From contig NZ_JALPSC010000002.1 of the NCBI RefSeq assembly GCF_023217965.1, positions 868,001 to 932,000 of the forward strand: 64,000 bases of DNA. The letters run 5' to 3'. The notes under the pieces were generated by a model. It had not been told where the DNA came from. It saw only the letters and a program-made list of their open reading frames with translations, and did not search any database. Positions 1 to 64,000 of this stretch are shown one piece after another. The position numbers and the translations under genes are program-made. Positions within the stretch are counted from its first letter, which is position 1. Each line of letters opens with the position of its first letter. This DNA comes from Prevotella sp. E13-27. GTDB taxonomy: Bacteria; Bacteroidota; Bacteroidia; Bacteroidales; Bacteroidaceae.

Positions 1-365
1 ATGTGGACAGTAGGAATGAAGTCGTCAATAGGAGCGCCTACCACGCCACGATGACAATAGTTTGCACCTGCGCCAAGGAACAGTCCGTTCTCAACGATAT
101 AGTAACGTGCTCCAACACCCATCATGAGAGTGTTTGGCTCATACTTACGATAGCCATATTCCAATTGTGCCAGCGCCATCCAGTTGTCTTCTATCATATA
201 ACCTACCTTGGCGTTTAAGTCGAACTTCCATTTCTCAGCACCTGTGAAATGAAGATTGGCGCCTGAAAGGCTGGTACTAACATATTTCTTACCCTGTTCA
301 AACTGAGCGAACGATGTGGCTGACATAGTCAAAGCCAAAAGCATCATTAAAAATTTCTTTTTCAT
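1..365 (-). CDS. Outer-membrane beta-barrel protein, 3' end outside window
   Basis: The minus-strand reading frame starts at 365 with a clear signal peptide (MKKKFLMMLLALTMSATSFAQ) and runs off the left edge. About 120 residues are visible. They alternate in the way of beta-strands, with aromatic residues and patterns such as KVGYMIEDNWMALAQLEYGY and MMGVGARYYIVENGLFLGAG, which are typical of small outer-membrane porin-like barrels. It lies 15 bp downstream of the CstA-type transporter on the same strand, so the two are probably co-transcribed. The exact family cannot be fixed from the fragment. Confidence 0.8.
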   Translation of the reverse strand, partial: MKKKFLMMLLALTMSATSFAQFEQGKKYVSTSLSGANLHFTGAEKWKFDLNAKVGYMIEDNWMALAQLEYGYRKYEPNTLMMGVGARYYIVENGLFLGAGANYCHRGVVGAPIDDFIPTVH

Positions 366-380
366 GACTTTATGTGAATT

Positions 381-1820
381 CTATTTATTTAGTCTTTTCA
401 TTTCTGCTCTGTGCCATAAGAGGAACCACACCACAGCAACAGCTAAGGCAGAGGCACCAACGATATATCCAATGTTCATTTCAAAGTTGAAGGCATTTGG
501 CGACACCATGAGGAACGATGAGCAAACCACCGTCATGAACAGCGCAGGAAGAAGGGTTATCCAGAAACATTTCTTCTCCCTAACGAGATATACTGTTATA
601 GCCCATAGCGTGAACACAGCCAATGTCTGGTTGCTCCATCCGAAATAGCTCCAGATGACGTTGAATCCGTCAGGATTCTCAATATTGAAATAGAGAAGCA
701 GGAAAGTAATGCCAAATAATGGTATGCAAATCCAAATGCGGTTCATGAAAGATTTCTGCTCCAAGTGAATGAACTCTGCTATGATGAGACGAGCAGAGCG
801 AAGAGCTGTGTCACCACTTGTTATAGGAGCTGCTACAACACCAAGCATAGCGAGGATTCCTCCGAATGTGCCAAGCCAGCCCTTGCTTACCTCAGTCACC
901 ACCTCTGGTGCCTGAAGGGTTGTCGGCAAGCCCAATTCCTGAGCTGCGCCACCATAGAAGAAATACATGGACACCGTTGCCCAGATAAGGGCTACGAGTC
1001 CTTCAGTAATCATTGCTCCATAGAACATGGGGCGTCCCATCTTCTCATTTTTCACGCAACGAGCCATCAGCGGAGTCTGAGTAGCATGGAAGCCACTTAT
1101 GGCGCCACAGGCAATGGTTATGAAGAGTGCTGGGAATATAGGAGTGGTAAAGCCTTCTCCATAGATGCCGTCATAGAGTTCTGGAAGCGATGGCCACTTA
1201 ATGAAGAGCACAGCCATCAGCGCTACAGCCATGAACAGCATTGATATTGCAAAGAGAGGATAGATGCGACCAATAATCTTGTCAATAGGCAGCATCGTTG
1301 CAATGATGTAATAGACAAAGATTATGCCACACCATATATATACCCACATAAGGTCATCGCTACAGAGCTTTCCCATAATCAGGGCAGGACTATAGACAAA
1401 CACCGCTGCCACCATCATCAATAGGAATACTGAGAAGACGAGCATTATCCTCTTTGTCGTTAATCCAAGATATTTGCCCACGAGCTCTGGCTGGCCAGCA
1501 CCTCCGTTACGCATGGAGAGCATGCCTGAAAGATAGTCATGGGTGGCTCCTGCAAAGATGCAACCAAGGACAATCCACAAATAGGCAGCAGGACCAAACT
1601 TAGCACCCATGATGGCACCAAAGATGGGACCTGTTCCAGCGATATTCAGAAACTGAATCATGAAAATCTTCCATGAAGGAAGAACAATAAAGTCCACTCC
1701 GTCTGCCTTTGCCACAGCAGGAGTCTCACGGTCGTCAGGTGCGAAAACGCGCTCTACGATACGTCCATAAATCATGTAGCCCACGATCAAAGCGACAAGA
1801 CTTAATACAAAAGTAATCAT
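381..1820 (-). CDS. cstA: CstA-family carbon starvation / peptide-pyruvate transporter
   Basis: This is a polytopic inner-membrane protein of 479 residues. Family hallmarks near the N-terminus are FLNIAGTGPIFGAIMGAKFGP and the following hydrophilic loop with GATHDYLSGMLSMRNGG. Roughly a dozen hydrophobic segments follow. CstA relatives import peptides or pyruvate during carbon limitation. The protein is shorter than the enterobacterial form of about 700 residues, as is common for Bacteroidota members. A -7-like box (TACTTTTG) lies on the minus strand at 1862-1869. The gene is divergent from the glycosidase at 1958. Substrate is inferred from the family only. Confidence 0.9.
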   Translation of the reverse strand: MITFVLSLVALIVGYMIYGRIVERVFAPDDRETPAVAKADGVDFIVLPSWKIFMIQFLNIAGTGPIFGAIMGAKFGPAAYLWIVLGCIFAGATHDYLSGMLSMRNGGAGQPELVGKYLGLTTKRIMLVFSVFLLMMVAAVFVYSPALIMGKLCSDDLMWVYIWCGIIFVYYIIATMLPIDKIIGRIYPLFAISMLFMAVALMAVLFIKWPSLPELYDGIYGEGFTTPIFPALFITIACGAISGFHATQTPLMARCVKNEKMGRPMFYGAMITEGLVALIWATVSMYFFYGGAAQELGLPTTLQAPEVVTEVSKGWLGTFGGILAMLGVVAAPITSGDTALRSARLIIAEFIHLEQKSFMNRIWICIPLFGITFLLLYFNIENPDGFNVIWSYFGWSNQTLAVFTLWAITVYLVREKKCFWITLLPALFMTVVCSSFLMVSPNAFNFEMNIGYIVGASALAVAVVWFLLWHRAEMKRLNK

Positions 1821-1861
1821 TTAGCTATACCTTATTATATATTTTCAATAGATTTGTCATG

Positions 1862-1869
1862 CAAAAGTA
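1862..1869 (-). promoter_or_regulatory. -7 box for cstA
   Basis: The minus strand reads TACTTTTG, matching the Bacteroidota TAnnTTTG element, about 40 nt upstream of the cstA start. No convincing -33 element was found at the usual spacing. Confidence 0.4.
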
Positions 1870-1910
1870 ATTAAATATTTTGAAATTATGAGCAGAGAAT
1901 TATGAAATAA

Positions 1911-1941
1911 TTGCATTTTAACGATAAAATAAGTAATTTTG
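1911..1941 (+). promoter_or_regulatory. Promoter of the GHL10 gene
   Basis: TTG at 1911-1913, then 20 bp, then TAATTTTG at 1934-1941. This is an exact Bacteroidota -33/-7 arrangement. The transcript would begin around 1946-1950, which rules out the ATG at 1943 and supports the ATG at 1958 as the start. Confidence 0.7.
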
Positions 1942-1957
1942 CATGCAAATTCATGTT

Positions 1958-3610
1958 ATGAAAAAGTTTTTCACTCTTTTTATGTTTCTGCTTGCTCTTT
2001 CTCTAAGCCAGAAAGTCAAGGCAGACAATTTCCTCAATCAGGTTTCACCAAAGCACGAGATAAGAGCCGTATGGCTTACTACCATAGGAGGCATAGACTG
2101 GCCCCACAGCTATAACGAGACGAGCCAGAAGGCTGAACTATGCAGGATTCTTGACGATCTTCAGAGAGCAGGAATAAACCTTGTCTTCCTACAGTCACGA
2201 GTAAGAGGCACCACAATTTACCCCTCAGCACTTGAACCTTGGGACGGATGCATAACAGGACATCCAGGCAAGGCGCCAAATTACGACCCTCTGAAGTTTG
2301 CTATAGATGAGTGCCACAAGCGAGGCATGCAGCTACATGCGTGGGTGGTGACCATCCCCATTGGCAAATGGCAAAAGCTGGGATGCGCCACATTAAGGAA
2401 GAAGCATCCGAAGATGGTCATAAAGATTGGCGAAGACGGATACATGAATCCTGAGCGCCCTGAGACAGCCGACTATCTTGTGAGCTGTTGCAGGGAGATT
2501 GTAAGGAACTACGATGTTGACGGCATACACCTCGACTATATCCGCTATCCAGAGACGTGGAAGGGCAAGCCCAGCAAGGATATTGCAAGAGCGAACATCA
2601 CTCGTATAGTTAGAGAAATACGCAAAGACATAAACATCTACAAGCCTTGGCTGATGTTCAGTTGCTCACCAATAGGCAAGCATGACGACCTGACACGCTA
2701 CAGCTCAAACGGATGGAATGCTCGCAAAAGGGTCTTTCAGGATGCACAGCAATGGCTGAAGGACGGACTCATGGATGCTGTCTTCCCCATGATGTACTTC
2801 CGTGATAATAATTTCTTTCCATTTGTCTTAGATTGGAAAGAGCGTTCCTATGGACGTATAGTCGTACCTGGTCTTGGAATATATTTCCTCGACCCAAGGG
2901 AAGGAAAATGGGAAGCCATAGATGTGGAACGCCAGATGAACATGATAAGAGAGAACGGGCTGGGACATTGCTTCTTCCGTTCGAAGTTCCTCACAGACAA
3001 TTGCAAAGGTATCTACGACTTCACAAGGGGCTTCAACTCTACCCCATCGCTGATACCACCCATGTGGTGGAAATCGTCAAAGAAGCCTTCTTCACCACTT
3101 TGGCTTGAAGTGGAAAATGACTCTCTGCTGAGATGGGCTAAGGCAGATGGCGACATAGTATATAATGTGTATGCGTCAAAGGAATTTCCTGTTGATGTGA
3201 ACAAAGCATCGAACTTGGTTAAGACTCGCTTCACTTCCAACTCTATTCTTATAGACAGAAGAACAAGCCTGAACTATGCTGTAACAGTACAAGACAGATA
3301 CGGAATGGAGAGCGAGCCAGTACAGCTTAGCGCATCGAGAGTGAAGAAGGATGTTGAAGAGAAAGGAAAAGCTGCTGTCACTATGGTTAGTAATGAATTT
3401 GTTCTCCCCATAAAGCCATCGACCATAGATGCCGACTTCATAATAATCGAGACCCTACAGGGGGCTGCCGTAAAGGTGGTGTCATATAAGAAGAACAAGA
3501 TTTCTGTTTCCGATCTGCCAGAAGGCATGTATCAATGGAGAACACTCGGACGCAAGGGGCGCAACCACAGAATGGGATTCTTCACTATTGACAGACGACA
3601 CAGAATCTAA
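1958..3610 (+). CDS. GHL10/DUF187-type glycosidase with C-terminal Fn3-like module
   Basis: This is a secreted protein of about 550 residues with signal peptide MKKFFTLFMFLLALSLSQKVKA. The catalytic (beta/alpha)8 part spans roughly residues 30-360 and begins with the family pattern EIRAVWLTTIGGIDWP. It also contains DGIHLDYIRYP, typical of glycosyl-hydrolase-like family 10 (YngK-type) proteins. A fibronectin-III-like beta sandwich follows (about 370-450), then a beta-rich tail. Family members cleave polysaccharide or peptidoglycan-type glycans; the substrate here is unknown. The start was moved from 1943 to 1958 because the promoter -7 box ends at 1941 and a signal peptide begins at 1958. Confidence 0.85.
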   Translation: MKKFFTLFMFLLALSLSQKVKADNFLNQVSPKHEIRAVWLTTIGGIDWPHSYNETSQKAELCRILDDLQRAGINLVFLQSRVRGTTIYPSALEPWDGCITGHPGKAPNYDPLKFAIDECHKRGMQLHAWVVTIPIGKWQKLGCATLRKKHPKMVIKIGEDGYMNPERPETADYLVSCCREIVRNYDVDGIHLDYIRYPETWKGKPSKDIARANITRIVREIRKDINIYKPWLMFSCSPIGKHDDLTRYSSNGWNARKRVFQDAQQWLKDGLMDAVFPMMYFRDNNFFPFVLDWKERSYGRIVVPGLGIYFLDPREGKWEAIDVERQMNMIRENGLGHCFFRSKFLTDNCKGIYDFTRGFNSTPSLIPPMWWKSSKKPSSPLWLEVENDSLLRWAKADGDIVYNVYASKEFPVDVNKASNLVKTRFTSNSILIDRRTSLNYAVTVQDRYGMESEPVQLSASRVKKDVEEKGKAAVTMVSNEFVLPIKPSTIDADFIIIETLQGAAVKVVSYKKNKISVSDLPEGMYQWRTLGRKGRNHRMGFFTIDRRHRI

Positions 3611-3612
3611 CA

Positions 3613-3678
3613 ACGAGAAGCGTTTGGTAAGAACGCTCGAAGTATTTAGTAAGAACACCCTGAGAGATTAGTAAGAAC
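3613..3678 (+). repeat. 22-bp tandem repeat, three units
   Basis: Three consecutive 22-bp units (3613-3634, 3635-3656, 3657-3678) each end in GTAAGAAC, and the upstream half is variable but GAG/GTTT-like. The array fills the gap between the GHL10 gene and the rRNA methylase gene. The same repeat, inverted, occurs at 29378-29421. Confidence 0.8.
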
Positions 3679-3683
3679 AGATT

Positions 3684-4487
3684 ATGAACTTGATTGAAAT
3701 AGAATCGCTCGACCAAAAGGAGCTTCTTCCGTATAGCCAGTTGACTGAAGCCCAGCTTCGCAACGGAAGCGAGCACTTTGAAGGAGGCGTATTCATTGTT
3801 GAGAGTCCCAAAGTCATAAAAGTGGCAATAGATGCAGGTTATGAGCCTTTGTCTATGCTTTGCGAAAGGAAGCACATTACTGGCGATGCAGCCGACATCA
3901 TTGCGCGTTTTCCAGACATGAATGTTTATACTGGCAGTCGCGAACTGCTGAAGAACCTTACTGGCTACACGCTGACACGTGGGGTCCTGTGCGCCATGAG
4001 AAGAAAGCCAAGTCCTGAAGTAAAAGAAATCTGCAAGGACTCTCGACGAGTGGTAGTAATCCAGGGCGTTGTCGATACTACAAATATAGGTGCAATATTC
4101 CGTTCGGCAGCTGCATTGGGCATTGATGCTGTGCTATTGACCAAGGACTCTTGCGACCCACTCAACAGAAGGTCTGTCAGAGTGTCGATGGGTTCCGTCT
4201 TTCTAGTGCCCTGGACATGGATTGACACATCGCTTGAAGAATTAAAGAATCTCGGCTTCAAGACAGCAGCAATGGCTCTTTCAAACAACTCGATAAGCTT
4301 AGACAATCCTGTGCTTGCCGATGAGCAACGCCTTGCAATAATCATGGGGACAGAAGGCGACGGACTGACAAAAGAATCAATAGCTGCAGCCGATTATGTG
4401 GTTCGCATTCCGATGGCACATAACGTGGATTCGCTGAATGTTGCAGCTGCTGCAGCAGTAGCTTTTTGGCAATTACGTGTTAAGTAA
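3684..4487 (+). CDS. SpoU/TrmH-family RNA 2'-O-methyltransferase
   Basis: This 267-residue protein is predicted to transfer a methyl group from SAM to a ribose 2'-OH of rRNA or tRNA. The N-terminal substrate-binding domain (about 1-100) is followed by a SPOUT knot domain. Motif 1 is VDTTNIGAIFRSAAALGID, motif 2 is IIMGTEGDGL and motif 3 is IPMAHNVDSLNVAAAAAV. The order and spacing fit the TrmH/RlmB-type 23S rRNA methylases. It begins 5 bp after the 22-bp repeat array, and no clear promoter was seen between. The specific nucleotide target cannot be read from sequence. Confidence 0.9.
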   Translation: MNLIEIESLDQKELLPYSQLTEAQLRNGSEHFEGGVFIVESPKVIKVAIDAGYEPLSMLCERKHITGDAADIIARFPDMNVYTGSRELLKNLTGYTLTRGVLCAMRRKPSPEVKEICKDSRRVVVIQGVVDTTNIGAIFRSAAALGIDAVLLTKDSCDPLNRRSVRVSMGSVFLVPWTWIDTSLEELKNLGFKTAAMALSNNSISLDNPVLADEQRLAIIMGTEGDGLTKESIAAADYVVRIPMAHNVDSLNVAAAAAVAFWQLRVK

Positions 4488-4497
4488 TAAAAAAAAC

Positions 4498-4528
4498 TTG
4501 GTCGTTTGAAATCTATTTTGTACCTTTG
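4498..4528 (+). promoter_or_regulatory. Promoter of aminopeptidase P gene
   Basis: TTG at 4498-4500, 20 bp, TACCTTTG at 4521-4528, 32 bp before the ATG. This is a full Bacteroidota consensus promoter. Confidence 0.75.
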
Positions 4529-4560
4529 CACCGCAATTTCAAAAATGCACTTTTAAGGAT

Positions 4561-5961
4561 ATGTTTTCAAGAAGTACATATGTTAATAGAAGGAAGCAAC
4601 TTCGCGAGTTAGTAGGCGAAGGCTTAGTATTGCTTTTCGGAAACAACGAGTCACCAGCCAACTATCCCGCCAACAGCTATTCGCCAATGAGGCAGGACTC
4701 TTCATTCCTTTATTTCTTCGGTCAGCACAGAGACGGTCTGATTGGAGTAATAGACATTGACAAGAATGTTGAAATGCTCATAGGCGATGACATCAGCGTT
4801 GAGGATATAGTATGGATGGGATATACTCCTTCTGTAGCAGACCTTGCAGCAGAAGTTGGTGTAGAAAAGACTGCTCCGCTTCGTGAGATAAAGACAATAT
4901 GCAACGAAGCTCTTCGACAGAAGCGTAAGATTCATTTCCTGCCACCATATCGTTATGACACAAAGATAATGATTATGGATCTTCTGGGCATACATCCTAA
5001 TCAGCAGAAAGAGTCAGCATCGTTAGAACTGATAAAGGCTGTTGTAAAGATGCGCTCAACAAAGGAGCAGCAGGAGATTGACGCAATAGAGCGTGCATGT
5101 GATGTAGGCTATGCCATGCACACCACAGCACAGCTACTGATAAAGCCAGGAGTCACAGAAAGATTCATTGGCGGACAGGTGGACGGAATAGCACGTTCGC
5201 TGGCACAAGGGGTAAGCTTTGCAACAATCTTCACCCAGCATGGCGAGATAATGCATGGATGCCCCTCAGACAAAGAGCTTGAAAGCGGACGTCTGGCTCT
5301 GTGCGATGCAGGATGCGAGCTTGACGATTATTGCTCTGACAACACTCGAACGATGCCTGTAAACGGAAAGTTTGACCAGCGTCAGTTAGAGATATACTCT
5401 ATCGTGGAAGCTTGTCACGACTACGTTCTCGAGGTAGCAAAGCCAGGCGTAAAATATGCCGATGTTCACTTCGCTGTGTGCCGACTGATGACAGAACGGC
5501 TCAAGGAGCTGGGACTCATGAAGGGCGACACAGAAGAAGCCGTTCGTGCAGGAGCACACGCTATGTTCCTCCCTCACGGATTAGGACACATGATGGGTAT
5601 GGACGTTCACGACATGGAAGGCTTAGGACAAATCTATGTTGGCTTCGATGAAGAGACAAGACCCAATCTCGAACAGTTTGGCACAAATTGTCTGCGCATG
5701 GGCCGACGTCTGGAAGAAGGCTTCGTAGTGACTGACGAGCCAGGCATATACTTCATACCAGCACTTATTGACGACTGGAAAGCAAGCAGACATTGCGAAG
5801 AGTTCCTTAACTTTGACAAGCTCGAGACCTACAAGGACTTCGGAGGCATAAGAATAGAGGACGACCTGCTCATAACAAAGGACGGATGCCGCTTCATGGG
5901 CAGCAAGCGCATACCTTACAAAGCGAAGGAACTTGAGGAGTTCATGAGCAAAAACAAATAG
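4561..5961 (+). CDS. Xaa-Pro aminopeptidase (M24B, aminopeptidase P-like)
   Basis: This 466-residue cytosolic metallopeptidase should remove N-terminal residues preceding proline. The N-terminal creatinase-like domain (about 1-170) contains the typical DSSFLYFFGQ. The pita-bread catalytic domain follows. Its metal ligands are visible in order: CDAGCELDDYCSDNTRT (two Asp), LPHGLGHMMGMDVHD (His), VVTDEPGIYF (Glu) and GGIRIEDDLLIT (Glu). Length is normal for the family. It has its own promoter and is followed 53 bp later by the C1 peptidase gene. Confidence 0.93.
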   Translation: MFSRSTYVNRRKQLRELVGEGLVLLFGNNESPANYPANSYSPMRQDSSFLYFFGQHRDGLIGVIDIDKNVEMLIGDDISVEDIVWMGYTPSVADLAAEVGVEKTAPLREIKTICNEALRQKRKIHFLPPYRYDTKIMIMDLLGIHPNQQKESASLELIKAVVKMRSTKEQQEIDAIERACDVGYAMHTTAQLLIKPGVTERFIGGQVDGIARSLAQGVSFATIFTQHGEIMHGCPSDKELESGRLALCDAGCELDDYCSDNTRTMPVNGKFDQRQLEIYSIVEACHDYVLEVAKPGVKYADVHFAVCRLMTERLKELGLMKGDTEEAVRAGAHAMFLPHGLGHMMGMDVHDMEGLGQIYVGFDEETRPNLEQFGTNCLRMGRRLEEGFVVTDEPGIYFIPALIDDWKASRHCEEFLNFDKLETYKDFGGIRIEDDLLITKDGCRFMGSKRIPYKAKELEEFMSKNK

Positions 5962-6014
5962 ACAAACAGGACAACGATTCAGATAACACAACAAAGTATT
6001 ATAAATAAATTGTA

Positions 6015-7214
6015 ATGAAGAAAATTTTCACTTTCGCGCTATTGGCAGTATTTGCCTTGTGCGCACAGGCTGAAGAAAAAGACTCTACGAAGTCTAACAA
6101 GCCTGTGTTCACCACGATTAAGGAGAATCCCATTACAAGCATTAAAGACCAGAACCGTTCTGGAACATGCTGGGACTACTCTACCCTTTCATTCTTTGAA
6201 GCAGAGATACTGAAGGCAACAGGTAAGACATACGACCTCTGTGAGTCTTTTGTAGCAAACAAGACTTACATGGAAAGAGCTATTCAGGTGGTACGCTACC
6301 ACGGTGACTGCCAGTTCTCACAAGGAGGCTCGGCAGAAGACGTGCTCGCAACACTCAAGACTCACGGCATCTGTCCTGAAGGCGCAATGCCTTTCCCAGG
6401 CTCACTCTATGGAGACTCGCTTAACAACTTCAACGAGTTCTTCTCACTTCTTGAGCCATATGTTGCAGCTATCGCAAAAAGCTCTGCAAAGAAAATCTCA
6501 AACCAGTGGAAGGTGGGACTTCAGGGAATACTTGACGCATACTTAGGCAAGTGCCCAGAAGAGTTCGTTTACGAAGGCAAGAAATACACTCCGAAGTCAT
6601 TCGTAAAGAGTCTTGGCATCAACCTCGATGACTACGTAAGCATCACAAGCTACACACACCACCCATTCTACACAGCTTTTGCTGTAGAGGTGCAGGACAA
6701 CTGGCGATTCCCACTCAGCTATAACCTTCCAATGGATGAGATGATGAGAGTTATTGACAACGCCGTTGAAAAAGGATATACCATTGCTTGGGGCGGCGAC
6801 GTTAGCGAAGATGGTTTTACACGTCAAGGACTAGCTTACGCAGTAGATGGCAAGGCTGCACAGAGCCTTCGCGGTAGCGACATGGCACGCTGGCTTAAGC
6901 TTGCTGCAGCAAAGAAGCGCGACATCATCGATTCACTCGGATGCAATGTTCCAGAAATTGTTCCAACACAGGAACTCCGTCAGGAACGTTTCGACAACTG
7001 GGAACTCACCGATGACCACGGAATGCTCATCTATGGTGTAGCAAAAGACCAGAACGGTAAAGAATACTACATGGTCAAGAACTCATGGGGAGAAGCTGGC
7101 GAGTATAAAGGAATATGGTATATGACAAAGGCTTTCATTGCTGCAAACACAATGGACTTCCTTGTTAACAAGAATGCCATTCCCAAGGATATTCGTAAGA
7201 AGTTAGGACTTTAA
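6015..7214 (+). CDS. Secreted C1-family (bleomycin-hydrolase-like) cysteine peptidase
   Basis: This 399-residue protein has a signal peptide (MKKIFTFALLAVFALCAQA). The papain-fold triad is visible: Cys52 in QNRSGTCWDYSTL, His335 in DDHGMLIYG and Asn356 in VKNSWGE. The domain order and C-terminal layout match the PepC/bleomycin hydrolase (C1B) group, but the exported location differs from the cytosolic classical enzymes. It follows the aminopeptidase P gene by 53 bp without a recognisable promoter and is closed by a strong terminator at 7236. The two probably cooperate in peptide use. Confidence 0.9.
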   Translation: MKKIFTFALLAVFALCAQAEEKDSTKSNKPVFTTIKENPITSIKDQNRSGTCWDYSTLSFFEAEILKATGKTYDLCESFVANKTYMERAIQVVRYHGDCQFSQGGSAEDVLATLKTHGICPEGAMPFPGSLYGDSLNNFNEFFSLLEPYVAAIAKSSAKKISNQWKVGLQGILDAYLGKCPEEFVYEGKKYTPKSFVKSLGINLDDYVSITSYTHHPFYTAFAVEVQDNWRFPLSYNLPMDEMMRVIDNAVEKGYTIAWGGDVSEDGFTRQGLAYAVDGKAAQSLRGSDMARWLKLAAAKKRDIIDSLGCNVPEIVPTQELRQERFDNWELTDDHGMLIYGVAKDQNGKEYYMVKNSWGEAGEYKGIWYMTKAFIAANTMDFLVNKNAIPKDIRKKLGL

Positions 7215-7235
7215 TTTTTAGAGATATGAAGATAT

Positions 7236-7284
7236 ATAGAGGTGTCATTTCCTACAATTTGTGAGGATGGCACCTCTATTTTTT
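7236..7284 (+). terminator. Rho-independent terminator after the C1 peptidase gene
   Basis: ATAGAGGTGTCAT (from 7236) pairs with ATGGCACCTCTAT (ending about 7279), with one G-T pair, followed by a T run to 7284. Confidence 0.8.
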
Positions 7285-7293
7285 GACATAACA

Positions 7294-7325
7294 TTTGTTG
7301 CAACGATAAATTTTACGTACCTTTG
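7294..7325 (+). promoter_or_regulatory. Promoter of carB
   Basis: TTTG at 7294-7297, 20 bp, TACCTTTG at 7318-7325. This is a perfect Bacteroidota consensus, 38 bp before the carB ATG. Confidence 0.8.
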
Positions 7326-7363
7326 CATCAACAAACAACCACACTTTAAATTCAAACACAACA

Positions 7364-10300
7364 ATGACCAAAGCGAATTTCAAAAAGGTATTGGTTTTGG
7401 GCTCAGGAGCCCTCAAAATCGGACAGGCTGGTGAATTTGACTATTCAGGCTCACAGGCGCTGAAAGCACTGCGTGAAGAAGGAATCAAGAGCGTTCTGAT
7501 AAATCCGAACATCGCTACGATTCAGACTTCAGAAGGTATTGCAGACAAGGTTTATTTCCAGCCTGTAACTACTCATTTCGTTACCGAAGTTATTAAGAAG
7601 GAGCGCCCAGACGGCATATTGCTGGCATTCGGCGGACAGACTGCTCTTAACTGCGGTACAGAGCTTTATCAGAAAGGTATTCTTAAGGAGTATGGTGTTG
7701 AGGTACTGGGCACAAGTGTTGAAGCCATAATGAATACTGAAGACCGTGACTTGTTTGTTAAGAAACTTGACGAAATCAGCCTGAAGACTCCAGTAAGCCA
7801 TGCAGTAGAGAACATGGACGATGCTATGAAGGCAGCACGTGAGATAGGCTTCCCAATCATGATTCGTTCAGCCTATGCACTTGGTGGTCTCGGCAGTGGT
7901 ATCTGTCCAGACGAGGCAGCATTCAAGGAGCTTGCTGAGAGCGCCTTCACCTTTGCACCACAGATTCTTGTAGAAGAGTCTCTGAAAGGTTGGAAAGAGA
8001 TTGAGTTCGAGTGTATCAGAGATGCTAACGACCATTGCTTCACAGTTGCATCAATGGAGAACTTCGACCCTCTGGGCATACACACTGGCGAGTCTATCGT
8101 TGTTGCTCCAACATGCTCACTTACTGAAGAGCAGGTCAAGATGCTACAAGAAATCACAATTCGCTGCGTACGCCACCTCGGCATCGTAGGCGAATGTAAC
8201 ATCCAGTTCGCTTTCAACGCTAAGACAAACGACTATCGCATTATAGAGATTAACGCTCGCCTTTCACGCTCATCAGCTCTCGCATCAAAGGCTACTGGCT
8301 ATCCCCTCGCCTTCGTTGCAGCAAAGATTGCACTCGGATACACTCTCGACCAGATTGGTGAGATGGGCACTCCAAACTCTGCATACGTAGCTCCTTCACT
8401 CGACTACATGATTTGTAAGATTCCTCGTTGGGACCTTACAAAGTTTGCTGGAGTAAGCCGCAAGATCGGCTCTTCCATGAAATCTGTAGGCGAAATCATG
8501 AGCATTGGCCGCTCTTTCGAAGAAATGATTCAGAAAGGTCTGCGCATGATTGGACAAGGCATGCACGGTTTCGTTGGAAACGACCATACTAAATTCGACA
8601 ACCTTGACGATGCTCTCGCTAACCCAACTGACCTTCGCATCTTTGCTATAGCACAGGCTCTTGAGGAGGGTTATACAGTAGAGAGAATTGAAGAACTGAC
8701 AAAGATTGACGTATGGTTCCTTGAGCGTCTGAAGCGCATCGTTGACCTGAAGCATCAGCTTCAGTCATACAACAAGCTTGAAGACCTGCCCGATGAACTT
8801 CTGCTTGAGGTGAAGCGTGCCGGATTCAGCGACTTCCAGATTGCCCGCTTCGTATTGAAGCCAACTTCAGGAAACATGGAGAAGGAGAACCTGGAAGTAC
8901 GTCGCTATCGCAAGCAGCGCGGAATACTGCCAAGCGTGAAGCGCATTGAGACTGTGGCTTCAGAGCATCCAGAGCTGACAAACTACCTGTACTTCACATA
9001 TACACATACACCAGCATTCGGCACAGAGACTAACAAGCCTTATGTTCCCACACACGACATCAACTACTATAACAACGAGAAAGCTGTGGTAGTTCTTGGT
9101 TCAGGTGCATACCGAATCGGCTCTTCAGTAGAGTTTGACTGGTGCTCTGTAAATGCCATACAGACCGCAAGGAAACAGGGTTATAAGAGTATCATGATCA
9201 ACTACAACCCTGAGACGGTTTCTACTGACTATGACATGTGTGACCGTCTGTACTTCGACGAACTGTCACTTGAGCGTGTACTCGATGTTATTGACCTTGA
9301 GTCTCCACGCGGAGTCATCGTCTCTGTGGGTGGACAGATACCTAACAACCTTGCAATGAAGCTTTATCGTCAGGGTGTTCCTGTACTTGGCACAAGCCCT
9401 GTAGATATAGACCGTGCTGAAAACCGCGACAAGTTCTCAGCTATGCTTGACAAACTTGGCATTGACCAGCCAGCATGGCGTGCGCTCACCTCTTTCGAAG
9501 ACATCAAGGAGTTTGTTGACGAGGTAGGCTATCCTGTACTTGTTCGTCCAAGCTACGTACTCTCTGGTGCAGCAATGAACGTCTGCTACGATGATGAGGA
9601 ACTGCATCGCTTCCTCAACATGGCTACCGAGGTATCTAAGGAATTCCCTGTCGTAGTTTCACAGTTCATGCAGGAGACAAAGGAGATTGAGTTTGACGCT
9701 GTTGCCGACAAGGGCGATGTTGTGGAATATGCTATTTCAGAGCACATTGAATATGCAGGCGTTCACTCGGGTGATGCTACAATGGTATTCCCTGCACAGC
9801 ACATCTACTTCTCTACTGTTCGACAGATAAAGAAGATTGCACGCAAGATTGCTGCTGAGCTCAACATCAGTGGTCCATTCAACATCCAGTTCCTTGCAAA
9901 GAACCGTGAGGTAAAGGTTATTGAATGTAACCTTCGCGCAAGCCGCTCATTCCCATTCGTATCAAAGATTCTGAAGCGCAACTTCATTGAGACTGCCACA
10001 AAGATTATGCTTGATGTTCCATACGCTCGTCCTGACAAGAGCGAGTTCGACATTGACCGCATAGGCGTAAAGGCATCACAGTTCTCATTCGCACGTCTTC
10101 AGAATGCAGACCCAGTCCTTGGCGTGGACATGAGCTCTACAGGTGAGGTAGGCTGTCTTGGCGACGACCTCAACGAGGCTCTTCTTAACGCACTCATTGC
10201 AACAGGCTATCGTTTGCCAAAGAAGTCAGTACTCATCAGTTCAGGTGCAGCAAAAGGCAAGGTATCATTGCTTGAGCCTGCAAAGGAACTTGTAAAGAAA

Positions 10301-10627
10301 GGATATGAGGTTTACGCAACAGGTGGTACTGCCAAGTTCTTCAACGAGAACGGTGTGAAGGCTACAGCAGTAAGCTGGCCAGATGAGAATGGTGAGAATA
10401 ACGTTATGGACATGATTGCTGCCCACAAGTTCGACCTCATCATCAACGTGCCGAAGAACCACACTAAGCGTGAATTAACTAACGGCTATCGTATTCGTCG
10501 TGGCGCTATTGACCATAACATTCCTCTTATGACCAACGTGCGTCTGGCAAAAGCATTTATCGAAGCATTCACAGCAATGTCTGAGAATGACATAAAGATA
10601 AAGAGCTGGCAGGAATACGATGCATAG
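7364..10627 (+). CDS. carB: Carbamoyl-phosphate synthase large subunit
   Basis: This 1087-residue cytosolic enzyme makes carbamoyl phosphate from bicarbonate, ammonia (delivered by the CarA glutaminase) and two ATP, feeding pyrimidine and arginine synthesis. Two homologous ATP-grasp halves are visible. The first starts [22 protein letters not shown] and the second [20 protein letters not shown]. The glycine-rich nucleotide loop [12 protein letters not shown] occurs in the first half, with [11 protein letters not shown] as its counterpart. The C-terminal allosteric MGS-like domain (about 945-1080) contains [16 protein letters not shown]. carA is not in the window. The gene has a strong promoter and overlaps the next ORF by 8 bp. 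Confidence 0.98.
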   Translation: [1087 protein letters not shown]

Positions 10628-11363
10628 AGTATTTGCTTTATCGATGAACATTAGACAACTTTTAATAAGTACAGTCATAACTCTTTTACCTGTCACCATG
10701 ACAGGACAGAAAGTATCCCCCCTTGCCTATTATACAGACAAGGAGGGAACTTCTGTTGAAACGACATCAATAAACGATGGCGAAGCACCATTGAGTGTAA
10801 GTTTTCGCGCAAACCCTGAAGACATGGGTACTTGGACTCCATCATACGAATGGCATTTCAAAGTAACACGCAAAAACGAAAACAATGGCAAGCCAAAGGA
10901 ATTGTTTGTTCGCTATGAGGAGAATACTGACTATACTTTCATGGAGTCTGGTACATACACCATAGTATTGAAGACGAGCCTCAAAGATGGAATAAACGAG
11001 GATCAGCTCGACTCCGTAGAAATTACAGTTGTCATATCTGAAAGCAAATTAGAGTTCCCCAATGCTTTTTCTCCTAATGGCGATGGCAAAAACGACATCT
11101 ATAGGGCAAAGCCTGATTATAAAAGCATTGTATCGTTTAGGGCGATAATACTTAATCGTTGGGGACAAAAGCTCTATGAATGGGACAATCCAGCAGGAGG
11201 CTGGGATGGAAAGTACCATGGAAACGATGTAAAACAAGGTGTCTATTTTGTCTTGGTAGAGGCAAAAGGTGCCGATGGAAAAGAGTATAAAATAAAAAAG
11301 GACGTTAATCTACTAAGAGGATATATCGAAAAAAGTAATAGCTCATCAGGCAGTGGACAATGA
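10620..11363 (+). CDS. T9SS type B sorting-domain (gliding-motility C-terminal) secreted protein
   Basis: The N-terminus carries a signal sequence; the ATG at 10644 (MNIRQLLISTVITLLPVTMTG) is an equally good start. A PKD-like region (about 30-130) follows. The last roughly 90 residues are a textbook CHU_C/TIGR04131-type domain: FPNAFSPNGDGKND, then LNRWGQKLYEW, GGWDGKYHG and QGVYFVLVEAKG. Such domains direct proteins to the type IX secretion system, so the product should reach the cell surface or medium. At 247 residues it is nearly only carrier domains, with no enzyme seen. It overlaps the carB end by 8 bp, suggesting read-through transcription. Confidence 0.85.
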   Translation: MHRVFALSMNIRQLLISTVITLLPVTMTGQKVSPLAYYTDKEGTSVETTSINDGEAPLSVSFRANPEDMGTWTPSYEWHFKVTRKNENNGKPKELFVRYEENTDYTFMESGTYTIVLKTSLKDGINEDQLDSVEITVVISESKLEFPNAFSPNGDGKNDIYRAKPDYKSIVSFRAIILNRWGQKLYEWDNPAGGWDGKYHGNDVKQGVYFVLVEAKGADGKEYKIKKDVNLLRGYIEKSNSSSGSGQ

Positions 11364-11404
11364 AAGCCATGCTAAATGAAAAGCGACAGCATACATGACG
11401 AGAA

Positions 11405-14278
11405 ATGAGTAACATTGTAGAAGAAAACAATATCAACGTCTTTGGTGCGAGAGTTCATAACTTAAAAAACATTGACGTTACTATACCACGCAACTCGCTT
11501 ACCGTTATCACTGGACTCAGTGGTAGCGGCAAATCGTCATTAGCGTTCGACACAATCTTTGCTGAAGGTCAGCGAAGGTATATCGAAACATTCTCTGCCT
11601 ATGCACGCAACTTCCTTGGCGGGCTGGAAAGACCTGACGTAGATAAGATTACTGGTCTGTCGCCTGTAATAAGCATTGAACAAAAGACGACAAACAAAAA
11701 CCCTCGCTCGACTGTAGGAACAACAACTGAGATATATGACTATATGCGACTGCTATATGCAAGGGCAGGAAAAGCATATAGTTACAACACAGGAGAGCCT
11801 ATGGTGAAATATACTGAGGAGAAAATTCTGGAAATGATTTCCGAAGATTACTCAGGAAAAAAGATTTATATACTTGCCCCACTTGTTCGCTCACGTAAGG
11901 GTCACTATCGTGAATTATTTGAAGCAATGAGACGCAAAGGTTATCTCACAATGCGTGTGGATGGAGAAATTATGGAGATAACCCGTGGCATGAAGGTTGA
12001 CAGATATAAGAACCACAACATTGAAGTTGTAATAGATAAGCTGAACCTTCCTGCAACTACAGACAAAGAGAAAGCCGATTTAAATTATTCTGAACGACTG
12101 AAGAAGACCGTTCAGATTGCCATGAAGCAAGGTGAAGGTCTTATACTAATATTAGACCACGAGACAGGAGAAGTGAAATATTTCTCAAAGAGGCTGATGT
12201 GCCCTACGACAGGCATCAGCTATAACGACCCTGCGCCAAACAACTTCTCTTTCAATTCTCCACAAGGTGCTTGTCCTGTATGTAAAGGTCTTGGAAAGAT
12301 TAGTGAGATTGACCTTGATAAAGTCATACCCGACAAGAAGCAAAGCATATATAACGGAGCAATCGTTCCACTCGGTAAATACAAGAACCAGCTCATCTTC
12401 TGGCAGCTCGAATCAATTCTCAGCAAATATGACTGTGATTTAAAATCACCTGTTGAGGATATTCCAGAAGAAGCCATGACAGAAATCCTGTATGGATGCT
12501 TAGAGGATGTAAGGATAGACAAGGACATCGTCCACACATCAAGCGATTATTTTGTTGCATTTGATGGAATCATTAAATATCTGCGCGACGTTCTGGAAAA
12601 CGATGAGTCAGCCAGTGGCGCGAAATGGGCTGACCAGTTCATGGCTGATTGCGAGTGCCCAGAATGTCATGGGCAACGCCTTAACAAGGAAGCTCTGTCA
12701 TATAAGATATGGGACAAGAACATTGCCGAACTGTCTGCAATGGACATATCAGAATTGCGTCAATGGTTAGAGCATGTTGAAGAGCATTTAGATAATCAAC
12801 AAAAGCAGATTGCCTCAGAAATATTAAAGGAAATACGTACTCGAATTGACTTTCTGCTACAGGTTGGGCTCGATTATCTCTCACTCAACAGACAATCAGC
12901 GTCACTATCAGGCGGTGAGAGTCAGCGTATAAGACTTGCTACACAAATAGGATCACAGCTCGTAAACGTACTATATATTCTTGATGAGCCAAGCATTGGA
13001 CTACATCAACGCGACAATGAGAGACTTATAAAGTCGCTCAAGGAACTACGCGATATCGGCAATACGGTGATTGTTGTGGAACATGACCAAGACATGATGC
13101 TTGCTGCCGACTATATTGTTGATATTGGGCCCAAAGCAGGAAGAAAGGGAGGTAATGTTGTGTTCCAAGGTACTCCTAATCAAATGCTTAAAGAGCATAC
13201 TATAACTGCCGACTATCTTAATGGAAATCTGAAGATAGAAACTCCGTCTGTTAGGCGCGAAGGAAATGGTAAGTCAATAATAATACATGGGGCTTCAGGA
13301 AACAATCTGAAGCATGTGGATGTCAGTTTCCCATTAGGAAAACTAATTGTAGTTACAGGAGTGAGTGGCAGCGGGAAATCTACACTCATAAACGAAACAC
13401 TACAGCCAATATTATCAAAACACTTCTATCACTCACAGAAGATGCCGATGCCTTACGACTCGATAGAAGGTATAGAAAATATTGATAAAATAGTTAATGT
13501 TGACCAGTCTCCACTTGGGCGTACACCACGCTCAAATCCAGCAACATATACTGGTGTTTTCTCTGATATACGCTCGCTGTTCGTCAACCTACCTGAAGCA
13601 AAGATTCGCGGATATAAACCAGGGCGTTTCTCATTCAATGTAAAAGGAGGACGATGTGAAACGTGTGGTGGCAATGGATACAAAACTATAGAGATGAATT
13701 TCTTGCCAGACATTCAAGTTCCATGTGAAGATTGTCATGGAAAGAGATATAATCGCGAAACACTTGAGGTAAGGTTTAAAGGCAAGTCTATTGCCGATGT
13801 TCTTGACATGACCATTAATCAGGCAGTGGAATTCTTTGAAAACACTCCCGACATTTTACGTAAGATAAAAACTCTACAAGATGTCGGACTCGGATATATA
13901 AAACTCGGACAACCATCAACAACGCTCTCAGGAGGAGAAAGCCAGCGTGTCAAACTTGCAACAGAACTGTCAAAGAAAGACACTGGAAAAACGCTATATA
14001 TACTTGACGAACCAACGACAGGTCTTCACTTCGAAGATATAAACATACTTATGAAGGTGTTACAACGTCTTGTTGACAAGGGTAATACCGTAATTGTCAT
14101 CGAACATAATCTTGACGTTATAAAAATGGCAGATTATATAATTGACATGGGACCTGAAGGAGGAAGGAATGGAGGATTAGTTCTCACAACGGGAACTCCT
14201 GAACATGTTGCAAACAGCGACAAGGGATATACGTCAAAATTCCTAAAAGCGGTTTTAGATAATAATACAAACAACTAA
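11405..14278 (+). CDS. uvrA: UvrABC excinuclease subunit A
   Basis: This 957-residue ABC-type ATPase recognises bulky DNA lesions and loads UvrB in nucleotide excision repair. The first Walker A (GLSGSGKSS, residues 37-45) and second Walker A (GVSGSGKST, about 650) are both present. So are two signature motifs (SGGESQRIRLA, SGGESQRVKLA) and two Walker B segments ending in DEPS and DEPT. Zinc-finger cysteines are seen as CPVCKGLGK and CETCGGNGY with CEDCHGKRY. Length is normal. It starts 41 bp after the sorting-domain gene. Confidence 0.98.
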   Translation: MSNIVEENNINVFGARVHNLKNIDVTIPRNSLTVITGLSGSGKSSLAFDTIFAEGQRRYIETFSAYARNFLGGLERPDVDKITGLSPVISIEQKTTNKNPRSTVGTTTEIYDYMRLLYARAGKAYSYNTGEPMVKYTEEKILEMISEDYSGKKIYILAPLVRSRKGHYRELFEAMRRKGYLTMRVDGEIMEITRGMKVDRYKNHNIEVVIDKLNLPATTDKEKADLNYSERLKKTVQIAMKQGEGLILILDHETGEVKYFSKRLMCPTTGISYNDPAPNNFSFNSPQGACPVCKGLGKISEIDLDKVIPDKKQSIYNGAIVPLGKYKNQLIFWQLESILSKYDCDLKSPVEDIPEEAMTEILYGCLEDVRIDKDIVHTSSDYFVAFDGIIKYLRDVLENDESASGAKWADQFMADCECPECHGQRLNKEALSYKIWDKNIAELSAMDISELRQWLEHVEEHLDNQQKQIASEILKEIRTRIDFLLQVGLDYLSLNRQSASLSGGESQRIRLATQIGSQLVNVLYILDEPSIGLHQRDNERLIKSLKELRDIGNTVIVVEHDQDMMLAADYIVDIGPKAGRKGGNVVFQGTPNQMLKEHTITADYLNGNLKIETPSVRREGNGKSIIIHGASGNNLKHVDVSFPLGKLIVVTGVSGSGKSTLINETLQPILSKHFYHSQKMPMPYDSIEGIENIDKIVNVDQSPLGRTPRSNPATYTGVFSDIRSLFVNLPEAKIRGYKPGRFSFNVKGGRCETCGGNGYKTIEMNFLPDIQVPCEDCHGKRYNRETLEVRFKGKSIADVLDMTINQAVEFFENTPDILRKIKTLQDVGLGYIKLGQPSTTLSGGESQRVKLATELSKKDTGKTLYILDEPTTGLHFEDINILMKVLQRLVDKGNTVIVIEHNLDVIKMADYIIDMGPEGGRNGGLVLTTGTPEHVANSDKGYTSKFLKAVLDNNTNN

Positions 14279-14298
14279 CAAACTAAAATACTATTACA

Positions 14299-15528
14299 AT
14301 GAAAAAAAACATTATTTCTTTAATTGCATTATTGCCCACCATACTTTGGGCACAGTCATTCGACTTTGACTTGACAAAGCCTCAACCCATTTACAACGAC
14401 CAAGATGGATTTGGCTACGACATTCTTCCTGCACCTAACAAAAAGGCACCTGCAGAACCATTTTATTTCTCTGTAAAAGTTCCTGATGGCAACTACACAG
14501 TAAAAGTTGTGCTCGGAGGAAAGAAAAACAGTAATACAACTGTAAGAGCTGAAGGAAGAAGACTGCTTATTGACAACGTGAATACGAAGAAAGCAAAGGA
14601 AACTATTGAATACTCTTTCACCGTCAACAAGCGTTCGCCAATGATTGATAGTAAGACAAAGGTTAAAATCAAAGAACGTGAAAAGACATATCTTGCATGG
14701 GATGACAAACTTACACTTGAGTTCAATGGTGATATGCCTGCAGTAAAAAGTATTCATATTGAGAAAGCCGACGTTCCAACAATCTACTTGTGCGGAAACT
14801 CAACTGTAGTTGACCAAAACAATGAGCCTTGGGCTTCATGGGGACAGATGATTACACGTTGGTTTGGACCAGAGGTGGCTATCTCTAATCATGCAGAGAG
14901 TGGATTGACAGCACGCACTTTCATTGGTTCATACCGTCTTGATAAAATTCTAACTACACTTAAGAAAGGTGACTATGTCTTTGTCGAGTTTGGTCATAAT
15001 GATGAGAAAGAGCATCGTCCAGGCGACGGAGCATGGTATCATTATCAATATCAATTAAAGATCTTTATCGATCAAGTACGTGCGAAGGGTGCTGAGATAG
15101 TCTTCTGTACTCCTACACAGCGTCGTCAGTTCAATGCAGACGGCAAAAGCATCAGAAATACCCATGGCGACTTTCCTGCTGCAATGAAGATGGTTGCAGA
15201 GAAAGAGAATGTTCCGCTTATTGATTTGAATAAAATGACAACAGATTTGTACATCGCAGTAGGACCAGAAGACTCTAAGCGCATGCTTGTTCACTATCCG
15301 AAAGAGATGTATGGCAGAGAACTTGCTGACAATACTCATTTTAACCCATTTGGAGCATACGAAGTGGCAAAATGCGTTGTTATGGGAATGAAACAACTTA
15401 ATCTTCCTATTATCAAGTATCTACGCAACGATTGGGTTGACTTCAATCCTTCTGCACCTGATGATTGGAAAACATTTAAATGGGCACCTTCAAGAATTGT
15501 AGAGATAGTAAAGCCTGACGGCAACTAA
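14299..15528 (+). CDS. Rhamnogalacturonan acetylesterase-type SGNH hydrolase (CE12) with N-terminal beta domain
   Basis: This 409-residue protein has signal peptide MKKNIISLIALLPTILWAQS. Residues 20-150 form a beta-rich domain, probably carbohydrate-binding. The esterase domain has the nucleophile in YLCGNSTVVDQ (Ser168; GNS instead of the usual GDS), the oxyanion motif EFGHNDEKEH and the catalytic DNTHFNPFG. CE12 enzymes remove acetyl groups from rhamnogalacturonan I. Only 20 bp separate it from uvrA. The GH106 rhamnosidase lies downstream, and the two would act on the same pectin, but IS copy 1 has split them. Before insertion the gap was about 72 bp. Confidence 0.88.
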   Translation: MKKNIISLIALLPTILWAQSFDFDLTKPQPIYNDQDGFGYDILPAPNKKAPAEPFYFSVKVPDGNYTVKVVLGGKKNSNTTVRAEGRRLLIDNVNTKKAKETIEYSFTVNKRSPMIDSKTKVKIKEREKTYLAWDDKLTLEFNGDMPAVKSIHIEKADVPTIYLCGNSTVVDQNNEPWASWGQMITRWFGPEVAISNHAESGLTARTFIGSYRLDKILTTLKKGDYVFVEFGHNDEKEHRPGDGAWYHYQYQLKIFIDQVRAKGAEIVFCTPTQRRQFNADGKSIRNTHGDFPAAMKMVAEKENVPLIDLNKMTTDLYIAVGPEDSKRMLVHYPKEMYGRELADNTHFNPFGAYEVAKCVVMGMKQLNLPIIKYLRNDWVDFNPSAPDDWKTFKWAPSRIVEIVKPDGN

Positions 15529-15561
15529 AACGACAAGTCTAGCATATCCATTCTAAATGAC

Positions 15562-16872
15562 CACTACTGTCCGGTTAAATTTCACCAAAGCGAAAGTTGG
15601 CGGTCATCTTCCGGATTTTGATTAATAATTGGTTTGTCAAAAAGTTCATTCAGCGGAGTCCTCTCAAAGAGAACTTGGCCGATGACATTAGAGAATATGT
15701 AAAGATTTTGTTCGATATGATACATCTTCAGAGCAATAATAAGCAGCAGGTAGTCACAGATGGCAATCCATATCTGTGTGAAGACTGCGTTTTGGGACGT
15801 CCCATAGAACGTCTTGATGTGCAGGTGCTGCTTGATCCATTTGAAGAACGTTTCGATAGTCCAGCGCTCTCGGTACAGTTCCGCAATGGTAATTGCTTCA
15901 AGGGTGAAGTCATTCGTCAGGAATCGATACACTACGTTCTGCGCAAAGTCCTCATAGACGACCAGACGCAACAAATCAGGGTACTTCTTGGCTGTAAAGA
16001 GACCAGTAAGACTGATGGACTCGTCAGAGATGACGCCAGTCTGCCTGTCAACCTCTCTTGCCTCGAATACGGAATATTTCATGTTGTCCTTTGCTCTGGT
16101 TACAAAGTAAGCCTTCTGCTGTTGGAAGAGACGGAACAGACGGTCAAAGTCCACATAGCCTTTATCCATCAGATAGTAAGCCCCTGCTTCTACAGGCAAG
16201 CTGTCCATAGCCTGAGTATCATGCACATTGCCAGGAGTAAGCATGATGAAGTTGGGTATGTTGTTCTTTACATCAATCAAAGTGTGCATCTTGAAAGCAC
16301 CTTTGTCATGATGGAACTTCGCCCATGGACAGAGATGCAGACACAGGTTGATGGTACTGCTGTCAAAGGCATACACCATATTGTCAATTCCCAACCGATA
16401 GTATTCATCTTTATACAGGACTTTAGCCCTCTCGACAAGTACCATTGCGTAGTCCTGATAGATACGCCAGTCCTTCTTCTCGTTCATGTCGGCGAGAGTG
16501 GACTTGGGCATCACCTTCAGACCGGCATGATACAACTTGGAGTTGAAAGCAGTCAACTGAGCCTCTATGCTACGAAGGCTTGCGCTGCTGGTCAGCTGAG
16601 CATAACTCATGACAAGGAACTGGTCACGGCAAGTGAATCGTCTTGCATGAAAATCCCCTCTATATCTGTCAATACATTTCCTGAGCTCGTAGTCAGGGAT
16701 GAGAGACATCAGTTGCGAGAATACAGTATTTCCGGCATTCATATCCTGTGCTATCTTATATATGAGACAGTACAAAGATAAAAAATCAAATCGGAAAATT
16801 TTTAAATCGCTGTATCTCATTGAAATTTAAACATTTAATTAACGTTCGGAAAAATTTAACCGGACACTAGTG
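15562..16872 (-). mobile_element. IS4-family insertion sequence, copy 1 (1311 bp)
   Basis: The ends are inverted repeats: CACTACTGTCCGGTTAAA at the left and, on the other strand, CACTAGTGTCCGGTTAAA at the right (one mismatch). A 9-bp target duplication CTAAATGAC flanks it at 15553-15561 and 16873-16881. It holds one transposase gene on the minus strand. It has landed between the CE12 esterase and GH106 rhamnosidase genes, against their direction of transcription. Confidence 0.95.
15582..16820 (-). CDS. IS4-family DDE transposase (copy 1)
   Basis: This 412-residue transposase cuts and joins the element's ends. The catalytic Asp residues are probably in YAFDSSTINLC and YYLMDKGYVDFD. The IS4 signature Y-x2-R-x3-E-x6-K is exact in YRERWTIETFFKWIK. 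The gene fills almost the whole element. Its translation is the same as that of copy 2 at 56480-57718, indicating recent transposition or ongoing homogenisation. There is no frameshift, so it is likely functional. Confidence 0.95.
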   Translation of the reverse strand: MRYSDLKIFRFDFLSLYCLIYKIAQDMNAGNTVFSQLMSLIPDYELRKCIDRYRGDFHARRFTCRDQFLVMSYAQLTSSASLRSIEAQLTAFNSKLYHAGLKVMPKSTLADMNEKKDWRIYQDYAMVLVERAKVLYKDEYYRLGIDNMVYAFDSSTINLCLHLCPWAKFHHDKGAFKMHTLIDVKNNIPNFIMLTPGNVHDTQAMDSLPVEAGAYYLMDKGYVDFDRLFRLFQQQKAYFVTRAKDNMKYSVFEAREVDRQTGVISDESISLTGLFTAKKYPDLLRLVVYEDFAQNVVYRFLTNDFTLEAITIAELYRERWTIETFFKWIKQHLHIKTFYGTSQNAVFTQIWIAICDYLLLIIALKMYHIEQNLYIFSNVIGQVLFERTPLNELFDKPIINQNPEDDRQLSLW

Positions 16873-16920
16873 CTAAATGACAATTGTTTAACAACAAAAA
16901 CAAACGCTACGAATAGAATC

Positions 16921-19590
16921 ATGAAAAAAATATGGCACACCATAGTACTCTCAGTAGCTTTCTGCCAACTGTCAACTAACCAAGCCTTGTCACAGTCTTG
17001 GCCTACTCCTACCGAAGAGAGTAAACCAGGCACACGTTGGTGGTGGTTAGGCTCTGCTGTAGATAAAGAGAACCTAAAGTGGAATCTTAATGAATATGCA
17101 AATCATAACATAGGTGCTGTTGAGATTACTCCATTATACGGAGTACAGGGAAATCAGAAGAACAACATTGATTTCCTGTCTGACAAGTGGTTTGAAATGC
17201 TACGTTTCACACAGGAACAATGTAAAAAGAACGGCATTGAGATTGATATGGCTACTGGTACAGGTTGGCCATTTGGAGGTCCATGGGTACCACTAAAAGA
17301 GAGTGCATGCCGTGTTATATTCGTAGAAAAGACCATTGACAAAGATGGTGTTTGGACTACCGTGAATGGCTACAAGGGATTACAGCCAGATAAAGCAAGT
17401 ACAGAAGTCATTGACATTTCTCTGTCTGCGAAAGATGCGAAGAATGCTGAACTTGACAAGGTCATGCTCTATGCAGACGGTAAAGCCATAGATGTAACAT
17501 CATACGTAAAGGACAACAAACTGACTGTTGATAAAAGTAATCCACTTTTTTCCAACATCTCGCCATCAAATTCAATTAAGATAATAGCAGTATATATTAA
17601 ATATGGTGTGATGAAGGTTAAACGAGCTGCTCCTGGAGGAGAGGGCTTGGTTATCGATCATTTCAACCATAATGCAGTAGCTAATTACCTTCACCACATA
17701 GAAGAAGCATTTGAACGTACACATACTCCCTACCCTCATACTTTCTTCAATGATAGCTATGAGGTAAGCGAAGGAAACTGGACACCACTCCTTTTTAAAG
17801 AGTTTGAAAACAGACGTGGTTATAAACTTGAGGAACATCTTCCAGAACTAATTAGTCATGACGCTAAGATTCTATCCGACTATCGTGAGACTCTTGGAGA
17901 TCTTGTCCTCGAAAATTTTACCGAACAATGGACAGCATGGGCTCACGCACATGGAGCTATAACACGCAATCAGGCTCATGGGTCACCAGCAAACCTTATA
18001 GACTGTTACGCTGCTGTTGATATACCTGAGATTGAAGGATTCGGGCTCTCAGACTTTGGGATAAAAGGACTACGACAGGATCCTGGCAAGACGAGAAAGA
18101 ACGACAGCGACTTCTCAATGCTGAAATATGCCCCTTCTGCAGCACATATCACAGGCAAGCCATACACCTCAAGCGAGACCTTCACATGGCTTACTGAGCA
18201 TTTTCGTACTTCGTTATCACAACTGAAGCCAGACATTGACCTAATGTTCTGTGCTGGCGTAAACCACATGTTTTTTCATGGTACATGTTATTCACCAAAG
18301 AATGACACATGGCCAGGTTGGAAATTCTATGCTTCCATAGACATGAGTCCCACAAATTCAATCTGGAGAGACGCTCCATTCTTCATGGAGTATGTTGAGC
18401 GCTGCCAGAGTTTTCTACAAATGGGTCAGCCGGATAACGATTTCTTGGTCTATCTGCCTATCAGAGACATGTGGAAACAAAAGACAGGAAAATTGCTTAT
18501 GCAATTCTCTATCCATGCAATGGGTAAGCTTGCTCCAGACTTTATAAAAACAATCCTTGATATTGATAAAGCAGGCTTTGACTGCGACTATATATCGGAG
18601 AAATACATTCTATCAACGACCTATGTCAACGGTATGCTTCAAGCAGAAGCTGGAACTCGCTACAAAGGACTTATTATTCCTGGTAGCGGAGAGATGCCAG
18701 AGAATGTAAAACGTCACATAGACGAACTCATTGCAAAGGGTGCTAAGATAATTTATGGCACAGATAAGAAGGATATGGCTAAAGTAGCCAAACCAGAAGA
18801 GATGCGCACTAATTGCAGTCTTAAAACCATTCGCCGAAGCAATAATAATGGCTATCACTATTTCATTGCCAACTTATCACCAAATGATGTTCATCAGCGT
18901 GTTAAATTAGCTGTACCATATAAATCTGCTTTATGGTTCAATCCTCTCAATGGCAACATATACCAAGCAGATATCAACAGCGATGGCATAGACATATGCT
19001 TGCGAAGCGGTGAGTCAATAATACTTCAGACATTCAACGAAAGGATATTTCAGACACAAGATTCAGAGAAGAATGAAACAATTAGCCATAAAGAAATAAA
19101 ACTGAATGGTCCATGGACGCTATCGTTTGTAGACGAGAAGCCTGAAGTTAATGAATCATTTAAACTGAAGAAGACACAAACATGGGAAACACTAAGTGAA
19201 AGAGCTGGTATTACCATGGGTACAGGCGTTTATTCGACTAAGTTCAAGATGACAAAGAAAGACCTCAATAATGGAAAATGGAAGATTGATCTTGGCGATG
19301 TTCGCGAAAGTGCCCGTGTCTATATTAACGACAAGTTCATCGGATGCGCTTGGGCTGTACCATTCATCCTCGAAATTAATGATGAATTAAAAGCTGGCGA
19401 AAACGCCATACGTATAGAAGTAACCAATCTTCCTGCAAATCGCATAGCCGATCTTGACCGCAAAGGAATAAAATGGCGCAAAATGGAGGAAATCAATGTT
19501 GTAGATATAAACTACAAGAAAACTCTGTACGACACCTGGGAGCCAGTACCAAGTGGACTTGCCTCTGAAGTAAGGCTATTTAACGAATAA
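16921..19590 (+). CDS. GH106 alpha-L-rhamnosidase
   Basis: This 889-residue secreted glycosidase has signal peptide MKKIWHTIVLSVAFCQLSTNQALSQ. GH106 features are the opening PGTRWWWLGSAVDKENLKW, GAVEITPLYGVQGN and DMATGTGWPFGGPWV. A C-terminal beta-sandwich (about residues 740-880) resembles the jelly-roll of glycosidases. It should release terminal alpha-L-rhamnose from pectin or rhamnogalacturonan. The apparent longer ORF begins at a GTG inside the IS end (16870), so the native start is the ATG at 16921. The IS insertion 48 bp upstream probably separates it from the CE12 transcript. No replacement promoter was recognised. Confidence 0.88.
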   Translation: MKKIWHTIVLSVAFCQLSTNQALSQSWPTPTEESKPGTRWWWLGSAVDKENLKWNLNEYANHNIGAVEITPLYGVQGNQKNNIDFLSDKWFEMLRFTQEQCKKNGIEIDMATGTGWPFGGPWVPLKESACRVIFVEKTIDKDGVWTTVNGYKGLQPDKASTEVIDISLSAKDAKNAELDKVMLYADGKAIDVTSYVKDNKLTVDKSNPLFSNISPSNSIKIIAVYIKYGVMKVKRAAPGGEGLVIDHFNHNAVANYLHHIEEAFERTHTPYPHTFFNDSYEVSEGNWTPLLFKEFENRRGYKLEEHLPELISHDAKILSDYRETLGDLVLENFTEQWTAWAHAHGAITRNQAHGSPANLIDCYAAVDIPEIEGFGLSDFGIKGLRQDPGKTRKNDSDFSMLKYAPSAAHITGKPYTSSETFTWLTEHFRTSLSQLKPDIDLMFCAGVNHMFFHGTCYSPKNDTWPGWKFYASIDMSPTNSIWRDAPFFMEYVERCQSFLQMGQPDNDFLVYLPIRDMWKQKTGKLLMQFSIHAMGKLAPDFIKTILDIDKAGFDCDYISEKYILSTTYVNGMLQAEAGTRYKGLIIPGSGEMPENVKRHIDELIAKGAKIIYGTDKKDMAKVAKPEEMRTNCSLKTIRRSNNNGYHYFIANLSPNDVHQRVKLAVPYKSALWFNPLNGNIYQADINSDGIDICLRSGESIILQTFNERIFQTQDSEKNETISHKEIKLNGPWTLSFVDEKPEVNESFKLKKTQTWETLSERAGITMGTGVYSTKFKMTKKDLNNGKWKIDLGDVRESARVYINDKFIGCAWAVPFILEINDELKAGENAIRIEVTNLPANRIADLDRKGIKWRKMEEINVVDINYKKTLYDTWEPVPSGLASEVRLFNE

Positions 19591-19625
19591 TACTTTTATA
19601 AGAAATACTAATTAAAACCACAAAA

Positions 19626-19811
19626 ATGTCAGAATCTCACACACATCACCACCATCATCACCATAAGATGGATGGAGCAAGCAAATTCAAATGGAACAGT
19701 CTTAGAGCAATTGAACGAAAAAAGACAATTGCGAAATGGGCTTTCCGAATACTCGCAACCATTGCCATAATAATGGTTTTAGCAGTAATCATGGTATATA
19801 CGATAGGATAA
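19626..19811 (+). CDS. His-rich single-pass membrane miniprotein
   Basis: This 61-residue protein is not assigned to a known family. It begins MSESHT followed by seven consecutive His residues (eight of residues 5-13), then a basic stretch (about residues 14-37). It ends in one hydrophobic helix, FRILATIAIIMVLAVIMVYTIG. The His cluster suggests metal (Ni, Zn, Cu or Co) binding on the side opposite the C-terminal anchor, though this is only inference. It lies 35 bp after the rhamnosidase gene and converges with the amidohydrolase gene across a long hairpin. The codons for His alternate CAT and CAC, so it is not a simple nucleotide repeat. Confidence 0.7.
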   Translation: MSESHTHHHHHHHKMDGASKFKWNSLRAIERKKTIAKWAFRILATIAIIMVLAVIMVYTIG

Positions 19812-19865
19812 GCTGTTGATTTTCGCATTATACGGAAATGCAATCAACTAACTTATCTCTATCGT
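19800..19865. terminator. Long hairpin between convergent genes (possible bidirectional terminator)
   Basis: The segment from 19800 (ACGATAGGATAAG, GTTGATT) pairs with 19842-19865 (AATCAAC, CTTATC, CTATCGT), with small bulges. An inner GCATT/AATGC stem lies at about 19825-19841. It spans the 3' ends of both convergent genes. There is no long T run on either side, so termination is inferred from position. Confidence 0.5.
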
Positions 19866-20601
19866 CAAGTACTTTGAACTTTGCTCGCATTTTATTAAGT
19901 TCGTCAATGCAGAGTGTCTTTTCCACAAGGCACTCCGCATTGCTTTTTGCGAGTTCATTACCTAAAGGATCAATAATCACACTACCACCGCAATACGAAC
20001 AATTAGGGTCTTTACCCACCCTATTTGCAGCAATCACATAACATTGGTTTTCTATAGCTCTGGCTTTAGTAAGTACATCCCATGCTTGCTGACGAGAAGT
20101 CGGCCAGTTAGCGACATAGATTATTGCATCATAAGCACCTGAAATGCCAAATCTCGACCAAACTGGGAAACGTAAATCATAACATGTAAGCAGAAGGATA
20201 CGAAATCCATTCCATTCGACGATAGTGTGAGACTGTCCTGCAGAGAAACTACGATGTTCACCTCCATGAGTAAACAAATGACGCTTGTCGTAATACTGTA
20301 TTGTCTCTGAAGTAATAAAATAGTTACGATTATAGAATTTAGAGTCAGCTGTTTTAACTGCAAGACTACCACAAATGGCACACTTATTATCTCGAGTAAA
20401 AGATTTCATCCAGTCCAACGAAACTGAAGTTTGTTCGTTCTCCGCCATCGTCTGTGGAGTTGAAATGAATCCTGTTGACCACATTTCAGGGAGTATATAT
20501 AAATCGGCTTTGGGATTCTGAGCCACCAATTTCTCGACCTTATTGATATTATCAAGTGGTTTTCCCCACTCAATATCAAACTGAACAATTGCAACTTTCA
20601 T
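19828..20601 (-). CDS. Nitrilase-superfamily amidohydrolase (omega-amidase-like)
   Basis: This is a cytosolic carbon-nitrogen hydrolase of about 257 residues starting MKVAIVQFDIEWG. The catalytic triad is seen as Glu in LYILPEMWSTGF, Lys in YYDKRHLFTHGGE and Cys in ILLLTCYDLRFPVW. Length and motifs match the YafV/omega-amidase branch, which deaminates alpha-ketoglutaramate or ketosuccinamate. The start at 20601 is preferred over the upstream TTG at 20610. It starts 6 bp after the methyltransferase stop, so the two form an operon. Confidence 0.9.
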   Translation of the reverse strand: MKVAIVQFDIEWGKPLDNINKVEKLVAQNPKADLYILPEMWSTGFISTPQTMAENEQTSVSLDWMKSFTRDNKCAICGSLAVKTADSKFYNRNYFITSETIQYYDKRHLFTHGGEHRSFSAGQSHTIVEWNGFRILLLTCYDLRFPVWSRFGISGAYDAIIYVANWPTSRQQAWDVLTKARAIENQCYVIAANRVGKDPNCSYCGGSVIIDPLGNELAKSNAECLVEKTLCIDELNKMRAKFKVLDDRDKLVDCISV

Positions 20602-20606
20602 AATAA

Positions 20607-21317
20607 TCAAAGATAGAATTCACTAGTTAGTCCACTATACCATTCGGATCTCTTGCCTGGATAATCTTCTATAACCTGTTCTGTAAAACTTGTATCTGAA
20701 GACGGATGCTTTCTAAATGCCATAAGCACGCGCTTTGGTTGTTTATGAGGTAATGTTTTCACTAAACACTCCCTAATTTTGAAGAAACCAACAACCACCG
20801 CTTCAGCATCAATTTTCGACTTGCTCTCCATCGATATAATGATTGAGAATTCTCCATCATCACTAAGAAGTCGCCAAGCATTTCTGAACAACGAACTGAA
20901 ACTAAGCGTGTCTGTATGCCGCGCTGTATTCCGTTGTTTATCAGGACATTTTAGGGAGGCATCAAAATATGGAGGATTAGATACAATGGAATCAAATTGT
21001 CCTATAGTTTCTTCTACACTCTGTAGTCGAACCTCTATTCTATGTTCACTTCCATTATTTCCAATAAAAGGTGAATCTTCAACATTTGCCTTTGCCTGTT
21101 TTATTGCTCCCTCGTCAATGTCAATACCTAATACTTTGGCAGATGGATAACGTTGAGCCATCATGAGCGCTATAATGCCTGTCCCTGTGCCTATATCAAG
21201 CACATGATTCCCTCCACGCGCCCAAGCGCCTAAGAGAGTACCGTCAGTTCCAACCTTCATCGCACATAATGATTGATGAATAGTAAAACGCTTAAACTGG
21301 AAATAATCTTTTGCCAT
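20607..21317 (-). CDS. tRNA1(Val) adenine-37 N6-methyltransferase-like (TrmN6/YfiC family)
   Basis: This is a class I SAM methyltransferase of about 236 residues. The SAM-binding motif is VLDIGTGTGIIALMMAQRYP, followed by acidic VLGIDIDEGAIKQA. The N6-adenine catalytic motif is SNPPYFDASLKCP (NPPY). The N-terminal FQFKRFTIHQSLCAMKVGTDGTLLGAW is diagnostic of the YfiC family. It modifies A37 next to the valine tRNA anticodon in E. coli. The start is the ATG at 21317; the upstream TTG would lie inside the promoter -7 box. Confidence 0.9.
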   Translation of the reverse strand: MAKDYFQFKRFTIHQSLCAMKVGTDGTLLGAWARGGNHVLDIGTGTGIIALMMAQRYPSAKVLGIDIDEGAIKQAKANVEDSPFIGNNGSEHRIEVRLQSVEETIGQFDSIVSNPPYFDASLKCPDKQRNTARHTDTLSFSSLFRNAWRLLSDDGEFSIIISMESKSKIDAEAVVVGFFKIRECLVKTLPHKQPKRVLMAFRKHPSSDTSFTEQVIEDYPGKRSEWYSGLTSEFYL

Positions 21318-21326
21318 AAAACATTG

Positions 21327-21334
21327 CAAAGATA
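21327..21334 (-). promoter_or_regulatory. -7 box of the methyltransferase-amidohydrolase operon
   Basis: The minus strand reads TATCTTTG, 10 bp upstream of the ATG at 21317, so the leader would be very short. Confidence 0.55.
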
Positions 21335-21458
21335 ATAATTAATTTTATATTTTTTCCAAAATGAGAATAATTTCGTGACTTTGTATTTTTCGATATTACT
21401 TTTTGTTATGAAATCAAAAGAAAAAGAGTTTTCTTTTTTATTTCTCTCACTTATTTAG

Positions 21459-21466
21459 TAACTTTG
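21459..21466 (+). promoter_or_regulatory. -7 box of lon
   Basis: TAACTTTG matches TAnnTTTG. It places the transcript start near 21470 and so excludes the TTG at 21464 as an initiator. No good -33 element was seen. Confidence 0.55.
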
Positions 21467-21493
21467 CACCCAATTATGCATATAGAATTTGAA

Positions 21494-23956
21494 ATGAGTG
21501 ATAATCAGAATAACAAAGCCTTCTCGATGATAGCTGATATAGAAGGTGATTTCAAGGATTTGGTCGAAATAGACATACCCAATGAGCTACCCATTCTTCC
21601 TGTTAGGAACCTGGTGTTGTTCCCTGGTGTTGTCGCACCTATCCTTATTGGTAGAGAGTCAAGTTTGAATCTCATTAAGCGCGCTGAGAAGAAAGGATTG
21701 ATAATAGGCATAGTATGTCAACGCGACCCTGAGATTGAAATTCCGACAATAGACGATTTATACAAATACGGTGTATATGCCAAGATTATTAAGCAGTTGA
21801 CCCTACCCAACGGAAATGTAACAGCCATTGTGCAAGGTTTCGGTCGTCTTGAACTTCTTGACATAATATCTACTAACCCATATTTGAAAGGCTCAGTTGT
21901 GCAGTCGCCAGAGATTCATCCTGAAAAGAATGATAGAGAATGGATAACTGCTGTTGATGATTTACGCCACATAGCTGACCAATATATAACTGCTGCCGAC
22001 GATATACCTGACGAGGCAACATTCGCCATTCATAACATTCAAAACAATGAAATGGCGCTGAACTTCGTATGCTCTAATATGCCTTTCACCATTAAGGAAA
22101 AGATGAAACTCTTGAGTTGCGATAGCATCAAGGAGCGTCTATTCAGTACGATGAAGGCTATCAACAGAGAGATTAATCTCCAGAACCTGAAAGCAGACAT
22201 TCGTAATAAAACTCGCGAAGACATAGACGAGCAACAGAAGAACTATTTCCTTCAGCAGCAAATAAAGAATCTTCAGGCAGAGATGGGCAATGAAACAACG
22301 CCTGAAAAAGCTGAACTGCTGAAGAAAGCTGCTACCAAGAAATGGTCAAAGGAGATTAACGATGTCTTTATGAAGGAACTCAACAAACTTGACAATGTTC
22401 CTTCTCAGTCACCAGACTTCAACGTACAGCTGAACTACCTTCAGACATTCGTATCACTACCATGGAATGAATATACCAAAGACGATCTGAACCTCATGCG
22501 TGCCCAAAAGATTCTTGACAAAGAACACTATGGTATGGAGAAGGTGAAAGAACGCATATTGGAATATATTGCAGTACTTTCTCTGCGTGGTGACATGAAG
22601 AGTCCTATTCTTTGTCTTTACGGTCCTCCAGGAGTTGGTAAAACATCGCTTGGAAAGTCTATTGCTGAAGCATTGAAGCGTAAATATGTAAGAATGTCGC
22701 TTGGCGGACTGCATGACGAAGCTGAGATACGCGGACACCGTCGTACATATATTGGTGCTATGCCTGGACGTATAATTAAAAACATACAAAAGGCAGGCTC
22801 AAGCAACCCTGTTTTTATTCTTGATGAGATTGACAAGGTGACCCAGAATACTGTAAATGGTGATCCTGCTTCTGCCCTGCTCGAAGTTCTTGACCCTGAG
22901 CAAAACACAGCTTTCCACGACAACTATCTTGACGTGGACTATGACCTGTCAAAAGTACTCTTCATTGCCACAGCTAACAACATTGGCTCTATACCTCGTC
23001 CATTACTCGACAGAATGGAAATTATTGAGGTAAGTGGTTATATCACTGAAGAGAAAATCGAGATAGCCAAACGTCATCTCATACCAAGAGAGATGGAGAA
23101 CACAGGACTTAACTTGCAAAAGCCAAAGCCAACGTTCAACAAATCGGCAATAGAGCAAATTATCGAGCATTACACACGCGAAAGCGGTGTTCGCCAGCTT
23201 GAAAAGCAGATAAACAAAGCACTCCGCAAATTGGCATTCAACCAAAAGATGAACCTTCTTGAGGATGTCAAAGACCCGATGAAGATAACAGAAGACAAGC
23301 TTGCAGGCCTTTTGGGAAATCCTCCATTCAATCGTGACATCTATCAAGGCAACAAATATGCAGGTGTTGTTACTGGATTAGCTTGGACTAGCGTTGGTGG
23401 CGAAATACTATTTATAGAAACATCACTAAGTAAAGGTAAAGGTTCTAAGCTGACACTTACAGGCAATCTTGGTGATGTTATGAAAGAAAGTGCAGTTCTG
23501 GCCTTGGAATACGTAAAGGCACATGCTGACCATCTTAACATCGATTACAGGATATTTGACAACTACAATATCCACATACATGTTCCTGAGGGTGCCACCC
23601 CTAAAGACGGTCCTTCAGCAGGTATAACCATAGCCACAAGCATTGCCTCTGCACTTACACAACGCAAAGTGAGGAAGAACACCGCCATGACAGGTGAGAT
23701 AACCCTTCGCGGAAAAGTACTTCCTGTTGGAGGTATTAAGGAAAAAATACTTGCTGCTAAACGTGCAGGCATTACAGATATTATAATGTGTAATGAAAAC
23801 GAAAAGGACATAAACGACATTCCTGAGATTTACCTTAAAGGAGTTTCGTTCCACTACGTGGAGAATGTTCAGGATGTGTGGGATTTTGCCCTTACAGATG
23901 AATTCGTAGAGAATCGCATGAACTTTGAAATTGAAGAAAAAGAGCCAACGAAATGA
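21494..23956 (+). CDS. lon: ATP-dependent protease Lon
   Basis: This cytosolic AAA+ serine protease of about 820 residues degrades misfolded and regulatory proteins. The N-terminal substrate domain begins around [16 protein letters not shown]. Walker A is [13 protein letters not shown] (near residue 377), Walker B is VFILDEIDK, and the protease dyad is Ser708 in DGPSAGIT with Lys751 in [14 protein letters not shown]. The start at 21494 leaves a leader of about 24 nt; the ATG at 21476 is possible but nearly leaderless. The stop overlaps the tgt start by 4 bp. Confidence 0.96.
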
Positions 23957-25080
23957 CATTTGAACTCCAACATACAGACTCAGCCAGCGATGCGCGTACT
24001 GGTATTATAACAACTGACCACGGACAAATAAAGACTCCAATCTTTATGCCTGTGGGCACGTGTGGTAGTGTGAAAGGAGTTCACTTCGAGGAATTACGAC
24101 AACAAGTGAAAGCCCAGATTATACTTGGTAACACCTATCATTTGTACCTTCGCCCTGGACTTGACACGATAAAGAAAGCTGGTGGTCTTCACCGTTTCAA
24201 TACATGGGACCGTCCGATACTAACTGACTCAGGCGGTTTTCAGGTCTTTTCACTTACGGGAATACGTAAACTCCGCGAGGAAGGATGTGAGTTTCGAAGC
24301 CACATTGATGGTTCTAAGCACATTTTCACACCTGAGAACGTAATGGATACTGAACGAATAATCGGTGCTGACATAATGATGGCATTCGATGAATGTCCTC
24401 CTGGTCAGAGTGATTATCAGTATGCAAAGGACTCTCTCGCGCTGACTCAACGCTGGCTTGATCGCTGTATAAAACGCTTCAACGAGACAGAGCCACTTTA
24501 TGGACACCATCAGGCTCTCTTCCCTATCGTTCAGGGATGCACATATAAAGATTTGCGTCGTGAAGCTGCAAAATTTGTTGCTGACAAAGGTGCTGAAGGA
24601 AATGCCATTGGTGGTCTTGCTGTTGGTGAACCTACAGAAGTTATGTATGAAATGATTGAGGTAGTGAACGAGATTCTTCCAAAGGATCGTCCCCGTTACC
24701 TCATGGGTGTCGGAACGCCTCAAAACATTCTCGAAGCCATTGAGAGAGGTGTTGATATGTTCGATTGCGTTATGCCTACAAGAAATGGACGCAATGCCAT
24801 GCTATTCACTTATCATGGAACTATGAACATGCGTAACAAGAAGTGGGAACAAGACTTCTCTCCTATCGATCCAGAAGGTTGCGACATTGACCGTCTGCAC
24901 ACTAAGGCATATCTTCATCATTTGTTCAAAGCCCAGGAACTTCTTGCTTTGCAGATAGCATCCATTCATAATCTGGCATTCTATCTGCGACTTGTAAGTG
25001 ATGCGCGTGAACATATTGAAAATGGCGACTTCGTCGTATGGAAGAAAAAGGTGATAGAAGACCTCGAACGAAGACTTTAA
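23953..25080 (+). CDS. tgt: Queuine/preQ1 tRNA-guanine transglycosylase
   Basis: This 375-residue enzyme exchanges guanine-34 of GUN-anticodon tRNAs for preQ1 in queuosine synthesis. The active-site Asp92 is in DSGGFQVFSL, and the nucleophile region is GVDMFDCVMPTRNGRN. The canonical zinc site (CxCxxC plus His) is not intact: at the expected place the sequence is GC(310)DIDRLHTKAYLHHL, so only one of the three Cys remains. The gene is translationally coupled to lon (ATGA overlap) and followed by the LptF/G gene, an arrangement consistent with one operon. Confidence 0.95.
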   Translation: MTFELQHTDSASDARTGIITTDHGQIKTPIFMPVGTCGSVKGVHFEELRQQVKAQIILGNTYHLYLRPGLDTIKKAGGLHRFNTWDRPILTDSGGFQVFSLTGIRKLREEGCEFRSHIDGSKHIFTPENVMDTERIIGADIMMAFDECPPGQSDYQYAKDSLALTQRWLDRCIKRFNETEPLYGHHQALFPIVQGCTYKDLRREAAKFVADKGAEGNAIGGLAVGEPTEVMYEMIEVVNEILPKDRPRYLMGVGTPQNILEAIERGVDMFDCVMPTRNGRNAMLFTYHGTMNMRNKKWEQDFSPIDPEGCDIDRLHTKAYLHHLFKAQELLALQIASIHNLAFYLRLVSDAREHIENGDFVVWKKKVIEDLERRL

Positions 25081-25122
25081 TTGTCAGAAAATAGCAATAG
25101 AGAGTAACAGAAAGATGCTACA

Positions 25123-26283
25123 ATGAAAGAAATAGCGCAAAGGATATTATCAATAATAAAAGGTGTTAAGTGGAATGATGCCAATTTCCTTAAACACATA
25201 AAGCTTCTTGATTGGTATATCATCAAGAAGTTTATTGGCACATATTTCTATGCCATTGCCCTTATTATATCAATATCCATCGTTTTCGATTTCAATGAGC
25301 ACATGTCAAAGTTTGCCACTAACCATGCACCTTGGCAGGCAATCGTGTTTGACTATTATGCAAACTTTATACCCTATTTCGCAAATCTATTCTCTCCCCT
25401 GTTTGTATTTATTGCTGTAATCTTCTTTACTTCGAAACTTGCAGGCAACTCCGAAATAATTGCTATGCTCGCATGCGGTACCAGTTTTCGAAGATTGATA
25501 CGTCCATACATGATATCAGCAGCAATTATTGCGTTATTAAACTACTACTTGGGAGCTTATGTTATACCTCATGGAAACATAATACGTCAGAACTTTGAAG
25601 TGCTCTATAAAAACAACACAAAGAATACTACTGCTCAGAATGTTCAGCTTCAAGTAGCACCAGGAGTAATTGCCTACATACAGACTTATGACAACATAAC
25701 CAAACGAGGTTATGGATTCTCACTCGACAAGTTTGAAGACAAGAAGCTGATAAGCCACATGACAGCTAGTACTATTCAGTACGACACAATAGCTGAGGAA
25801 CACAACCATTGGCGTGCGATAAACTATAAGATACGCACTTTAAAGGGATTGCGTGAGCATATTGAGTCTGGCTATGATTTGGATACACTTATAATGATGG
25901 AACCAATGGACCTTGTATTCTCCAAAGGCCAGCAGGAAACATTCACATCACCAGAACTATTGCGTTACATATCCAAGCAGAAGGACCGTGGCTCATCCAA
26001 TGTGGTACAATATGAGGTTGAATATCATAAGCGTATAGCTACTTCGTTTGCATCATTTATTCTTACTATAATCGGAGCATCGCTGTCTTCAAGAAAGCGC
26101 AAAGGAGGCATGGGAGTATATTTAGGAATAGGACTTGCACTTTCATTCACTTATATTCTTCTACAGACCGTTAGTGCCACTTTTGCAATAAATGCAGGAA
26201 CTCCATCAATGCTGGCAGCATGGATACCAAACATACTCTATGCTTTCATCGCTTATTTCTGTTATAGGCAAGCACCAAATTAA
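25123..26283 (+). CDS. LptF/LptG-family lipopolysaccharide export permease
   Basis: This 386-residue inner-membrane protein has three N-terminal hydrophobic segments, starting at LLDWYIIKKFIGTYFYAIALIIS. A periplasmic beta-jellyroll stretch (about 140-280) follows, then three C-terminal hydrophobic segments. KRIATSFASFILTIIGASLSS is typical of the YjgP/YjgQ family. It should pair with a second permease and LptB ATPase (not in the window) to pull LPS from the membrane. It lies 42 bp after tgt. Confidence 0.9.
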   Translation: MKEIAQRILSIIKGVKWNDANFLKHIKLLDWYIIKKFIGTYFYAIALIISISIVFDFNEHMSKFATNHAPWQAIVFDYYANFIPYFANLFSPLFVFIAVIFFTSKLAGNSEIIAMLACGTSFRRLIRPYMISAAIIALLNYYLGAYVIPHGNIIRQNFEVLYKNNTKNTTAQNVQLQVAPGVIAYIQTYDNITKRGYGFSLDKFEDKKLISHMTASTIQYDTIAEEHNHWRAINYKIRTLKGLREHIESGYDLDTLIMMEPMDLVFSKGQQETFTSPELLRYISKQKDRGSSNVVQYEVEYHKRIATSFASFILTIIGASLSSRKRKGGMGVYLGIGLALSFTYILLQTVSATFAINAGTPSMLAAWIPNILYAFIAYFCYRQAPN

Positions 26284-26301
26284 TTATCGATTGACTATCA
26301 A

Positions 26302-27561
26302 ATGACGTTTGAAGAAACATATTTAAATGACAACATTCTCGATGCACTCTATGATATGCATTTCGAGGACATGACACCTATTCAGGAAAAATGTATACCA
26401 GAGATTCTTGATGGTCAGGATGTTTTAGGCATAGCGCAGACAGGCACGGGAAAGACAGCAGCTTATCTTTTACCCATACTATCATTGCTCGACGATGGCG
26501 GATTTCCTGAAGATGCAATAAACTGTGTGATAATGTCTCCTACTCGTGAGCTTGCACAGCAGATTGACCATGCGATGGAAGGATTCAGCTATTATCTTGA
26601 CAATGTCTCATCCATTGCTGTTTATGGTGGTAATGATGGGTCTCGCTTTGATCAAGAGCTGAAAAGCCTGCGTCGCGGTGCGCCAGTAGTTATCGCTACC
26701 CCTGGACGCCTGCTCAGCCACATGAAGGTGGGAAATCTGGACCTCTCACGCACATCTTTCTTCGTACTTGATGAAGCCGACCGCATGCTTGACATGGGAT
26801 TTTCTGATGACATAATGCAGATAAACAAACTGCTTCCAAAGGAATGTCAGAAAATTATGTTCTCTGCCACTATGCCTGCAAAGATACGTGAATTGGCAAT
26901 AACACTACTACATGATCCAGTAGAAGTAAAGATTGCCGTCAGCCGTCCTGCAGAAAAGATTCACCAATCAGCCTACGTCTGCTATGACCCTCAAAAGATT
27001 GGTATCATACAGCACCTGTTCAGCAACGGAGACTTAAAAAGAGTCATCATTTTCTGTGGCAAGAAAGAACGAGTAAAGGAGATTACTCGAGAACTAAAGC
27101 GAAAAAACATAAACTGTGCAGCCATGCACTCTGACCTTAGTCAGGCGGAACGCGATACAGTTATGTATGATTTCAAAGGTGGCCGTACTGATGTCTTGGT
27201 GGCAACAGACATCGTGGCACGCGGTATAGACATCGATGACATTCGTTTGGTAATCAACTATGATGTTCCACACGACTCTGAAGATTACGTACACCGAATT
27301 GGTCGTACGGCACGCGCTGATCGCGATGGTGAGGCCATCACGTTCATTAACGAGAAAGACATAAGCCGCTTCATGCAGATAGAGCATTTCCTACAAAAGG
27401 ACATTGAAAAGAATCCTCTTCCTAAAGGTCTCGGCGATGGTCCAGAGTATATTGGACGCAGCGGAAGAAAGCCTGGTAATGGTGGAAGAAGACACTCTCA
27501 CAGGTCTTTTAGCAAAAAAAATGGTAAAAGTAAGCAAAAAAATAGTAGAAGTTCAAAATAA
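26302..27561 (+). CDS. DEAD-box ATP-dependent RNA helicase
   Basis: This 419-residue protein has all core motifs in order: Q motif (MTPIQEKCIPEILDG), AQTGTGKT, PTRELAQQ, TPGRL, DEADRMLDMGF, SATMP and HRIGRTAR. The last 45 residues are basic and Ser/Gly-rich (KKNGKSKQKNSRSSK), a typical RNA-binding tail. It probably acts in ribosome assembly or mRNA turnover, like RhlE-type helicases. It starts 18 bp after the LPS permease gene, so it is likely in the same transcript. Confidence 0.95.
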   Translation: MTFEETYLNDNILDALYDMHFEDMTPIQEKCIPEILDGQDVLGIAQTGTGKTAAYLLPILSLLDDGGFPEDAINCVIMSPTRELAQQIDHAMEGFSYYLDNVSSIAVYGGNDGSRFDQELKSLRRGAPVVIATPGRLLSHMKVGNLDLSRTSFFVLDEADRMLDMGFSDDIMQINKLLPKECQKIMFSATMPAKIRELAITLLHDPVEVKIAVSRPAEKIHQSAYVCYDPQKIGIIQHLFSNGDLKRVIIFCGKKERVKEITRELKRKNINCAAMHSDLSQAERDTVMYDFKGGRTDVLVATDIVARGIDIDDIRLVINYDVPHDSEDYVHRIGRTARADRDGEAITFINEKDISRFMQIEHFLQKDIEKNPLPKGLGDGPEYIGRSGRKPGNGGRRHSHRSFSKKNGKSKQKNSRSSK

Positions 27562-27566
27562 ATACG

Positions 27567-27574
27567 TACATTTG
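27567..27574 (+). promoter_or_regulatory. -7 box of uxaB
   Basis: TACATTTG lies 42 bp before the uxaB start. No strong -33 was seen. Confidence 0.5.
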
Positions 27575-27616
27575 CAACAGTATTTATAAGAACTTATTTC
27601 TAAAACAAACAAAATC

Positions 27617-29059
27617 ATGTTGAAACCACTAAACAAACACTTCGCTCCTAAGAGCGTGATGCCCGAAAAAGTCATCCAGTTTGGCGAGGGCAACTTCCTT
27701 CGTGCATTTGTAGATTGGATTATCTGGAACATGGACCAGAAGACAAATTTCAATGGTTCAGTTGTAGTTGTTCAGCCACTTAACGGAGGTATGGTTGATT
27801 GGCTCAATGGTCAGGACTGTCTCTACCACGTTAACCTGCAGGGACGCGAAAATGGTAAGCCTGTAAACACTCTTGAGCGCATCGACGTTATCAGCCGCTG
27901 TCTCAACCCTTACGCACAGTTTGATGCTTATCTCGCACTTGCTGAGCAGCCTGAGATTCGTTTTGTAATATCTAATACTACTGAGGCTGGTATCGCTTTC
28001 GATCCTAATTGCAAACTCGAGGATAAGCCTGCATCAAGCTACCCAGGCAAGCTCGTACAGCTGCTCTATCATCGTTATCAGGCTTTCAATGGCGACCCAA
28101 CTAAGGGACTTATCATATTCCCATGTGAGCTGATTTTCCTCAATGGTCACGTATTGAAGGACTGCATCCGCAAGTATATTGACCTGTGGCAGTTGCCCGA
28201 TGGCTTCCGTCAGTGGTTCGAGGAATCTTGTGGCGTTTATGCAACACTCGTTGACCGCATCGTTCCAGGTTTCCCACGCAAGGAGATTGCACAGATTCAG
28301 GAAAAGATTGGCTATCGCGACAATCTCGTTGTTCAAGCCGAGAACTTCCATCTTTGGGTTATCGAAGCTCCAAAGGAGGTTGCACAGGAGTTCCCAGCAG
28401 ACAAGGCAGGACTGCATGTTCTGTTCGTTCCATCAGAGGAGCCTTACCACAAGCGCAAGGTTACCCTGCTCAATGGTCCTCACACCGTTCTTTCTCCTGT
28501 TGCATTCCTTAGCGGAGTAAATATCGTTCGCGATGCATGCAACCACGAGGTTATTGGTAAATACATACACAAAGTTCAGTTTGATGAGCTCATGCAAACC
28601 CTCGACCTCCCAATGGAGGAGCTTGAGAAGTTTGCAGGTGACGTTCTTGAGCGTTTCGACAACCCATTTGTTGATCATCAGGTAACAAGCATCATGCTTA
28701 ACTCGTTCCCCAAGTTTCAGGCTCGCGACCTTCCAGGCGTAAAGACATTCCTAGAGCGCAGAGGCGAACTGCCAAAGGGACTCGTATTCGGTCTTGCTGC
28801 TATCATTACCTACTACAAGGGTGGCAAGCGTGAGGATGGCGTAGAGATTACTCCAAACGACGATCCAAAGATTATCGAACTGCTTCAACAGCTTTGGGCT
28901 ACTGGTGACACTCAGAAGGTTGCAGACGGTGTTCTTGCTGCAGAGTTCATCTGGCATGAGAACCTCAACAATGTTGAAGGTCTGAATGCTATGGTTAAGC
29001 AGTTCCTTGACCTCATCCAGCAGAAGGGTATGCTCGAGGCTGTTAAGACTATTCTCTAA
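27617..29059 (+). CDS. uxaB: Tagaturonate reductase (altronate oxidoreductase)
   Basis: This 480-residue NAD-dependent enzyme of the mannitol dehydrogenase superfamily converts D-tagaturonate to D-altronate in galacturonate catabolism. The Rossmann start is VIQFGEGNFLRAFVDWIIW. The catalytic region carries KVTLLNGPHTVLSPVAFLSG, with the Lys-x4-Asn-x2-His pattern of polyol dehydrogenases. Size and motifs match UxaB. It is a single-gene unit with its own promoter and a strong terminator at 29094. It would take galacturonate released from pectin by the extracellular enzymes nearby. uxaA and uxaC are not in the window. Confidence 0.93.
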   Translation: MLKPLNKHFAPKSVMPEKVIQFGEGNFLRAFVDWIIWNMDQKTNFNGSVVVVQPLNGGMVDWLNGQDCLYHVNLQGRENGKPVNTLERIDVISRCLNPYAQFDAYLALAEQPEIRFVISNTTEAGIAFDPNCKLEDKPASSYPGKLVQLLYHRYQAFNGDPTKGLIIFPCELIFLNGHVLKDCIRKYIDLWQLPDGFRQWFEESCGVYATLVDRIVPGFPRKEIAQIQEKIGYRDNLVVQAENFHLWVIEAPKEVAQEFPADKAGLHVLFVPSEEPYHKRKVTLLNGPHTVLSPVAFLSGVNIVRDACNHEVIGKYIHKVQFDELMQTLDLPMEELEKFAGDVLERFDNPFVDHQVTSIMLNSFPKFQARDLPGVKTFLERRGELPKGLVFGLAAIITYYKGGKREDGVEITPNDDPKIIELLQQLWATGDTQKVADGVLAAEFIWHENLNNVEGLNAMVKQFLDLIQQKGMLEAVKTIL

Positions 29060-29093
29060 AAGCATTGAGTATCTTTCAATAAAGATTTAATCG

Positions 29094-29132
29094 TGACCTC
29101 ACATGAGTATTCTGTCATGTGAGGTCATTTTA
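29094..29132 (+). terminator. Rho-independent terminator after uxaB
   Basis: TGACCTCACATGA (29094-29106) pairs perfectly with TCATGTGAGGTCA (29115-29127) around an 8-nt loop, followed by TTTTAT. Confidence 0.85.
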
Positions 29133-29157
29133 TCACTATCATAGCGCAACATTATTC

Positions 29158-30306
29158 ATGACAATTCACATCTTCAATCCAGAACACGATCTTGCTCTTG
29201 CATCAAACCTAAGAAACTTCACATCACCACATGCAGGTCGTCAGCTACGTCACGATCTCAGCTGGTTGCCTGCTCTATGGGCAAGCGAGGGAGACAAGGT
29301 TCTCGTAGATGACTGCGAAAACGCTATGAATGGTTATCGGATATTGTTACGTGAAGTGAACCGCCTAAACGCTAAAAGCGTTCTTACCAAACACTCAGAG
29401 CGTTCTAACCAAACGCTCAGAGCAAATGAATCAATCTTTGTTGCAAAGCCATACGACTTTAATGATACTACTTCTATATCACCATGGGGATGGAACCAAG
29501 CCTTACGTTTCCAATTGAAAAACGCTGGTGCTCCCCTATCTGTTTTACCAACAGAAGAAGCAATAGATATAATTAGGAATCTATCACACAGGAGGAGCTC
29601 AAGCATTTTGCTAAACAGCATTCACGAAAGTATTAAGGACAAAAGCATTATAGGTAAATCAACGGAATGCTATTCAATAGATGAAATCACTTCACTATTA
29701 AAAGAGCACAAGTCAATTGTAATAAAGGCTCCTTGGTCATCCAGCGGACGAGGAGTAAGGTTCATTGACAACGAGATTAATGCATCTACTGAAGGATGGC
29801 TTAGAAACACTCTTCAAAGACAGGGAAGCGTAATGGTTGAGCCACACTATTCAAGAATAAAAGACTTCGCTATGGAGTTCACAGCTAATGCCGACAAGAC
29901 TATCAGTTATTGCGGTCTGTCACTATTCGACACAACGAATGGAGCATATACAGGCAACCTTCTTGCCACAGAAAGCCAAAAAGAAGTAATAATTAGCAGA
30001 TTTATTTCTCCATCGTTACTTGCCGATATCCGCAACGCCATTTGTTTGAAAATGGAAAGCATTATCGATGGGCATTATGTTGGACCATTTGGCATTGACA
30101 TGATGATTATTGGTAATTCAGAAGCCGATTGTGAGCAAAAACATTTTTATGTAAATCCCTGCATAGAGATTAATCTTCGAAGGACAATGGGACATGTTGC
30201 ATTAGCACTAACAAAAGCCATTAATCCTTTGAACGACAATGATTTCACACGAATCATGCGGATAACATTCGAAGACAATCAATACAAATTAAAGATTCAA
30301 AGATAA
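29158..30306 (+). CDS. Unassigned ATP-grasp-like protein
   Basis: This 382-residue protein belongs to no family I can name. It opens with MTIHIFNPEHDLALASN. ATP-grasp-type features are the nucleotide-binding Lys190 followed by PWSSSGRGVRF (glycine loop), FAMEFTANADKTISYCGLSL, then FGIDMMII and Glu337-Ile-Asn339-Leu-Arg341, which resemble the metal-binding Glu/Asn and the triphosphate Arg. This suggests a carboxylate-amine or similar ligase, as an inference. Residues 74-88 are encoded by a 22-bp tandem repeat. The start at 29158 is preferred; the upstream ATG at 29119 lies inside the uxaB terminator. It stands alone between uxaB and the Fur gene. Confidence 0.75.
   Translation: MTIHIFNPEHDLALASNLRNFTSPHAGRQLRHDLSWLPALWASEGDKVLVDDCENAMNGYRILLREVNRLNAKSVLTKHSERSNQTLRANESIFVAKPYDFNDTTSISPWGWNQALRFQLKNAGAPLSVLPTEEAIDIIRNLSHRRSSSILLNSIHESIKDKSIIGKSTECYSIDEITSLLKEHKSIVIKAPWSSSGRGVRFIDNEINASTEGWLRNTLQRQGSVMVEPHYSRIKDFAMEFTANADKTISYCGLSLFDTTNGAYTGNLLATESQKEVIISRFISPSLLADIRNAICLKMESIIDGHYVGPFGIDMMIIGNSEADCEQKHFYVNPCIEINLRRTMGHVALALTKAINPLNDNDFTRIMRITFEDNQYKLKIQR
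29378..29421 (-). repeat. 22-bp tandem repeat, two units inside a coding region
   Basis: Units 29378-29399 and 29400-29421 differ at two positions and start GCGTTCT(T/A)ACCAAAC. Read on the minus strand they contain GTAAGAAC or GTTAGAAC and match the array at 3613-3678. They encode KSVLTKHSERSNQTLR-like sequence in the ATP-grasp protein. Confidence 0.8.
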
Positions 30307-30426
30307 CAATTTAGCTTATATACTTTTTACAACAGTCAATCCTTAGCGAAGGAGTTACATAGCAACAAAGTATATAATTTAGACTTTTTTAAAGTAAAAG
30401 CACGCAAATTTACGCAAAAAAAGTAG

Positions 30427-30434
30427 TAATTTTG
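30427..30434 (+). promoter_or_regulatory. -7 box of the Fur-purA-hisS transcript
   Basis: TAATTTTG ends 8 bp before the ATG at 30443. It overlaps the GTG at 30434, which therefore cannot be the start. Confidence 0.55.
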
Positions 30435-30442
30435 TGCGGTTT

Positions 30443-30949
30443 ATGAAGACAACAGACAAAAAGGAAGGTGTGCGCCAAGCTGTAGAGCGCATACTTACTA
30501 ATTATCTTGAGATTAACAATCATCGCAAAACGCCTGAACGTTACGCGATATTAAAGGGCGTCTACAGCATGAATGGGCACTTTACGCTCGACGAATTGGG
30601 CGAAAAGATGAGCGAAGTATACAAGTTCCCTGTATCAAGGGCAACTCTGTATAACACTCTTAACCTGTTCATGGAGATTCGTCTCGTAATAAGACATCGT
30701 TTTCAAGGCGCTACAAAATATGAAGCATGCTACGAAGACGAAAGCCATTGTCACCAAATATGCACCATGTGTGGCAAAGTGACTGAAGTTAAAGCCCCAG
30801 AAATAGCCGATGCAATAGACCAGTTGCGCCTTAAGCGATTCCGCAAAGACGGTTTCTCACTGTATATCTACGGAATCTGTTCTAATTGTCAGTCGGCAAT
30901 AACTCGTAAAAAGAAGAACAATTTATATAAACACAAAGACAATGAATAA
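30443..30949 (+). CDS. Fur-family metalloregulator
   Basis: This protein of about 168 residues has an N-terminal winged helix (about 10-90), with NHRKTPERYAILKGVYSMNGHFTLDEL and the recognition region PVSRATLYNTLNLF. A C-terminal dimerisation domain follows with DESHCHQICTMCGKVTEV and CSNCQSA, which supply the structural zinc cysteines. Which metal or peroxide signal it senses cannot be told. It overlaps purA by 8 bp and so appears to be transcribed with purine synthesis and a tRNA synthetase, which is unusual for a Fur protein. Confidence 0.92.
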   Translation: MKTTDKKEGVRQAVERILTNYLEINNHRKTPERYAILKGVYSMNGHFTLDELGEKMSEVYKFPVSRATLYNTLNLFMEIRLVIRHRFQGATKYEACYEDESHCHQICTMCGKVTEVKAPEIADAIDQLRLKRFRKDGFSLYIYGICSNCQSAITRKKKNNLYKHKDNE

Positions 30950-32249
30950 AGGTAAGGTTGACGTTCTGCTGGGACTCCAGTGGGGCGATGAAGGTAAAGG
31001 AAAGGTAGTTGACGTGCTCACTCCACGCTACGACGTAGTAGCACGTTTTCAGGGAGGACCTAACGCTGGCCACACTCTTGAGTTTGAAGGTCAGAAATAC
31101 GTACTTCGTTCCATTCCATCAGGAATATTTCAGGGCGAAAAGACCAACATCATCGGCAATGGTGTAGTACTCGCTCCAGATTTGTTCATGGAAGAGGCAA
31201 AAGCCCTTGAGCAGAGTGGTCATGAGCTAAAGTCAAGACTGCACATCTCCAAGAAAGCCCATCTCATCATGCCAACCCACCGCGTACTTGATGCTGTCTA
31301 TGAACTGCAGAAAGGCAAGAATAAAGTAGGCACAACAGGAAAAGGCATTGGCCCAACATATACTGACAAAGTGAGCCGTGTAGGTCTTCGTGTAGGCGAT
31401 ATCCTTGAGAACTTCGAAGAGAAATACAACAAGGCCAAAGCGCGTCACGAGTCTATCATTAAATCTGTTTTGTCAACTCTTCCTGCAGAAGAGGCAAACA
31501 GTTTTGTATATGATATTACTGAGGTTGAGAAGAAATGGCTTGAAGGTGTTGAATACCTCCGTCAGTTCCCCATCGTCGATTCAGAGCATGAGATTAACAA
31601 CCTGCTCCGTTCAGGCAAGAGCATTCTTTGTGAAGGCGCTCAGGGTACTATGCTCGATATTGATTTCGGCTCTTACCCCTTCGTTACATCATCCAACACC
31701 ATCTGTGCAGGTGCATGCACAGGCTTGGGCATTGGTCCTAATAAAATAGGTGATGTCTATGGCATCATGAAAGCCTATTGCACTCGTGTTGGCGCAGGCC
31801 CATTCCCTACAGAACTCTTCGATGAGACAGGCAAGAAGATTCGCGACCTTGGTCACGAGTATGGCGCTGTCACAGGACGTGAGCGCCGCTGTGGATGGAT
31901 AGACCTTGTAGCTCTGAAATACTCCATCATGGTTAATGGTGTGACAAAGCTCATAATGATGAAGAGCGACGTTCTCGATGGTTTCGACACTATCAAGGCT
32001 TGCGTGGCTTACAAGCAGAACGGCAACGAGATTGACTATTTCCCATACAATATTGAAGACAACATTGAGCCGGTTTACAAAGAGCTCCCAGGATGGAAGC
32101 AGGACATGACAAAGCTTACTAGCGAAGATCAGTTCCCAAAAGCATTCAAGGACTATGTTGACTTCCTCGAGAAAGAACTTGAAACACCAATTGCAATTAT
32201 CAGTATAGGTCCAGACCGCGACCAGACAATAGAAAGAAATGGCAAATAA
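30942..32249 (+). CDS. purA: Adenylosuccinate synthetase
   Basis: This 435-residue enzyme joins IMP and aspartate with GTP on the way to AMP. The N-terminal P-loop-like motif [16 protein letters not shown] is diagnostic, followed by [24 protein letters not shown] and the C-terminal [17 protein letters not shown] are also conserved. Length is normal. It overlaps the Fur gene by 8 bp and hisS by 11 bp. Confidence 0.97.
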
Positions 32250-33627
32250 ACCAAGCATTCCAAAGGGAACACGCGACTTCGGTCCCATAGAGATGGCGAA
32301 GCGCAACTACATATTCAACACTATACGCTCAGTTTATGAGCTTTATGGATTCCAGCAGATAGAGACACCTGCTCAGGAGACCCTGCAGACCCTCATGGGT
32401 AAATATGGTGAAGAGGGTGACAAGCTTCTCTTCAAGATTCTCAACAGCGGTGACTATCTTTCAAAAGTTTCTGACGAGGAGTTCAGCGAGCGCAATTCGT
32501 TACGCCTTGCCGCAAAGCTCTGCGAGAAAGGTTTGCGTTATGATCTGACTGTTCCTTTCGCACGCTATGTCGTTATGCATCGCGACGAGCTTCAACTACC
32601 TTTCAAGCGCTATCAGGTTCAGCCAGTATGGCGTGCAGACCGTCCTCAGAAAGGTCGCTATCGCGAATTCTATCAGTTCGACGGCGACGTTGTTGGCAGC
32701 GACTCATTAATTAATGAGGTTGAACTGATGCAGATTGTTGATACTGTATTCACCCGTTTTGGTGTTAGAGTTCAGATTCACATCAACAACCGCAAGATTC
32801 TCACAGGTATTGCAGAGGTAATTGGTGCTGCAGACAAGATTGTTGACATTACTGTTGCAATAGACAAACTGGACAAGATAGGCATTGACAACGTGAATGC
32901 TGAACTGAGAGAAGATGGTCTCAGCGAAGAGCAAATAGCAAAGTTACAACCAATCATCTTGCTGGAAGGCACAAACGAAGAAAAGCTTAACACCATAGCC
33001 GAAGTGCTTAAAGACAGCGAGACGGGACTAAAAGGCGTAGAGGAAACACGCTATATTCTTAGCATGCTCGGTTCTGCTAATTGCGGTGCAACTGATTCTG
33101 TTCCAGCACTTAACAACGAGTTGGTACTCGACCTGACCCTTGCCCGTGGTCTTAGCTATTACACAGGAGCCATCTTCGAGGTAAAGGCATTGGACACACC
33201 AATGGGAAGCATCTCTGGAGGCGGACGCTATGACAACCTCACAGGAATCTTCGGTATGCCAGGCTTGTCTGGTGTAGGTATATCTTTCGGCGTTGACCGT
33301 ATTTACGACGTACTCAACGCCCTCGACCTCTATCCTAAAGATTCTCTCCAGACCTCACAGATTCTCTTCATCAACTTTGGTGAGAAAGAGACTGCATATT
33401 GCATGCCTATCGTTGCAAAAGTTCGTGCAGCAGGCATACGCGCTGAGTTGTATCCCGACGCAGCAAAGATGAAGAAGCAGATGTCATACGCTAACGCCAA
33501 ACAGATTCCATTTGTTGCATTGGCAGGTGACAACGAGATTGCCGAGAATAAGATAACTCTCAAGAACATGGCAACTGGAGAGCAACAGCTTGTAACTTCA
33601 GAAGAACTTATAGACAAATTAAAATGA
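32239..33627 (+). CDS. hisS: Histidyl-tRNA synthetase
   Basis: This 462-residue class II aminoacyl-tRNA synthetase begins with [21 protein letters not shown]. Motif 2 is [24 protein letters not shown]. The His-specific [15 protein letters not shown] is followed by motif 3 [11 protein letters not shown], then FGVDRI. The C-terminal anticodon domain is about residues 365-462. It overlaps purA by 11 bp and the following acetylesterase gene by 4 bp. Confidence 0.97.
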
Positions 33628-34622
33628 AGAAAATTGCTTTTGCGCTACTCATACTGCTAATGTTGACTGCCGCTGATAAAGAGCGTACTACTACCATCTT
33701 TATGATTGGCGACTCAACGATGGCAAACAAAGACATCTCCAAAGGAAAGAAGGAACGCGGATGGGGAATGGCTTTACAATGTTTCTTTGATGATAATATT
33801 GTAATTGACAATCATGCCGTCAACGGACGTTCCAGCCTGTCGTTCATCAACGAAGGGCGCTGGGATGCTGTCTTAAAGAAGATGAAACCAGGCGATTATG
33901 TCATAATACAGTTCGGCCATAACGATGAGAAGCCGAAGGCAGACCGTCACACCGATCCTGGTTCTACATTCGATTATAACCTTGCGAAGTTTGTACGAGA
34001 GACACGCGAACATGGTGGAACACCAATTCTCATGAACTGTGTAGTGCGTCGCAACTTTGCAAAGGTAGCGCCTAAAAACGATGATGACGAAGCCCTTCGC
34101 AATCAGACCTTTGCCGATGCGCCAAAGCTTGTTGAAAGCGACTCACTTGTTGACACTCACGGACTATACCGCGTGGCACCACGCGATGTGGCAAAACGCA
34201 TGAACGTGCATTTCGTTGATGCAAACAAGATAACTCACGATCTTGAGCAAGGGCTTGGCAAAGAAGCATCAAAGAAGTTGCACATGTGGTTCCTTCCTGG
34301 TGAAGAGCCAAGCGTGCCAGCAGGAAAGCAGGACAACACACATTATAATATATATGGTGCACACGTTGTCGCTGGATTACTGGCTGATGCATTGTGCGAG
34401 GAAATTCCCATCCTTAAGAAATATCGTACTGACGCAGACATGACTGTTGATAGTCACGGACGTGGAGAATACATGAAGCTGAGTGATGCTGTGGAAGAGG
34501 CTCTCAAAGACCCTAAGAAAGCAACTACGATTCAGATTCTTGGAGGCACTTGGGAGAAACCGAAGTTACCTAAGAAACACCACATAAGTTTCATCATGCG
34601 TGAAGGAGCTGAATGGAAATAG
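33624..34622 (+). CDS. Rhamnogalacturonan acetylesterase-type SGNH hydrolase (CE12)
   Basis: This 332-residue secreted protein has a short signal peptide ([17 protein letters not shown]). SGNH blocks are GDSTMANKD (Ser31), [14 protein letters not shown] and [11 protein letters not shown]. Unlike the CE12 protein at 14299 it lacks an N-terminal beta domain and keeps the standard GDS. It should deacetylate rhamnogalacturonan. The gene overlaps the hisS stop by 4 bp (ATGA), so a pectin enzyme appears to share a transcript with a tRNA synthetase. Confidence 0.88.
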
Positions 34623-34687
34623 AAAATCGTTGATAATAATTTACTGGACAACATATAGATAAACATAAAACCCACCCTTGAAAAAAA

Positions 34688-35593
34688 ATGGAAGAAAAGG
34701 TCAATGAAGTAATACTTCGAAATGTAGCTTTACTCTCTAAACAAGAGACTGCAGAAGAAGCAATGATGCCTGCCGGAGCGGCTCCTCTTCCCTCAGTTGA
34801 AGAGGTTCGCCGTATTGTAAGCTTGATTAAGAGCATCATCTTCACCGACTATTTCTACAAGCGACAGCCGGAGCAGCAAATAAAGTCATATTATATAGGT
34901 GTCAACATGGAAGAACTCTACGAGCTTCTATGCCGACAGATAGCACGCGGACTTCAGTTCTGCGACGACTGTTCAGACAATGATGTCATTGCTTGTTCAA
35001 AGGACATCGCCCTGAAGTTCATAGACCAACTGCCTGAAATAAAACGCTTGCTCTATACCGATGTGGAGGCGATGTTTGTCAATGACCCTGCTGCCACTAA
35101 CTATGGAGAAGTAATCTATTGCTATCCCGTTGTCAACACCATGACCCACTATCGAGTGGCCCACGCCCTACACAAGATGCAGGTGCCTGTCATCCCAAGA
35201 ATCATTACTGAACAGGCGCACTCTAAGACAGGTATTGACATACATCCTGGAGCAACGATAGGCGAATACTTTGCCATTGACCACGGCACAGGTGTCGTCA
35301 TAGGAGAGACATGTATAATTGGCAACCATGTTACTCTGTATCAAGGTGTTACGCTTGGTGCTAAGAGCTTCAAATATGATGCAAATGGAAACATGCTAAA
35401 CGTTCCTCGCCATCCTATTATTGAGGATAATGTAACCATCTATTCCAATGCATCAATATTGGGTCGCATAACTATAGGTCACCACTCTATCGTTGGCGGT
35501 AACATCTGGGTAACAAATGACATTCCACCCTACTCTCGCATTCAGCAGAGTAAAGCCATCGACCTCTCATTCCAAGGAGGACTGGGTATTTAA
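34688..35593 (+). CDS. cysE: Serine O-acetyltransferase
   Basis: This 301-residue cytosolic enzyme forms O-acetylserine from serine and acetyl-CoA, the first step of cysteine synthesis. The N-terminal helical domain (about 1-170) is followed by a left-handed beta-helix of hexapeptide repeats with HPGATIGEYFAIDHGTGVVIGETCIIGNHVTLYQGVTLG broken across turns. The His in IDHGTGVVIGE is the catalytic His. Length fits the longer Bacteroidota form. It lies 65 bp after the CE12 gene and 44 bp before serS. Confidence 0.93.
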   Translation: MEEKVNEVILRNVALLSKQETAEEAMMPAGAAPLPSVEEVRRIVSLIKSIIFTDYFYKRQPEQQIKSYYIGVNMEELYELLCRQIARGLQFCDDCSDNDVIACSKDIALKFIDQLPEIKRLLYTDVEAMFVNDPAATNYGEVIYCYPVVNTMTHYRVAHALHKMQVPVIPRIITEQAHSKTGIDIHPGATIGEYFAIDHGTGVVIGETCIIGNHVTLYQGVTLGAKSFKYDANGNMLNVPRHPIIEDNVTIYSNASILGRITIGHHSIVGGNIWVTNDIPPYSRIQQSKAIDLSFQGGLGI

Positions 35594-35637
35594 CATTATA
35601 GTTTGAACAAAGAAAAAACATAAAATAATTAATTCAT

Positions 35638-36957
35638 ATGCTTACACTTAAACTCATAACAGAGGAAACCGACCGCGTCATTCGTGGTCTTGAGAAGAAA
35701 CATTTCAAAGGAGCTAAAGAAGCTATCGAGCAGGTCTTGGCAGTTGACAAGAAGCGTCGTGAGTCTCAGCAGGAACTGGACAAGAACTTGGCTGATGCAA
35801 AGAAGATGGCAGCCCAGATTGGTAGCCTCATGAAGGAAGGCAAAAAAGCTGAAGCCGAAGCCATCAAGAATCAGGTATCGGCAATGAAGGAGACCAACAA
35901 GCAGTTAGAAACCACTATGAGCGAGGCTCAGGAAGAGATGACCCGCCTGCTTTGCCAGATACCAAACATCCCCTACGACGAGGTGCCAGAGGGAGCTGCA
36001 GCTGAGGACAACCGTGTTGTAAAGAGCAACCTGAAAGAGTGCACAGCCAATGATACTGTTGGCAACTGGGACGTTAATCCTAAGCTGGGCATCGACAATC
36101 CCCTGCCCCATTGGGAACTGGCAAAGAAATACAATCTCATTGACTTCGACCTCGGAGTAAAGATTACCGGTGCAGGCTTCCCTGTTTATATTGGTAAGGG
36201 TGCTCGTCTTCAGCGTGCCCTCATCAACTTCTTCCTTGACGAGGCTCGTGCATCAGGCTATACCGAGATTATGCCACCGACAGTAGTTAATGCTGCTTCT
36301 GGTTACGGTACTGGTCAGCTGCCTGACAAGGAAGGCCAGATGTATCATTGCGAGGTTGATGATTTCTATCTCATTCCAACAGCCGAGGTTCCTGTAACCA
36401 ACATCTATCGCGACGTTATTCTTGACGAGAAGGACCTCCCAATAAAGAATTGCGCTTATACAGAGTGTTTCCGTCGTGAGGCAGGCTCTTATGGTAAGGA
36501 TGTTCGTGGTTTGAACCGTCTGCACGAGTTCTCAAAGATTGAGATTGTACGCATCGACAAGCCCGAGCACTCAAAGGAGAGCCACAAGGAGATGCTGGCC
36601 CATGTTGAGGGACTGCTTAAGAAGTTGGAGCTTCCCTATCGCATTCTTCTTCTCTGCGGTGGCGACCAGTCATTCACTTCAAGCATCTGCTATGACTTCG
36701 AGGTTTATTCTGAAGCACAGGGTCGTTGGCTCGAGGTATCAAGCGTTTCAAACTTCGACACCTATCAGGCAAATCGTCTGAAGTGCCGCTATCGTAACGC
36801 TGAGACAAAGAAGACAGAACTCTGCCACACGTTGAATGGTTCTGCTCTTGCCCTGCCTCGCATCGTTGCAGCTCTTCTTGAGAACAACCAGACAGCTGAA
36901 GGCATTCGCATTCCAAAGGCTCTCGTACCTTACACAGGATTTGAGCTGATAGACTAA
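35638..36957 (+). CDS. serS: Seryl-tRNA synthetase
   Basis: This 439-residue class II synthetase has an N-terminal coiled-coil arm (about 30-105) that holds the long variable arm of tRNA(Ser). Motif 2 is CFRREAGSYGKDVRGLNRLHEFSKIE. LCHTLNGSALALPRIVAALLENNQ is motif 3. Length is typical. It is closed by a terminator at 36987 and may share the transcript with cysE, a link through serine use. Confidence 0.97.
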   Translation: MLTLKLITEETDRVIRGLEKKHFKGAKEAIEQVLAVDKKRRESQQELDKNLADAKKMAAQIGSLMKEGKKAEAEAIKNQVSAMKETNKQLETTMSEAQEEMTRLLCQIPNIPYDEVPEGAAAEDNRVVKSNLKECTANDTVGNWDVNPKLGIDNPLPHWELAKKYNLIDFDLGVKITGAGFPVYIGKGARLQRALINFFLDEARASGYTEIMPPTVVNAASGYGTGQLPDKEGQMYHCEVDDFYLIPTAEVPVTNIYRDVILDEKDLPIKNCAYTECFRREAGSYGKDVRGLNRLHEFSKIEIVRIDKPEHSKESHKEMLAHVEGLLKKLELPYRILLLCGGDQSFTSSICYDFEVYSEAQGRWLEVSSVSNFDTYQANRLKCRYRNAETKKTELCHTLNGSALALPRIVAALLENNQTAEGIRIPKALVPYTGFELID

Positions 36958-36986
36958 TCAAGTTCAAAAACAACAACTTAATATCT

Positions 36987-37026
36987 AAAAAGGGAAGTTT
37001 ATACAAAAAAACTTCCCTTTTTATTT
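36987..37026 (+). terminator. Rho-independent terminator after serS
   Basis: AAAAAGGGAAGTTT (36987-37000) pairs with AAACTTCCCTTTTT (from about 37008), giving a stem with A and T tails that could act in both directions. Confidence 0.85.
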
Positions 37027-37054
37027 GTTTCTATTGCTTATTTTCATACATTTG
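37024..37054 (+). promoter_or_regulatory. Promoter of the lipoprotein gene
   Basis: TTTG at 37024-37027, 19 bp, TACATTTG at 37047-37054. It is an exact consensus, beginning in the tail of the serS terminator. Confidence 0.75.
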
Positions 37055-37097
37055 CAAAAATATTCAATTTATTAACTCTTTAATTTGACTTACCATT

Positions 37098-38042
37098 ATG
37101 AAACACTTTAAATTTCTTTCATTGATGCTCATGGTAGCAGTTGCTATGTTTGCATTTATCGCTTGTGGCGATGACGATAAAGACGACAATGGAGGTAAGA
37201 ACACTAATCCCTCTGAACAGCAAGTCAATCCCAGCGATGTTATAGGTTCATGGACAGCCTTTGCTTTCACGCCTGAAGGCAAAAGCAGAATTGTGCTTGA
37301 CCGTAGTAATGAATCTCATTGGGAGTATTGCTTGAGATTCGTTCTTACAGCCAACGAGATTACTCAGTATGCCATCAATTACAAGGGTAGTGAGGGCTAT
37401 CGCGGTCGTGAGGAGAAAACTCTAATCGGCAAATACCGCATTGAAGGAAACACCTTCATCATCTATGATTTCTACGAAGGCTACAATAATGTGAAGGAAT
37501 ACGAGGAAAGCGGTAGCGGCAACAAGTCAACTAAGCCACGCCAAGCTACAATCAGCCTCTCAAACTCTATCTTCACCGTCACCGTGGAAGGCTATGGCAC
37601 TTATGAGTTGAAGAAGAATGAAGAAGTCAGCATTCTTGGCACTTGGGGTACGACACGCATCGTTGGAAGTGCTAAAGACCCAAATACGCAGCAAGATGTT
37701 GAAAACTGGGATAACTATCCTTCAATTAACGATGCTAAGAACGGTAAGGAGAGCCTGAAATACATGGAGTTCACCTTTGATAAAAAATTCTTTAAGTTGC
37801 AGGAGTTTAACAAGGAAACACGTGAATTTACGAATATCATGGAGGGAACTTGGCAGCAGAACGGAAATACGTTGTCAGTTGACTTTGGCAACGACAAGAA
37901 GAAAACTGTTGAATTAGTATCGCTGACAAAAGACCAACTTGTCATCCATACGAACTACATCGACTACGATTTCAAAGTTAAGGGATCAAAGGAAAAGATT
38001 ACCGTTATCTACGACGAGACGCTTTATTTCTCTCGCAAATAA
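37098..38042 (+). CDS. Surface lipoprotein with two lipocalin-like repeats
   Basis: The 314-residue product has a lipoprotein signal ending FAFIAC, with Cys23 as the lipidation site. It is followed directly by the acidic stretch GDDDKDD. In Bacteroidota such an acidic run after the Cys acts as a surface-export signal. Two related beta-rich domains follow: one from DVIGSWTAFAFTPEG (about 48-175) and one from SILGTWGTTRIVGSA (about 180-305). Each starts with the G-S/T-W motif of lipocalin-like proteins. The ligand is unknown. It is a single-gene unit between its own promoter and terminator. Confidence 0.8.
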   Translation: MKHFKFLSLMLMVAVAMFAFIACGDDDKDDNGGKNTNPSEQQVNPSDVIGSWTAFAFTPEGKSRIVLDRSNESHWEYCLRFVLTANEITQYAINYKGSEGYRGREEKTLIGKYRIEGNTFIIYDFYEGYNNVKEYEESGSGNKSTKPRQATISLSNSIFTVTVEGYGTYELKKNEEVSILGTWGTTRIVGSAKDPNTQQDVENWDNYPSINDAKNGKESLKYMEFTFDKKFFKLQEFNKETREFTNIMEGTWQQNGNTLSVDFGNDKKKTVELVSLTKDQLVIHTNYIDYDFKVKGSKEKITVIYDETLYFSRK

Positions 38043-38066
38043 CGCCCTTCCTTATTCCTCTTATAT

Positions 38067-38105
38067 ATAGATGCAGGCAAACTGATTTGCTTGCATCTAT
38101 TTTTG
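38067..38105 (+). terminator. Rho-independent terminator after the lipoprotein gene
   Basis: ATAGATGCAGGCAAA (from 38067) pairs with TTTGCTTGCATCTAT (to 38100) with one mismatch, followed by TTTTG. Confidence 0.8.
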
Positions 38106-38138
38106 TTAGAAAACTATGGCTAATTAAAAACAATTTGC

Positions 38139-38146
38139 TAACTTTG
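38139..38146 (+). promoter_or_regulatory. -7 box of the NfnA/NfnB fusion gene
   Basis: TAACTTTG, 41 bp before the start codon. No clear -33. Confidence 0.5.
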
Positions 38147-38187
38147 CACCCTAAATAGAAACAAATTGAAATTTTCAAGCAAAGATT

Positions 38188-40554
38188 ATGAACAAAATCG
38201 TCAGAAAAGAGCAATTTTCAGAGAAAGTCTTTCTTTTTGAGATTGAAGCTCCGCTTATTGCCAATAGCAGGAAAGCAGGAAACTTTGTCATCGTACGTGT
38301 AGGACAGAACGGTGAGCGCATGCCGCTTACCATTGCTGGTGCCGATATTGAGAAGGGAACCATTACCCTCGTTGTACAGCAGGTCGGTCTCTCTTCAAAG
38401 AAGCTGTGCATGCTTAACGTTGGCGATTATGTCACCGACGTTGTAGGCCCACTGGGCAATCCCACAAAGATTGAGAAGTTCGGCACAGTGGTGTGTGCTG
38501 GTGGCGGTCTTGGCGTTGCTCCCATGCTTCCCATCATCCAGGCATTGAAAGCAGCCGGCAACCGTGTTCTTTCAGTAATGGCAGGTCGCAGCAAAGACCT
38601 TATCATTCTTGAAGACAAGGTTCGCGAGAGCTCTGACGAAGTCATCATCATGACCGACGATGGTTCTTATGGTGAGAAAGGTGTTGTAACGGTAGGTATT
38701 GAGAAATTTGTCGAGCAGGAGCATGTCGATAAGGTGTTTGCCATCGGTCCTCCAATAATGATGAAGTTCTCTAACCTCACCGCTCAGAAGCACAACATTC
38801 CATGCGAGGTCAGCCTTAACACCATCATGGTTGACGGTACCGGCATGTGCGGTGCCTGTCGTCTCACCATCGGAGGCAAGACAAAGTTCGTCTGCATCGA
38901 TGGTCCTGAGTTCGACGGTGCTCTGGTCGATTGGGACGAGATGTTCAAGCGCATGGGCACATTCAAGCGCGAGGAACAGGAAGAGCTGGCTCACTTTGAG
39001 GAGCACTTAACCTCTTCCGACCTCCCCAAAGGGGAGGAGTGCCATGCGGAATCCGGAAGCGACAGCCCCTCCTCTCCTTTGGAGAGGTCGGGTGAGGTAT
39101 CGGAGTCTCTCACCGACCGTAATGCCGATTGGCGCAAGGCTCTCCAGCAGTCAATGAAGCCAAAGGAGCGTACTCAGATAGAGCGTGTCGTCATGCCAGA
39201 GCTCGACCCTGTTTATCGTGCCACTACCCGCACAGAAGAGGTAAACATCGGTCTTACAAAAGAAATGGCCATGACCGAGGCCAAGCGCTGTCTTGACTGC
39301 GCTAAGCCATCGTGTGTAGAGGGCTGTCCTGTTAACATCAACATACCTTCATTTATTAAGAACATTGAGCGTGGTGAGTTCCTCGCTGCTGCCAAGGTTC
39401 TTAAGCAGACCTCTGCCCTACCCGCTGTCTGCGGTCGTGTATGTCCACAGGAGAAGCAATGCGAGAGCAAGTGCATACATCTGAAGATGAACTCAAAGCC
39501 CGTAGCCATTGGCTATCTGGAGCGTTTCGCTGCCGACTACGAGCGCGAGAGCGGCAACATTTCACTCCCTGAGATAGCACCTTCTAACGGCATTAAGATT
39601 GCTGTCGTTGGTTCAGGTCCTGCAGGTCTGTCGTTTGCCGGCGATATGGTTAAGAAGGGTTATGATGTCTATGTCTTCGAGGCTCTCCATGAAATTGGCG
39701 GCGTGCTGAAATATGGTATCCCTGAGTTCCGTCTGCCTAACAAGATTGTTGACGTTGAGATTCAGAACCTTGCGAAGATGGGAGTACACTTCCAGACTGA
39801 CGTAATCGTTGGTAAAACCATCACCGTCGAACAGCTTGAGAAACAAGGTTTTAAGGGCATCTTTGTTGGCTCTGGAGCAGGTCTTCCCAACTTCATGGGT
39901 ATACCTGGTGAGAACTCTATCAACATCATGTCGTCTAACGAATATCTGACACGCGTCAACCTCATGGATGCAGCCAACCCAACCACCGACACTCCTCTTA
40001 ATCCAGCCAAGAAAGTGCTTGTCGTTGGTGGCGGTAACACAGCTATGGACTCTTGCCGTACGGCTAAGCGCTTAGGCGCCGAGGTGACACTTGTCTATCG
40101 CCGTTCAGAGGCTGAGATGCCAGCGCGTCTTGAGGAGGTCAAGCATGCTAAGGAAGAAGGGATCAACTTCCTCACATTGCACAACCCGATAGAGTATCTA
40201 GCCGACGAGAACGGTGCTGTTAAAGCCGCCGTGCTTCAGGTAATGGAACTTGGCGAACCTGATGCCAGCGGACGCCGCAGTCCTGTTCCTGTAGAAGGAA
40301 AGACCGTCACCCTTGACATTGACCAAGTCATTGTGGCTGTCGGCGTAAGTCCTAACCCACTCGTGCCGAAGAGCATCGAGGGACTTGAGCTCGGTCGCAA
40401 GAACACCATCGTTGTCAATGAAGGCATGCAGTCATCGCGCACAGACATCTTCGCTGGTGGCGACATCGTTCGCGGTGGTGCCACAGTCATCCTTGCCATG
40501 GGCGATGGTCGTCGCGCAGCAGCAAACATGGACGAATATCTTCAGAACAAATAG
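38188..40554 (+). CDS. Fused NfnA/NfnB-type (PyrK-like + GltA-like) NADPH oxidoreductase
   Basis: This 788-residue fusion has two parts. Residues 1-270 are a ferredoxin-NADP-reductase-like FAD/NAD unit with a 2Fe-2S motif, GTGMCGACRLTIGGKTKFVC. Residues about 315-788 are a glutamate-synthase small-subunit-like unit. That part has two 4Fe-4S cysteine clusters (CLDCAKPSCVEGCPVN; CGRVCPQEKQCESKC), an FAD motif VVGSGPAGLSFAG and an NADPH motif VVGGGNTAMDSCRTAKRLGA. The pair resembles NADH-dependent ferredoxin:NADP oxidoreductase or sulfide dehydrogenase subunits, normally encoded separately or fused. The linker (residues about 275-304) is encoded by a palindromic repeat. Confidence 0.88.
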   Translation: MNKIVRKEQFSEKVFLFEIEAPLIANSRKAGNFVIVRVGQNGERMPLTIAGADIEKGTITLVVQQVGLSSKKLCMLNVGDYVTDVVGPLGNPTKIEKFGTVVCAGGGLGVAPMLPIIQALKAAGNRVLSVMAGRSKDLIILEDKVRESSDEVIIMTDDGSYGEKGVVTVGIEKFVEQEHVDKVFAIGPPIMMKFSNLTAQKHNIPCEVSLNTIMVDGTGMCGACRLTIGGKTKFVCIDGPEFDGALVDWDEMFKRMGTFKREEQEELAHFEEHLTSSDLPKGEECHAESGSDSPSSPLERSGEVSESLTDRNADWRKALQQSMKPKERTQIERVVMPELDPVYRATTRTEEVNIGLTKEMAMTEAKRCLDCAKPSCVEGCPVNINIPSFIKNIERGEFLAAAKVLKQTSALPAVCGRVCPQEKQCESKCIHLKMNSKPVAIGYLERFAADYERESGNISLPEIAPSNGIKIAVVGSGPAGLSFAGDMVKKGYDVYVFEALHEIGGVLKYGIPEFRLPNKIVDVEIQNLAKMGVHFQTDVIVGKTITVEQLEKQGFKGIFVGSGAGLPNFMGIPGENSINIMSSNEYLTRVNLMDAANPTTDTPLNPAKKVLVVGGGNTAMDSCRTAKRLGAEVTLVYRRSEAEMPARLEEVKHAKEEGINFLTLHNPIEYLADENGAVKAAVLQVMELGEPDASGRRSPVPVEGKTVTLDIDQVIVAVGVSPNPLVPKSIEGLELGRKNTIVVNEGMQSSRTDIFAGGDIVRGGATVILAMGDGRRAAANMDEYLQNK
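39010..39098. repeat. Palindromic REP-like repeat pair inside the NfnA/NfnB linker
   Basis: Two 34-nt arms (39010-39043 and, inverted, 39065-39098) match at about 28 positions. Each is itself palindromic around CTCCCCAAAGGGGAG or CTCTCCTTTGGAGAG. They stay in frame and encode a Ser/Pro/Glu-rich linker. Confidence 0.75.
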
Positions 40555-40593
40555 TTTAGAGTGTTGTGATTCAGTCGCAACAAGCAACAAATT

Positions 40594-40962
40594 ATGAACG
40601 GACTTTATACAATCATACTGCTCATACTAAGTAATGTCTTCATGACGCTTGCTTGGTATGGGCATTTGAAATTATCAGAGACAGGAGTAAGCAGTCATTG
40701 GCCGCTCATCGGCATTATAGCTTTCTCGTGGGGCATTGCATTCTTAGAATATTGCTGTCAGGTGCCGGCTAACCGTCTTGGCTTCATCGGCAATGGCGGC
40801 CCATTCACGCTTGTTCAGCTGAAAGTTGTTCAGGAATGCATCTCCCTTGCAGTATTTGCAGTCATTGCCAACATCATGTTTCAGGGGCAGAACCTCCACT
40901 GGAACCACATCCTGGCATTTCTGCTCATCATCTGCGCCGTCTATCTGGTCTTCATGAAATGA
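40594..40962 (+). CDS. DUF486/DMT-family small membrane protein
   Basis: This 122-residue protein has four hydrophobic helices, beginning MNGLYTIILLILSNVFMTLAWYGHLK. The conserved WGIAFLEYCCQVPANRLGF and GGPFTLVQLKVVQE match the DUF486 family, distant relatives of EamA/DMT transporters. Its function is not established. It lies 39 bp after the fusion oxidoreductase gene and overlaps the next gene by 4 bp. Confidence 0.88.
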   Translation: MNGLYTIILLILSNVFMTLAWYGHLKLSETGVSSHWPLIGIIAFSWGIAFLEYCCQVPANRLGFIGNGGPFTLVQLKVVQECISLAVFAVIANIMFQGQNLHWNHILAFLLIICAVYLVFMK

Positions 40963-41726
40963 ACAGTCAGGACAACGAACTCAAGCAATTAGAACACAAA
41001 CTCAAGACACTTTTTGTCAAGACCTTTGCCACCTATCACCTACTCGAAGACAACGACAAGATTCTCGTAGGGCTGTCAGGTGGTAAGGATTCGTTGTTTC
41101 TTCTTGAGATGCTGGCCAAGCGCAGCAAAATAGACTTTCCTCATTTCAGCGTAGAAGCCATCCATGTGAGAATGGATAACATTCACTATGAGACATCTAC
41201 CGGCTATCTGAAACAATTCTGCCAGTCACTCGGCGTTCCCCTTCACATTGTCAATACCCGCTTTGATGTTGGCGGCGACAGCTGTCATAGCGGTAGGGAT
41301 GCCCGCCGCCAGAAGTCGCCATGCTTCCTCTGTTCCTGGAACCGCCGCAAACAGATGTTCAACCTTGCCCAAGAACTCGGTTGCAACAAGATTGCCTTGG
41401 GCCATCATCAAGACGACATCATCAACACCGCGCTGATGAACCTCACGTTTCAGGGACGCTTTGACACTATGCCTGCATTGCTGAAGATGAGAAAGATGCC
41501 TATCAGCATCATCCGTCCGCTCTGTGCCATGTGCGAAGCCGACATCAAGCGCTATGCCGAACTTAGCCACTATGAGAAGCAGACAAAGCTCTGTCCCTAT
41601 GAGACCGACAGCCAGCGAACAGGCGTTAAAGAGTTGTTCTCAACGGCCGAAGGACTCAATCCACAAGCCCGCCAATCCATCTGGAATGCCTTGAATAGAG
41701 ACGGCAAACTCGTAGAATCTGCTTAA
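40959..41726 (+). CDS. ttcA: TtcA-like tRNA 2-thiolation ATPase
   Basis: The 255-residue protein starts at an ATGA overlap with the DUF486 gene. The ATP-pyrophosphatase PP-loop is VGLSGGKDSLFLLEML. Cysteines that fit the 4Fe-4S site of TtcA appear in SPCFLCSWNRRKQMF and in RPLCAMCEADIKRYAE. GHHQDDIINTALMNLTFQG is also conserved. TtcA adds sulfur to cytidine-32 of tRNAs. The related family TtuA/NcsA is less likely because zinc-finger cysteines are absent. The N-terminal 123 bp of the longer ORF are an out-of-frame shadow of the upstream gene. Confidence 0.88.
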   Translation: MNSQDNELKQLEHKLKTLFVKTFATYHLLEDNDKILVGLSGGKDSLFLLEMLAKRSKIDFPHFSVEAIHVRMDNIHYETSTGYLKQFCQSLGVPLHIVNTRFDVGGDSCHSGRDARRQKSPCFLCSWNRRKQMFNLAQELGCNKIALGHHQDDIINTALMNLTFQGRFDTMPALLKMRKMPISIIRPLCAMCEADIKRYAELSHYEKQTKLCPYETDSQRTGVKELFSTAEGLNPQARQSIWNALNRDGKLVESA

Positions 41727-41775
41727 AATATTTTAATTATTTCATTTTTATTCTATCTTTCTGCAAGGATTATTG

Positions 41776-41815
41776 TATCTTTGCGTCTTAGTCATGAAGA
41801 TACTCTGTATCTTTG
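41776..41815 (+). promoter_or_regulatory. Tandem -7 boxes before the PD40 protein gene
   Basis: TATCTTTG occurs at 41776-41783 and again at 41808-41815, 32 bp apart, ahead of the ATG at 41850. Either or both could start transcription. Confidence 0.45.
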
Positions 41816-41849
41816 CAAACGAAAATTTATCAAGAATACAGAAAGAAAC

Positions 41850-42995
41850 ATGAAAAAACTATTCATATTCATCACTTGCCTGCTGCTCGTTTCTCCCGTA
41901 AGCATCAGCGCCCAGCGTAAGGCAGTTAAAAAGCAGGGCAAGAATGTTGTTGCCGATGACCCCAAGTTCCTTAGCATGCTCAATTCCACGGCACAGCTAA
42001 CCGTTATCGACAGCATCGTTGTTGACAGTGCCTCCTATCTTGACGCCATACTTGCCAACCCTGAAGAAGGACGCGTAACCACCTATGACCGTTTCTTTGA
42101 AGGTGAAGGCAAGGAGATTGTCTATCTCAATGAGATAGGCAACAAATGCATCTATTCTGGCTATGACGAGGATCTTGAGACCAAGGTGCTCTACCAGCGC
42201 ACACTCCTTGGCGACGGATGGACCTATGGTGAAGAGCTACAGGGACTCAACGAGGACGGTCGTCTCTACGACTTCGACTATCCCTACCTCATGCCCGACG
42301 GCGTAACGCTCTACTTCTCTGCCAAGAGCGTCGATGGCCTTGGCGGCTACGATATCTACCGCACACGCTTCGATGCCGACAAGGGCACCTTCCTGCGCCC
42401 TGAGAACCTTGGACTGCCGTTCAACTCATCAGCCGATGACTATATGTTCGTTATCGACGAGGAAAACCAGCTGGGCTATTTCGCCACCAACCGTCGTCAG
42501 CCTCAGGGAAAGACCTGCGTCTATACATTCATTCCCCTTGACACACGCAAGACTGTTTCTACAGACAATCCCAACCTTCGTTCTCTGGCTAATCTTGAGA
42601 AGATTTCCGACACATGGAATGATGCCAACCTCATCAAAACATCATTACGCCGCAAAGAACAAGTAGAAAAGCTGGCCATAGCCAAAAGGACATCCGTAAA
42701 GCCAGAGTCCTTCCAGTTCGTCATCAACGACAGCACCGTTTATACCAAAATGAACGACTTCAAGATGCCCGCCAGCCGCCAGCTGATGAGAGACATCATT
42801 GACCACAAGAAACAGCTGTCGTTACTCGAAGTGTCGCTACAGAAAGCTCGCAACTACTATGCCACAGCTTCTGCCGACGAGAAGAAGAAGCTTGCTCCCG
42901 AGATTCTTGAGAGCGAGAAGCAGGAAGAATTGCTTCGCAACGCTATAATCCGTAAGGAAAAGACTATCCGAAATACTGAAAACTTAAAACAATAA
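41850..42995 (+). CDS. Secreted PD40/WD40-like beta-propeller protein
   Basis: This 381-residue protein starts with signal peptide MKKLFIFITCLLLVSPVSISAQ; the upstream ATG at 41781 would lie in the promoter. The middle holds PD40-type blades: YPYLMPDGVTLYFSAKSVDG followed by GYDIYRTRFD and NSSADDYMFVIDEENQLGYFATNR. These resemble the propeller part of OmpA-PD40 proteins of the PorE/T9SS type, but no OmpA domain is present. The last 110 residues are predicted helical, charged coiled coil (QLSLLEVSLQKARNYY). Role unknown; a periplasmic scaffold is possible. Confidence 0.8.
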   Translation: MKKLFIFITCLLLVSPVSISAQRKAVKKQGKNVVADDPKFLSMLNSTAQLTVIDSIVVDSASYLDAILANPEEGRVTTYDRFFEGEGKEIVYLNEIGNKCIYSGYDEDLETKVLYQRTLLGDGWTYGEELQGLNEDGRLYDFDYPYLMPDGVTLYFSAKSVDGLGGYDIYRTRFDADKGTFLRPENLGLPFNSSADDYMFVIDEENQLGYFATNRRQPQGKTCVYTFIPLDTRKTVSTDNPNLRSLANLEKISDTWNDANLIKTSLRRKEQVEKLAIAKRTSVKPESFQFVINDSTVYTKMNDFKMPASRQLMRDIIDHKKQLSLLEVSLQKARNYYATASADEKKKLAPEILESEKQEELLRNAIIRKEKTIRNTENLKQ

Positions 42996-43009
42996 CTATT
43001 CTTAATGCT

Positions 43010-43885
43010 ATGGAAAGAAAAACATTTGCACCATCAGAACTCATCATCAACGAAGATGGCTCCTGCTTCCATCTTCATCTGCGTCCAGAACAACTTGCCG
43101 ACCGAGTAGTCCTCGTTGGTGACCCAGCGCGAGTAAACACCGTTGCAGCCCATTTCGACACAATAGAATGCGATGTTCAGAGTCGTGAGTTCCACACCAT
43201 CACCGGCACCTACAAAGGCAAGCGCATCACCTGCCAAAGCCACGGCATAGGCTGCGACAACATAGACATAGTGATGAACGAGCTCGACACTCTGGCCAAC
43301 ATCGACTATAACACCCGCACCGAGAAAGACAGCCATCGCACGCTCACCTGCGTTAGAATAGGCACCTGCGGCGGTCTGCAGCCATTCACACCTACAGGCT
43401 GCTTCGTTGCATCAGTAAAGAGCATCGGTTTCGACGGTCTTCTCAACTACTATGCAGGTCGCAACCAAGTGTGCGATCTGGCTTTGGAAGAAGCGTTCAA
43501 GAAGCACATGCAGTGGGATCCCATCAAAGGCGCTCCCTACGTGGCAGTAGCCGATGCCCAGCTCATCGACAAGATAGCCCAGGACGATATGGTACGCGGC
43601 TACACCGTTGCCTGCGGCGGCTTCTATGGTCCACAGGGCCGCGAGCTTCGCGCACCTATTGCCGACCCGAAGCAGAACGAGAAGATTGAGGCGTTCGAAT
43701 ACGACGGCATGCGCATCTGCAACTTCGAGATGGAGTCCAGCGCCCTTGCCGGTCTGGCTTCACTCCTCGGCCATCGCGCCATGACCTGCTGCATGGTCAT
43801 CGCCAACCGCTATGCCAAAGAGATGAACACCCAGTACAAGAACTCCATCGACACACTCATTCAGAAAGTACTCGACCGCATTTAA
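43010..43885 (+). CDS. Nucleoside phosphorylase (uridine phosphorylase-like)
   Basis: This 291-residue enzyme of the PNP/UDP family 1 is predicted to split nucleosides with phosphate for base salvage. Visible family motifs are VVLVGDPARVNTVAAHF (phosphate-binding GDP), SHGIGCDNIDIVMNEL, RIGTCGGLQP (phosphate Arg) and the substrate site CNFEMESSALAGLASLLGH. The MES motif binds the ribose. Base preference (uridine or purine) is not certain. It begins 15 bp after the propeller gene, and its stop overlaps the mnmE start by 1 bp. Confidence 0.9.
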   Translation: MERKTFAPSELIINEDGSCFHLHLRPEQLADRVVLVGDPARVNTVAAHFDTIECDVQSREFHTITGTYKGKRITCQSHGIGCDNIDIVMNELDTLANIDYNTRTEKDSHRTLTCVRIGTCGGLQPFTPTGCFVASVKSIGFDGLLNYYAGRNQVCDLALEEAFKKHMQWDPIKGAPYVAVADAQLIDKIAQDDMVRGYTVACGGFYGPQGRELRAPIADPKQNEKIEAFEYDGMRICNFEMESSALAGLASLLGHRAMTCCMVIANRYAKEMNTQYKNSIDTLIQKVLDRI

Positions 43886-45219
43886 TGAATCTCACATCTC
43901 ACCCCTCACCTCTCACCTCTGGAGTGGATACCATATGTGCGCTAGCCACCGCCCCGGGTGGTGCCATCGGAATAATAAGAATCTCAGGTGCCCGGTCGCT
44001 TGAGATTCTTTCTCGTATATTCACCAAAGACCTCACAACGGCCCAGCCAAACACCATCCACTACGGCCACATCGTCGAGCGTGTGGCGGCACCGTCGCCA
44101 CAAATCATCGACGAGGTCTTGGTCTCCGTCTTCCGTGCGCCCCACTCCTACACTGGCGAAGAGAGCGCAGAGGTGTCCTGTCATGGCTCGCGCTATATCC
44201 TTAACAAGGTCCTTGAGCTGCTCATCCAAAACGGCTGCCGCATGGCCCAGTCAGGCGAGTTCACCCAGCGTGCCTACCTCAATGGGAAGATGGACCTCTC
44301 GCAGGCCGAAGCCGTGGCCGACCTCATTGCTTCGAGCAACAGAACAACCCATCAGATGGCTATGAGCCAGCTGCGTGGACAGTTTTCATCAGAACTTTCA
44401 CAACTGCGTGATAAATTACTGAAACTCACCTCATTATTAGAGTTAGAACTCGACTTCTCTGACCACGAAGACCTGGTGTTTGCCGACCGCAGCGAATTGC
44501 TGCAAATAGCCCTCGACACAGATGCTCGCATCTCCCGCTTGGCACAGTCGTTCGAGACTGGCAATGCTCTGAAGAACGGCATTCCCGTGGCCATCGTTGG
44601 TGCGCCCAACGTTGGTAAGAGCACTCTCCTCAACGCCCTCGTTGGCGAGGAGCGCGCCATCGTGAGCGACATTCAAGGCACCACGCGCGACGCCATTGAA
44701 GACACCATCCAGCTGGGAGGCATCACCTTCCGCTTCATTGACACCGCAGGCATACGCCACACCGACGACAAGATAGAAAATCTCGGCATAGAGCGCTCCA
44801 AGGCTGCTGCTCAGCGTGCACGCATCATCCTGCTGATGACCCAACCAGGAGTGCCCTACCCCGATGTGCCCATCCGTGACGACCAGACCGTCATTCGCAT
44901 TGAAAACAAGACCGAGGCCTTCCAGGCCAAATATGGTGTCGGTCTCGACCAGTTACGCCAACAGCTCATCGAGGCAGCGCCAAAGGCCGACGACAGCGAC
45001 ATCATCGTCACCTCTGCCCGTCAGTATGAAGCGCTTACCAGAGCCCACGAGAACCTGCAGCGCGTCATCGACGGTCTGCAGACGCAGCTCAGCGGCGACC
45101 TCATATCCGAAGACCTCAACCTTGTCCTTGATGACCTCTCCGACATCACCGGCCAAGGTCGCATAGTCCCCACCGAAGTGTTAGGCAACATCTTCAAGCA
45201 TTTCTGCGTGGGAAAGTAG
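43885..45219 (+). CDS. mnmE: tRNA-modification GTPase MnmE
   Basis: This 444-residue protein with MnmG installs the 5-carboxymethylaminomethyl group on wobble uridine. The folate-binding N-domain starts at DTICALATAPGGAIGIIRISGA. G1 is GAPNVGKSTLLNAL, G2 GTTRD and G3 DTAG; the essential C-terminal CxGK is present as FCVGK. Oddities are that G4 reads NKTE (Asn341-Glu344) rather than NKxD. The first 13 residues (MNLTSHPSPLTSG) come from a CTCACC-type DNA repeat and precede the usual start of the family. Confidence 0.93.
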   Translation: MNLTSHPSPLTSGVDTICALATAPGGAIGIIRISGARSLEILSRIFTKDLTTAQPNTIHYGHIVERVAAPSPQIIDEVLVSVFRAPHSYTGEESAEVSCHGSRYILNKVLELLIQNGCRMAQSGEFTQRAYLNGKMDLSQAEAVADLIASSNRTTHQMAMSQLRGQFSSELSQLRDKLLKLTSLLELELDFSDHEDLVFADRSELLQIALDTDARISRLAQSFETGNALKNGIPVAIVGAPNVGKSTLLNALVGEERAIVSDIQGTTRDAIEDTIQLGGITFRFIDTAGIRHTDDKIENLGIERSKAAAQRARIILLMTQPGVPYPDVPIRDDQTVIRIENKTEAFQAKYGVGLDQLRQQLIEAAPKADDSDIIVTSARQYEALTRAHENLQRVIDGLQTQLSGDLISEDLNLVLDDLSDITGQGRIVPTEVLGNIFKHFCVGK

Positions 45220-45261
45220 ATTTTGCGTTGGAAAATAGATTTTGCGTTGGAAAATAGATTT
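45205..45261 (+). repeat. 19-bp tandem repeat, three units, from the mnmE 3' end
   Basis: Units 45205-45223, 45224-45242 and 45243-45261 read TGCGTTGGAAAATAGATTT (the first with two changes). The first unit contains the last codons and stop of mnmE, so the array arose by duplicating the gene's 3' end. Confidence 0.85.
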
Positions 45262-45560
45262 CAATTAATTGACACACAGGTTATTACATCGTTTAATTAG
45301 AGTATTTTAACAAGTAAGCAAGGATTAATCAAGATTAAATGTAATTACCTATAGGTCAGCAGATTAACGAATTTGTTAATCAAGTTTTATTATTACATTC
45401 TGCATAAGATTTCGTCAGAAGTGATGGAAAAAACATTCAAAAATCTGCAAATATCTGAGACTCATTTTCAGAGTTGTTTACACCCCAAATTTGCAGATGT
45501 TTGCAGATTCTAAAATCGCATCAATTCATAGATTGCTCTTAGCGATATTTGTCAAACAAT
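45262..45560. other. AT-rich gene-free stretch with a 16-bp inverted repeat
   Basis: No credible reading frame was found. AATCTGCAAATATCTG (45442-45457) is nearly repeated inverted at 45494-45509 (15 of 16 positions), 36 nt apart. A shorter TTGCAGAT direct repeat lies within the second arm. The stretch separates mnmE from a set of gene remnants. Confidence 0.5.
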
Positions 45561-45662
45561 TTAACAAGCCAGTACATCCGTGCCATTTTTTTCTAATTTC
45601 TGCGCACAAGCCGTGAGGCTGAATGCCATTAATGCCGTGCAAATAACTGTAATCAGTTTCAT
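45561..45662 (-). pseudogene. Truncated lipoprotein remnant (33 codons)
   Basis: The minus strand encodes MKLITVICTALMAFSLTAC as a good lipoprotein signal, followed by 14 residues and a stop. It starts 12 bp downstream of the aldo/keto reductase remnant and was probably its operon partner. The mature domain is missing. A flavodoxin or cyclophilin-like protein is a guess from similar clusters further right. Confidence 0.5.
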
Positions 45663-45674
45663 ATTGTCTTCTAT

Positions 45675-46075
45675 TTACTTGTTCTTTGCTACCTTGACCC
45701 ATACAGGCTCCTCGCTCATGGCAGGCTTGTTGACTGCCATCACACCTGAGAGGTTGTGGGGCACGTATGGCTCTTCTAGATAGCGGATGTCATCGGCGGT
45801 CAGATGGACATCAAGCGACTTTACGGCACCTTCGATATGGTGCAGCTTGGTGGCTCCCACAATGGGTGAATCCACCTTGGTCAGCAACCAGGCAAGGGAA
45901 ATCTGAGTCATCTCCACATCATAGCGATTGGCCAGTTCCACTACGCGATTCACGATGCGGTTGTCCTGCTCAGCGGTGGCATCGTATTTGAAGTGCATGA
46001 ACGAGTCTTCAGTCTGTCGCTTCGAAGTCTCGCCCGGACGCTTGGCCAGCTTGCCAGAAGCCAGTGCGCTGTATA
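45675..46075 (-). pseudogene. Aldo/keto reductase, 5'-truncated remnant
   Basis: About 130 C-terminal residues remain, from around YSALASGKLAKRPGET through QISLAWLLTKVDSPIVGATK to the natural stop. These match the end of YajO-type NADPH aldo/keto reductases. The N-terminal two thirds, with the catalytic Tyr, Asp and Lys, are missing. The upstream boundary near 46060-46075 fuses directly into a gene on the opposite strand. Confidence 0.75.
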
Positions 46076-46260
46076 AAGAGTTCAAGACCCGTATCGACGT
46101 GCTGGAACTGGAAGAAACATTGGCTGTTCTCCGTGTGCTGGAAGAAGGCTGGGGCGGCAGCATCGATTTCACAGACGTATTGCTTCTGCTGAAGATTGAC
46201 GGACAGTGGAAGTGCGTGGCAAAAGCTTACAACCAGAACTCTAACACTATTTCCAAGTAA
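46060..46260 (+). pseudogene. NTF2/lumazine-binding-like protein, 5'-truncated remnant
   Basis: About 65 C-terminal residues are left: LEEGWGGSIDFTDVLLLLKIDGQWKCVAKAY is typical of the last strands of SnoaL/NTF2-like (putative lumazine-binding) proteins. No start codon of its own exists; the open frame to the left is antisense to the reductase remnant. It meets that remnant head to head at 46060-46075. Confidence 0.65.
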
Positions 46261-46288
46261 ATACTTCTTTGGTCTGCAAGATTTTCAC

Positions 46289-46296
46289 TAATTTTG
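46289..46296 (+). promoter_or_regulatory. -7 box of the AraC regulator gene
   Basis: TAATTTTG lies 17 bp before the ATG at 46314. A TTTG at 46268-46271 is 17 bp upstream, slightly short of the usual spacing. Confidence 0.5.
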
Positions 46297-46313
46297 CAGA
46301 ACATATTGTTTGT

Positions 46314-47180
46314 ATGGATAAGACAACAAAATTCCCATCAGCTCTGATTAGCGGCGACTGTACCATGCCGTCGCTACGGCTCGACGGTGGCAGCATCATA
46401 GACCAGTGCATCGTAACTGCTGGCGAAAGCGGGACTTTTTTTCTGGAACAGCATCTGCTCTATGTGGTGCTGGGAGGCAGCGTGAAGCTGACCTGCGGAC
46501 GGCAGTCGTGGACGGTGGGCAAAAACGAGATGATTCTGCTACGCAAGGCGCACAGCGTCAGCTACGAGAAGAAAGGCTCGACGGAGACGGGACTCTTCGA
46601 GAGTCAGCTATTTGCTATCAACGACGAACTGTTGAAGGACTTCCTCACCACACAGCAAGTCAACGTGCCTCCAATGACCGAAGAATTTGGAGCGCAGGTG
46701 TCGCCCATGAGCGATCGCCTCGTGGCCTATTGTTGGTCGTTGGCACCATACTTTAACGACTCGTTGCAGGTCAGCCCAGGACTGCTACGTCTGAAGGTGA
46801 TGGAACTGCTTTACAATGTGATGGACTGCTCGAAGAACATCTTCCGCCAGATGCTCCAGTTGCGCCAGCCTGTAAAAGTGGACGTTCATCGCGTGGTGGA
46901 AGAGAACTACACATCGCCCATCTCCATCGAAGAACTGGCTTATCTCTCAGGTCGTTCACTCTCCAGTTTCAAGCGCGACTTCCAGAGCATCTATGGTGTG
47001 TCCCCAGCCAAATGGATTCGTGAAAAACGACTGTCGAAAGCCCGTCAGATGCTTCTGTCCTCTCAGATGTCCGTAGCTGATGTCGCATATAGTCTTGGTT
47101 TTGAGAATCCGACACATTTCAGCCGAATCTTCAAGCAGCAATATGGTGCATCGCCATCCACGTTTGGCAATCGCCAATAG
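46314..47180 (+). CDS. AraC-family transcriptional regulator
   Basis: This regulator of about 288 residues has an N-terminal cupin-like sensing domain (about 20-130; VVLGGSVKLTCGRQSWTVGKNEMILLRK). The C-terminal double helix-turn-helix has ISIEELAYLSGRSLSSFKRDFQSIYGVSPAKWIREKRL in the first and MSVADVAYSLGFENPTHFSRIFKQQYGASP in the second. It may control the CE1-like esterase and alpha-galactosidase genes 59 bp downstream on the same strand, or originally the broken reductase genes to its left. The upstream frame start at 46269 is rejected because it precedes the promoter box. Confidence 0.9.
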   Translation: MDKTTKFPSALISGDCTMPSLRLDGGSIIDQCIVTAGESGTFFLEQHLLYVVLGGSVKLTCGRQSWTVGKNEMILLRKAHSVSYEKKGSTETGLFESQLFAINDELLKDFLTTQQVNVPPMTEEFGAQVSPMSDRLVAYCWSLAPYFNDSLQVSPGLLRLKVMELLYNVMDCSKNIFRQMLQLRQPVKVDVHRVVEENYTSPISIEELAYLSGRSLSSFKRDFQSIYGVSPAKWIREKRLSKARQMLLSSQMSVADVAYSLGFENPTHFSRIFKQQYGASPSTFGNRQ

Positions 47181-47197
47181 CTATCAGTAAACCTAAC

Positions 47198-47242
47198 ATG
47201 AAAACTACAGCCCTTGTGCTGACAATTACAATATATATATGA
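47198..47242 (+). CDS. 14-codon leader-like ORF coupled to the esterase gene
   Basis: ATG at 47198 opens MKTTALVLTITIYI, ending in a TGA that overlaps the esterase ATG (ATGA at 47239). It looks either like the start of a lost signal peptide or a translational-coupling leader. Evidence for translation is only the overlap. Confidence 0.25.
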   Translation: MKTTALVLTITIYI

Positions 47243-48756
47243 GAAAGACAATATTTACCATTCTGCTCCTGTCAATATCAGCGATGTCAGCATGGGCCTA
47301 TCAGAAAGAAAAAATCTACATTAACTCCGGCGGCAAGCAGCGCAACATACTTGTCTATACACCCGACGAACTGCCAGCAGGCAGTCCGCTCTTCATCACC
47401 ACTCATGGCATGGGCGGCAATTCAGAGAATCAGGCAGAGCACGACAGGATGTACGAACTTGTTGACACAGCCAAGTTCGTCATGGTCTATCCTCGCGCAG
47501 ATGGCGACTACTGGGATATTAGCGGCACTACAGACCAGAACTTCATCATCAAGGTTATCGACGAGATGGCAACACGCTACAAGATTGACCGTAAGCGCGT
47601 CTATTGGTCTGGCTTCTCCATGGGTTCAATGCTGTTGTTCCACTGCATGCCCAACATGCTTGACAAGATTGCTGCCTTTGCCCCCACCAGCGGAATACAG
47701 TTCAGTGAGGAGCCTTGGAAGAAATGTGCAAAGAAGGTGAATGTCATGGAGTGCATTGCCTATAACGACAATGCTTTCACATACAACAAATACAACATTC
47801 GCGGCTATATGGAGAATATGGCAAATATGAATCGCTATACTAAATACAAGAAGCAGTCGGGCTATCGCACCAAGAACGGCACGTCATGGTTCGACGGCGA
47901 CCGCGAACTGTGGCTCAATGAAAAGACTGGTCACGAGGTGGTGCTCTACTCCTACAATTATAGCGGTAAGGGGTCGCACACACCAGTTGCTGAGAACTCC
48001 TACGAAATATGGAACTGGTGCAAGCGGTTTACACTGAATCCTGATGCTCCAGGAAACTCCACACAAGAAGAGGCAGAGGTGGTTCATTACGACGCAACTG
48101 CCAAGAATGCATGGGTTGCCACTCCAACCAGTGGTATTCTGAGCGGGTCTGATATTACCTTCAATGGTGCAACAGTAACTATTGGAGCACCAGACGACGC
48201 TGTCACTTGGGCTTGGCATGCGGGCAACCAGGGGCTACTACCGTCGCAGATGCCCTCAACCGGCGGAACCATTGAGACACTCATCACATCGTTCTCCGAC
48301 ACTGAACCATACGGCGAACTACCCACTCATGGTGCTTTTCTGAAGATAGAACCTTCTACAGCCAGTAAAATTACCATCAGCGGCAAGGCTTCGGCAAACG
48401 CTGCACAGCCACTGGTATTCGTTGCTTGCCTGAATAACAACCCGCTATCCCCCGAGTCAGTAAAGATAACACCATGGGATAACGACGTGACACAATGGAC
48501 GTATGAGGTCGATGCAAACCATGTCTATTACTTCTTCCAACAGGCATACCCCGGACAACTCACAGCCTACCGCTTCACACTCCGGAGCATTTCGTTTGAG
48601 TGTAATGTGGAGGCATCGGTCACAGATTTGCATTATTCAAGAAATCAGCAGAATGTCATCTACGAACTTGACGGCATTCACCGTAACGACGTTCAACGTG
48701 GATTGAATATCGTGGTAACAGCCGGCGGCAGCATCAAGAAAATTCTCAGCAGATAG
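47239..48756 (+). CDS. Secreted CE1/PHB-depolymerase-like esterase with C-terminal beta module
   Basis: This 505-residue protein has signal peptide MRKTIFTILLLSISAMSAWA. The alpha/beta-hydrolase domain (about 20-270) contains FITTHGMGGN (oxyanion region) and the nucleophile elbow WSGFSMGS with Ser127. The His is probably in GKGSHTPVAENSYEIW. CE1-like enzymes release feruloyl or acetyl groups from plant polysaccharides. Residues about 285-505 form a beta-rich module of unknown class. It is 26 bp ahead of the GH27 gene and shares its transcript. Confidence 0.82.
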   Translation: MRKTIFTILLLSISAMSAWAYQKEKIYINSGGKQRNILVYTPDELPAGSPLFITTHGMGGNSENQAEHDRMYELVDTAKFVMVYPRADGDYWDISGTTDQNFIIKVIDEMATRYKIDRKRVYWSGFSMGSMLLFHCMPNMLDKIAAFAPTSGIQFSEEPWKKCAKKVNVMECIAYNDNAFTYNKYNIRGYMENMANMNRYTKYKKQSGYRTKNGTSWFDGDRELWLNEKTGHEVVLYSYNYSGKGSHTPVAENSYEIWNWCKRFTLNPDAPGNSTQEEAEVVHYDATAKNAWVATPTSGILSGSDITFNGATVTIGAPDDAVTWAWHAGNQGLLPSQMPSTGGTIETLITSFSDTEPYGELPTHGAFLKIEPSTASKITISGKASANAAQPLVFVACLNNNPLSPESVKITPWDNDVTQWTYEVDANHVYYFFQQAYPGQLTAYRFTLRSISFECNVEASVTDLHYSRNQQNVIYELDGIHRNDVQRGLNIVVTAGGSIKKILSR

Positions 48757-48781
48757 CAGATTATATATAAAAGAAAGAACT

Positions 48782-50518
48782 ATGAAAAAAAGACTGTTTA
48801 TAGCAGCAACATGCCTGACGGCGACAGTTAGCCTGATGGCACAGGGCGGTCCCACGATGGGCTGGAGTTCGTGGAATACCTACGGCGTGAACATCAGCGA
48901 CGCGCTCATCCGTCGGCAGGCAGACGCGATGGTATCAAAAGGATTGAAAGATGTGGGCTACAATCACATCAATATCGACGATGGCTTTTTGGGTGGACGC
49001 AATACGGAAACTGGCGAACTTATCATCCATCCCACACGTTTCCCCAACGGACTCAAACCCGTAGCCGACTACATCCATTCAAAGGGTCTTAAAGCAGGAA
49101 TCTACAGCGATGCCGGTGCAAACACATGCGGTAATATGTACAATGGCGATGTGCTCAGCGTGAATGTCGGACTCTACAACTACGACCAGCACGATGCCGA
49201 CTTCTACTTCAAGGAGTGCGGTTTCGACTTCATCAAGGTGGACTTCTGCGGCGGTGACGCTCCACAGAACACACAGCATCTGGCTCTCGACCCGCAAAAA
49301 CGCTACACCGCCATCAGCAACGCCATCAAAGATACCGGTCGAAACGATGTGCGACTGAACGTATGCCGCTGGGACTATCCCGGCACATGGGTTCACGACG
49401 TGGCATTCTCCTGGCGCACCACCCACGACATCTGGGACGGCTGGCCATCAGTGAAGGGTATTCTTGCTGAAAACCTATACATGAGTGCCTACAGCTACGA
49501 CGGCCGCTTCAACGACATGGACATGCTCGAGGTGGGACGCTCCATGACTACCGAGGAAGACAAGACCCACTTCGGCATGTGGTGTATCATGAATTCTCCA
49601 CTGCTCATAGGCTGCGACCTCGAAAACATCAAGACCACAACACTCAATCTGCTGAAAAACGAAGAACTGATAGCCCTCAATCAGGATCCGCTCTATCAGC
49701 AGGCATACATCGTAGCACTTTCCAACAGCTGTTACATTCTGGTGCGAGACATTGAAGAACTGAACGTCACCAAACGCGCCTTCGCCATCTACAATCCCGA
49801 CGATGCTTCCAAACAGGCAACCGTACGATTTGCCGACCTGTGCCTCGGCGGAAAGGTGAAGCTCCGCGACCTGTTCCAGAAGAAAGACCTGGGCGAGTTT
49901 TCCGACAGTTACAACTTAACCATCCCTGCCCACGGCACCCGTATCTACACCGCTGAAGGCGAGCAGCGGCTGGAGCGCACCCGCTACGAAGCCGAGACTG
50001 CCTACATCAGCAACTATCAGGAACTGAAAAACAATCAGGCAGAACATACAGGCATATATGAATATGCCGACTACTGCTCATCAGGACTGAAGGCAGGGTG
50101 GCTTGGCTACAACGAAAAGAACGACCTTGTTTGGCGCGATGTATATAGCAACGACGGAGGTGACTACAAACTTACCATCGCATATATCTCAGGTGAGAAC
50201 CGAAACATCCGCATTGACATCAATGGGAAGCGCGTCAATACAGTCAATGTCAACTCTGGCGGTTGGAGTACAGTGGCAAGAAAAACCATCACCATACACC
50301 TGGAGAAAGGGCGCAACACCATCCGCCTATCAAACAGCACCAACTGGATGCCCGACATCGACTACATCGACCTTGTGCCTGTGGCAACACCCGACGACAT
50401 CGGAGCGGTCAACGCAGACAAGCACCAGGATTCATACGCGTTCGACACAGCTGGCCGTCCCGCCACACAGGCAACACGACTCCGCATTATGAACGGAAAG
50501 AAAATGCTTGTACAATGA
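48782..50518 (+). CDS. GH27 alpha-galactosidase with CBM6/35-like module
   Basis: This 578-residue secreted enzyme removes terminal alpha-galactose, e.g. from galactomannan or arabinogalactan side chains. The signal peptide ends near LMAQGG. The GH27 barrel (about 24-390) opens GPTMGWSSWNTYGVNIS. The nucleophile is Asp154 in IKVDFCGGD and the acid/base Asp216 in SWRTTHDI. A jelly-roll module (about 400-535; YEAETAYISNYQE) follows. The final segment YAFDTAGRPA...IMNGKKMLVQ resembles the short C-terminal tails of exported Prevotella proteins. Terminator at 50567. Confidence 0.92.
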   Translation: MKKRLFIAATCLTATVSLMAQGGPTMGWSSWNTYGVNISDALIRRQADAMVSKGLKDVGYNHINIDDGFLGGRNTETGELIIHPTRFPNGLKPVADYIHSKGLKAGIYSDAGANTCGNMYNGDVLSVNVGLYNYDQHDADFYFKECGFDFIKVDFCGGDAPQNTQHLALDPQKRYTAISNAIKDTGRNDVRLNVCRWDYPGTWVHDVAFSWRTTHDIWDGWPSVKGILAENLYMSAYSYDGRFNDMDMLEVGRSMTTEEDKTHFGMWCIMNSPLLIGCDLENIKTTTLNLLKNEELIALNQDPLYQQAYIVALSNSCYILVRDIEELNVTKRAFAIYNPDDASKQATVRFADLCLGGKVKLRDLFQKKDLGEFSDSYNLTIPAHGTRIYTAEGEQRLERTRYEAETAYISNYQELKNNQAEHTGIYEYADYCSSGLKAGWLGYNEKNDLVWRDVYSNDGGDYKLTIAYISGENRNIRIDINGKRVNTVNVNSGGWSTVARKTITIHLEKGRNTIRLSNSTNWMPDIDYIDLVPVATPDDIGAVNADKHQDSYAFDTAGRPATQATRLRIMNGKKMLVQ

Positions 50519-50566
50519 AGGGATGGCTGGAAAAGCATAATCTATAATTGTAACGAAAGATATTTA

Positions 50567-50610
50567 GCGGGTTGAAGTGACGATTTGCAACACTTCCGCC
50601 CGTCTTTTTG
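50567..50610 (+). terminator. Rho-independent terminator after the GH27 gene
   Basis: GCGGGTTGAAGTG (50567-50579) pairs with CACTTCCGCCCGT (50591-50603), with wobble pairs and one mismatch, followed by TCTTTTT. Confidence 0.65.
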
Positions 50611-50764
50611 CACTTTTAACGCACAAAGAGGAAATACTTGGATAGCTATTCCAATTAAGGAAGCCAGGGAAACCATGCATGCCTCGCTGGTCTATGTCAA
50701 GGGTATGTATCAGCGCAATGCCGTAAAGGAATTCTTCAAGCGTATGCAGATAGGGAAAATCTGA
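50606..50764 (+). pseudogene. Possible 3' remnant of a LysR-type regulator gene
   Basis: An open frame without a start ends in TGA at 50762-50764. It reads WIAIPIKEARETMHASLVYV and then NAVKEFFKRMQIGKI, a pattern like the C-terminal end of LysR substrate-binding domains. It begins inside the terminator, so it is not expressed as is. The assignment is weak. Confidence 0.3.
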
Positions 50765-50799
50765 ATCAGTTGAGGAAACGATTAATTATTTAGAAATAT

Positions 50800-51495
50800 T
50801 TATCCATTTCGATATTCGGCTGGTGTCATCCCCGTCTCGCGCTTGAAGAACTTGGAGAAGAACGAGGGATTAGGGAAGTTCAGCGACTCAGCGATCTGCC
50901 AGATGGGCAGGTCGCTGTATTTCAGTTGTAGTTTGGCCTGCTGGATGATGTGGCGATGAATCCATTGCATGACTGTCTGTCCGCTGACTTCCCGGATGAC
51001 GGATCCAAGATGGTTGGGTGTCAGGCAGAGATGGTCGGCATAGAAGGCGATGGCATGTTCACGAGCGGCATGCTCGTTGACGAGAATGGTAAAGCGATGA
51101 AAAATATCCTCCTGACGGCTGACGGGATGACGCTTCCTTTCTGCGTTTTCTTTATTATATATAAGGCGGAGTTCGGAGAGGAGCGCCGTTTGCAAGGCAC
51201 GGACAGAGGAATGTGACAGGGGCTGGCGCTTGACGGTATGCCAGAGCAGACGGAAATACTCGTCAGTAAGCTGCCAGTCGTCATCGTTCAAATGAAAAGT
51301 CGTACACTCCTTGAAAAGTGTCTCTTTTGGTAACTCCCGATAGGAGAAGGTCTGGATGTCGAACTCATCGTCCATCTCTTCAATTTCGAATACGGAGTCG
51401 GCTGACACAACAAGCAGCATACCTGTCTGTAAGTCATGCGGTTCCATATTGATAATGCTGTGAGCTTTAGTTTTTTTTGTTAAAATCAAACTCAT
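50800..51495 (-). CDS. AraC-family regulator, N-terminally shortened
   Basis: The frame gives 231 residues. The C-terminal DNA-binding region is intact: IAFYADHLCLTPNHLGSVIREVSGQTVMQWIHRHI, then IWQIAESLNFPNPSFFSKFFKRETGMTPAEYR. The sensing domain starts only at KAHSIINMEPHDLQTGMLLVV, so the first 30 or so residues normal for this group are missing. The apparent start (51495) falls in a DNA segment that is duplicated at 56347-56427; the ATG at 51447 is an alternative. It is divergent from the giant glycosidase gene and is its likely regulator, if still functional. Confidence 0.8.
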   Translation of the reverse strand: MSLILTKKTKAHSIINMEPHDLQTGMLLVVSADSVFEIEEMDDEFDIQTFSYRELPKETLFKECTTFHLNDDDWQLTDEYFRLLWHTVKRQPLSHSSVRALQTALLSELRLIYNKENAERKRHPVSRQEDIFHRFTILVNEHAAREHAIAFYADHLCLTPNHLGSVIREVSGQTVMQWIHRHIIQQAKLQLKYSDLPIWQIAESLNFPNPSFFSKFFKRETGMTPAEYRNG

Positions 51496-51553
51496 TCTGC
51501 ACGATAAATAAGAAAAATGGGTCTGTATTCAAGATTATTTTGTATTTTTGCAA
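51473..51553. repeat. Duplicated promoter segment, copy A
   Basis: About 80 bp are shared with 56347-56427, including TTTTTTGTTAAAA, ATTCTGCACGATAAAT, ATGGGTCTG and the -7-like TATTTTTGCAA. Copy A sits between the divergent AraC and glycosidase genes. Confidence 0.75.
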
Positions 51554-51577
51554 CAAGAATGGGCTTTTTTATCTTTG
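51547..51577 (+). promoter_or_regulatory. Promoter of the GH43-GH78 multidomain gene
   Basis: TTTG at 51547-51550, 19 bp, TATCTTTG at 51570-51577. This is an exact consensus, 52 bp before the start at 51630. A second -7-like box (TATTTTTG, 51543-51550) overlaps the -33 element. Confidence 0.65.
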
Positions 51578-51629
51578 CCTTGTCGTGAAGATTTTTGCCT
51601 CTTTTGCGGATTGTAAAACAAATGATAAT

Positions 51630-54600
51630 ATGATGAAACGACACCTAACAATTTTCTGCCTACTGGTCATGGCACTGAATCTGCAGGCTCGACAAGGGAA
51701 TAATATGAACAAGGACCTGCCTTTCAATCCCTTTGGCCATCCGCTGATTCCCGATATGGTGGCCGACCCCAGCGTTGTTGAGATTAATGGAATGTTCTAT
51801 TGCTATGTCACCACCGACGGCTACGGACAAGGGCTGGAAACGTCGGGTCCACCGGTGGTGTGGAAGTCTCGGGATTTCGTTAATTGGAGCTTCGATGGAA
51901 CCTATTTCCCACAGGCTGTGGGCGAGAAATACTGGGCACCTAGCAAACCCGTCTACAAGAACGGACATTGGTATATCTACCCTACGGTTAACGGCTATAT
52001 GTATCCTGCCGTGAGCGATAGTCACGAAGGACCGTTTCACTTAGCAAAGGGCAATCGCTTTACGATAGAGAACCGTCTGCTGGAAAAAGACAGTGTCTGT
52101 GCCATCGACACCGAGATGTTCATCGACGATGACGGCACACCCTATGCCATCTGGGGACTCCGCAATGTGGCAAGGCTCAAGGACGACATGACAACCATCG
52201 ACACGCTTGTCACCATCGACACCCGCAAAAAGCAATATACCGAGGGGCCCATCTTCTTCAAACGAAAGGGCATCTACTACTATCTCTACACTCAGATGGC
52301 GCTGGAACGCTATGAATACTACTATCAGATGAGCCGTGAGAGTCCATTCGGTCCATACGAGACACCTCGGCAGGATGTGGTCTGCACCACCGACGCTGAT
52401 ACAGGTGTGTTCGGGCCTGGACATGGTTGCGTATTCCATCCTGAGGGCACTGACGACTACTATCTGGTGTTCTTGGAGTTCAGTCGCAACAGTACCAACA
52501 GGCAAATCTATGCCAACAAGTTGGAATTCAACGACGATGGTACCATCCGTCAGGTAAGGGTGACGCTCAACGGCGTTGGCGCTTTGCGACAGACGATGCG
52601 CACAAGACATTTGTTGCAGCCCGTACAGATGAGTGTTTCGTCGGTTGCAGAACCAGAAAGGGTTCCCTACAAATTGGACAAGCGCTGCCAGCGTACGGAG
52701 TATTTTGTGCCAGAGTTTGCTGTCGATGGCTCCAATGGGTCGCGATGGATGGCATCTTCTGCCGACACCACCGATTGCTGGCTGATGGCAGACTTAGGCA
52801 TGGTGCGCCGCATAGGTAACAGCAGTCTCGCCTTTGTCCGTCCCACAGCTGGTCATGCCTACAGGTTGGAAGGCTCTGTCGATGGAATCACATGGCAGAC
52901 ATGTGGCGGACACGATGACCTGCGCATCATGTCACCACACATTGACAGTATCAACCAGTCGTTCCGCTATCTGAGGGTACACATCACTCATGGTATTCGA
53001 GGCGTATGGGAATGGAAGATAGAGGAAGCGCAGACCGATGACTTTGCCCATGCCAAGTGGATTGCGTTGGAAGCTGACTCCACCATTCTGTTTCCCTACA
53101 TTCATCTGCTTAAAGCAAACAGTCCCGAAGGGCAATCGCTGAAAAGCTACCGTATGCCTGTCCTCAGCAAGACTTACCGAGTGAAAGGTCAGGTGAAGAG
53201 AGCATGGGTGGACATCTGTGGACTGGGACAATACGAGCTGTTTATCAACGGAGAGAAGATGGGCAATCATTTTCTGTCACCTGGCTGGACGATGTACAAC
53301 CGTGAACTGCTCTATAACGAGCTGGATGTCACACAAGCCTTGCAGCAAGCCAAGCACGGCAAGGTGGCCATTGAGGTGATGTTGGGAGGTGGCATGTACG
53401 ACATCAGCACCCGTGGTTATCACAAGATGGCTGGCTCCAGCGGTGCGCCGAAGCTGCTTTTCTGTCTGCATGTTGACTTTAAAGATGGTCAGCACAAGGA
53501 CTTTGTCAGCGATGCTACATGGAAGGCCCGTGAGAGTGGCATTCGTCATACAAGCATCTATAGCGGTGAGTGGCGCGATGCAACGCTCTTGGCCAAGCCG
53601 CATCCTGCCATCATTACCCATCCTCACTGGGATGTACAACTGGTTAAGCAACAGGCTGGCACCCATGTCAAGATACATCAAGAACTGCCAACGACTGAGA
53701 TAGCCCCTGGCATATACGACACACGACAGAACTGCTCAGGGATTGTCCGAATCAAAGTGAAGGGGAAACGGGGACAGACCATCCGTTTGCGTCCTGCCGA
53801 GATACTGAAAAACGGAGCCATATCACAAAAGAGCATGCCTGGCTATGAGTGGCAGTACACCCTCAGTGGCGATACCAAGGGCGAGACATGGCAGCCGCAG
53901 TTCTCCTACACGGGGTTCCGCTATGTGGAGGTAAGAGCCGACGAGGGTGTGGAACTACTGGAACTAACAGGACTGCACACGACGACCGATGCAGCGGAAG
54001 TAGGCAGCTTCGAGTGTAGCGATACGCTTTTCAACCGCATCCATACGCTCATCGACTGGGCCATACGCAGTAATCTTGTCAGCATCACCACAGACTGTCC
54101 AACCCGAGAGAAGCTGGGTTGGCAGGAGCAGAACCATCTGATGGCGCTCTCGATGATGTACCGTTATGACATACGCTCGCTGATGAACAAGATTGCCGAC
54201 GATCTGGCCGACTCTCAGCACGGTGACGGAGCCATCCCAACCATAGCGCCCGAGTACACGCAGTTTGAACTGGGCAGCGGCTTTGAGGACACACCCGAAT
54301 GGGGGGCATCGTTCATTCTCTGTCCTTGGTACACCTATCAGTGGTATGGCGACGACAGTGCCATGCAAAAGCACTATGAGGCCATGAAGCGCTATATCGC
54401 CTATCTTGGCTCTCGTGCCGAAGGTGGCATTCTCAACTACGGACTCGGCGACTGGTTTGACATAGGTCCGAAACGACCAGGCAAGGCGCAACTCACCAGT
54501 GTGGCACTCTCAGCAACTGCCATGTACTATTATGAGCTGACCGTGATGCAGCAGATAGCTCGTCATCTGGGGCGAAATGGCGATGCAGAAGCATTTGCCC

Positions 54601-56009
54601 GTACAGCTGAAAAGGTGAAGGAGGCCTTTGCCCGTCAGTTCTACAATGGCAGTGACAAGGTCTATGAGAATGGCAGCCAGACAGGACTGGCAATGGCTCT
54701 CTATACCGGCATCGCCGCCGATAGCCTGCGTCAGCGCACACTGGATGCCCTTGTGCACGATATTGAGCAGCGAAGCTATGCGCTGACAGCTGGCGATGTG
54801 GGCTTCCGCTACGTGGTGCAGGCTTTGCAGCAGAATGGGCGCAGCGATATCGTCTATCGGATGAACCGCAGTGACAGCATACCTGGCTACGCCTACCAAT
54901 TGAAGCAGGGAGCTACCGCCCTCACCGAAAGTTGGCAAGCCTACGACGACGTGTCGAACAACCACCTGATGTTGGGTCATCTGATGGAATGGCTCTATAG
55001 CGCAGTGGGAGGCATACGGCAAACCGACAACGCTTGGCGTCACATTGTCATTGCTCCGCAGATGGTGGGTGAAGTGACATGGGCAAAGACCTCTCTCTCC
55101 ACACACCGAGGAAAGGTATCCTGCCACTGGACGCGCGACATGGCGAGTGGGGAATGGACCATCAGCGTCTCTATCCCCGAAGGCTCTGACGCAGAACTGC
55201 ACCTGCCTGACGGCAGAACGGCAACTGTCGGTGCGGGCGAGCACAGCATTTCATCTCAACCTGTCCGCGAACGAGAACTGTGGATCAAGAATGGGCAACG
55301 AAACATCTATGGCGTGCTGAGCAGTCCGAACAATGGACAGGCAAAGCATCCCGTGGCCATCATTGCCCACGGATTCAATGGTACCCACGACTGGGGCCGG
55401 AATTATTTCAAGACCATGAGTGAGTTGGGCTATATGTGCTACACCTTCGACTTCCCCTGTGGTAGTACAGGAAGCCGAAGTGACAATAACACGATGAACA
55501 TGTCCATATTTGACGAGCAGAGCGATCTGGAAGCTATTGTCCGCCATTTCTGTTCACGTCCAGACGTGGATACGACCGATATCGTACTGATTGGAGAGAG
55601 TCAGGGAGGACTGGTTTCGGCATTGACGGCAACTGCCATGAGTCAGCAGACAAGCAAGCTGGTATTGGTTTTCCCTGCCCTGTGCATCCCCGACAATTGG
55701 AACAGTCGCTATCCTCACACCACCGACATCCCCGACACCACCCGCGTCTGGCAAGTACCCCTTGGCCGCCGATTCTTTATGGAGTTGCGCGACATGGACC
55801 CCTATAAGGCAGTGGAATCATACACCCGTCCCGTTCTCATCATTCATGGAGATGCCGACAACGTGGTACCGATAGACTACTCCCGCCGTGCCGTCAAACT
55901 TTACAAGGATGCCCGACTGAAAGTCATTCCCAAGGCTGGTCATGGTTTCAATCCACAGGACTTCCAAAAGTCGCTGGAGTGGATCCGGCAATTCCTAACA
56001 GATGAGTAG
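51630..56009 (+). CDS. Multidomain GH43 - F5/8C - GH78 - alpha/beta-hydrolase enzyme
   Basis: About 1459 residues with signal peptide MMKRHLTIFCLLVMALNLQA. Four modules can be read. GH43 spans about 30-340 with base Asp46, Asp160 and acid Glu205 (TEGPIFF). A discoidin/F5-8C-type carbohydrate-binding sandwich spans about 350-465 (FAVDGSNGSRWMASSADTT). A GH78 alpha-L-rhamnosidase spans about 470-1215, with DCPTREKLGWQEQNHLM at 822-838. An alpha/beta-hydrolase spans about 1222-1459, with GESQGG (Ser1324), HGDAD (Asp1408/1410) and His1438. It could remove arabinose or xylose, rhamnose and ester groups from one pectin substrate. The longer upstream frame precedes the promoter and is rejected. Confidence 0.88.
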   Translation: MMKRHLTIFCLLVMALNLQARQGNNMNKDLPFNPFGHPLIPDMVADPSVVEINGMFYCYVTTDGYGQGLETSGPPVVWKSRDFVNWSFDGTYFPQAVGEKYWAPSKPVYKNGHWYIYPTVNGYMYPAVSDSHEGPFHLAKGNRFTIENRLLEKDSVCAIDTEMFIDDDGTPYAIWGLRNVARLKDDMTTIDTLVTIDTRKKQYTEGPIFFKRKGIYYYLYTQMALERYEYYYQMSRESPFGPYETPRQDVVCTTDADTGVFGPGHGCVFHPEGTDDYYLVFLEFSRNSTNRQIYANKLEFNDDGTIRQVRVTLNGVGALRQTMRTRHLLQPVQMSVSSVAEPERVPYKLDKRCQRTEYFVPEFAVDGSNGSRWMASSADTTDCWLMADLGMVRRIGNSSLAFVRPTAGHAYRLEGSVDGITWQTCGGHDDLRIMSPHIDSINQSFRYLRVHITHGIRGVWEWKIEEAQTDDFAHAKWIALEADSTILFPYIHLLKANSPEGQSLKSYRMPVLSKTYRVKGQVKRAWVDICGLGQYELFINGEKMGNHFLSPGWTMYNRELLYNELDVTQALQQAKHGKVAIEVMLGGGMYDISTRGYHKMAGSSGAPKLLFCLHVDFKDGQHKDFVSDATWKARESGIRHTSIYSGEWRDATLLAKPHPAIITHPHWDVQLVKQQAGTHVKIHQELPTTEIAPGIYDTRQNCSGIVRIKVKGKRGQTIRLRPAEILKNGAISQKSMPGYEWQYTLSGDTKGETWQPQFSYTGFRYVEVRADEGVELLELTGLHTTTDAAEVGSFECSDTLFNRIHTLIDWAIRSNLVSITTDCPTREKLGWQEQNHLMALSMMYRYDIRSLMNKIADDLADSQHGDGAIPTIAPEYTQFELGSGFEDTPEWGASFILCPWYTYQWYGDDSAMQKHYEAMKRYIAYLGSRAEGGILNYGLGDWFDIGPKRPGKAQLTSVALSATAMYYYELTVMQQIARHLGRNGDAEAFARTAEKVKEAFARQFYNGSDKVYENGSQTGLAMALYTGIAADSLRQRTLDALVHDIEQRSYALTAGDVGFRYVVQALQQNGRSDIVYRMNRSDSIPGYAYQLKQGATALTESWQAYDDVSNNHLMLGHLMEWLYSAVGGIRQTDNAWRHIVIAPQMVGEVTWAKTSLSTHRGKVSCHWTRDMASGEWTISVSIPEGSDAELHLPDGRTATVGAGEHSISSQPVRERELWIKNGQRNIYGVLSSPNNGQAKHPVAIIAHGFNGTHDWGRNYFKTMSELGYMCYTFDFPCGSTGSRSDNNTMNMSIFDEQSDLEAIVRHFCSRPDVDTTDIVLIGESQGGLVSALTATAMSQQTSKLVLVFPALCIPDNWNSRYPHTTDIPDTTRVWQVPLGRRFFMELRDMDPYKAVESYTRPVLIIHGDADNVVPIDYSRRAVKLYKDARLKVIPKAGHGFNPQDFQKSLEWIRQFLTDE

Positions 56010-56427
56010 CAAGATAACAATTTCAGAAGAGGACGATAGAACTGTCCATTTACAATCTTGCATTATCTTTGACGAAAGGGGATTTGGTTGTGAAGCTATT
56101 TCATTTGTATGGCAATATGTCGGTTCAGATGTATTGCCATATAATTATGACCTTAACTTTGATTATTCTTTCAGTAAAAAGAGAATTTTCCGAAGTCAAA
56201 CAAATAATGACATTCAACCAAGTTTGGGTTTACTTTACCTTTTATATATATAAGATCATCTAAACTTAAACCTAAACTTACAAGGTTGAAATCCGGCTCT
56301 TTTCTTTTGATTGAAATAATAAAGATTAGATTCCAGTTTGACCTTGTTTTTTGTTAAAAGATTCTTATTCTGCACGATAAATGAGAATAATGGGTCTGAA
56401 TTCAAAGATTTATTTGTATATTTGCAA
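56010..56427. other. Gene-free stretch ending in promoter segment copy B
   Basis: No supportable gene. A short frame at 56002-56253 has no family features. The last 81 bp (56347-56427) repeat the segment at 51473-51553, including the -7 box TATATTTG at 56417-56424. IS copy 2 begins directly after it. Confidence 0.6.
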
Positions 56428-57738
56428 CACTAGTGTCCGGTTAAATTTTTCCGAACGTTAATTAAATGTTTAAATTTCAATGAGATACAGCGATTTAAAA
56501 ATTTTCCGATTTGATTTTTTATCTTTGTACTGTCTCATATATAAGATAGCACAGGATATGAATGCCGGAAATACTGTATTCTCGCAACTGATGTCTCTCA
56601 TCCCTGACTACGAGCTCAGGAAATGTATTGACAGATATAGAGGGGATTTTCATGCAAGACGATTCACTTGCCGTGACCAGTTCCTTGTCATGAGTTATGC
56701 TCAGCTGACCAGCAGCGCAAGCCTTCGTAGCATAGAGGCTCAGTTGACTGCTTTCAACTCCAAGTTGTATCATGCCGGTCTGAAGGTGATGCCCAAGTCC
56801 ACTCTCGCCGACATGAACGAGAAGAAGGACTGGCGTATCTATCAGGACTACGCAATGGTACTTGTCGAGAGGGCTAAAGTCCTGTATAAAGATGAATACT
56901 ATCGGTTGGGAATTGACAATATGGTGTATGCCTTTGACAGCAGTACCATCAACCTGTGTCTGCATCTCTGTCCATGGGCGAAGTTCCATCATGACAAAGG
57001 TGCTTTCAAGATGCACACTTTGATTGATGTAAAGAACAACATACCCAACTTCATCATGCTTACTCCTGGCAATGTGCATGATACTCAGGCTATGGACAGC
57101 TTGCCTGTAGAAGCAGGGGCTTACTATCTGATGGATAAAGGCTATGTGGACTTTGACCGTCTGTTCCGTCTCTTCCAACAGCAGAAGGCTTACTTTGTAA
57201 CCAGAGCAAAGGACAACATGAAATATTCCGTATTCGAGGCAAGAGAGGTTGACAGGCAGACTGGCGTCATCTCTGACGAGTCCATCAGTCTTACTGGTCT
57301 CTTTACAGCCAAGAAGTACCCTGATTTGTTGCGTCTGGTCGTCTATGAGGACTTTGCGCAGAACGTAGTGTATCGATTCCTGACGAATGACTTCACCCTT
57401 GAAGCAATTACCATTGCGGAACTGTACCGAGAGCGCTGGACTATCGAAACGTTCTTCAAATGGATCAAGCAGCACCTGCACATCAAGACGTTCTATGGGA
57501 CGTCCCAAAACGCAGTCTTCACACAGATATGGATTGCCATCTGTGACTACCTGCTGCTTATTATTGCTCTGAAGATGTATCATATCGAACAAAATCTTTA
57601 CATATTCTCTAATGTCATCGGCCAAGTTCTCTTTGAGAGGACTCCGCTGAATGAACTTTTTGACAAACCAATTATTAATCAAAATCCGGAAGATGACCGC
57701 CAACTTTCGCTTTGGTGAAATTTAACCGGACAGTAGTG
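56428..57738 (+). mobile_element. IS4-family insertion sequence, copy 2 (1311 bp)
   Basis: It has the same ends as copy 1 (CACTAGTGTCCGG left; CACTACTGTCCGG on the other strand at the right). The 9-bp target duplication TATTTGCAA lies at 56419-56427 and 57739-57747. The duplicated bases are part of a promoter -7 box, so the element has cut the promoter from its downstream DNA. Confidence 0.95.
56480..57718 (+). CDS. IS4-family DDE transposase (copy 2)
   Basis: This 412-residue transposase has the same translation as the gene in copy 1. The IS4 YREK signature (YRERWTIETFFKWIK) and both catalytic Asp regions are intact, and there is no frameshift. Being on the plus strand, it is inverted relative to copy 1. 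Confidence 0.95.
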   Translation: MRYSDLKIFRFDFLSLYCLIYKIAQDMNAGNTVFSQLMSLIPDYELRKCIDRYRGDFHARRFTCRDQFLVMSYAQLTSSASLRSIEAQLTAFNSKLYHAGLKVMPKSTLADMNEKKDWRIYQDYAMVLVERAKVLYKDEYYRLGIDNMVYAFDSSTINLCLHLCPWAKFHHDKGAFKMHTLIDVKNNIPNFIMLTPGNVHDTQAMDSLPVEAGAYYLMDKGYVDFDRLFRLFQQQKAYFVTRAKDNMKYSVFEAREVDRQTGVISDESISLTGLFTAKKYPDLLRLVVYEDFAQNVVYRFLTNDFTLEAITIAELYRERWTIETFFKWIKQHLHIKTFYGTSQNAVFTQIWIAICDYLLLIIALKMYHIEQNLYIFSNVIGQVLFERTPLNELFDKPIINQNPEDDRQLSLW

Positions 57739-57890
57739 TATTTGCAAAGCAAATGAGCCAAATGGGCAGAATGAGTCTAAAAAGAGATGCCAGTACTTTA
57801 CACCAACTCTATAAGTAGCTGATAATCAGCATTGTCTAGTCGCCGCGCAGGCAGCCGTCGAGGAGTAATTATCACTCTGATATAATTAAC

Positions 57891-57924
57891 AAAGGGACCT
57901 GTCCGCTCGGGCAGGTCCCTTTTT
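57891..57924 (+). terminator. Strong Rho-independent terminator
   Basis: AAAGGGACCTG (57891-57901) pairs perfectly with CAGGTCCCTTT (57912-57922), followed by TTTT. It would end any transcript leaving IS copy 2 or the interrupted promoter. Confidence 0.85.
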
Positions 57925-57942
57925 AGTATCTTATTTGAGAAA

Positions 57943-58155
57943 ATGTCGAAGTATAATCTTATTCGCGGAGAGGCGTTCATCTGCGGTGAATGTATATTTG
58001 TAATTGAGGACTCAGAATTTACAAACGTCGAACAGGTTATAACGAGACTCCTTTCGTCTTTACATGAAGACGTGCCACGCCCAACCAAGGTTCAGATAAA
58101 GATATCGAATCTTGACAAGAAGCAAACGCGATTATATCAGAGAATATTAAAGTGA
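57943..58155 (+). CDS. Hypothetical 70-residue protein
   Basis: ATG at 57943 opens MSKYNLIRGEAFICGECIFV and ends with LDKKQTRLYQRILK. It has no signal peptide or membrane segment and an amphipathic charged composition. I do not recognise it. It follows the terminator at 57891 by 18 bp and converges with the hydrolase gene. There is no clear promoter, so it may be a spurious frame. Confidence 0.35.
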   Translation: MSKYNLIRGEAFICGECIFVIEDSEFTNVEQVITRLLSSLHEDVPRPTKVQIKISNLDKKQTRLYQRILK

Positions 58156-58169
58156 CTGACATATTAATC

Positions 58170-59294
58170 CTATCTCAAATACGTTTTGAAAAACTCCTCC
58201 AGTTTATCCCAAGGAATCATATTCTTGGGTTCGCCCTTACCTACGAGTTCAGTATATCCACCATCGTAGAGGTCGCAATGTGAGGCTCCTGGGATGATGA
58301 GCAGCTGCTTGTTCTCTGGGTTGGGATTGGGTTCGCCAACAAACTTGTACCCCTCTGCCTTACCATCAACCATATAGTGATAAGCTGCCTCACCAAAGTA
58401 GCGGGAGTGGGCCTTCTCGCCATGCATCACGAGGACGGCAGAGCGAATCTCGTTGATATAATATAGGAAGCGGCTATTGGCGTAGGCCTGGGTGCCGATG
58501 ACACGCCAGCCATCGTTGGAGTTGCCGCTGCGTGCATGATAGCCTCTTTCTGTTTTATAATAATCATAGTAGTCCTTAACAAATTGTGGCGCATCATCAG
58601 GCAGTGGGTCGATGACTCCACCTGCCATTTCCTTCGGATCTGAAAGGCGCTGTTTGGAAAGTGCCTCGCGTGCGGCATGACGGTCAGGCTCGTTGTCGTT
58701 GGCATCATAATAGCCGTTGCCGCTCACACGTGTCATGTCGTACATCGTACTCGCAACGGTTGCCTTGATACGGGTATCGGCAGCGGCTGCATTCAGTGCG
58801 ATGCCACCCCAACCGCAGATACCGATAATGCCAATACGTTCGGCATCCACATTGTCCTGTTTCGACAGAAAATCGACAGCAGCCATAAAGTCCTCAGTAT
58901 TGATGTCGGGCGAAGCTGTACGACGCGGTTCACCGCTGCTCTCACCCGTATATGAAGGGTCGAAAGCCAGTGCCACGAAACCACGCTCTGCCATCTTCAT
59001 GGCATAAAGACCACTGCACTGCTCCTTGACGGCTCCGAAAGGACCCGAGACGGCGATTGCTGCCATCTTACCTTTGCTATCCTTCGGAGTATAAAGGTCG
59101 GCAGCTAAAGTCAGCCCATACTGTGTTTTAAACGTCACCTTTTGGTGGTTCACCTTTTCGCTCAGCGGGAACACCTTGTCCCACTCCTGAGTCAATTCTA
59201 ACTTCTGTTCCATATCGTTATTAGTGGTTTGTTTGTTGTTACATGCTACGAGGATACTGCATATCAGTATCGTGGCGAAAAAAGACCTTTTCAT
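58170..59294 (-). CDS. Lipoprotein alpha/beta-hydrolase with Cys nucleophile
   Basis: The 374-residue product has a lipoprotein signal (MKRSFFATILICSILVAC, Cys18). The hydrolase fold is seen in GLTLAADLYTPKDSKGKMAAIAV, and the nucleophile elbow reads GICGWGG (Cys160), as in dienelactone-hydrolase-type enzymes rather than the usual GxSxG. The His is in IPGASHCDLYDG. The expected acidic residue after VLVMHG is Glu rather than Asp. The natural ester or lactone substrate is unknown. It is the last gene of a four-gene minus-strand cluster, 18 bp after the flavodoxin-like gene. Confidence 0.82.
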   Translation of the reverse strand: MKRSFFATILICSILVACNNKQTTNNDMEQKLELTQEWDKVFPLSEKVNHQKVTFKTQYGLTLAADLYTPKDSKGKMAAIAVSGPFGAVKEQCSGLYAMKMAERGFVALAFDPSYTGESSGEPRRTASPDINTEDFMAAVDFLSKQDNVDAERIGIIGICGWGGIALNAAAADTRIKATVASTMYDMTRVSGNGYYDANDNEPDRHAAREALSKQRLSDPKEMAGGVIDPLPDDAPQFVKDYYDYYKTERGYHARSGNSNDGWRVIGTQAYANSRFLYYINEIRSAVLVMHGEKAHSRYFGEAAYHYMVDGKAEGYKFVGEPNPNPENKQLLIIPGASHCDLYDGGYTELVGKGEPKNMIPWDKLEEFFKTYLR

Positions 59295-59312
59295 TTTTCT
59301 CTACTTTCTATG

Positions 59313-59849
59313 TTATACCTTTTCTCCTAATTCAAATGCCTCTTGGAGTTTGGGATTACCCATTATCTCACGAGCTTCGTTCACACCTCCGCAGAAAAGT
59401 GTTCCTGCCAGGCGACTCTTGGGATAGCAGTCAATCCATCCCGTCAGTCCTATCTCAGCACGCTTCGGAGTCTCTTCCTCTTCCTCGGCAGCTGTTGTCA
59501 GCAGATAGACATCACGGAACTTGTAGTCCTGCGAGTACATGGCGTTCATGCGGTCAATGAGAGTCTTCATCTGTCCGCTCATCTCATAATAATAGATGGG
59601 AGTAGCCCAAGCTACCACATCGGCCTCCAGCACCTTTGCCATAATGTCGTTCACATCATCCTTGATAACGCACTTGCCCAGCTTTTGACAGCCAAAGCAA
59701 CCCTTACAGAACTGGATTTCCTTACCAACGAGAGAAATCTTTTCTACCTCGTTTCCGGTACTCTTTGCACCTTCCACGAACTTGTCTGCTAACATGTCGC
59801 TGTTTGAGCCGTGACGAAGACTAGTCGATATAACAATTACTTTTTTCAT
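59313..59849 (-). CDS. NADPH-dependent FMN reductase / flavodoxin-fold protein
   Basis: This 178-residue cytosolic protein starts KKVIVISTSLRHGSNSDMLAD, a typical FMN-phosphate loop. FCKGCFGCQKLGKC holds a cysteine cluster like that of iron-sulfur flavoproteins, and WATPIYYYEMSGQMKTLIDR is the conserved flavin-side segment. It should reduce quinones, nitro compounds or flavins. It is encoded between the cyclophilin-like and hydrolase genes on the minus strand. Confidence 0.9.
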   Translation of the reverse strand: MKKVIVISTSLRHGSNSDMLADKFVEGAKSTGNEVEKISLVGKEIQFCKGCFGCQKLGKCVIKDDVNDIMAKVLEADVVAWATPIYYYEMSGQMKTLIDRMNAMYSQDYKFRDVYLLTTAAEEEEETPKRAEIGLTGWIDCYPKSRLAGTLFCGGVNEAREIMGNPKLQEAFELGEKV

Positions 59850-59879
59850 TTTTATCTGATTATCTTTTTGAACTTCATT

Positions 59880-59921
59880 CGAGCTTGCTCACGCTCGGAA
59901 ATGAAATCAAGTTTTCATTTC
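59880..59921. repeat. Double hairpin in an intercistronic gap
   Basis: CGAGC (59880-59884) pairs with GCTCG (59893-59897), and GAAATGAAA (59898-59906) pairs with TTTCATTTC (59913-59921). The second hairpin overlaps the stop of the cyclophilin-like gene. It may stabilise or terminate the transcript between the two genes. Confidence 0.55.
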
Positions 59922-60505
59922 ACTCGCTTAATTGCAACCTTGCCATTTTTGATTATTATTCCTTTATGTCCGACTTGAGCCAAAGTTCCACTAAGTGTAT
60001 ATGCCCTCGACTTGCTACCGTCAGCTTTAACCTGACTAATGCCTGTGGTATTGCTCAGCGATAATGTGACGCTAATGTTGCTCTCGCCGGCCTTTAAGAA
60101 CGTACGCAGCTCACTTTCCGACAATCCGTCAATTTTACCCAGAAGTGTGTAGTTCCATGAGTTTGTGCCGTAGAACATGCAGATATTGCTACCGTTGTAA
60201 AGGACGATGTCGCCAGGTTGTGCATTGATCTGTTCGTTGCTTGTTGGCAGCGAGAATCCCAGTGCCCCCCATATCTCAAAACCGCCACTGGAGTTAAGCG
60301 TTACCGTGACAGATGCCTCTTGCAATTTGGCGACCAATGCCTGCGTGGCACTATTATTGGTCAGCGTGACGGCCTCAGTCCTTCCATCGATAGTGATGTA
60401 CATCTTTGTTGTCATTGTCTCGTAGTTCGTTGTCTGTGCTTGAATCTCGTCTCTGCTGCATGACATGACAAGCAACGCAGCTAAAATCATAAAAATCTGT
60501 TTCAT
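59915..60505 (-). CDS. Cyclophilin-like lipoprotein with C-terminal tail module
   Basis: The protein of about 196 residues starts MKQIFMILAALLVMSC (lipobox LVMSC). The middle (about 30-140) matches cyclophilin-like fold proteins: MYITIDGRTEAVTLTNNSAT and PGDIVLYNGSNICMFYGTNSW with KIDGL. The final section RAYTLSGTLAQVGHKGIIIKNGKVAIKRV resembles the short tail at the end of many exported Prevotella proteins. Its enzymatic role is unknown; the neighbours suggest a redox or detoxification setting. The start was moved from 60517 to 60505. Confidence 0.78.
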   Translation of the reverse strand: MKQIFMILAALLVMSCSRDEIQAQTTNYETMTTKMYITIDGRTEAVTLTNNSATQALVAKLQEASVTVTLNSSGGFEIWGALGFSLPTSNEQINAQPGDIVLYNGSNICMFYGTNSWNYTLLGKIDGLSESELRTFLKAGESNISVTLSLSNTTGISQVKADGSKSRAYTLSGTLAQVGHKGIIIKNGKVAIKRVK

Positions 60506-60524
60506 CGCAATTCTCAAATTTCAA

Positions 60525-61208
60525 TTATGAATTCACGACCTGGTATCTCATCCACACGATTCCGTCCTGCTCCTCCACGCTCTTGAAGGCCAGCCGGACG
60601 GGGTTCCGCTCCCTCGTTCTACCGTCGAAGGCAGCAGCCATGCCCTCGCGCCCGTCAATGCCGTAGCCGTACATTATGCTCACCTCGTCGATCAAACCCT
60701 GGTCGAGCAGCGATCCATTGATATGTCCGCCACCCACTACGGCCAGACGGTTCACGCCGAACACCGTGCGCAACGTCTCTAAAGCCGATGCTAGGTCGAT
60801 GCCATCGCGCCCCGTGGTAATATAAGATATGTGTTTCTGCTTCAGATAGTTCAGATACTCCTGACTGGCCTGCTCCGATAGTATCATCAGCAGCGGACGC
60901 CCGAACAGCTCCGTGGTGTCGTCGTCCCATAGTAGCGTGCCGCGAGTATCAACGCCGATGGCATAACCGTTGGCCTCTGTGACCCGATAAATCTGTTGCC
61001 CGGCATTCTCATGCGCTTTCTGCGGTTGGAATTCGCCAGTCTGTGCATAGTGCATCGCCAGCGTTGTCTTGCCCTCCAGCGTCGAAGGGCAATCGAATTG
61101 TTTTAGTGCCTCGTAGTAGTGGTTCGTGTCGTCAATCTGCTCTGTCATTGCACAGTCTATCCTGCCGTCGAGCGAAGCCATCATGTGGCAAATTACGTAT
61201 GGTCTCAT
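60525..61208 (-). CDS. RibD-C/dihydrofolate-reductase-family reductase
   Basis: The product of about 227 residues begins MRPYVICHMMASLDGRIDCAM, the usual start of the RibD C-terminal reductase fold. It continues with the NADPH-binding stretch LAVVGGGHINGSLLDQGLIDEVSI. No deaminase domain is present, so it is not a complete riboflavin enzyme. It is the first gene of the minus-strand cluster (reductase, cyclophilin-like, flavodoxin-like, hydrolase), with a promoter at 61233. Confidence 0.85.
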   Translation of the reverse strand: MRPYVICHMMASLDGRIDCAMTEQIDDTNHYYEALKQFDCPSTLEGKTTLAMHYAQTGEFQPQKAHENAGQQIYRVTEANGYAIGVDTRGTLLWDDDTTELFGRPLLMILSEQASQEYLNYLKQKHISYITTGRDGIDLASALETLRTVFGVNRLAVVGGGHINGSLLDQGLIDEVSIMYGYGIDGREGMAAAFDGRTRERNPVRLAFKSVEEQDGIVWMRYQVVNS

Positions 61209-61232
61209 TCTTGTTTGTTTTAAAATTCGCTG

Positions 61233-61240
61233 CAAAGGTA
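61233..61240 (-). promoter_or_regulatory. -7 box of the reductase cluster
   Basis: The minus strand reads TACCTTTG, 24 bp upstream of the ATG at 61208. No clear -33. Confidence 0.55.
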
Positions 61241-61303
61241 CGACGATTTAGCCATACTCCGCTTAGACGGATTACGGATAAATCTACCAAAAATGATGAT
61301 TGT

Positions 61304-62209
61304 TTATTTTTCGCGCTGTTCGGCGAAAAATTGTGAGGGAGTCTGCCCTGTTAGCTGTTTGAAAAGGCGGGTGAAATGGTTAGGATACTCGAAACCAAGC
61401 GCATCGGACACTTGCGTGATACTCATGCCGCCAAGCATCAGACTTTTGGCACGCATGATAATGAAACCTCTGATGTAGTCTTTCGGACTCTCTCCCAAAG
61501 CACCACGCACGATGTCGCCGAAATAGCCAGGCGACAGACACAGCTCGCTGGCACAGTATTTCACGCTGGGGAGCCCCCCGGTGCGCTGACGGCCTTTGTC
61601 GTAGTAGTCGATAAGCACCTGTTGGAATCGGGCTAGGATGTCGCTGCTGCCAGCTGTCATCTCCTTAAATTGGCGGACATAGAAACGGTTACAGTAGTCC
61701 AGAATAAGCAGGATGTAGTCTCGCACGATGTCGTTCTGTACATTATCGTCATCAGTTGTTTGCAGCTCCCTTCGAATGTTCGCCATCAAACCCGATAACG
61801 TGTCCTTCTCTTCGGTATTCAGAAAGAGTGCCTCGTTGTTGTTGTACGAGAAGAAATGGTAGTCCTTCATGCGTCGTTCAATCTCCGTACCGTGGATGAA
61901 TACAGGGTCGAACAGCAGCACCCAACCGTGATACTGCCGCTTGCTGCCGTCATCGCGTTTGCCCCCAATTTGTCCCGGAGCAAAAGCAATTAGCGAGCCG
62001 TCGCCCTCGTGGTAGATGCCTATGCCGTAGGTCAGGTTCTCAGGGAACTCGCGTTGCAGGAAGATGCCGTAGCAGTCGATGCGGTTCAGCGAATGGCGTA
62101 TCTCGCCCACCTCGTCGTAATGGATAATGGCGACGTGGGGATGTAGGATTGGCACACGAATGTCACGTGCATAGTCGTTAGCCTCGTTGATATACAGATC
62201 CAACTTCAT
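61304..62209 (-). CDS. AraC-family transcriptional regulator
   Basis: This regulator of about 301 residues has an N-terminal cupin-like domain (about 1-170), with HVAIIHYDEVGEIRHSLNRI and SLIAFAPGQIGG. The C-terminal HTH pair is SVKYCASELCLSPGYFGDIVRGALGESPKDYIRGFI and MSITQVSDALGFEYPNHFTRLFKQLTGQTPSQFF. It is directly upstream of, and on the same strand as, the reductase cluster and is its likely activator. The start is the ATG at 62209, just after a -7 box. Confidence 0.9.
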   Translation of the reverse strand: MKLDLYINEANDYARDIRVPILHPHVAIIHYDEVGEIRHSLNRIDCYGIFLQREFPENLTYGIGIYHEGDGSLIAFAPGQIGGKRDDGSKRQYHGWVLLFDPVFIHGTEIERRMKDYHFFSYNNNEALFLNTEEKDTLSGLMANIRRELQTTDDDNVQNDIVRDYILLILDYCNRFYVRQFKEMTAGSSDILARFQQVLIDYYDKGRQRTGGLPSVKYCASELCLSPGYFGDIVRGALGESPKDYIRGFIIMRAKSLMLGGMSITQVSDALGFEYPNHFTRLFKQLTGQTPSQFFAEQREK

Positions 62210-62217
62210 TGCGGGTA

Positions 62218-62225
62218 CAAAGTTA
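62218..62225 (-). promoter_or_regulatory. -7 box of the AraC gene at 62209
   Basis: The minus strand reads TAACTTTG, 8 bp upstream of the ATG. It excludes the longer frame beginning at 62278. Confidence 0.5.
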
Positions 62226-62267
62226 CTAATTTTCTTCGAATTAACTGCAGAATAACATAAATGAGTC

Positions 62268-63092
62268 TTACAAATCAAGCTTTGGTTGCAAACTCAGACG
62301 GTATTCGCTTGGCGACTGGCCAAGATGCTTGGTGCAGTAGCGGCTGAAGTAAGAGAGTGACGTGAAGTTCATCAGGTCGGCTATTTGGGTGAGGGACAGG
62401 CGTTCATCATTCAAATAGTCTTTCAATATAGGTACGGTGTGTCGGTCGATGTATGAGGTGACACTATGTCCCGTCACGCGCTTCACGGTATCGGAGAGGT
62501 ACTTGGGCGAGACGTTCAGGCGCTCGGCGTAATAAGTGACCTCACGCTCCGTCCGGCTGATGCCTGTAGCAAGCAGAGCCATCAGTTGTTTCACGATGTA
62601 GGCTGTGCGGTCGGTGTGGATATCTGTAGAATCTCGTTGGGCATGGGCCTCGAAGATATCGTACATCATCGTCAGACAGAGACTGCCCATCAGTTCGCGA
62701 TAGAACTGTACATGTCTGTCGTCCATGCGGTCACGAAGACGATGGAAATCATCCAGCAGGTGTTGTGCCTGTTCGTCAGAGAGTTTGATGACGGGGTCTT
62801 GGTTCAGCGAGATACTGCCACCGATGCTGTAGTTGTTCGACGGCAGCAGGTTCTGCAGGAACTTGTAGTCGGCGGCGAACCACTCCACCCGCATATCATC
62901 ATGCGCCGCGAGGTTGCTGACACGGGCAGGCATCGGTATCACCACCAGGTCGTTCTTCGTGATATGGTAGCACCGCTCGTTGAACACAAAACTGCCCTCG
63001 CCCGCCGTACACAACAGGTGCATGCAAGTGTCGCTCAACTCACGGGAATTCATCCCGTAGAAGTCTGTTGAATATTGAAAATCTGCCTTCAT
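62268..63092 (-). CDS. AraC-family transcriptional regulator
   Basis: This regulator of about 274 residues starts MKADFQYSTDFYGMNSREL. The sensing domain includes HLLCTAGEGSFVFNERCYHITKNDLVVIP. The HTH pair is VTYYAERLNVSPKYLSDTVKRVTGHSVTSYIDRH and LSLTQIADLMNFTSLSYFSRYCTKHLGQSPSEYR. It is divergent from the flavodoxin lipoprotein gene at 63228 across a 135-bp gap, so it is the likely regulator of that gene and the adjoining aldo/keto reductase. Confidence 0.9.
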   Translation of the reverse strand: MKADFQYSTDFYGMNSRELSDTCMHLLCTAGEGSFVFNERCYHITKNDLVVIPMPARVSNLAAHDDMRVEWFAADYKFLQNLLPSNNYSIGGSISLNQDPVIKLSDEQAQHLLDDFHRLRDRMDDRHVQFYRELMGSLCLTMMYDIFEAHAQRDSTDIHTDRTAYIVKQLMALLATGISRTEREVTYYAERLNVSPKYLSDTVKRVTGHSVTSYIDRHTVPILKDYLNDERLSLTQIADLMNFTSLSYFSRYCTKHLGQSPSEYRLSLQPKLDL

Positions 63093-63193
63093 GGCTGCGA
63101 AATTACACATTATTTTGTATATAAAAGAACATTTTCTGCAAAAAGTGAAAATTGTGAAGTAATTTGTGAAACAAAAGTATCAGGAAATCGTCG

Positions 63194-63201
63194 TAACTTT
63201 G
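63194..63201 (+). promoter_or_regulatory. -7 box of the flavodoxin lipoprotein gene
   Basis: TAACTTTG lies 26 bp before the ATG at 63228. It lies in the AraC/flavodoxin divergent region. Confidence 0.55.
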
Positions 63202-63227
63202 CACCCAAATCCAAAAGTATATTTAAA

Positions 63228-63863
63228 ATGAATATCAAAAGTATCATCACAGCCGCCATAGCATTGCTGATTTCCACAGCTTGCAGCGGTGGCGCAAAAC
63301 AGGAGAAAGTTATGAACAAGGATGGTAAAAGTTTGGTAGTATTCTTCTCGCATGCGGGAGACAACTACGCAGTAGGAAACATTGAGGTAGGCAACACGAA
63401 GATTGTGGCCGACTACATCACAGAATTGACGGGCGCTGAGCAGTTTGAAATCGTTACCCACAAGTATGACGGCATGGCCTACAACCCGCTCATCAAACTG
63501 GCGCAGGAAGAAGCAAGGAACGGCGAGCTGCCCGAGTATGAGGGCGACATTGATTTGTCAAAGTACGATACGGTGTTCATTGGTGGACCTGTATGGTGGG
63601 GCACTTATCCTCAAGTAATGTTTACTTTCTTCAAGAAACACGCTAATGACCTGAAGGGCAAGACCGTCATCCCTTTCACCACCCACGAAGGTTCTGGATT
63701 GGCCAACTGTGTAGAGGATGTGGAGGATGCATTCCCTGGTGCAAATGTTACAAAGGGCTTCAGTATCTATGGTCACGAAGTGCGTACGGAAAAGAAAAAG
63801 GTCGAGAAGTGGTTGAAAAGCCTCACCCCCAACCCCTCTCCGAATGGCGAGGGGAGTAAATAG
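63228..63863 (+). CDS. Flavodoxin-type lipoprotein
   Basis: The 211-residue product has a lipoprotein signal (MNIKSIITAAIALLISTAC). The FMN-binding fold follows: LVVFFSHAGDNYAVG (phosphate loop) and FIGGPVWWGTYPQVMFTFF. It resembles exported flavodoxins that act on quinones at the membrane. The C-terminal tail LTPNPSPNGEGSK is encoded by a CCTCACCCC-type DNA repeat rather than by the flavodoxin fold. It lies 54 bp ahead of an aldo/keto reductase gene. Confidence 0.85.
   Translation: MNIKSIITAAIALLISTACSGGAKQEKVMNKDGKSLVVFFSHAGDNYAVGNIEVGNTKIVADYITELTGAEQFEIVTHKYDGMAYNPLIKLAQEEARNGELPEYEGDIDLSKYDTVFIGGPVWWGTYPQVMFTFFKKHANDLKGKTVIPFTTHEGSGLANCVEDVEDAFPGANVTKGFSIYGHEVRTEKKKVEKWLKSLTPNPSPNGEGSK
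63821..63856. repeat. CCTCACCCC-type repeat at the flavodoxin gene 3' end
   Basis: CCTCACCCCCAACCCCTCTC is followed by CGAATGGCGAGGGGAG, an imperfect palindrome related to the arms at 39010-39098. It is translated as the last residues of the flavodoxin. Confidence 0.6.
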
Positions 63864-63917
63864 CCAAATCATTAAATCAATTGTAAATGGTAAATCGTCA
63901 AATTGTAAATCATTAAT

Positions 63918-64000
63918 ATGGAATACATTACATTATCAAACGGTGTCAAGATGCCGACATTGGGCTACGGTGTGTTTCTTGTAAGCCCTGAAGAGTGTGA
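63918..64000 (+). CDS. Aldo/keto reductase, 3' end outside window
   Basis: The first 27 residues, MEYITLSNGVKMPTLGYGVF and onward, match the start of 2,5-diketogluconate reductase-type aldo/keto reductases. The gene runs off the right edge. It is on the same strand as the flavodoxin gene, with an AT-rich gap of 54 bp holding repeated TTGTAAAT(C/G) motifs. Confidence 0.8.
   Translation, partial: MEYITLSNGVKMPTLGYGVFLVSPEEC

Follow-up and report, generated by a model that had tools for sequence, protein, structure and literature searches.

The window, a stretch of 64,000 nucleotides, contains a gene whose product appears to carry two glycoside hydrolases, a sandwich domain and an esterase on one chain. 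This raises the question whether such a fusion is real, from which genes it was assembled and which glycan it would attack. On balance we lean towards a secreted exo-debranching enzyme of a Prevotella-like bacterium with three active sites, acting on acylated side chains capped by arabinosyl and rhamnosyl residues, in which an esterase of a GH106-associated lineage was joined to a GH43-sandwich-GH78 gene.

Architecture and catalytic residues

The gene is a single open frame with no internal stop, which extends from the ATG at 51630 (or 51633) to the TAG at 56009 and encodes 1459 amino acids plus stop. Its features are:

51630..56009, + strand, open reading frame of the four-module protein (reading frame and translation)
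51630..51692, + strand, signal-peptide-like start, residues 1-21 (by eye from the translation)
51735..52547, + strand, GH43 module, residues 36-306, with D46, D160 and E205 (Pfam, 5msx alignment, MAFFT alignment)
52698..52991, + strand, F5/8 type C (CBM32-like) sandwich, residues 357-454 (Pfam; 5msx spans sandwich and GH43)
53190..55232, + strand, GH78 alpha-L-rhamnosidase, residues 521-1201 by Pfam, with E827 and E1100 (Pfam, PDB alignment, MAFFT alignment)
55257..55289, + strand, join of GH78 and esterase: the GH78 tail GEHSISS runs to residue 1209, followed by the linker QPVRERELWIK, 1210-1220 (linker comparison)
55251..56006, + strand, esterase module in the bounds used for search and folding, residues 1208-1459, with S1324, D1410 and H1438 (Pfam, PDB alignments, homologues, fold)

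No lipobox cysteine was seen in residues 1-21 when these were read by eye. Pfam places GH43, F5/8C, four GH78 domains and an alpha/beta-hydrolase in this order, each above the curated cut-offs, which bears out the four modules and their order as claimed in the earlier note. The GH43 profile is matched with 122.6 bits (cut-off 32.2) over positions 2-288 of 288 by residues 36-306, and the F5/8C profile (PF00754) with 38.4 bits (cut-off 28.2) by residues 357-454, as expected for a sandwich fold. The GH78 part is composed of an N-terminal (521-654), a ConA-like (695-771), a six-hairpin (790-1126, 312.4 bits) and a C-terminal domain (1128-1201). Alpha/beta-hydrolase families, among them Hydrolase_4 with 50.8 bits, are found within residues 1228-1449.

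The structure 5msx aligns with residues 32-464 (E 8e-183) and shares GH43, sandwich and catalytic acids with the window protein, but is a chain of 459 residues without GH78 or esterase. We take 5msx to be BT_3662, an alpha-L-arabinofuranosidase of subfamily GH43_34, and by this relationship the window GH43 is a candidate member of subfamily 34. The sandwich may bind glycan or may instead serve as structural partner of GH43, with which it forms one chain in 5msx.

For residue conservation the window protein was aligned with P0003-P0054 by MAFFT. The GH43 residues Asp46, Asp160 and Glu205, presumably base, pKa modulator and acid, line up with the acids of 5msx and are conserved as D in 22/22, D in 23/24 and E in 23/23 of the rows with a residue at the respective position, as expected from the earlier assignment. 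The DCPTREKLGW region, likewise proposed as catalytic, holds E827, which is E in all 53 aligned rows, as is E1100 in GATALTESW; we take these two to be catalytic acid and base. For the hydrolase, Ser1324, Asp1408 and His1438 had been named. S1324 (in GESQGG) and H1438 fit the catalytic Ser and His; the acid, however, is better placed at Asp1410, because the fifth position of HGxxD is Asp in 5/5 printed PDB alignments, whereas the D1408 site carries Asp in just 2/5. Both aspartates are invariant in 35 close esterase homologues. The earlier interpretation is partly borne out: modules and order are as described and a combined debranching and de-esterifying role is supported at the level of sequence, with this one residue misassigned.

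The esterase module has a fold of the Est1E/LJ0536 type with its catalytic triad. Feruloyl and cinnamoyl esterases of this type (2wtm, 3pf8, 8skm, 7xri) agree with it in fold, size and Ser-Asp-His triad, but are only 24-27% identical, and their solved chains are of single-domain size. The folds of the lipase 7q4j and of PET46 resemble that of the module almost as closely.

Module combinations and the esterase lineage

A protein search scored 7992 proteins, of which 802 passed, and the best 120 were considered. Among these, GH43 and GH78 occur together in 23 clusters (P0002-P0024), and P0002 alone of these carries an esterase domain. The remaining 22 clusters (P0003-P0024), relatives from Prevotella and Muribaculaceae, agree with the window protein in their first three modules and in the order of these, with up to 75% identity, but in 22/22 clusters among the matches listed the C-terminal esterase is absent. 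One cluster among the best 120 of 802, P0026, combines GH78 and esterase without GH43. Further combinations among the matches listed are GH78 with GH35 (P0038, P0039, P0041-P0045), GH43-sandwich with GH95 (P0056) and GH43-sandwich with GH43_C2 (P0069, P0088). These bacteria combine the modules freely. The window protein represents a rare arrangement: its parts are ordinary, its order is rare, and its added value is the link between esterase and rhamnosidase across two rhamnosidase families.

In agreement with the earlier note, which knew of no described enzyme with this order, no description was found in the open-access literature, searched mostly at listing level. The fusion of esterase and rhamnosidase as a principle is already in print with OtCE15C, in which a single polypeptide combines an esterase with an alpha-L-rhamnosidase family; unlike the window protein it joins a CE15 uronoyl esterase to GH106 instead of GH78, and GH43 is not mentioned in the accessible part of the source (PMC10807430). 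Fused catalytic modules are also known from the acetyl-feruloyl esterases CE6-CE1 of Bacteroidetes, which derive from polysaccharide utilization loci and have a measured intramolecular synergy; as far as the available text describes them they comprise two esterases, are directed at xylan and, in contrast to the window protein, contain no glycoside hydrolase (PMC7110780).

A search with the esterase alone (proteins of 802-2553 aa, E 1e-20 or better) matched 116 proteins. By a count by eye of precomputed Pfam annotations, their partners were GH106 in 28, GH78 in two, GH53 in two, and GH2, GH10 and GH43+GH51 in one each, while 81 had esterase-type domains only. Rhamnosidases of two unrelated families thus account for 30/35 glycoside hydrolase-bearing matches in this size range, a share that is overstated because the length limit drops short fusions such as the GH53-esterases of 592 and 618 aa (L208, L214). 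In a survey of the genus over 58 loci with no length limit, GH106 represented 11/16 glycoside hydrolase partners identified (three called by Pfam, seven by clustering and L172 by its tail), besides three GH53 and two GH43-only; the other partners were esterases or were not scanned one by one. Among the 28 proteins with GH106, 16 have the esterase on the C side and 11 on the N side; P0260 has it inside the protein and also carries an SGNH domain.

The GH106-esterase and GH106-esterase-GH43 proteins (P0242-P0254, L121, L169 and others) resemble the window protein in an esterase of 68-73% identity, a similar linker and a preceding alpha-L-rhamnosidase. They differ in that this rhamnosidase is GH106 and not GH78, and in L121 a GH43 of the exo-beta-1,3-galactanase-like kind comes last. 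The window linker QPVRERELWIK resembles QPSVEKELWIK of the GH106 fusion in L169. We read this as a movement of the esterase module between rhamnosidase genes, because the window join connects a GH78 tail (GEHSISS) to a linker like that of GH106 fusions. As to direction, we infer that an esterase of the lineage travelling with GH106 would have been appended to a common GH43-sandwich-GH78 gene. In trees, a single clade of all rhamnosidase-linked esterases was rejected (p 1e-6). A clade of the window and P0026 esterases was not rejected (p 0.06), so that an independent origin of P0026 is not supported. Three matches below 200 residues (L213 and two of L215) were dropped before the trees, and the clade tests further omit the long branches L214, L216, L120, L119 and L212 and 10/28 GH106 proteins. 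The window's own genome encodes three GH106 and two GH78 genes scoring above the cut-off; at E 1e-40 this esterase is present there in a single copy.

That a single esterase lineage was repeatedly fused to two unrelated families of rhamnosidase gives a lead on function that would help to assign this esterase group. A broader and clearly more tentative proposal is that the lineage tracks alpha-L-rhamnosidase function and not one protein family, as it is found fused to GH78 and to both ends of GH106. It would then point to a common plant glycan motif with an acylated or ester-shielded rhamnosyl residue, undescribed as an enzyme target, for which the window protein would handle arabinose, rhamnose and ester in one chain, and in close relatives its gene would be undergoing reduction to single modules.

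Possible substrates

In the mechanism we favour, the GH43, close to 5msx, would take off terminal arabinofuranose and the GH78 terminal alpha-L-rhamnose. The C-terminal serine esterase of the feruloyl-cinnamoyl type would remove an acyl group attached to these sugars or adjacent to them, clearing a block on arabinose or rhamnose while GH43 and GH78 trim. A single polypeptide would be well matched to small side chains with dense decoration, and the arabinosyl- and rhamnosyl-capped, acylated targets would most likely belong to type II arabinogalactan or pectin. If the three sites do serve one side chain, the protein would be a ready tool for matching each blocking ester to the rhamnosyl or arabinosyl residue that it shields in these polymers.

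Two genes lie upstream of the fusion:

47239..48756, + strand, feruloyl-esterase-like neighbour (PDB matches)
48782..50518, + strand, GH27 neighbour with CBM6/35-like end

The first has no Pfam match, and 3/4 of its PDB matches are named feruloyl esterase; over residues 19-266 it is 85% identical to the gene directly upstream of GH106-esterase-GH43 in L121, and by eye a similar feruloyl-esterase-type gene precedes this fusion in L175 and L176. The last GH43 in L121 matches 3nqh and next exo-beta-1,3-galactanases. L173 encodes SusD, GH106-esterase-GH43, SGNH, GH115 and a GH43_C2 piece in succession, and by eye a protein of SusD size stands directly before the fusion in L171 and L174. Near GH43-GH78 genes, L044 has an SGNH gene that shares 40% identity with its counterpart in L173, L041 has GH28 and GH2, and L042 has GH95. 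Together the neighbours in the window, L121, L173, L044, L041 and L042 indicate side chains of type II arabinogalactan or of pectin. The GH43 fails to distinguish arabinogalactan from RG-II because GH43_34 enzymes are described, in the accessible text, as acting on Araf of both gum arabic arabinogalactan and RG-II (PMC8939339). Expression on arabinogalactan is reported for both GH43_34 and GH78, from different loci in each case (PMC11036162).

The earlier note had favoured rhamnogalacturonan or a rhamnose/arabinose-rich glycan as target. The same enzyme acting specifically on rhamnogalacturonan (RG-I or RG-II), where it would trim arabinosyl and rhamnosyl groups and also take feruloyl, acetyl or methyl esters off pectin, is the strongest alternative, though we think it rather unlikely. 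It gains from the likely identity of 5msx and from GH28, GH2 and GH95 near related GH43-GH78 genes. BT_3662 acts on alpha-1,3-Araf of grape RG-II in the available text (PMC8939339), and GH78 and GH106 are both reported from pectin-type loci with CE15 (PMC10807430). The window gene, however, is accompanied by GH27, the sister fusions carry an exo-beta-1,3-galactanase-like GH43, with GH115 as neighbour in L173, and the activity of GH43_34 on gum arabic arabinogalactan also tells against an exclusive role in rhamnogalacturonan.

Feruloylated arabinoxylan, debranched by esterase and GH43 with an incidental GH78, is an improbable target. The feruloyl-type fold of the esterase, relatives of this module joined to GH10 (P0348) and GH43+GH51 (P0355), and GH115 with the GH43_C2 piece in L173 would suit such a substrate, but 28 GH106 and two GH78 partners stand against one GH10 among the 35 glycoside hydrolase-bearing proteins, and the conserved residues and dN/dS of 0.18 of GH78 would be unneeded in an incidental rhamnosidase. 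Small acylated plant glycosides, i.e., flavonol or phenylethanoid rhamnosides with hydroxycinnamate esters and no polysaccharide, are a very improbable target. Rhamnosidases acting on such glycosides exist and chlorogenic-acid and cinnamoyl esterases are among the nearest solved folds, but SusD before the sister fusion in L173 (a protein of this size by eye in L171 and L174) indicates glycan uptake systems, and neither a sandwich nor an arabinofuranosidase-type GH43 would be needed.

Recurrence and recent history of the locus

By tblastn over 116 loci the full-length protein was found in its own genome and in L037, a contig of the uncultured Prevotellaceae hRUG883 (98% match, residues 1-1459). 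The two agree in one alignment of 4594 nt (window 51463-56056) with 98.1% identity, which answers the earlier concern about an assembly join between 53.0 and 55.3 kb. L038 (Prevotella sp. UBA4339) matches residues 1-1107 at 97% up to its contig end. The search for proteins of the same order, as the earlier note had suggested, yielded the L037 locus and P0002, a full-length cluster of 97% identity with 208 member sequences. The dN/dS values against L037 are 0.05 (GH43), 0.20 (sandwich), 0.18 (GH78) and 0.14 (esterase, from six differences). That the fusion is an assembly artefact or a decaying gene is scarcely conceivable: the flanks vary among contigs and the close relative L045 lacks GH43-sandwich and esterase with breaks at the module borders, but the full frame recurs in L037 and P0002, which rule out an assembly join, and dN/dS is low over the modules. 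The esterase was detected in 7/116 loci, together with GH43-GH78 in L001 and L037 only. A read-through into a neighbouring gene is unsupported as its source, since in all six esterase-less GH43-GH78 loci whose reading frames were read (L039, L040, L041, L042, L044, L046) the gene ends after GH78.

The fusion gene is preceded by a leader:

51463..51629, + strand, leader common to L037, L038 and L045 (nucleotide comparison)

To its left an AraC-type gene (50800-51495) has lost about 63 N-terminal residues compared with L217, L219 and L220 (284-285 aa), and similarity to the intact AraC loci stops at 51463-51465, where the leader starts. An insertion sequence with 29-nt inverted ends lies at 56427-57739. 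The own genome has one full leader copy, one partial copy of 88% (window 56364-56429) and one 29-nt match, a copy count that does not support a repeated leader feeding module swapping.

The MAG contig L045 is closely related to L037 (dS 0.01 in GH78) and keeps GH78 as its only module, directly behind leader and signal peptide: about residue 35 is joined to 472, and the esterase is missing after QPVREQ. The tail SSQPVREQ resembles a remnant left by the esterase linker, and by eye the first join lies in a 10-nt imperfect match (CTTTGGCCAT / CTTTGCCCAT). Compared with L037, the GH78 of L045 has five synonymous and 15 nonsynonymous changes (dN/dS 0.87), and its 11 private residues, against three each in the window and L037, suggest relaxed selection. 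On this dN/dS, from one MAG contig, decay after deletion is simpler than functional module shuffling between strains. In P0122, present as protein record only, residues 1-45 are joined to 1204. If the contigs are right, the L045 and P0122 forms would appear to have arisen from the four-module gene by deletion. P0025 is likewise a protein record only, and a P0025-like form is found on contig L047.

Flanks of the four-module gene

The genes and repeated units around the four-module gene and at a second site in the window are as follows.

50800-51495, minus strand: AraC-type regulator gene, 5' end missing, edge at 51463
51463-51570 and 56215-56432: promoter-like unit, two copies around the four-module gene
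56427-57739: DDE_Tnp_1/DUF4372 transposase gene, copy with 29-nt inverted ends
14299-19590: SGNH hydrolase gene and GH106 gene
15582-16820: DDE_Tnp_1/DUF4372 transposase gene, second copy

The promoter-like unit comprises about 100-200 nt, and its two copies flanking the four-module gene are approximately 80-86% alike; it was also detected in loci of several other genomes of the genus (88-93%), where it lies ahead of unrelated genes. The segment carrying the four-module gene cuts off the start of the AraC-type regulator gene at 51463. Intact versions of this regulator, with 284-285 aa, are encoded in three loci (L217, L219 and L220) and there adjoin another hydrolase gene.

Both transposase genes encode 412 aa with identical Pfam scores. 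The second copy is located between the SGNH hydrolase gene and the GH106 gene, the latter of which lacks the esterase of the four-module protein.

Variants and other joins of the modules

Residue 835 of the protein, which adjoins the GH78 motif, is nearly invariant, with Asn in 52 of the 53 aligned rows; it is Ile in L037 (hRUG883, a full-length 98% match) and Val in L045, a MAG contig carrying GH78 only. Shortened in-frame forms of the four-module gene, in which the signal peptide and one module are kept, are represented by L045 (1043-3541), the contig L047 and the protein records P0122 and P0025. By eye, the following gene in L045 also appears to be cut and fused into another gene. Among the protein matches listed, P0038, P0039 and P0041-P0045 have GH78 joined with GH35, and P0056 has the GH43-sandwich pair joined with GH95.
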